From the IMG/VR virus record IMGVR_UViG_3300031565_000388, positions 1 to 23,311 of that record: DNA of 23,311 bases. One strand, given 5' to 3'. Positions 1 through 23,311 of this stretch are shown one piece after another (the first letter of the stretch is position 1; each line of letters opens with the position of its first letter). Source of the stretch: a virus. A program made the position numbers and the translations under genes. Below the pieces are notes generated by a model, which did no database searches, was not told the origin of the DNA, and saw only the letters and a list, made by a program, of their open reading frames with translations.

Positions 1-698
1 GTCATCTCATCATCCGTTATGCCTTTGGCTGTACCTGTCAATGGTGTAGTACCAACTGGCGTTGGGACTAATGGATCAATAGGCTGCGTCGATTTAGCAG
101 CATACTGAGCACCTGTACCTCCTGAGTAACTCAGATACTCATGCACATGGTCACCATACAACGCTTGAAACTCCTCCTTGATCAACTTCTTCAACGTCCC
201 AGATCCCAGCTGCACCTGATCGTCCGTGATCACGATCTTCTCACCGTTCTTGTGGATGATCGTGATCTTCTCTTCACCTGATCGACTGTCGAGAATGATG
301 CGGTGATTGGCCGAGGTCTGCCACACGGTTATGCCGGGCGCACGATCGGCGGTTGTTGGTCCATCAGCCTTGCCAGACAAGTTTGCAAAATATACGGGTG
401 AACTGAAGTCACCGGCTGCGAAGAACACCCACACTCGAGATCCTACTGTAGGGACGTTGTAGAAACCCTGATCGCTAGCGCCGCCCTCGAAGACAGGATA
501 CGCAGGAGAGGCCCAAGGCAACGCAGCCGCGTCGATTCCAACCATCATCGGAAACACACGCACCTTGACCCGTCCCGACTTATCATCAGTCGAATCGGTG
601 TCACTCACGGGGTGACTGTTGACAAGCACCTCGGCCGGATAGTACCCCTTGAAGGTCTTCTCCGGAACGTCGATGTGTTCAGCTCCGTTGAACGTCAT
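1..698 (-). CDS. Baseplate central spike protein, gp5/gpV-like OB-fold (3' part off window)
   Basis: The frame starts at the ATG at 698 and stays open to the left edge, giving at least 232 residues without a stop. Residues about 18-90 read like the N-terminal OB-fold of T4 gp5, P2 gpV and VgrG: a GRVKVRVFP strand, then ALPWASPAYP, then a VPTVGSRVWVFF strand and GDFSSPVYF. A second strand-rich stretch with an HRIILDSRSG and EKITIIH pattern follows, typical of the part leading into the spike. The family forms a trimeric puncturing spike under the hub at the baseplate centre. It lies directly downstream of the gp27-like hub, its expected partner. A Shine-Dalgarno AGGA sits 8 bases before the ATG, inside a duplicated 20-bp unit. 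I see no lysozyme domain in the visible part. The C-terminal tip is outside the window. Confidence 0.75.
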   Translation of the reverse strand, partial: MTFNGAEHIDVPEKTFKGYYPAEVLVNSHPVSDTDSTDDKSGRVKVRVFPMMVGIDAAALPWASPAYPVFEGGASDQGFYNVPTVGSRVWVFFAAGDFSSPVYFANLSGKADGPTTADRAPGITVWQTSANHRIILDSRSGEEKITIIHKNGEKIVITDDQVQLGSGTLKKLIKEEFQALYGDHVHEYLSYSGGTGAQYAAKSTQPIDPLVPTPVGTTPLTGTAKGITDDEM

Positions 699-736
699 CG
701 CTTCTGTCCTATCACAATCGCTTCTGTCCTATCACA
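697..736. repeat. Perfect 20-bp tandem duplication at the hub-spike gene junction
   Basis: The unit ATCGCTTCTGTCCTATCACA occurs at 697-716 and again at 717-736 with no mismatch. On the coding strand each copy carries the Shine-Dalgarno AGGA and the first two bases of the downstream ATG. With one copy removed, the hub frame would read into TGA overlapping the spike ATG (ATGA), the spacing seen at several other junctions here. With two copies the hub ends TTG-TGA and a short gap opens. Confidence 0.95.
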
Positions 737-1992
737 CCACCAGGTGCTACGAGAAGTTCCTTGCTGTTGGATCCACCCACACCTGATCGGTACATCATGA
801 TCTTCGTCACGAACGTTGGTAGAATCTGATGTGTCACACGCTCTACGAGCCATCGGCCGGAGATCGTCTGGTTGGTCTTCACGTCCTCGACCGGTGACTT
901 GATGTGGAAGGTCACTGTCTTGCCAGCTTGGACGCGTAGATCACCCTTGATCAGGATCTCGGTCTTTACCATCGAACCTAATGAGCGTAGGACTTTCGAC
1001 TCGGCGCAGTTCTTAGCCCACTCCTTGTTCTGCCAACCGTCCGCGACCCCGCTCCACATGACTATGTTCTGCTGCTCGACATCTTCCTTGAGCATCGAGA
1101 TGTTGTCCGAGATCCCCTGGAACTGAGTTCCCGGATTCGTCATGCGATCGAATTTCTGGAAGCCTGACTTGGCCGGCACGGAAGCGGAGCTCCCGTCGAC
1201 CGTCAGCGGGATCTCGACGAACTCACTGTCCTCGAAGTCGAAGTAAGCTGACGTCACGCCATATCCACCCTGACCGCCCATGAGCACGGGGTTCTCGTAC
1301 ATTCGGTAGGGCCCGTGATCAACATCGTTCTCGTCGTACGACTCGTCGCTCAGCAACTCCTTGCCGAGTATGTCGATCACCGGTGTCTGGTTCTTCATCC
1401 ACTCCTGTGAGAGGAACCGGAGGACAGGCTTCTTGTCTCCAAACCCGACGAAGTAGTCGAAGCCGGCCGTGTGATACTGGTTCGATCGAGCACGACATCC
1501 CATCCAAGCTAGATACTGAGCGTACGTCCAACCCGGGCAGAAGGTCGTGTACGTCGAGTCGGTCTCTTCGATGTCTGTCTCGAGGCCTAGCTCACCAGCG
1601 ATCTCGGCCGCGATGTCCGAGAACTTCTTGCTCACGTAGCTCTTGAACCGCGCCGGCGAGAACAGCTTCATGCACTCCGCCGCGATCAGAGTCAGCTTGA
1701 TGAGGTGGCTGTCCGCACCGTGCCGAGTCGCGACCGCGCGGAAGATACGGAACGTGTTGATTTCCTCGTTCGCCTTGCTGTCTTTCACTCGGATCACTAC
1801 CGTGTTCGTTCCCGTCAGTGGGAACATCTCGAACAGGACGTTGCCGCGGTCCTCGATGTGGATCTCGGCCATGGGCGCCATGTAGGTCGACATCTCGTAG
1901 AGCGAGAGCTTACGCAGTCGTCCCTCAGCGATCGGGTACGAGGTCCCGTCGATATCGATTTTGATCTCGAAGTTACCGATTACTCCAGGCAC
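712..1992 (-). CDS. Baseplate hub protein, gp27/gpD-like
   Basis: This 426-residue protein has the size and beta-rich composition of T4 gp27 and late-control gpD family hub proteins, which form the torus joining the tail tube to the gp5-like spike. Supporting features are the N-terminal strands (EIKIDIDGTSYPI, MAEIHIED), a central segment with YAQYLAWMGCRARS resembling the family's helical part, and a C-terminal strand set (VKTEILIKGDLRVQAGKTVTFHI ... RWLVERVTHQ) of the kind that closes the second barrel. The call rests on this pattern and on position just before the OB-fold spike. The start is a GTG overlapping the upstream TAG by one base (TAGTG), with AAGGGA 8 bases upstream. The C-terminus was altered by the 20-bp duplication. 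An identification by fold rather than by a unique motif. Confidence 0.65.
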   Translation of the reverse strand: MPGVIGNFEIKIDIDGTSYPIAEGRLRKLSLYEMSTYMAPMAEIHIEDRGNVLFEMFPLTGTNTVVIRVKDSKANEEINTFRIFRAVATRHGADSHLIKLTLIAAECMKLFSPARFKSYVSKKFSDIAAEIAGELGLETDIEETDSTYTTFCPGWTYAQYLAWMGCRARSNQYHTAGFDYFVGFGDKKPVLRFLSQEWMKNQTPVIDILGKELLSDESYDENDVDHGPYRMYENPVLMGGQGGYGVTSAYFDFEDSEFVEIPLTVDGSSASVPAKSGFQKFDRMTNPGTQFQGISDNISMLKEDVEQQNIVMWSGVADGWQNKEWAKNCAESKVLRSLGSMVKTEILIKGDLRVQAGKTVTFHIKSPVEDVKTNQTISGRWLVERVTHQILPTFVTKIMMYRSGVGGSNSKELLVAPGGVIGQKRL

Positions 1993-2309
1993 TACGTCGT
2001 TCCCTTCTGGTCTCGGAACCAGTCGTAGTAGTCATCGATCGACGGGATCTTGAGCTTCACATTCTGCGGCACTTCGTACGGATCCACGATGTTGTTGATC
2101 GCCAGAATGAACCACCAGTAACCGGCCGAGTTGTACTCGTCTATGGAGATCAGAAACGGTCGATTCCGAGCTACCTGGTGTGCGACATGCTGACCGACCT
2201 GGCGCCGCGCCACGAAGTCGCGGACTTGCATCGTCAGAGGATCCTTCTCCTGGATCCCGTCGACGGTGACCGTGTCCATCAGATCGAGTCTGTTCGAACT
2301 AACCTTCAT
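1992..2309 (-). CDS. Baseplate wedge protein, gp53-like (LysM-like) candidate
   Basis: This 105-residue protein contains a central RPFLISIDEYNSAGYWWFIL segment, then AINNIVDPYEVPQNVKLKIP. The order of an aromatic-rich WW segment, an N-N-I-x-D-P turn and a closing L-x-IP strand is the pattern of gp53-type and LysM-like small baseplate proteins of contractile tails. In T4, gp53 joins the wedges around the hub. Placement between a tube-junction-like protein and the hub agrees. The start is ATG with a weak Shine-Dalgarno (GGTGGTTAG); the upstream stop is 3 bases away, so coupling is likely. Length is shorter than T4 gp53. Confidence 0.55.
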   Translation of the reverse strand: MKVSSNRLDLMDTVTVDGIQEKDPLTMQVRDFVARRQVGQHVAHQVARNRPFLISIDEYNSAGYWWFILAINNIVDPYEVPQNVKLKIPSIDDYYDWFRDQKGTT

Positions 2310-2312
2310 GGT

Positions 2313-3026
2313 CTAACCACCCAACCGATCTTGTGCTGCTCTTAGCCCAGTATCAAACGACGTCAGACCACCCTCTGCTTCGTTGAACGTGACTTCTTCA
2401 TCATCTCCAAGGAACACCCTCCGCGTCGATAGCTGCAGCGTGACGAGAGCCGACGCGGAGATCCCATTCCTATCGGTCAGGTTCGACCACTGAACATCAA
2501 ATGACGTTATGACCACAGCATTCATACTCGAGATATAACCGAGCTCAACCTCGACCGGCTCAGGTGCGTTTACCTGTGTCGCACCCATCTTAATAAGACC
2601 TCCGGTAGCAGCACCAACAGTCTCAGCTGAGGCTTTGAGTCCAGATCGAGGTGATGCCATTTGCATGAGGCGACGAACCGGCTGCATCACATCCTTCAAT
2701 GCCGACTCGCGCGCGACGTATAGCAGTGTGATTCCGTTGACCCCCATCACGGTGCCACCGGCCCATAAGCGCGTAGAAATCTCCTTGAGTGATGCACTCT
2801 TGATCGTCTCATCACCCTTCCCGAGGAGCTCGAGCGCGGCCTGGTATCCCGAATTGAACGAATCCAATATGGATCCGAATGGAGGTAGCCACTCTTGCGA
2901 GAAGGACTGGCTGAATGTCTTCGGGAGCAATCCTGACACACCACCAAAGGTCGGTGAGTAGATCCGAACCTTGGATCGCTCCGAGACATCACTCCACGGA
3001 TCTATGACCAACGGATCAGGTGGCAT
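2313..3026 (-). CDS. Baseplate tube-junction protein candidate (gp48/gp54-like)
   Basis: This 237-residue protein follows the tape measure. The N-terminal half is helical and mixed (residues 30-130). The C-terminal half has a run of strands, VEVELGYISSMNAVVITSFDVQWS and GISASALVTLQLSTRRVF, similar to the last strands of tail-tube-fold proteins, including the initiator and cap proteins gp54 and gp48 of T4, where the tube is nucleated on the baseplate. That role also fits its place between tape measure and gp53-like protein. The ATG overlaps the upstream TAA by one base (TAATG), with GGAGG 9 bases upstream. The call is structural inference; another inner-baseplate role is possible. Confidence 0.4.
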   Translation of the reverse strand: MPPDPLVIDPWSDVSERSKVRIYSPTFGGVSGLLPKTFSQSFSQEWLPPFGSILDSFNSGYQAALELLGKGDETIKSASLKEISTRLWAGGTVMGVNGITLLYVARESALKDVMQPVRRLMQMASPRSGLKASAETVGAATGGLIKMGATQVNAPEPVEVELGYISSMNAVVITSFDVQWSNLTDRNGISASALVTLQLSTRRVFLGDDEEVTFNEAEGGLTSFDTGLRAAQDRLGG

Positions 3027-4690
3027 TAGATCATTCCTCCGCTGAGACCACCCGTGTTGAACGCAACGATCCCGAGATCGTCAGGACCACCAGTCGTATC
3101 GAGACCCGGAGCCACTGTCCGAGGAGCTTCCTTCTGGCCCATCTTATGACCGAGATTTTCTATGGCCGACACCACATCCCCGGATCCACCCTGAGCCGGC
3201 GGAGGAAGCACGGCTTTCCTCTGTGTCGCTTTCTCACGATCGGTGATCGACGGCACGTCTGCTTCAGATACCGAGGCGTTTAGAGCTTTACGAGCAGCTG
3301 TCATGGCTGCTCTCTCGTCTCCGCCCGACTTGATCACAGCTGCGTATGCACCAACTGCTTCTTGTACACCCTCCGGGTTGTCCGGATTGGACTCAGCCAT
3401 TGCGGAGAACTGGAAGGCCTGATTTGTCGATATACCGGCAGCAGTAGCTGATGTGAACGCATCCGAGCCGACACCTGAGAGAGTTTCTTTCACTGCTCGA
3501 GCCTGAGATGCAACCGCTGTCTTTTTACTCCGCTCCGATTCAGCCTTTCCCCATATCGCGTCATAGATCAGTGTTGGAAGCTCTCTGATCCCATTGACCA
3601 CCGACATCAACGACTCTTCCAACCAATCCTTGATCGCTGGATATTGATCCCAGAGCCAAAGCATTGCATCCATAACGAAGCTGCCGATCGCCGGCGCAAT
3701 GTCGCTGGACCAGACCTCCTTGAACTTGTCCCAAGCTTCTCCGATCTTGGCTCCTATCATAGCAAGACCTTCTTGCCAGTTTTCCCGGAACCAGTCGAAG
3801 CCGGCAACGATCTCATCCTTCAGTGCGTATCCAGTTCCAACCACGAACCCAAGTGCCATAGCGGTATCCTTGAAGAAGATGTTGAAGACTTTCTTCATAA
3901 TCGGCTCGACACCAGTCACGATCCGACCGACGCTCTTGTCGTACGCGTCAACCAGTTCCTTGCTCAGTGCGTCGTACCCGGATTTGATCATGCCGAAGCC
4001 GGCCTTCAGACCACCACCGATGTCACCTATCAACTGAACCGCATCCAGCAGGATTCCTACCGGATACTTGAGCGCATTGGTCATTGCCTCCTGCACCGCG
4101 CCCGGTTCGTAGACTCCACCCTCTTCCTTTTCTGATCCTGCTTTCGCAGAGTCGCCCGGAGTCTGCTGAGCCTCAGCTACTTCGACGATCTTCTCGTTGG
4201 TTGTCTCGTTCGATTTCTGAACGGCTTCGTATGAAGCCATCATTCGAGCCGCGAAGTCGGATGAATCCGCACGAAGCTCCTTGATGCTCTCGTTCATCTC
4301 TGCGGTCAGTTCGAGCCCAGGTCCCAGGTTGTTCACGCTTTGGATGACGTTGGTCAGACTGTCCTGCATCTTCTCGATGTCTGAGCCCGTCACCGCATCA
4401 CCGGCTGTCAAAGCAGCACCGACAGCATCGGCCGTCGACTTCGACGCTGCGGCTACGTTCTTGTGAAGCTCATCAGATTGTGAGTCAGCCGACTGTGATA
4501 GACGCACCAGTGACTTGTTGAGCTGCAGGAGCATGTCCATCATCGACTGGTCACTCTCCTTGATGTTCTGTGCGAATGAGTCAAGAGCTTTTTGGGTAGT
4601 GGACTCAGACGATCGTCCGAGAGCTGTGTCAGCATACTTGTCTGACATTGCGCGCTCTCGATCAGAGTCGAGGACGTACTTGTCACCCAT
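3026..4690 (-). CDS. Tape measure protein candidate
   Basis: The 554-residue product has the make-up of a tape measure protein: a long helical, Ser/Ala/Gln-rich N-terminal region (about residues 20-175), a Gly and hydrophobic middle with membrane-like helices (about 205-235 and 268-300), Trp-rich amphipathic helices (about 300-375), and a loose Gly/Pro-rich end. These proteins set tail length inside the tube and help pass DNA across the inner membrane. At roughly 1.5 angstroms per residue the tail would be near 80 nm, which is inference. It sits between tube-associated genes and baseplate genes, as expected. I chose the ATG at 4690 because AAGGAG lies 7 bases upstream; the in-frame GTG at 4693 and TTG at 4696 are too close to it. 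Short compared with many phages. Confidence 0.6.
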   Translation of the reverse strand: MGDKYVLDSDRERAMSDKYADTALGRSSESTTQKALDSFAQNIKESDQSMMDMLLQLNKSLVRLSQSADSQSDELHKNVAAASKSTADAVGAALTAGDAVTGSDIEKMQDSLTNVIQSVNNLGPGLELTAEMNESIKELRADSSDFAARMMASYEAVQKSNETTNEKIVEVAEAQQTPGDSAKAGSEKEEGGVYEPGAVQEAMTNALKYPVGILLDAVQLIGDIGGGLKAGFGMIKSGYDALSKELVDAYDKSVGRIVTGVEPIMKKVFNIFFKDTAMALGFVVGTGYALKDEIVAGFDWFRENWQEGLAMIGAKIGEAWDKFKEVWSSDIAPAIGSFVMDAMLWLWDQYPAIKDWLEESLMSVVNGIRELPTLIYDAIWGKAESERSKKTAVASQARAVKETLSGVGSDAFTSATAAGISTNQAFQFSAMAESNPDNPEGVQEAVGAYAAVIKSGGDERAAMTAARKALNASVSEADVPSITDREKATQRKAVLPPPAQGGSGDVVSAIENLGHKMGQKEAPRTVAPGLDTTGGPDDLGIVAFNTGGLSGGMI

Positions 4691-4725
4691 CACCAAGCTC
4701 CTTAGGTTGCGAATCCTTCTGTAGC

Positions 4726-5643
4726 TCAGTTACCCGTTGCCGGAGCCACAGCAGTTTTTGAAACTCCATCTTCCCCGCGGCTTGGATCTCCTGTATCAGA
4801 CCGCCCCGACCGAAGAGAGCTACTGACAACTGCATCTCCCACAAGTCTCTCAAACGGTAGGGAGGGGAAGTAGAACTCGGGACGAAAGGGCAACTTGATC
4901 AGGCTTTCCGTACCACATTCGCAAGTGAACGGAGCGTTCGCGAAGTCCAATCCGTGGTAGGTCTTCTTCTGGAAGGCATCGACGAAGATGCTGTCCTGAC
5001 CTGGTTTCTTGCCTAACCACATCGCGGCGCCGAGGTAGTCAACCACGTTACCGTCGATCTTCGAGATCGAGATCGATCGCTTGGCAGTCCATTTCTTGAT
5101 ACCGTCAGCGATCAACTTGTCCGCGGCCTGGTCATCCTCTCCTGTGGTGATTCGAAGAGTGACCTTCGACTTGCAGACAGGAAGCTCGAGCTCTGTCTCT
5201 TTCTCTATATCGGAATCGATCTCGAGAACAGGAATGTCGGCTAGCTTGTAGTAGTAGCTCTGATGGAACTTGCTACAGGCCGGACACACTACGTTGATCA
5301 CGTACGAGTCGTGCAACTGCGCGCGCGTCCAGACATGCAGGAACGTTCGGTCCCCCGATGTGAGCTTGATCGGGTTGAGGCCGGCCGGCTCGACGATCAG
5401 CATCTGCAGGAGCTGCGTCAGCTTCTTCTCGTAGCCTGGCCCGTTCATCTCAACGAAGAACTCGACCTCATTCGTTGACGGTGGCTTGATGCTGACGACA
5501 CCGTCGGGGATGAGATCTCCGTAGGTCTTGCCCATCGACGGTAGCGTTACAGAGACAGCGCGCATCACGTCTTCGAGCTTCGGCTCGACGGGCTTCTCAG
5601 GTACGACCTCAGGCTTTTTGTCAGTCGGATTGCGACGCTTCAT
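4726..5643 (-). CDS. T4 gp26-like baseplate/tail assembly protein with zinc-binding cysteine pairs
   Basis: This 305-residue protein has an LPSMGK motif at 34-39, then a helical region with the GDRTFLHVWTRAQL pattern, then CPAC at 120-123 and CECG at 241-244. The order of an LPSxGK entry, helical middle and CPxC pair matches T4-type baseplate hub proteins of the gp26 group (Pfam T4_baseplate family, from memory). The two Cys pairs could bind one zinc ion. It lies between the tube-like genes and the tape measure, where many phages keep tail assembly chaperones, so a chaperone-like role is plausible. The N-terminus (residues 1-22) is Lys/Pro/Glu-rich and the last 35 residues look disordered. 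The ATG overlaps the upstream TGA (ATGA) with GAGGAG upstream. Confidence 0.55.
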   Translation of the reverse strand: MKRRNPTDKKPEVVPEKPVEPKLEDVMRAVSVTLPSMGKTYGDLIPDGVVSIKPPSTNEVEFFVEMNGPGYEKKLTQLLQMLIVEPAGLNPIKLTSGDRTFLHVWTRAQLHDSYVINVVCPACSKFHQSYYYKLADIPVLEIDSDIEKETELELPVCKSKVTLRITTGEDDQAADKLIADGIKKWTAKRSISISKIDGNVVDYLGAAMWLGKKPGQDSIFVDAFQKKTYHGLDFANAPFTCECGTESLIKLPFRPEFYFPSLPFERLVGDAVVSSSLRSGRSDTGDPSRGEDGVSKTAVAPATGN

Positions 5644-6212
5644 AGCACTCTCCTCGATTCATCACATAGCATTTGCACAGGAACAGTTTTGATCCCGCTC
5701 GTCTCATAGCTGAACTCGTAATCACCAACCTTCTTCGGTACCAAGTTGATGAGCTTGTACTCAGCTTGCTTCGCTTCATCACGACTGTAAACACTGACCA
5801 TCGCGTCTCGCTTGTATCCGGCTAGGTCTCCACCCACTCCCTTCGGAGCTCGGTACCGATTCAAAGGATCGTTGCCACCTACTTCACCAGAGAGGGGTGA
5901 GACTTGTTCGAACCAGTTCCGCATGAATCGATCGACGTAGTCTCCCTCGATCTCGACGAAGTTGGCCGTCACGATCCCGCCACGCCGCTCCTGCTGTAGG
6001 TGATAGTACTCCTGACCACCAATGGAGTAGGCTTCGTGATCAACCTCTATCCCCGGCACAGAGACGCTCTGAACAAGCATTCTCATGTCCGGGTCCAACG
6101 TCCCGGACTCATCCGGAATGACGAACTGCCATAGGTATACGAGCTGTGCTTTCTCGAGCAGAGCTCGTATCACATGGATCGGCCAGGTGGTGCTTTGCGT
6201 TAGAAGGGCCAC
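5640..6212 (-). CDS. Tail-tube-fold protein, third tube-like paralogue
   Basis: This 190-residue protein shows the tube-fold pattern of its two upstream neighbours in its first half: AQLVYLWQFVIP, then LVQSVSVPGIEVD, then a Tyr-rich loop and GGIVTANFVEIEGDYVDRFMRNW. The second half differs; it lacks the FDVTFGY ending and instead has LVPKKVGDYEFSYETSGIKTVPV. It may be a tube initiator or terminal-ring protein like T4 gp54 rather than a bulk tube subunit. The start is not the first possible codon: GTG at 6221 lies inside the Shine-Dalgarno GGAGGTG, while GTG at 6212 has GGAGG 8 bases upstream, so I use 6212. It overlaps the upstream gene by 13 bases. Confidence 0.55.
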   Translation of the reverse strand: MALLTQSTTWPIHVIRALLEKAQLVYLWQFVIPDESGTLDPDMRMLVQSVSVPGIEVDHEAYSIGGQEYYHLQQERRGGIVTANFVEIEGDYVDRFMRNWFEQVSPLSGEVGGNDPLNRYRAPKGVGGDLAGYKRDAMVSVYSRDEAKQAEYKLINLVPKKVGDYEFSYETSGIKTVPVQMLCDESRRVL

Positions 6213-6739
6213 GCTTCCCACCTCCAGTAGTCATAACCGAACGTCACATCGAACAACACGAGACCTGCATCTGAATAATCCAGCGGTGAGTCGTTCACAT
6301 CCAGGGGAAACGCATTATAAAAGTGAATCGCCTGTATGAACTGCGGCGTCTGCTCGAGCTTCGGCCCAAGAAGTCGAAGCCAGATGTTCGAACGCAACGA
6401 GGCCGCCGGCAAAGATCCGCCTTGAGTCTCGCTCTGGATCGAACCGAACCAGGACACGAACAACGGAAGGACCGGCCAGTTGTATCCTTCCTCGAAACGT
6501 ATCACATGCCGGCGCGGATATGCTTTTCGGCCAGGGACCTGAAACTGGAAGGGCCCATGACTGAGCACGTGCGGTTCGACACTGACGCCGGGGATCGCTG
6601 TCGATCGCGCGCGAAGTGTCAGACCATAGGCTAGAGCGAGAGCTACACTTGGGGGATCTAACACGACGATCTCCCAAGTGCATTTCTTCAGCGACTCTCC
6701 CAGCTGAGAACGAACCTGGGTGATTGGCGCCAAGCTCAT
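6200..6739 (-). CDS. Tail-tube-fold protein, second tube-like paralogue
   Basis: This 179-residue protein matches the adjacent tube protein along its length: ITQVRS near the start, WEIVV, a TLRARSTAIPGV segment, FEEG at the central strand, and a C-terminal FDVTFGYDYW. These are features of the gp19-like tube fold. Two tube proteins in a row suggest a minor subunit, such as an initiator ring, or alternative tube composition. The start is ATG with only a weak upstream element (AGGGCGG); it begins 19 bases after the tube gene stop. The central segment is longer than in the neighbour (about residues 105-135). Confidence 0.65.
   Translation of the reverse strand: MSLAPITQVRSQLGESLKKCTWEIVVLDPPSVALALAYGLTLRARSTAIPGVSVEPHVLSHGPFQFQVPGRKAYPRRHVIRFEEGYNWPVLPLFVSWFGSIQSETQGGSLPAASLRSNIWLRLLGPKLEQTPQFIQAIHFYNAFPLDVNDSPLDYSDAGLVLFDVTFGYDYWRWEAWPF
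6221..6225 (-). promoter_or_regulatory. Shine-Dalgarno GGAGG that fixes the GTG start at 6212
   Basis: On the minus strand GGAGG at 6225-6221 is followed after 8 bases by GTG at 6212. The GTG at 6221 abuts the same element and cannot use it, so the shorter protein is preferred. The site is inside the 3' end of the upstream tube-like gene. Confidence 0.7.
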
Positions 6740-6758
6740 CGCGACCGCCCTGTCTCAG

Positions 6759-7283
6759 CTACTCTTCGAGAATCCAGTAGCTGTAGCCGAACGTCACGTC
6801 GTATTGAACCAGCTCCGAACCCTCATAGGCGAGAGCTACCTCCGGCACGATCTCCGGGAAGAAGTCGAAGACCTTGTAGGATGCGATCACACTCTTGTTG
6901 TGATCGAGCTGGCGCAGGAACACGTTCACGAGGAACGCAGCTTGCCCTTCACCGACACCTGTCTGGTCGTTCAACCAGAGCTGATTCCATCCGTTGATGG
7001 CATTGGCAATGCTGGCGTCGAGGCCTTCCTCGAACTTGAACACCATGGTTCCGGGGAACTCGCGCCGGGTCGGATGCTTCTTCACTATCTGACCTTTGAA
7101 GTAGCTCTTCGCGGTCAGGTTGGTGATACCGGGGATCACCGCGTTCCTGGATCGAAGTGACAGGTTGCGTGCCGCGTCCCCTCCGGATCCAGGCACCTCG
7201 GGAACTACGAGTTCCCACAGATACACCTTGGCAGGAGCCGATAGAGCTCTCACCTGGGCGATCGTGCTTATTTCCTGTGCCAT
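6759..7283 (-). CDS. Tail tube protein, gp19-like
   Basis: This 174-residue protein has the size and pattern of T4 gp19-type tube subunits, which stack as hexamers inside the sheath. Visible marks are YLWELVVP near residue 21, SRNAVIPGITNL, the FPGTMVFKFEEGLD central strand and helix, and the C-terminal VQYDVTFGYSYW strand, equivalent to the xFxVTFxYxxW ending of the family. It follows the sheath gene by 26 bases, the classical sheath-tube order. The ATG has GGGAGG 6 bases upstream, so high expression is likely. It is the best candidate for the main tube subunit among the three tube-like genes. Confidence 0.85.
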   Translation of the reverse strand: MAQEISTIAQVRALSAPAKVYLWELVVPEVPGSGGDAARNLSLRSRNAVIPGITNLTAKSYFKGQIVKKHPTRREFPGTMVFKFEEGLDASIANAINGWNQLWLNDQTGVGEGQAAFLVNVFLRQLDHNKSVIASYKVFDFFPEIVPEVALAYEGSELVQYDVTFGYSYWILEE

Positions 7284-7309
7284 GATAAACCTCCCTGTGA
7301 TAGCCCGTA

Positions 7310-8866
7310 CTACGCGGCCGCAGCGACCTCGATGAGTGACACACCCACGCGAGTGATCGTGCCCGAAAACTGGATCCTGTTGATCGAAGCAAACGGTGAC
7401 ACGTAAATGTCGACGGCCAGTTCGCGCGCGGCGATTACCTGCGGCGTGTTGTTCGACTCGTCGCAGACTACGAGCACATCGTAGTACCCGTTGCCGATCA
7501 GATCCTGGTAGTAGCGATCGAGACCGCCTTTGATCTGCGTGCGCGTGAATGGTTCGTTGTTCTTGCCGATGAACCTCCGCAGGTACTTCTTGTTCGCTGT
7601 CTCGTCGACGTTGAGCCTCTCACGCGTGGCACGCCACGATCGATCCGAGTCGTACGGCTGGAGTGTGCGGCCGCCCCAGATCATCGTCCCGACACCGGGC
7701 TCGTTGATGATTGCATTGATCTGCGCCTCAGCGAGGAGCTCGACCGTCGGATCATCGAAGTCGGTCGTGAGGCCGAGGACCGGAAGCACACCTCGGTCGG
7801 GCCCGAAAACCGCGTCGTGCGGTTTGCCGCTCCTGTTCTTGCGCGCGATCGTCGCACAGACGTACCCGCTGGGCGGCACCTCGATCACCTTCGCGTTCGT
7901 CTCGTCCTGGACCGAGAGCCACGGCGCGTACTGCGTGCAGTAGCTCGGCGCGATCAAGCTGAGACCGTTTCGATTGGCGATGAGTGTGGCCGCGTTGGTC
8001 GTATTCTGACCGTCCGTTATGAACTCAGCGTCCTGTCGCTGCAGGCCGACCTCGGACAGTTTGTTCGCAACCGCTTCCTCGTACCAGCCGCCGGCCATGC
8101 CAACAGTGAAGCTGACCGCGCGAACGTTCTTGAAGTAGTCGTCCCAGGCCGCGGCAATGTCGGAAGCCTCAGGTGCGGTGCCGTCGTCTCCGCCGGCCAT
8201 CTGGAGCGCAGCCGTCTGCTCCTTCGGCATGACATCCTCGTCGATGTCCGTGTTGTCGCGCACGCGGATGTAGGCACTGTTGCCATTGATGACATCCTCG
8301 ATGTACAGCGACTTGCCGTAGCCGTCCTTCTTCAGCTGTATACGGCTGCAGTCGAACGACTCGACTTCCGAGTAGTTGCCGTTCGCATCCGCTGCCCAGA
8401 CATTGACTGCGAACACTTCTAAGTCGACCGTGGAGTATTCGAGCTCGAGCTTGAGACCGTTGTTCCACGATCCCTGGTTGTCACCAGAGATGAGCAACAC
8501 CTCGTCCGGACTGAACGTATAATCCGTGAGCTCTTTGAGACCTGTGGCCAACGCTTCGTTCGGCAACGACCCGTCCACGTCGGTGAAGACGATGCCTCCG
8601 TACTCTGGCTCTTCGCCGGACTTGGCTGTTCGTAGACACCATATCGGACACTGTGCCAGCGCGCCGAGCGCGGTGTAGTGTCCCAGCATCCCGGGCTCTT
8701 CACTGCCATACGTGTTCCGGAACAACTTCGTGTGCGTCGCATAGAACCGCTGCTTGAATGGTCCACGCTTCGCCCAAAGGACCAACGCACCGACCGTGTC
8801 GCCACTCGCCACTACTACGGTCGATTGGTCTTTCTCTTCAAAATCCAGACCAGGAGCCTTCGCCAT
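7310..8866 (-). CDS. Contractile tail sheath protein
   Basis: This 518-residue protein reads as a phage tail sheath subunit. The N-terminus has the STVVVASGDTVGALVLWAKRGP pattern, followed by LFRNTYGS. The C-terminal third carries the most conserved part: INEPGVGTMIWGGRTLQPYDSDRSWRATRERLN, then the helix around RRFIGKNNEPFTRTQIKGGLDRYYQDLI, and the closing strands ending in GTITRVGVSLIEV. Sheath subunits polymerise around the tube and contract at infection. The start is ATG with a strong GAGGAGG element, and the tube gene follows directly. The product ends in a run of Ala. Confidence 0.93.
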   Translation of the reverse strand: MAKAPGLDFEEKDQSTVVVASGDTVGALVLWAKRGPFKQRFYATHTKLFRNTYGSEEPGMLGHYTALGALAQCPIWCLRTAKSGEEPEYGGIVFTDVDGSLPNEALATGLKELTDYTFSPDEVLLISGDNQGSWNNGLKLELEYSTVDLEVFAVNVWAADANGNYSEVESFDCSRIQLKKDGYGKSLYIEDVINGNSAYIRVRDNTDIDEDVMPKEQTAALQMAGGDDGTAPEASDIAAAWDDYFKNVRAVSFTVGMAGGWYEEAVANKLSEVGLQRQDAEFITDGQNTTNAATLIANRNGLSLIAPSYCTQYAPWLSVQDETNAKVIEVPPSGYVCATIARKNRSGKPHDAVFGPDRGVLPVLGLTTDFDDPTVELLAEAQINAIINEPGVGTMIWGGRTLQPYDSDRSWRATRERLNVDETANKKYLRRFIGKNNEPFTRTQIKGGLDRYYQDLIGNGYYDVLVVCDESNNTPQVIAARELAVDIYVSPFASINRIQFSGTITRVGVSLIEVAAAA

Positions 8867-8903
8867 GACTACCTCCTCTTACCTCTTACTAGAACCAACG
8901 ACC

Positions 8904-8920
8904 GTAGTGGACACCACTAC
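8904..8920 (-). other. Perfect 7-bp palindromic hairpin ahead of the sheath gene
   Basis: GTAGTGG (8904-8910), a 3-base loop, and CCACTAC (8914-8920) form a perfect stem on either strand. It begins at the stop codon of the 55-residue gene and lies about 38 bases before the sheath ATG. No T-run follows in the direction of transcription, so it is not a typical terminator. It may be an mRNA processing or stability element, or chance. Confidence 0.4.
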
Positions 8921-9087
8921 TACACGTCCTGCATCTGCCCTCGAATTTCGACTGTGATCACCAACTTTTTCCCCTCCGGTACGGCAGCGGGGAGATTGAT
9001 TTGCACGGTACTGTCGCCGGCCGGAACTACGACCTCCTGTGTGTTCTTGACGACTTCCATGTACATTACTGTTACCTGCTCCGCCAT
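8920..9087 (-). CDS. Small 55-residue protein of unknown function
   Basis: An ATG at 9087 opens a 55-residue frame ending in TAG at 8920. It starts MAEQVTVMYMEVV, has a VVVPAGDSTVQINLP strand pair and ends in LVITVEIRGQMQDV. GGGAG lies 6 bases before the ATG. It fills most of the space between the tailspike stop (9099) and the sheath start (8866). Composition suggests a small beta-rich, soluble protein. No family is recognised; a small virion protein or sheath-associated factor would be a guess. The good ribosome site, the tight packing and coding-like codon pattern support it as real despite its length. Confidence 0.7.
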   Translation of the reverse strand: MAEQVTVMYMEVVKNTQEVVVPAGDSTVQINLPAAVPEGKKLVITVEIRGQMQDV

Positions 9088-9098
9088 GATTATCTCCC

Positions 9099-11558
9099 TT
9101 ACGCCGTCACGTTAGTACCCAGTGTCGCATTCGTCCCACTCTGGACGAAGTTCGCTCCTGTGTTTCCTCGAAGATGGTTTCCATCGAACAGGTTGTAATC
9201 ACAGTTCGAAACCTCTTCGATCCCGCTCCCGGTGTTTCCGTAACACCGATTGTTGTTGATCACACTCTCAGTCACGTCTTCCAGATGAATGCCATCAGCA
9301 GCAGAACCACTCACGACGTTTCCATCGATTACGCAGTTGTCAGCCGACGTTCCTGCGGTTCCAACCCATATGCAGGTATTGCCAGCTGTGTCTACCCTGT
9401 TGCTTCGCACCACGCTGTTGTCACCGCGCGCGAGTATACCGTAGGCTCCAGAGTTGTAGATCGAGTTCCCCTCGATCACAACATCTACAGCTAGACAATC
9501 GATCCCAGTTGATGCACTCGAGATGTTGTTGTTGGATACCACACACCTCGGACTGGAGGCGTCTACGTAAACCGCAACGTTTGCGACTCCGGTGAACGTG
9601 TTTCCCGTTACCGTGCAATCCGAAGCCGTGATGTAGATGGCATTGTCGTTCGTAGTCTTGATTATGTTGTTACTGATGATCGTGCGCGGCGCCAACGTGT
9701 AGATGCATTCACCATACTGGGTGAGGAAAGTGTTCCCATCGACTACACACCCAGTAGAAGAGCTTCCGATTTTGACACCATAATCTGATGTTCCAGCCCC
9801 AACGTCATCCAGCACGTTGCCCTGTATGACAGCGCCGTCAGCATCGTCCAGGTTCACGCCGTAACGAACTGACCCTGTGAGATAGTTGTTTATGAAGCGC
9901 AAGCCTTTGATCCTACCGGCTCCAACTGAATGCACATCGATGCCATAGCTGATACTGTAACTGGAATTGACCGTGCATCCCTTGACGACCAGATTCTTCA
10001 CACCGTTCGCATTGTTGGAGTAGAACAAGACTACGGCTTGGGTCGCACCTTCGCAGATGCAATTCTCGATGGTCATGTTCTCGATGTAGGCTGAGGAAGA
10101 CGCCCCAGAGTGACCGACTAGGTTGTTCCTACGACCTGTGTCTGGAACGTAGTGAATGTTCTTGATGGTGACTCGTTTGATGTCACCGTTCGTGATGCTG
10201 AATGCCGTGGCATCCGAGTCGGATTTATACGTCTCGATTCTGAACCCGTCGAACACGATGTCCTCACAGCTGGCAAGCAAGAACACGTTTACCGTCAGAT
10301 TCTGATCTATCACTGCTCCAGGAAGACCACGGATCGAGATCTTGGTTTTTCCGGACAGTGATATCTGATTACTCGGTGTATGGACTCCGGATGCTAGAAG
10401 GAATGAATCACCAGCACTGGCCGCTTCGATGATTGTTTTGATGTCATCGGAGGGACTGATGATCGTTTCCACTACCGCCCCGCCAGTTGACATCCCATCG
10501 ACAGCCTTGGCTAGATCATTCACATTCCTGACCGTGATCGGAAGGTTCCCGCTCCCGCTGTATTGAGACACGTCTATCTGTACCTGGCTACCTTGGATGC
10601 CGGGCCTCGTGTCGGATACGAGTTCACTCGCACCGATACTGTAGTCACCATTCGTCTGAGGTCTGCGATTTCCTCTCGAACCAACCAAGTTGTTGGCGAT
10701 CGCCGGTGCTACACCACCAGCGGCCAGTGAACCACCAGCTTTCACCTGTAGGAAATCAGACTCTGTCTCATCGAGTGAGAGGTAATCATCTGCCGGGGTG
10801 ATACCTGTGATGTTCCCAGTTCCACTTGCCCAGTTCCCATCCGCAGCTGTCGCGTCCTCAGATGCGTTGTTGACACCAGTAGATGCATTAATGCCACTAT
10901 AGTCGTTGTTCAGTGTTCCACTACACACACAGTTCCTGAGGACCTGAGCTCGACTGTTGCAGTTGATACCGTTCGAGAATGGACCCCGAACAGTGACGTT
11001 TTCCGCGATGATTGAACCTGCGTAACCACCTTTGTCGATCGACAGACCGGGTTGGCTTCCTGTGGATGCACTTCCGAATATGGTCAGGTTCTTGGCCATC
11101 AAGTCAGTTGAAGCAGACGCTGATGGACCAGCCTCGAACTCTACGAGCTCAGTAAAAGATCCATTCCGAGCGCCAGCATCTACCACAATGTCAGTGAACT
11201 CGGTGTCGGGACCATTCGATCTCAAACTGAGAAGCATGTAGTTCCCAGACACAGAAGCTTTGACTCGCAGATCCTTGACTATGATCTTTCCGGACCCAGA
11301 AGGAAGGAACGCAACGACACCGGATCCGTTTACATCTATCTCCCAACCTTTCGTCGGGTCTCCTCGGCTGGGGTTAGTCGAGTCAAATATGATGGTGTGA
11401 CCATTCACGTTCGGTTGGATGAGACAACCCGCCGGTTCCAAGATGCTGGATATCAATGTGAATCGTCGATCATCAGCGAGTAGTGAAGTACCTAGAGCCG
11501 TAGCTACTGCGGCGAGATTCGCGTAGTCTCCGCCCGAACCGACAGTCTGCTCTATCAT
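9099..11558 (-). CDS. Right-handed beta-helix tailspike / receptor-binding protein
   Basis: This 819-residue protein consists mostly of short strands with regular Asn, Gly and Val spacing, the mark of right-handed parallel beta-helix (PbH1-type) repeats. Two repeat blocks are visible, about residues 75-300 and 385-815, joined by a segment around 315-350 with a different character. The second block has many turns of the N-x-I/V and G-N-T/V-F type (for example VTGNTFTG, VIDGNVVSG, INNNRCYGNTGSGI). Such proteins are trimeric tailspikes that bind and often cleave surface polysaccharide; I cannot identify catalytic residues. A typical trimer head-binding domain is not obvious at the N-terminus. 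ATG overlaps the upstream glycosyltransferase TGA (ATGA), suggesting coupled translation. Confidence 0.8.
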   Translation of the reverse strand: MIEQTVGSGGDYANLAAVATALGTSLLADDRRFTLISSILEPAGCLIQPNVNGHTIIFDSTNPSRGDPTKGWEIDVNGSGVVAFLPSGSGKIIVKDLRVKASVSGNYMLLSLRSNGPDTEFTDIVVDAGARNGSFTELVEFEAGPSASASTDLMAKNLTIFGSASTGSQPGLSIDKGGYAGSIIAENVTVRGPFSNGINCNSRAQVLRNCVCSGTLNNDYSGINASTGVNNASEDATAADGNWASGTGNITGITPADDYLSLDETESDFLQVKAGGSLAAGGVAPAIANNLVGSRGNRRPQTNGDYSIGASELVSDTRPGIQGSQVQIDVSQYSGSGNLPITVRNVNDLAKAVDGMSTGGAVVETIISPSDDIKTIIEAASAGDSFLLASGVHTPSNQISLSGKTKISIRGLPGAVIDQNLTVNVFLLASCEDIVFDGFRIETYKSDSDATAFSITNGDIKRVTIKNIHYVPDTGRRNNLVGHSGASSSAYIENMTIENCICEGATQAVVLFYSNNANGVKNLVVKGCTVNSSYSISYGIDVHSVGAGRIKGLRFINNYLTGSVRYGVNLDDADGAVIQGNVLDDVGAGTSDYGVKIGSSSTGCVVDGNTFLTQYGECIYTLAPRTIISNNIIKTTNDNAIYITASDCTVTGNTFTGVANVAVYVDASSPRCVVSNNNISSASTGIDCLAVDVVIEGNSIYNSGAYGILARGDNSVVRSNRVDTAGNTCIWVGTAGTSADNCVIDGNVVSGSAADGIHLEDVTESVINNNRCYGNTGSGIEEVSNCDYNLFDGNHLRGNTGANFVQSGTNATLGTNVTA

Positions 11559-12181
11559 ATTGCCACCCGCTTCTCGTAGTGATCCTTGTACCGTTCGTCA
11601 TCCTTCATCCACAAGCTATACCGATGATGAATGGCGAGTCTCTTGTCCCCGAACTCCTGCCGATCTCGCTCATTGTCGCTAGCGTGAAGTAGATGATGCG
11701 GGATCTTGAGCACTGGTTTGAGCTCCGTTGCAACCTTGACGATCGGATCGATGTCTAACACCTTAAGCGATCGACTCTCCGAGAGTGTGAGTGTATCAAC
11801 AACAAACCCAACCCAGTCACCGTCAGCGATCGATCCAAACCCGTTGTTTTCCAGGTCATACCGATTTCGCATGCTCACGAACTCATCACCTTGAAGGAGA
11901 AGAGCGTCGATTGGCCGGAGACATTCGATGTCTGCATCCAGATAGATTCCGCCGAACTCGAGGACAACTTCCCATCGAAGCACTTCTGATTGGATCGTTG
12001 GATTCTCGATGTCGAGGACCCACCTGTTCTCGAGCTTGAGTTCGGATAGACTTTCACGATCCCAAAGCAGGATCCGCCATTCTGGATGTCTGGGCAACCA
12101 GCTATCAAAGCAACGCCGATAGTTCTCAGGCATTGCCTCGAGGCCTTGCATCCAGATGAAATGTAGAGTCTTCGGAATCAA
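11555..12181 (-). CDS. Glycosyltransferase, GT32-type with DXD motif
   Basis: The 208-residue product starts MIPKTLHFIWMQG, then has CFDSWLPRHPEWRILLWD, IQSEVLRWEVVLEFGGIYLDADIECLRP. This is the signature of DXD-containing glycosyltransferases of the GT32 / Gly_transf_sug group, with the metal- and sugar-nucleotide-binding DAD at 82-84 and the GGIYLD strand before it. The family transfers a sugar from a nucleotide donor. No signal peptide or membrane segment is seen, so it would act in the cytoplasm. It lies between a fibre gene and a tailspike gene, so those proteins are the obvious candidate acceptors; this is inference. The start is TTG, 1 base after the upstream TAG, with GAGGT 5 bases upstream, and the family N-terminus begins exactly there. 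Confidence 0.88.
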   Translation of the reverse strand: MIPKTLHFIWMQGLEAMPENYRRCFDSWLPRHPEWRILLWDRESLSELKLENRWVLDIENPTIQSEVLRWEVVLEFGGIYLDADIECLRPIDALLLQGDEFVSMRNRYDLENNGFGSIADGDWVGFVVDTLTLSESRSLKVLDIDPIVKVATELKPVLKIPHHLLHASDNERDRQEFGDKRLAIHHRYSLWMKDDERYKDHYEKRVAI

Positions 12182-12182
12182 T

Positions 12183-13685
12183 CTACACCTCGTACAGGAA
12201 CGTGATCCTGTCAGCTGCTGTCAGATGGAAGCCGGCCAAGTTGCCGTTCCAGTACAACACGTCGGCCGCGGCCAACGCTGACTTCGCGAGAGCTGTGAAA
12301 CCACCATCACGAGAGAAGTAGCACCACTCGCTCTTCACTGCGTCGCCGAGTGATACTTGGTCCCCATTCACGAATATCTTGATATCACCGACAGGAGCAG
12401 CAACTAGAGCTGTATCACACGCCTTGTTCTCATCGCTGTACGTTGCTCGAGCAGTCATCCAGTCATTGCTCGAGGTGAGGATCCCACCCGCGGACGCACC
12501 GACGATCGTGGATCCGACTCGCTTCAGACCTTGACCTTCCGCGATCGCGCCGATCGTGAGAAGAGTGGGGCCCGTAGTTGTCCGGATCCCGCGAACATCT
12601 GGTAACGCGACTGTTCCACCGAGCTGTCCAGCGAACTTGATGAAGTCACCATCCGAGATCTTCGCGTTGAATCCAGCGACAGTGGTATTATTGTGATCGG
12701 AACCAGATAGGTCATGAACCTGACCATGGTGATCGTTGACTCCGATAGTACTGAGCTGAGCGTGCGTGTAGTCATTGGCTTGGGCTGTTACTGCTCCCGT
12801 TCGACCGAATACACTCGAGATCGTTGCGGTGTTGTCGACCTTCTCCCAAATGGTTCCGTTGAAGATTGCCCAGTCACCGATCTCCCAGTCCGTAATACCA
12901 TCCAGGTTCGTGGCGCCGGCAACGCTCACGACGTAGTAGTAGCCTTTGGTCCCGACTCCGGACGCAAGCGCCGGCGTGTTTGTTGATGCATTCCACGTGC
13001 CCTGATAGCTGACACCACCGATGACGGCTGAAGGCATCTGCGCGATCGGTACCTTCGTGCTGCCGTCGAGAGATGCGTAACCATTGGCTTGCGCTTTCTC
13101 AGACGCTGCCTGCTTCGTCGAGTCGAGTTCGTCGATGGCATCCGACACGAAGCTGCCGGTCACACTGCTGTCGTTGTCGATCTGCGACGCGGCGTAGTCG
13201 CTCTCGGCCGAGGTCACTGCGCCGACTCGGTTGAAAACGCTCGAGACGCCCTCGCTGTTGTCGATCTTCTGCCAGGTCACTCCGTTGAAGATCGCCCAGT
13301 CGCCGACATTCCAGTCGGTCTCTCCGTCGAGGTCTGTGCTGCCGGCCACGTTAACGACGTAGTACTCACCCTTGGATCCAACACCACTCGTGAGCAGTGG
13401 TGAATTCGTCGATGCGTTCCAGACTCCCTGGTACGACAGACCTGCGCCCGTCGCCGGCACAGGTTCTGATTCCATGTGCTCGAACAAGGCAAGCCAGTCG
13501 GTCCCGTTGTAGCTCTTCAGTATCTCGTTGTTCTCGTTGGACGAATCCCACCAGATCCAACCTGGATCCGGATCGTTCGGTGCCGTGGGACCGCGATGGT
13601 GATCGGCCAGCGCGAGGAAGTTGGAGCGCATCTCCGCAGAGTATGGAGGTGTGTTGTATGCAGGCTTTTCCTTATTGAATGCCAT
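12183..13685 (-). CDS. Tail fibre protein with internal duplication
   Basis: This 500-residue protein starts with a short segment containing PNDPDPGWIWWDSSN (about residues 36-50), a pattern met at the start of phage fibre and collar proteins. It then has two copies of an 85-residue module (84-168 and 226-310), each with SYQGxWNASTN, GVGxKGxYYVV, VGDWAIFNG and SSVFxRxGAVT. Between them is a coiled-coil-like DAIDELDSTKQAASEKAQ stretch and a DGSTKVPIAQMPS linker. The last 190 residues form a different, strand-rich domain that may bind receptor. Such modules are common in prophage and phage fibres. GGAGG lies 7 bases before the ATG. The glycosyltransferase and tailspike genes follow. Confidence 0.78.
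   Translation of the reverse strand: MAFNKEKPAYNTPPYSAEMRSNFLALADHHRGPTAPNDPDPGWIWWDSSNENNEILKSYNGTDWLALFEHMESEPVPATGAGLSYQGVWNASTNSPLLTSGVGSKGEYYVVNVAGSTDLDGETDWNVGDWAIFNGVTWQKIDNSEGVSSVFNRVGAVTSAESDYAASQIDNDSSVTGSFVSDAIDELDSTKQAASEKAQANGYASLDGSTKVPIAQMPSAVIGGVSYQGTWNASTNTPALASGVGTKGYYYVVSVAGATNLDGITDWEIGDWAIFNGTIWEKVDNTATISSVFGRTGAVTAQANDYTHAQLSTIGVNDHHGQVHDLSGSDHNNTTVAGFNAKISDGDFIKFAGQLGGTVALPDVRGIRTTTGPTLLTIGAIAEGQGLKRVGSTIVGASAGGILTSSNDWMTARATYSDENKACDTALVAAPVGDIKIFVNGDQVSLGDAVKSEWCYFSRDGGFTALAKSALAAADVLYWNGNLAGFHLTAADRITFLYEV
12187..12191 (-). promoter_or_regulatory. Shine-Dalgarno GAGGT for the TTG start of the glycosyltransferase
   Basis: GAGGT on the minus strand is 5 bases from TTG at 12181 and lies in the last codons of the upstream fibre gene. 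It decides for the TTG start, since the next in-frame ATG would remove the conserved IPKTLHFIW strand. Confidence 0.6.
12756..13436 (-). repeat. Two diverged copies of a fibre module coding repeat
   Basis: Segments 13182-13436 and 12756-13010 code for the two 85-residue modules of the fibre protein, separated by about 170 bases. The protein copies are clearly alike, for example WNASTNSPLLTSGVGSKG against WNASTNTPALASGVGTKG, whereas the DNA copies differ at many third positions, so the duplication is not recent. Confidence 0.85.
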
Positions 13686-13688
13686 GTG

Positions 13689-14411
13689 CTACCTCCAAGC
13701 CTGGGCCGGATTGTCCCAGATAGCGTCCTGCGAATCCCAATTGAAGTTCTCGGTGATGTCGGCCGGCGACTTGAGGATCACAGCCGACTCGACCGTACCG
13801 TAGGCGCCGTAGTCCCATATGTTCCACGTGATCGTATCGATCGTCACGAACACATCTCCTGTCGCATCAATCACGTACCCGTCGATGGTCAGTACGAACG
13901 TCTCTCGATGCAAGCGGCCGATGTTGTAGATCTCCTGGATCCTTGAGTTGTCCTTCGGATCCTGGAACTGCATCGGCATCTGGAACGTGACGCCGTTCAC
14001 ATCGGTCAGCACGAGCTCCGGCTCGGGATCCATCCATTTCAGATAGGTCTCGACCGCGAACTCGTGATCGTCCTCGGCCGCGGACCAGTGCTCTATCTGG
14101 AAGGCCAGCTTGACTGGCCTCATCTTGTACTTCTCGGTGCGATCCGCGTTCGTGTAGGCTCCGTCGTATGCCAGCGGTACGTTGCGGCGCGCTCGGTTCG
14201 GTCTCTCGCCAATGCGCCAGAAGCTCATGAAGGGAGTGTTGAGCTCTCTCGGCCGCTCGAGCTTTGCGCTCTGTTCCATCCGATTGCGCAGTGCGATCTC
14301 GGCAGGGCACCACAGAACATCTCGGGGTCCGTTCAGAATGGGATCGATCGCCGTGTATCCGAAGATGTCGGCGACTTCCTGCTGCAGTTTCGTGGCGATC
14401 GCTCTCAGCAA
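13689..14411 (-). CDS. Tail terminator / sheath stabiliser candidate, gp15-like
   Basis: This 240-residue protein resembles the T4 gp15 layout: an N-terminal helix, a strand with PRELNTPFMSFWRIG, then the RPVKLAFQIEHWSAAEDDHEFAVETYLKWMDPEPEL segment, which follows the same course as the gp15 stretch (I/V-K-x-x-Y-x-L, E-D-D, helix, then Y-F-x-P), and a closing RLHRETFVLTIDGYVIDA strand-turn-strand. gp15 caps the tail and joins it to the neck. The match is from memory of gp15 and is remote. The start is TTG at 14411 with a perfect AGGAGG 5 bases upstream, 2 bases after the preceding stop. The last 25 residues (NWDSQDAIWDNPAQAWR) are Trp/Asn-rich. Confidence 0.5.
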   Translation of the reverse strand: MLRAIATKLQQEVADIFGYTAIDPILNGPRDVLWCPAEIALRNRMEQSAKLERPRELNTPFMSFWRIGERPNRARRNVPLAYDGAYTNADRTEKYKMRPVKLAFQIEHWSAAEDDHEFAVETYLKWMDPEPELVLTDVNGVTFQMPMQFQDPKDNSRIQEIYNIGRLHRETFVLTIDGYVIDATGDVFVTIDTITWNIWDYGAYGTVESAVILKSPADITENFNWDSQDAIWDNPAQAWR

Positions 14412-14413
14412 CG

Positions 14414-14638
14414 CTACCTCCTACGTCGATGCTTCGCATACGTCTCCTCTATGATTCTCTTGAATGCCTCCGCATCGATCCTGATCGACTCGTTCGGGCC
14501 TAGATTCAGTTTCATCTCAGTGGCACGAAGGGATCGGATGTGTCTCACGACACGCTCGGGCAGTGTTATCTCAACGACTGGGCGCTTTCCCCGCTCTTGC
14601 GTCGACGTCACCTTGATGAGAGCGGTTGTCTTGATCAT
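14414..14638 (-). CDS. Small basic protein of unknown function
   Basis: This 74-residue protein starts at the ATG at 14638, where AGGGA lies 5 bases upstream; an in-frame extension to 14671 would run back into the preceding gene and lacks a site. It begins MIKTTALIKVT, has VVEITLPERVVRHIRSL (strand then helix), and ends in a helix with HRRRR. The strand-helix-helix outline recalls ribbon-helix-helix proteins, but I cannot support that as a call. Position between the 141-residue protein and the tail terminator candidate suggests a neck or tail completion accessory. The basic end might contact DNA or an acidic partner. Confidence 0.6.
   Translation of the reverse strand: MIKTTALIKVTSTQERGKRPVVEITLPERVVRHIRSLRATEMKLNLGPNESIRIDAEAFKRIIEETYAKHRRRR
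14417..14422 (-). promoter_or_regulatory. Consensus Shine-Dalgarno AGGAGG for a TTG start
   Basis: AGGAGG stands 5 bases before TTG at 14411 and overlaps the stop region of the upstream 74-residue gene. A full consensus site compensates for the weak initiation codon and supports the 5' end of the gp15-like gene. Confidence 0.75.
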
Positions 14639-14640
14639 GT

Positions 14641-15066
14641 CTATCCCTTGCGCCGCGGCGCGATGACCCAAACAGCTCTCTGCTCTATCGCATACCCATG
14701 GAACTTCTTATCCGTGATCTCGAACTTGTTCGTCAGAATGTCACCTACCGCGTACTCGACGTCGAGCTCGATGTAGTCGAACTGGTTCGCATCATTAGCG
14801 AACTGGAAGTAGGCTAGGATCGGAAGCTGATCCTCCGTGTAAAGACCCAATGCCATGAGCAACCGGATCTCAGGTTTCCATACGATCACTACCTTCGTCT
14901 GGATCGGTGGAGCGTAGGTGGTATTGAACACGGTCCCGAGCGGATCCGTAGCTACTCGAGTCGCTACCTTGTAGAACCAGCAACTGTTTCCCGTATACTG
15001 AATCAGTGAGTCGATGTTCTGTCGACCCACCGCAGCAACTGAAGACGGGAATGGAATGCTAGCCAT
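14641..15066 (-). CDS. Beta-rich connector-region protein of unknown function
   Basis: The likely start is ATG at 15066, overlapping the upstream TAG by 6 bases, giving 141 residues. An in-frame upstream ATG at 15177 would add 37 Ser/Arg-rich residues that mirror the upstream gene in another frame, so I reject it. The sequence is strand-rich with KVVIVWKPEIRLLMALG, LPILAYFQF, a DYIELDVEYAVGDIL strand and RAVWVIAPRRKG at the end. That outline would suit a head-closure or neck ring protein, and the neighbours agree, but no specific family is recognised. The Shine-Dalgarno is weak, so translation may depend on coupling to the upstream gene. Confidence 0.6.
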   Translation of the reverse strand: MASIPFPSSVAAVGRQNIDSLIQYTGNSCWFYKVATRVATDPLGTVFNTTYAPPIQTKVVIVWKPEIRLLMALGLYTEDQLPILAYFQFANDANQFDYIELDVEYAVGDILTNKFEITDKKFHGYAIEQRAVWVIAPRRKG

Positions 15067-15412
15067 CGCCGTTGGTTCCGTTCCGCTCAAACTTCTTGAC
15101 GAGTCCCTGTGCCACCATCTCCTCGAGGAGATCGGTCTCGTCGTTCCCGTATAAGACTCGCGCGTAGTAGTGCTCACCCTTGCGCTGAACTTTCAGCGAC
15201 ACGACTTTGCCCTCGATGCGGCCGCGCAGGAACTCACACGTCCTGCGGATCTGATCCTGGTTCATGTCACGAAGCGAGTCGGCATCGACGCCAAGCAACC
15301 GCAACCTTCGCGCGTGCTCGATGTCGAAACCCAGATCGACCTTGGCCTCGAACATGTCCGGACCTAGTACACGAATTACCTCAGCACCTTGGAATGTCCT
15401 CAAGCGGCTCAT
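15059..15412 (-). CDS. Staphylococcal-nuclease-like domain protein, probably catalytically altered
   Basis: The 117-residue product is a single SNase-like (TNase) domain: VIRVLGPDMFEAKVDLGF, ARRLRLLGVDAD, a helix around RRTCEFLRGRIEGK, YYARVLYGN, and LLEEMVAQGLVKKF. Against S. aureus nuclease, D19 fits D21, R38 fits R35, D43 fits D40 and R85 fits R87, but the position of the catalytic E43 is S46. The fold is therefore clear and the activity doubtful. It may serve as an OB-fold binding module in the neck or a DNA-end factor. ATG overlaps the upstream TGA (ATGA) with AGGGA 5 bases upstream. It lies in the connector cluster between the SWIM-like and 141-residue genes. Confidence 0.72.
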   Translation of the reverse strand: MSRLRTFQGAEVIRVLGPDMFEAKVDLGFDIEHARRLRLLGVDADSLRDMNQDQIRRTCEFLRGRIEGKVVSLKVQRKGEHYYARVLYGNDETDLLEEMVAQGLVKKFERNGTNGDG

Positions 15413-16011
15413 TTGTATCCCTGTTTCTTCAAGTCGGCCATGACACTGTTCCAGTGCCCTTTGAAAATCGTACCGACGAACATCAGATGTTTGCAGAGCA
15501 TGTTGATCTGCATCCAGTTTCGACGGCGCCGACCGATGTAGTACGGCGGGTTCCCGTCTTTCCCTGTACCTTTTGAATTCTTGTCCTCAGGATATTCACC
15601 GGGCTCTGTCGGCTCCCTTCCTGGAACCTTCCATCCACCGTAGTATTGACCATCAGCACCACCATCGAGCTGCAACAACTGGTACGCGAATCCCCAGTAG
15701 ATGAATGCCGGACAGTCACATCGGACCATCACATCCCCGTGCATCGCGTACCGAGCCTTGTCTTTCAACGACCAGTTCGGAACACTCAACGCTTCCGGCA
15801 GATCGAGCAGGACGATCTCCTGTGTCCAGACCTTCCTGTTCTTTGTGTGTTCGGAGCTCGGCGTACGGAAGTAAACGCTCATGCCACGAAGAGCCTGATA
15901 GTGCGACCCGTGAGCCTTGAGCTCTCGAACACGTTCGGCCGATCGGAGGAAGTTCGAATCGCTCTGAGCCGTGGTCAGATCGGAGAAGGACCACTCTTGG
16001 AGCTTGCACAT
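15409..16011 (-). CDS. SWIM-like zinc-motif protein of the connector cluster
   Basis: This 200-residue protein holds a CxC pair at 98-100 (VRCDCPAF) and a CxH pair at 163-165 (MLCKHLMF). This is the SWIM-type CxC-xn-CxH arrangement, with an unusually long insert of about 62 residues that includes a Gly/Pro/Lys-rich loop (about 116-147) and YYIGRRRRNW. I recall phage structural-region proteins with the same CDCPxF ... CKH layout, but not an assigned role. SWIM motifs bind zinc and often nucleic acid or protein. The start is the ATG at 16011 sharing an A with the upstream TAA (TAATG), with AGGAG 6 bases before it; a TTG two codons upstream is less likely. Confidence 0.6.
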   Translation of the reverse strand: MCKLQEWSFSDLTTAQSDSNFLRSAERVRELKAHGSHYQALRGMSVYFRTPSSEHTKNRKVWTQEIVLLDLPEALSVPNWSLKDKARYAMHGDVMVRCDCPAFIYWGFAYQLLQLDGGADGQYYGGWKVPGREPTEPGEYPEDKNSKGTGKDGNPPYYIGRRRRNWMQINMLCKHLMFVGTIFKGHWNSVMADLKKQGYK

Positions 16012-16676
16012 TACCAACTCCTGACAACCGGTAGGATTGGCCTCTTCTCGATCAGCTCCCGTTTGACCTCCGCAAGCTCCGCAACTCCTTCAGCAGCCAT
16101 CTCCGGCCCATCCATAGGCATGCCAATGGCCGAGCCCATCCGCAGGATTCGCCCCTCCGCCGTCTTGAACAGAGCGCGCGCGTAACGAATGATCCAGTTC
16201 AGACCTTTGTCCGTGATGTCGTCGTCGGCGTCTTGCCAGTCGTAGTGTCGCAGATACTTGATCACCACGGATGTGACGGCCGTGAGCGCGCCGTCGAAGT
16301 GGAGATAGGGCTTGACCCAATTCCACCGCATCCTCGAGGCAAGGAACGTTCGCAGGTTCTGCAGATGCTCCTGCTTCATTGCGAGAGTGACGATGTCGTA
16401 GTCAAGGATCGTGACACCAAGGAGGAGAGTCTGAGCTGTGAAGATCTCCGATACCACGCGATCGGCGATGACGTTGTACACCACGTCGACGCGATCCGGA
16501 AGCGTGATGACAATGCCGTTTCCGATGTTGAACTGCTCCGTTACGAGCGTGGCACCTTCCTCGTCGTACCAGCGGATAGCTTCCTCGACGAACTTATCGG
16601 TCGCCGAGATGTCCTGGGCCGGCACGATCGGAAGACGCTCGGTGCGTATGTATTCGCTGATCTGTCTCTTGATCAA
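16011..16676 (-). CDS. Neck / head-closure protein candidate
   Basis: This 221-residue, mainly helical protein has a regular core: DKFVEEAIRWYDEEG, TAQTLLLGVTILDYD, a SRMRWNW segment, then GLNWIIRYARALFKTAEGRILRMG and a C-terminal GPEMAAEGVAELAEVKRELIEKR helix. The last part resembles the ending of neck proteins in some T4-like phages, where a helix with GRIRxK is followed by DGxxLxxEGxxEKxxLxxEL. That comparison is from memory, so the call is tentative. It begins with TTG (16676) with GAGG 6 bases upstream overlapping the upstream stop codon, and no other start exists nearby. The placement downstream of the capsid genes supports a connector role. Confidence 0.42.
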   Translation of the reverse strand: MIKRQISEYIRTERLPIVPAQDISATDKFVEEAIRWYDEEGATLVTEQFNIGNGIVITLPDRVDVVYNVIADRVVSEIFTAQTLLLGVTILDYDIVTLAMKQEHLQNLRTFLASRMRWNWVKPYLHFDGALTAVTSVVIKYLRHYDWQDADDDITDKGLNWIIRYARALFKTAEGRILRMGSAIGMPMDGPEMAAEGVAELAEVKRELIEKRPILPVVRSW

Positions 16677-16684
16677 CTAGAGCC

Positions 16685-17545
16685 TCACTTCTTCTTGGAG
16701 CTCTTCTTTGACTTCTCGTCCGACTCGTCCGACTCGTCCGACTCGGTCGTCTCGTCAGTCGACTCATCCGACTCCGGTTGCGGATACATCTTCTCACAGA
16801 TCAGCTGTGTCGCATGCTCTCGCGACTTAGGCCTGCTGAAGCCGAGCTCGGAGCAGATCCCGCGCAGGTCATGCCACGTGATCGCCTTGGCGCGCTCAGC
16901 GAATCCCTCGAGCGTTTCCGGGAGCTCGAGATTCTTGCGAAGCGTCTGAAGGTCAGCGACTAGCGGTTCGCTCGTCCGAGGAACCTCCGGATCCGAGTTC
17001 ACTTTCAGCTGTGGCAGCGTCTCGCGAACTCCGTTTCCGGTATCCCGGTGAGTCGACTCGACCGGCGCCGGCTTCTTCTCTTCGTCCTCGTCGAGGATCT
17101 CGACCTTGATGCTGTTCATCTGCTTGATGAGCGACACGCGCGCGACACAGATAACTGTGCCAGGCACCTTGGTCTTCTTCCCCTTATTCGTAGGGTCCTC
17201 GATGATCTTCGATCGGGGGATCTCGGCATACTGGCGATCGACGCCAGTCGCGAGGCGCATCGGAATGTCGCGATAGTTCGAGATCCGACACCTGTGAACA
17301 TCGTTCATCATCACGCTGGATGATCGATCATGATCGGCCTTGGTCACGGTGCTCGGTGCGGGTTTCACGACCAAACCTCCGATGTTCTTTGCTGCGCGGC
17401 GGAAGTATTCCAGACTACCGCGAACAGTCTTCGTCTCGTTCGGTGCGAAGTGGACCATACCACCATGACCGTCCGCGAGATCCAGTGGAACGTTCTCACG
17501 TCGCCACGTTATCTGTACCAACGTCTCAGCACTTGCAGTAACCAC
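16685..17545 (-). CDS. Unknown protein with an acidic Ser-Asp tail and a SAP-like segment
   Basis: This 286-residue protein has three parts. Residues 9-58 align without gaps to the adjacent 61-residue protein. Residues 80-150 form a strand-rich part (CRISNYRDIPMRLATG, VPGTVICVARVSLIK). Residues 210-255 (ITWHDLRGICSELGFS ... QLICEKM) have the helix-loop-helix course of SAP/HeH motifs, which bind DNA or protein. The last 30 residues are an SDE-rich acidic run and then Lys/Ser (KSKKSSKKK). I do not recognise a family. It follows the capsid gene and precedes a neck candidate, so a head decoration, vertex or connector role is possible. The start is GTG with AGAGGA 7 bases upstream. Confidence 0.6.
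   Translation of the reverse strand: MVTASAETLVQITWRRENVPLDLADGHGGMVHFAPNETKTVRGSLEYFRRAAKNIGGLVVKPAPSTVTKADHDRSSSVMMNDVHRCRISNYRDIPMRLATGVDRQYAEIPRSKIIEDPTNKGKKTKVPGTVICVARVSLIKQMNSIKVEILDEDEEKKPAPVESTHRDTGNGVRETLPQLKVNSDPEVPRTSEPLVADLQTLRKNLELPETLEGFAERAKAITWHDLRGICSELGFSRPKSREHATQLICEKMYPQPESDESTDETTESDESDESDEKSKKSSKKK
16716..16742. repeat. Three perfect copies of a 9-bp tandem repeat
   Basis: The unit TCGTCCGAC occurs three times in a row, coding for Asp-Glu-Ser repeats in the acidic tail of the 286-residue protein. Partial copies with changes continue to about 16775. Replication slippage could change the tail length in steps of three residues without a frameshift. Confidence 0.9.
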
Positions 17546-17560
17546 AATTCAATCCTCTCT

Positions 17561-17746
17561 CTACCCCAGCTCATGATAGGTCAGACCGCGAATCTGCTGG
17601 CAGATCTTTACGGTCCAGCTCAGTTCAGCATCAACGGCTCTTTCCTCACCAGGTTCGATGATGATCGGGATGTACTTGGGATCTGGACTAGGAATCAAAA
17701 CTGCTATTCCTCTCGTGTTCACGATCACCAAGATATCCGGAGCCAT
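17561..17746 (-). CDS. 61-residue protein, apparent paralogue of the next protein's N-terminal domain
   Basis: The protein begins MAPDILVIVNTRGIAVLIP and has IIIEPGEERAVDAELSW, then a helix and RGLTYHELG. Residues 6-55 align without any gap to residues 9-58 of the 286-residue protein encoded just downstream, with 12 identities, including the P-x-E-x(3)-V-x(3)-L core and a closing I-x-G-L. It thus looks like a free-standing copy of that domain, in a small beta-plus-helix fold. Function is unknown. GAGGA lies 6 bases before the ATG. It is the first gene after the hairpin behind the capsid gene, and the next gene starts 15 bases after its stop. Confidence 0.7.
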   Translation of the reverse strand: MAPDILVIVNTRGIAVLIPSPDPKYIPIIIEPGEERAVDAELSWTVKICQQIRGLTYHELG

Positions 17747-17781
17747 TGCATTTCCTCAGGTGTCCTTCTCAGTGATGAGGC

Positions 17782-17811
17782 AAGGGGAGGAGACCAAAGT
17801 CCCCTCCCCTT
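17782..17811 (-). terminator. Strong hairpin behind the major capsid gene
   Basis: A 13-bp stem (17782-17794 with 17799-17811) closes a 4-base loop, 16 bases after the capsid stop. In the minus-strand transcript all 13 pairs form, with one G-U wobble; in the plus-strand transcript that position is an A-C mismatch, so the element is shaped for the minus strand. No U-run follows, so complete rho-independent termination is not certain. Partial termination, or protection of the abundant capsid mRNA from 3' exonucleases, would be alternatives. Confidence 0.55.
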
Positions 17812-17827
17812 CTCAGCTCCTTTGAGA

Positions 17828-19336
17828 CTACGTCTCGAGGATGGTCCCCTCGACGTAATACTTCGAGTTGACGATCGCCTTGCCGTACGACGTCTGGGTT
17901 CCGACCCTGTACCGCAGGTCGTCCAGCGCCGTGACCGGCGTGGTGAAGCACGGCATGTACGGAGCGTACACGGCGCCGGCGTTCATCCAGCCTTCGCCCT
18001 TCCACCCCAGGAGGAACTTGTTCTCCGGGTAGAACGGGTTGGAGTACACGACCCAACGACCACGGAAGACGCCGCGCCTGTGAGGGCCGCTGGGCGGCTG
18101 CGTGTTCGGGCCGATCGCGCTCTCGAAGTCATCCAGACCGACCAGCGTCTGCATGAGCTTCTTACCGGCGACGATGAAGTTGCCGATGCCGCGCTTCGTC
18201 TCCTGGAAGATCGCTTCGGAACCTGCCTCCAGCGTGAAGACGAGTTCCTTGTAATACTCCCACTTGCCAACCTGCGTGTACGGCGACGTCAGGTCGAACG
18301 AGATGGAAGTTGCGCCGGACGTCGCTGCGGTGTCCAGCAGCATGTCCATGATCTCGGCATCGATCTCGTGCCGGATCTCGCTGACGAGCGCGGTCATGAG
18401 GTCTGACTGCGCCGAACGACCGTGGACCTTCTCGAGGTCATACGCGGCACCGATGAGCCAGCGCGCGCGCAGGAAGCGGTCGACCGCTTCGACGTCCAGT
18501 CTCTGGATGTCGATGTTCACGGCCGGCACACCCTCGACGCCCATGCGTTCCCAGTCGAAGCGGAACGTCACGAGCACGTCTTCCAGATTCTTGACCGGCG
18601 AGACGAAGCCGAAGTCGATGGCTCCGGTGTCGTAGTCGACCGTATTCGGCGCGGTCGTTCCGACGTCGCCCACGAGGTTCCCCGAGCCGTCGTCCGTCAC
18701 GACCATCTCGTTGTCCACGATGTCCGTTGCGGTGATCTGCACGGTCGTTGCGCGGACGGGAACGCGGCGGAGGGTTCCGGTCGAGTAGTCCGTCGTCGCA
18801 CCGTTGCCGGTCCAGCCGCTCGGCGTGTAGTAGTCCGTGTCAGACGAGTAGTCATACGTCGTGTTCGCCTGACCGGTCTTCGCGCCGATCATGATGTTGC
18901 CTGCGGTGACACCGGCCTTGGTGTCGCCGTAGACGAAGTCCAGGTAATAGATCTCACCCTTGCGGCGGTCCATGGCCTGGACCGACACGATCTCTTCCGA
19001 CATGAGGCTCGGCATGAGAGCGGCGATGATCTTGAAACCGTGACGCTGGAGCGTCTCGATCGCGTCCGTGTACGTGTCTTCCTTGATGAGGCCGGAACCG
19101 CGGACACGATTGGCGTGGTCCTGATACCACTCCTGGACGTTCTCCATCCCGATCGCCATGTTGGTGATCAGGTGGTCCGGCATATCGGCGCCCTTGTACT
19201 CCTTGTAGACGTCGACGGCCGGGCCGATGAACTTGCGGTGCTCTTCGAAGAGCTTGGCGCCGCGTTCGTCTCGCCTTGCGAGATCTTCGCTAACGCGCTC
19301 CTTCTTCTTCACCGCGCCCTTTATTTGCTGTGCCAT
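17828..19336 (-). CDS. Major capsid protein, gp23-like (HK97 fold)
   Basis: From the ATG at 19336 the protein is 502 residues, near the 521 of T4 gp23. The IIAALMPSLMSEEIVSVQAMDRRKGEIYYLDFVYGDTKAG segment corresponds to the gp23-like pattern of P-x-L-I/M-x-x-x-x-x-x-Q-P/A-M-x-x-x-x-G-x-I-Y. A long variable loop region (about 150-240) and the C-terminal KAIVNSKYYVEGTILET strand follow. It would form the shell hexamers. The N-terminal helix (about 1-45) is charged like a removable delta region and contains LFE before E at 29-31, a possible gp21-type cleavage site. The start is uncertain: an in-frame ATG at 19399 adds 21 residues inside the protease gene and also has an AGGA; I prefer 19336, which has AGGAG and no overlap. 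Confidence 0.85.
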   Translation of the reverse strand: MAQQIKGAVKKKERVSEDLARRDERGAKLFEEHRKFIGPAVDVYKEYKGADMPDHLITNMAIGMENVQEWYQDHANRVRGSGLIKEDTYTDAIETLQRHGFKIIAALMPSLMSEEIVSVQAMDRRKGEIYYLDFVYGDTKAGVTAGNIMIGAKTGQANTTYDYSSDTDYYTPSGWTGNGATTDYSTGTLRRVPVRATTVQITATDIVDNEMVVTDDGSGNLVGDVGTTAPNTVDYDTGAIDFGFVSPVKNLEDVLVTFRFDWERMGVEGVPAVNIDIQRLDVEAVDRFLRARWLIGAAYDLEKVHGRSAQSDLMTALVSEIRHEIDAEIMDMLLDTAATSGATSISFDLTSPYTQVGKWEYYKELVFTLEAGSEAIFQETKRGIGNFIVAGKKLMQTLVGLDDFESAIGPNTQPPSGPHRRGVFRGRWVVYSNPFYPENKFLLGWKGEGWMNAGAVYAPYMPCFTTPVTALDDLRYRVGTQTSYGKAIVNSKYYVEGTILET

Positions 19337-19361
19337 TTCTCTCTGTTCTCCTGCAGCGGAC

Positions 19362-20855
19362 TTATCGCGAAATCGTTCGCGAAGCGACTCTTCGGACATC
19401 CTCGGAGTCCTGATCGTACTCGTCCTCGCTGCTATCGGGGTCCTTTTCGTTTTCAGTCAGTCGTTTGGCAAGGGCTGCTCTGTCTTCTCGTCGAGAGTGC
19501 TCGTCGAAGATTGGCAAGCCTGGGTAACGAGATACCTGAACGTTTCGGACTGAGTCAATGACGGTATCAACGTCCGATTCGCTTTCGGCCGATTCGAGCA
19601 GTGGCTTGAATCGATCGGGGATCTCTACGCCTTCAGTCCTCAACTGCTTGTACTTCCGAAGCGTTTCCGCTTTGACGGCTTGCGGGACCTCGTTGATGTT
19701 CTCCTGCAGCTTCTTCTCAGCCGAGGTCGCGCGTGCCTCGGATTCTTGAAGCTTCTGCTTGAGATCGATCAGCTGACCGCGAAGTGACTCAACGACAGCG
19801 ACACCCTTCTTATATTTGGCCGTGAGCTCAGCGTGCTCCTTCTGCAGAGTGCGGTGAGTACCCGCGAACCCCACGTGAGCCTGCTGATTTTTGGCCGTCA
19901 GCTCTTTGAACTGGCGCGTGCTCCGTTTGACCTTGTCCAACGCGCGAAGTCGTTCGGACTCTGCTATGGTCGACTTCTTCCGGGCACCGCCAAGCTGTTG
20001 TTCCAACTGCGTGTGTTTCTTCTTCAGTGAGTCGAGCGTCGACTTCATCTCATCGAGCTGCTGTGTGAGCTGCGCGATCTTCTCGTCGCGCTCGATGAGT
20101 TCGGTGTGAGCACTCTCGAGCTGTGCGATCGCCTGCTCGAGGCCTCGAGACGGCTTCGAACTGACAACATCCTCGGAGCTTTCTTCGACCGGATCAACCT
20201 TCGATTCGGCTAGGATAGCTTCCACGTCCTCCGTGATGGCTTTCTGATCATCACCGAGCTTCTTGGACTCGACCGCCTCGGTCAGTGCGCGGCGCACGCG
20301 CGTGCGTGTATCTTCGGTGATGGCATCGGGCCGTGCTTCGACGAAGGACGGGTTGAGCACGAAGTCGACACCGTGCCACTCGTAGGTCTTGGGATCCACC
20401 TTCGTGCTGCCGCCACGCTCTTCGATGAGATCTCCGTCGCCGCGCGTCGAGAAGCCGAGCTGTACGCCGGCCTCGAGCATTGGCCAGATGATCCGGCCGA
20501 GGGGGTTGTCGAACACGGCGACCGTGCCGCGTATGTACTTCCCCTCCTTGCGCGCCTCGACCACCGTGTGACTGCCTTCGCGGATCACGGATTGCGTCCG
20601 CGTCTCCGGGTGATCAGGTTCGCCGAGCAGCAGCTTTCCATCGATCATCTCGATGATGCGAGGGCTTCCGAGAGTATTCTCCCACAGGAAGGATTCGTAC
20701 ATCCTGTGATTCTTGTTCTCCTCGTCACAGACCGAGAAGATCCCCTCTGCATAGCCAAGCACACCCTTCATCGAGTAACCACGATCTACGACCTCGGCCT
20801 CGGTGAGCGCGCGCGTCTTGCAGACCCGACCGGCAAGTGCCTCACATAGCTTCAT
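19362..20855 (-). CDS. Prohead protease fused to a coiled-coil scaffold-like domain
   Basis: Residues about 25-180 form a prohead protease domain of the T4 gp21 / HK97 protease group (S77/S78/U9 clan): GYAEGIFSV, ENTLG, LLLGEPDHPETR with the probable catalytic His82, GTVAVFDNPLGRIIWPML, GVQLGFSTRGDG with the probable Ser136, and WHGVDFVLNPSF. Residues about 238-395 are a long Lys/Glu/Gln-rich coiled coil, like a scaffold core protein, then an acidic end. T4 keeps protease (gp21) and scaffold (gp22) as separate genes. Between the domains are several I/L-x-E motifs (179-181, 191-193, 207-209, 215-217), the cleavage consensus of gp21. The protein probably builds the core inside the prohead and then digests it. 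ATG has AAGGAG 8 bases upstream; the capsid gene follows. Confidence 0.82.
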   Translation of the reverse strand: MKLCEALAGRVCKTRALTEAEVVDRGYSMKGVLGYAEGIFSVCDEENKNHRMYESFLWENTLGSPRIIEMIDGKLLLGEPDHPETRTQSVIREGSHTVVEARKEGKYIRGTVAVFDNPLGRIIWPMLEAGVQLGFSTRGDGDLIEERGGSTKVDPKTYEWHGVDFVLNPSFVEARPDAITEDTRTRVRRALTEAVESKKLGDDQKAITEDVEAILAESKVDPVEESSEDVVSSKPSRGLEQAIAQLESAHTELIERDEKIAQLTQQLDEMKSTLDSLKKKHTQLEQQLGGARKKSTIAESERLRALDKVKRSTRQFKELTAKNQQAHVGFAGTHRTLQKEHAELTAKYKKGVAVVESLRGQLIDLKQKLQESEARATSAEKKLQENINEVPQAVKAETLRKYKQLRTEGVEIPDRFKPLLESAESESDVDTVIDSVRNVQVSRYPGLPIFDEHSRREDRAALAKRLTENEKDPDSSEDEYDQDSEDVRRVASRTISR

Positions 20856-20867
20856 TACTCGTGCTCC

Positions 20868-23311
20868 TTAGACGGGGGCGCCGGCGAGTTCATCGATCAA
20901 GCGCCGTGCTCGTGAATGAGATGGCGCACCTAGTCGAACCGCGCGATCGGTCGCACGAAGCAGATACGCTTCGTTCTGAGTCATGCTGAACCGACGCAGG
21001 CTCCGCTTCACCTGATTGTCCTCTGTCACCCGGCCACGAACCTCGTCGGTTACGAAGCTCTCCATCGGAACTTGAGGAGGTTCCTCTGTGATAGGCGAAC
21101 CGACGTCGGGCGGAATGTCCTCGCCCGACTCGACACCCATCTCGTCCGGGGACACGACAGCTTCGAAGCTCATCCCCTCGTCGACCTGGTCGTGCGGCAG
21201 ACGCATGATGTTGCCGGTCTCGTCCTTGTAGATCAGGGCGCTCGACTCACCCTCACCTTCGTGACCGACCACTTCACGCATCACCCAGTCGGATGCGCCT
21301 TCCTGCTTCTGGATGTGCAGCTTGAACATGGAACCCGGCTCCCAGGTCCGCGAACTGACCGCTACCTCGTTCGGAGGACCCTCGGCCGCTGGATCTTCTC
21401 CGGGAATTCCGTCCTGTTCGCCGTAGCCCTGGATCACCGATCCGAGCGCGGCGCCGCTGGGAGCACCCATGGTACTGAGGCTTCCACCAGTTGACGTGTG
21501 ATCGTCTTCGATGATCTTGTTCGCAGCCCTGGCGATAGTCTTGCACTTCGGGTCGTCGATCGCCTTGAGTAGTTCGAGGATGCTCGAGTTGGACGTGATG
21601 CTCTCGAGGATCTCGGTGACGTGCTCGACGCTACCAAGCAGGTAGTCGCGGAGCTCCTCTTCGGTGATCACCTTACCCTGCAGCTTCTGCTTGTGGATCC
21701 ACTCGGCGACCGTCCCGCGCGCTCCGTCCTCGAGCTCGGCTTCGGCCTGGGCGCCGGCGATCTCTACTACGAGATTGAGTACGCGCACCGCGGCGATCTT
21801 GGGATCCACACGCTCGATGATCTTGTTGTGGGCCTGAGGAGCGACCGCGCCGACCTCGTCGAGGAGTGTCTCGGTGTTCGCTTCGTTCCACTCCCGACGC
21901 ATCGTGTCGATCTTGATCTCGAAGAATTCCTCGTTCGACATCTTGAACGGGTTCGACGAGATCACACCCGACTCGCTGAGCGCGGACCAGACAGGCTTCT
22001 TCTGGAGAGCCTCGACCTGGCTGGGCCTCATGATAACGCGGATGGGAGAATGCTGCTTGCTGATGCTCTCACCCATGACGCGGTACGCGTGCGTTACCCG
22101 ACGTCGAGCCGCGTCTTTGATACCTGGGATTTTCACCGATCCCCTCCTCCGCTTTCTGGTCGGCCGCGTGATCGGGATTGTGTCAGTGCTAGACACATCG
22201 GAGGTGTACGTATCCTCCCCGGTCCCGACAGGACCTTGCTTAGGCTTCACAACCTCGCGACCTTTTCGCATCAGGTCTTTGATACTGGCGCCCGGTGGAA
22301 CAGTTTGAGCTCCGGCCGGCCGCTTCGATTGGCCGCGCCCCGGAGGTGTTGGTATGAGAGCTTGCTTCGCACGTTCGTAGGAAGAGACCGCTGCCCTCTT
22401 GACACCACCACCTATGCGCTTCGCGATCGACGGTACCCAGTATGGTGAATGCATCGTAGGTTCGGCAGGCGCGGCGGCCGGAGCTGATGGCGCAGCGGCC
22501 GGCTGCGCGCGCTGCCTATATTCCCCGGGTGGCTGCAGTGAAGGACCTTTACCGCGGAACCTCTTGATGCGCTCACCCCACGTCATCTTGCCGGCGCCGC
22601 CAGACCTGGGTGCGCCAAATAGACCGCCTCCCGATGTGCTGATCTGATCACCGCTAGTGACTCCCGTGACCGTATCGATCTGGTCGCCAGCTAGTTCAGT
22701 GGAACCTACCAAGTACGAGAGCAGATGCTGCAGTCGATCGGCCGCGGCCTTCACGTCTTTCCAGTTGCGATAGTGGGGTACGAAGCGAACAGAATCGATG
22801 GTGTGTCTCTTGAACGCGCCAAGCTGTGCGAACTCAGGATCCTTTTGGAGAGAGGGAAGGACGGTGTCAACGTAGTCGATCCGCTTCTCACTCTGTCTCG
22901 GATCACTCTGAACTGCTTCCATTCCGGCCTCGGGCTCAGGCTTCGGTTTCGGTTGTCGCGGCTTACCCATCCCTCGTTTCTGCTCGGGACTGTAGATCGA
23001 GTAGTCGCTCTTCTTCAGAGGCTTCCGCTCGTCAGGAACTTCGGTGGATGTGGGATACTGCGAGAATGTGATGACGAGGTCGTAGCCGTCTTGACTGACG
23101 TGAGCTTTGGTCTCGAACAGTTTGCCTTCGTTCATCGACTCAAGCACTCCGTTCAGCTCCTTGACCAGCCTCTCCTGATCGGTCGGCGACAACAGATCGT
23201 AGTCGCCATGCCCAGTAGTTGCCCACCAGCTCCCGTTGTGTTCGGTCATGTCCAGCGACTTCCCGTTATCGAGAAGGGCTGTCGCTTGGTCAGCCGAATT
23301 AGAGTTGATGG
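20868..23311 (-). CDS. Large unrecognised head-region protein (5' end off window)
   Basis: The frame is open from the right edge to TAA at 20868. An ATG at 23249 would give 793 residues, but it lacks a good Shine-Dalgarno, and the 20 codons before it (ending LLDNGKSLD) look coding, so the gene probably starts outside the window. Counting from that ATG: 1-70 is a small folded part, 80-120 is Lys/Pro-rich, 120-190 is helical, 195-375 is low-complexity Pro/Ala/Gly with a basic TRKRRRG patch, 400-590 is helical with HSPIRVIMRPSQVEALQKK, about 640-700 is a strand-rich part (SRTWEPGSMFKLHIQ ... GNIMRLP), and 700-750 is acidic. It does not look like a portal. Position just before the protease suggests an internal head, core or portal-associated protein. 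Confidence 0.65.
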   Translation of the reverse strand, partial: INSNSADQATALLDNGKSLDMTEHNGSWWATTGHGDYDLLSPTDQERLVKELNGVLESMNEGKLFETKAHVSQDGYDLVITFSQYPTSTEVPDERKPLKKSDYSIYSPEQKRGMGKPRQPKPKPEPEAGMEAVQSDPRQSEKRIDYVDTVLPSLQKDPEFAQLGAFKRHTIDSVRFVPHYRNWKDVKAAADRLQHLLSYLVGSTELAGDQIDTVTGVTSGDQISTSGGGLFGAPRSGGAGKMTWGERIKRFRGKGPSLQPPGEYRQRAQPAAAPSAPAAAPAEPTMHSPYWVPSIAKRIGGGVKRAAVSSYERAKQALIPTPPGRGQSKRPAGAQTVPPGASIKDLMRKGREVVKPKQGPVGTGEDTYTSDVSSTDTIPITRPTRKRRRGSVKIPGIKDAARRRVTHAYRVMGESISKQHSPIRVIMRPSQVEALQKKPVWSALSESGVISSNPFKMSNEEFFEIKIDTMRREWNEANTETLLDEVGAVAPQAHNKIIERVDPKIAAVRVLNLVVEIAGAQAEAELEDGARGTVAEWIHKQKLQGKVITEEELRDYLLGSVEHVTEILESITSNSSILELLKAIDDPKCKTIARAANKIIEDDHTSTGGSLSTMGAPSGAALGSVIQGYGEQDGIPGEDPAAEGPPNEVAVSSRTWEPGSMFKLHIQKQEGASDWVMREVVGHEGEGESSALIYKDETGNIMRLPHDQVDEGMSFEAVVSPDEMGVESGEDIPPDVGSPITEEPPQVPMESFVTDEVRGRVTEDNQVKRSLRRFSMTQNEAYLLRATDRAVRLGAPSHSRARRLIDELAGAPV

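What the first reader, a model, noticed from the sequence alone, without database searches (positions are those of the whole stretch)
11555..12181. Glycosyltransferase between two adhesin genes in the virion operon
A GT32-type enzyme with a DAD motif is encoded between a fibre and a beta-helix tailspike, with an ATGA overlap to the tailspike and a 1-base gap after the fibre. Such coupling suggests stoichiometric, late, cytoplasmic expression with the adhesins. Inference: it may glycosylate the fibre or spike, which are rich in Asn, Ser and Thr, to change host recognition or hide the virion; alternatively it modifies host surface sugars to stop superinfection.
Basis: partly seen in the sequence, partly recalled or inferred. 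Interest (0 to 1): 0.6.

Follow-up and report, generated by a model that had tools for sequence, protein, structure and literature searches.

The report
Sugar-transferase gene between two phage adhesins
A virus of bacteria carries a probable sugar-attaching enzyme between the genes for two of its host-grabbing proteins, and the same three-gene set turns up in a nearly unrelated virus, so the enzyme probably works with those adhesins, perhaps by sugar-coating them, although no test has shown this.

Summary
A complete 208-aa glycosyltransferase (Pfam PF04488, DAD motif, predicted GT-A fold) lies on the minus strand at 11555-12181. It has a 1-base gap after a fibre gene and an ATGA overlap with a beta-helix spike gene, inside a T4-like (gp23) virion operon.

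Tight packing alone says little: 20 of 23 junctions in this window are equally tight. Comparison says more. The closest viral relative found (L072, 47% identical, full length) sits in the same order, fibre - GT - spike - sheath, in a myophage with an unrelated capsid. Between the two contigs only fibre tip, GT, spike N-half and sheath core match, and the GT is by far the best conserved. L005, with the same gp23-type head, has neck and sheath genes joined with no cassette. The trio therefore behaves as a portable host-recognition cassette. Most other viral relatives of the enzyme lie in glycan gene clusters; a few unrelated phages carry it among tail genes.

Most likely it glycosylates the fibre and/or spike late in infection (about 0.5; acceptor, donor and activity untested). 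Host-envelope modification is the main rival. Fibre-plus-GT islands and virion-glycosylating GTs are already known, so this is a new variant of a known kind.

The parts
11555..12181 (-). GT-A glycosyltransferase gene, PF04488 (GT32-like), 208 aa, TTG start, DAD at residues 82-84
12186..12191 (-). Shine-Dalgarno-like GAGGTG for the GT, inside the last two codons of the fibre gene
   Evidence: sequence; by inspection
12183..13685 (-). tail fibre / minor tail protein, 500 aa
   Evidence: PHROG minor tail protein, E 4e-47
13251..13442 (-). first copy of a repeat (YQGxWNASTN...DWAIFNG) found in many phage tail proteins, fibre residues about 82-145
12831..13028 (-). second copy of the same repeat, fibre residues about 220-285
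12186..12458 (-). fibre C-terminal (tip) domain, residues 410-500, shared with both fibres of L072
9099..11558 (-). right-handed beta-helix tailspike, 819 aa; start overlaps the GT stop (ATGA)
   Evidence: Pfam Beta_helix E 2e-24 and NosD; PHROG tail spike
10518..11546 (-). spike N-terminal module, residues 5-347, shared with the L072 spike (about 31%)
9105..10466 (-). spike C-terminal module, residues 365-818, shared with the L004 spike (45%)
13689..14411 (-). neck/tail gene that flanks the cassette; in L005 its homologue is followed directly by the sheath gene
7310..8866 (-). tail sheath gene, other flank of the cassette
   Evidence: PHROG tail sheath, E 5e-52
8920..9087 (-). small 55-aa ORF between spike and sheath, inside the cassette interval
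   Evidence: translation

Best explanation
The gene encodes a soluble cytoplasmic GT-A glycosyltransferase that belongs to a portable host-recognition cassette (fibre tip - GT - beta-helix spike) placed just 5' of the tail sheath gene. It is translated late, coupled to the two adhesins, and most likely transfers a nucleotide-activated sugar onto the fibre and/or spike before or during tail assembly, so that virions carry glycosylated adhesins. Shown here: family, predicted fold, retention of nearly all family-conserved residues, operon position, and recurrence of the trio in a phage with an unrelated capsid. Inferred: late expression, catalytic activity, protein acceptor, and benefit (altered adsorption, protease resistance or masking).
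For: PF04488 match and DAD motif. Confident GT-A model (pLDDT 88.5, pTM 0.86). Closest solved folds are mostly enzymes that sugar-modify protein side chains (YeGT Z 17.9, PaToxG 17.1, SetA 16.9, large clostridial toxins about 14-17, Och1 15.0), though this reflects what has been crystallised. No membrane segment (highest 19-residue hydropathy 0.91). Nearest full-length relative (47%) has the same order fibre - GT - spike - sheath in a phage with a different head protein (phrog_1623, not gp23). Between the two contigs only fibre tip, GT, spike N-half and sheath core match; GT 181 bits over 200 aa, sheath 59 bits over about 290 aa. L005 lacks the cassette at this junction. GT and spike share the lowest GC of the window, 0.51 and 0.52. 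Unrelated phages carry the same enzyme family beside tail proteins: L052/L054/L059 (Thr/Ser-rich major tail protein - unknown - GT32 - GT2 - fibre with the same repeat as the window fibre) and L154 (major tail protein ... GT ... tail fibre). Phage GTs that glycosylate capsid and tail tube are established in mycobacteriophages (Freeman et al. 2023, as cited in PMC12363180 and PMC12619734).
Against: No activity, donor or acceptor is known. Most other viral relatives sit among GT2, FkbM methyltransferase, GT25, GT11 and GT10 genes, so gene-neighbour logic for the family as a whole favours glycan building. Only one other locus (L072) shows this exact trio. The fibre tip domain also occurs in huge phages with no such GT within 12 kb, so that domain does not need the enzyme. 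Residue 66 is Glu where 37 of 41 relatives have Asp, so donor use or activity may differ. Host-recognition islands collect many kinds of gene.
Confidence: 0.5

Rival explanations
1. The enzyme changes a host envelope glycan, the phage receptor, late in infection, so that rival phages cannot adsorb or progeny are not lost on receptor-bearing debris. It travels with the adhesins because they recognise that same glycan.
For: PF04488/Caps_synth relatives and most viral homologues lie in polysaccharide-type gene clusters. The pelagimyophage host-recognition cluster mixes tail fibres and GTs, and its authors favour O-chain modification against coinfection (PMC7029224). Co-inheritance with adhesins is predicted by this model too.
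Against: A solo soluble GT without flippase, carrier-lipid transferase, epimerase or other glycan genes recognised in the window. Placement in the virion operon implies late expression, when blocking superinfection matters least (inference). Closest solved folds are mostly protein-modifying.
Confidence: 0.27
2. Passenger or moron gene: it sits in a plastic insertion hotspot between neck and sheath genes, and its function is unrelated to the neighbouring adhesins.
For: The interval is absent in L005 and the neighbouring spike is mosaic. GT and spike are lower in GC than most of the operon. Host-recognition islands collect varied cargo (PMC7029224).
Against: Order and partners are kept in L072 despite an almost complete lack of similarity elsewhere, and the GT is the best-conserved gene of the set.
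Confidence: 0.13
3. It glycosylates modified bases of phage DNA, as the T4 DNA glucosyltransferases do.
For: Phage GTs that modify DNA are common (Pyle et al. 2024, cited in PMC12619734); the rest of this genome is unknown.
Against: No base-modification gene was recognised in the window. Classical T4 DNA glucosyltransferases have another fold, GT-B (own knowledge). Position between adhesins.
Confidence: 0.05
4. It is a degenerate or inactive glycosyltransferase kept for another role.
For: Glu66 replaces an Asp found in 37 of 41 relatives; small size, 208 aa.
Against: All seven invariant residues and the C-terminal His/Trp are kept; high-confidence complete fold.
Confidence: 0.05

Closest known systems
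Host recognition cluster (HRC) of pelagimyophages and cyanomyophages (PMC7029224)
   Same: A variable island inside the structural region of T4-like phages that combines tail fibres with glycosyltransferases.
   Different: The HRC averages about 34-45 kb with many genes and lies between VrlC and gp14; here there is a compact cassette of one GT between one fibre and one spike, 5' of the sheath gene, and it recurs in a phage with a non-T4 capsid. The paper proposes host O-chain modification.
Mycobacteriophage virion glycosylation (Che8, Corndog, Myrna; Freeman et al. 2023, read only through PMC12363180 and PMC12619734)
   Same: Phage-encoded GTs that sugar-modify virion proteins.
   Different: Acceptors there are capsid and tail tube; sequence relationship of those GTs to this one was not tested. 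Here the candidates are fibre and spike, and nothing is demonstrated.
GT32 / PF04488 glycosyltransferases (for example Och1) and the related fold group of SetA, YeGT, PaToxG and large clostridial toxin catalytic domains
   Same: GT-A fold, DXD motif, the H, W, R, GG, DxD pattern.
   Different: A minimal 208-aa catalytic domain without the extra domains of the toxins; identity to the solved structures only about 15-20%.
PBCV-1 GT involved in major capsid glycosylation (PDB 2p72/2p73)
   Same: Virus-encoded, small (about 200 aa) GT-A enzyme for a virion protein.
   Different: About 10% identity; virus of an alga; capsid, not adhesin.
Synechococcus phage ACG-2014f glycan cluster next to a tail fibre gene
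   Same: A homologue of this GT upstream of a tail fibre gene in a T4-like phage.
   Different: Part of a multi-gene cluster (GT11, GT6, GT25, epimerases).

Membership tests
PF04488 / GT32-like glycosyltransferases | Profile score above the curated cut-off | tested here: met
   45.7 bits against 23. PF05704 also passes, so assignment to CAZy GT32 itself is inferred, not tested.
PF04488 / GT32-like glycosyltransferases | DXD metal-binding motif and invariant H, W, R, GG | tested here: met
   All seven residues invariant in 41 relatives are present; one near-invariant Asp is Glu66
PF04488 / GT32-like glycosyltransferases | Complete GT-A fold | tested here: met
   Model pLDDT 88.5, pTM 0.86; Z 15-18 to GT-A enzymes over 160-185 residues
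PF04488 / GT32-like glycosyltransferases | Sugar transfer activity | not testable with these tools
   needs an enzyme assay
Virion-protein glycosylation system (mycobacteriophage type) | GT encoded by the phage | tested here: met
   The gene lies inside a virion operon
Virion-protein glycosylation system (mycobacteriophage type) | Sugar found on virion proteins | not testable with these tools
   needs mass spectrometry of virions; no isolate is known
Pelagimyophage-type host recognition cluster | Fibres and GT in a variable island of the structural region | tested here: met
   Cassette between neck gene and sheath gene, absent in L005, mosaic spike
Pelagimyophage-type host recognition cluster | Located between VrlC and gp14, tens of kb long | tested here: not met
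   About 4.8 kb between a neck gene and the sheath gene, so it works like an HRC but is not filed as one
GtrABC-type serotype conversion / superinfection exclusion | Flippase (GtrA), bactoprenol transferase (GtrB) and integral-membrane specific transferase | tested here: not met
   No membrane segment in this GT; no such genes recognised in the window; the rest of the genome is not held

The most novel reading that the evidence does not exclude
A self-contained, laterally moving adhesin-glycosylation cassette: a fibre tip, a spike module and the dedicated enzyme that glycosylates them, exchanged as one unit between myophages with unrelated heads, so that phage host recognition depends on a self-made glycan.
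Probability: 0.3. Interest if true: 0.72.

Novelty: new variant of a known kind. Interest (0 to 1): 0.48.

Why it matters
Glycosylation of receptor-binding proteins would be a layer of phage host range that genome-based prediction misses, and would explain why glycosyltransferases keep appearing among tail genes. The recurrence of one GT with the same two adhesin modules in two phages with unrelated capsids turns an old guess (virion or host as the target?) into a three-gene system small enough to express and weigh.

Tried and rejected
Close relatives of the GT in annotated phages: none; best hits are about 21-35% identical and mostly partial. Spike P0002 and the L072 spike have no match in annotated phages. 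Fibre repeats bring in many phages, but only L052/L054/L059 of 60 loci carry this GT family. A viral scan with the fibre tip found nothing; tblastn in phages found three huge phages without the GT within 12 kb. A genome scan with the two-member GT alignment found one bacterial locus at 32% over 107 residues. L003 is the same virus (100% identical proteins) and L004 a near relative, but both contigs end inside the spike, so they do not test presence of the GT. L008, a 'phage' record, carries a bacterial-looking polysaccharide locus and was not used as phage context. N/S/T enrichment and tight gene packing were rejected as evidence for glycosylation. The first blastn comparison returned nothing only because of wrong file paths. 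NCBIfam gave no family for the GT. The full text of Freeman et al. 2023 is not held.

Full report
OBSERVATION. The window is a 23,311-base virus record with no further genome held. All main genes run on the minus strand: prohead protease, gp23-type capsid, neck genes, fibre, GT, spike, sheath, tail tubes, baseplate genes. The reported gene is real: 208 aa, TTG start, PF04488 45.7 bits against a cut-off of 23, DAD at residues 82-84. The one-base gap and the ATGA overlap are as described. The GT's ribosome-binding sequence GAGGTG lies in the final two codons of the fibre gene. However, 20 of 23 gene junctions in the window are equally tight, so packing by itself does not single this gene out. 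Fibre and spike are the two proteins richest in Asn+Ser+Thr (24.0 and 27.6%, the others 9-21%), which is usual for fibres and beta-helices and proves nothing about glycans.

THE ENZYME. Across 41 viral and bacterial relatives H7, W40, R69, G77, G78, D82 and D84 are invariant and all are present; position 66 is Glu here but Asp in 37 of 41. AlphaFold gives a confident GT-A domain (pLDDT 88.5, pTM 0.86). By VIA-align the closest solved folds are YeGT (Z 17.9, rmsd 2.5, 170 residues), PaToxG (17.1), SetA (16.9), large clostridial toxin catalytic domains (about 14-17) and Och1 (15.0). Most of these attach sugars to protein side chains (own knowledge), but the sample is biased towards studied effectors, so this only makes a protein acceptor plausible. 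There is no membrane segment.

RELATIVES OF THE PHAGE. L003 is the same virus (100% identical proteins). L004 is a near relative (sheath 77%) whose spike shares residues 365-818 (45%) but has another N-terminal part; its contig starts inside the spike gene, so presence of a GT cannot be judged. L005 is more distant (capsid about 70%) yet keeps the gene order from protease to tail; there the homologue of gene 13689-14411 is followed after 21 bases by the sheath gene, so fibre, GT and spike are absent from that site. The interval of about 4.8 kb is therefore an optional cassette.

RELATIVES OF THE CASSETTE. A profile-guided scan found L072, a 25-kb contig whose GT is 45-47% identical over the full length. 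Its neighbours are two fibre-like genes ending in the same about 90-aa tip domain (38-42%), then the GT, then, overlapping by 19 bases, a spike with 31% identity over residues 5-395 of the window spike, then the sheath. That phage has a different head protein (phrog_1623) and head-tail adaptor. Comparing all 23 main window proteins with 20 kb of that contig, only fibre tip, GT, spike N-half and sheath core reach E 0.01; GT scores 181 bits over 200 aa, sheath 59 bits over about 290 aa. The trio is thus far better conserved than the rest of the two viruses. The simplest reading is transfer or long retention as a functional unit.

BASE RATE. Among 53 dereplicated GT loci, mostly viral, 90 co-directional neighbours most often match GT2, FkbM and other methyltransferases, GT25, GT11, GT10 and sulfotransferases, plus the T4-type RegA gene in five; tail or head families shown are singletons. 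So a position between two adhesins is not the default for this family. Independent tail-module cases exist: L052/L054/L059, where a major tail protein with long Thr/Ser-rich stretches is followed by an unknown protein, GT32, GT2 and a fibre with the same repeat as the window fibre; L154, major tail protein - GT32 - methyltransferases - glucosyltransferase - tail fibre; and L128, downstream of a tape-measure gene. ACG-2014f has a glycan cluster just before a tail fibre gene.

INTERPRETATION. I favour a late, cytoplasmic enzyme that glycosylates the fibre and/or spike (0.5). Supporting precedent: mycobacteriophage GTs glycosylate capsid and tail tube (Freeman et al. 2023, read only as cited in PMC12363180 and PMC12619734); two glycoproteins were detected in jumbo phage XacN1, which encodes two GTs (PMC5852040). 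The chief rival is host-glycan modification, the reading chosen by the authors who described fibre-plus-GT islands in pelagimyophages (PMC7029224). Both models predict co-inheritance with adhesins, so only biochemistry can separate them. The passenger reading is weakened but not removed by one recurrence.

MEMBERSHIP AND NOVELTY. It is a PF04488-type glycosyltransferase by every sequence and fold test available. It works like a small host-recognition island but does not meet the location and size of the published pelagimyophage HRC. It is not a Gtr serotype-conversion set as far as the window shows. New is the compact conserved trio shared by phages with unrelated capsids: a new variant of a known kind. 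Interest is moderate because the acceptor is unproven and only two trio loci are known.

Noticed in passing
window 8920-9087 (-): Unlisted 55-aa ORF (MAEQVTVMYMEVVKN...QMQDV) between spike and sheath genes; L072 has a 103-aa ORF at the equivalent place.
   Followed up: no
L005 7341-7592 versus window 17828-19399 (-): A stretch of about 86 aa inside the L005 tail sheath is 46% identical to residues 197-281 of the window major capsid protein: a domain shared between capsid and sheath of related phages.
   Followed up: no
window 9099-11558 (-): The spike looks mosaic: residues 5-347 match L072, residues 365-818 match L004. The beta-helix-type sequence starts almost at the first residue, so no separate virion-anchor domain is visible.
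   Followed up: partly
L052 4362-6056, L059 3969-5663: Major tail protein with long Thr/Ser-only, mucin-like stretches directly upstream of a phrog_4417 gene, a GT32 gene and a GT2 gene: a good candidate for a tail glycosylation locus.
   Followed up: partly
window 11984-11986 (-): GT residue 66 is Glu where 37 of 41 relatives have Asp; the L072 enzyme keeps Asp.
   Followed up: partly
window 5640-7283 (-): Three consecutive tail-tube-like genes, paralogous at about 22-30% identity; the order is kept in L004 and L005.
   Followed up: no
L169-L171 (huge phages LR745206, LR756500, LR756502): The fibre tip domain of the window fibre recurs at the ends of neighbouring fibre genes in huge-phage genomes of 460-640 kb, without a GT within 12 kb.
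   Followed up: partly
L008 (MT835535): A record deposited as a bacteriophage carries what looks like a bacterial polysaccharide biosynthesis locus.
   Followed up: no
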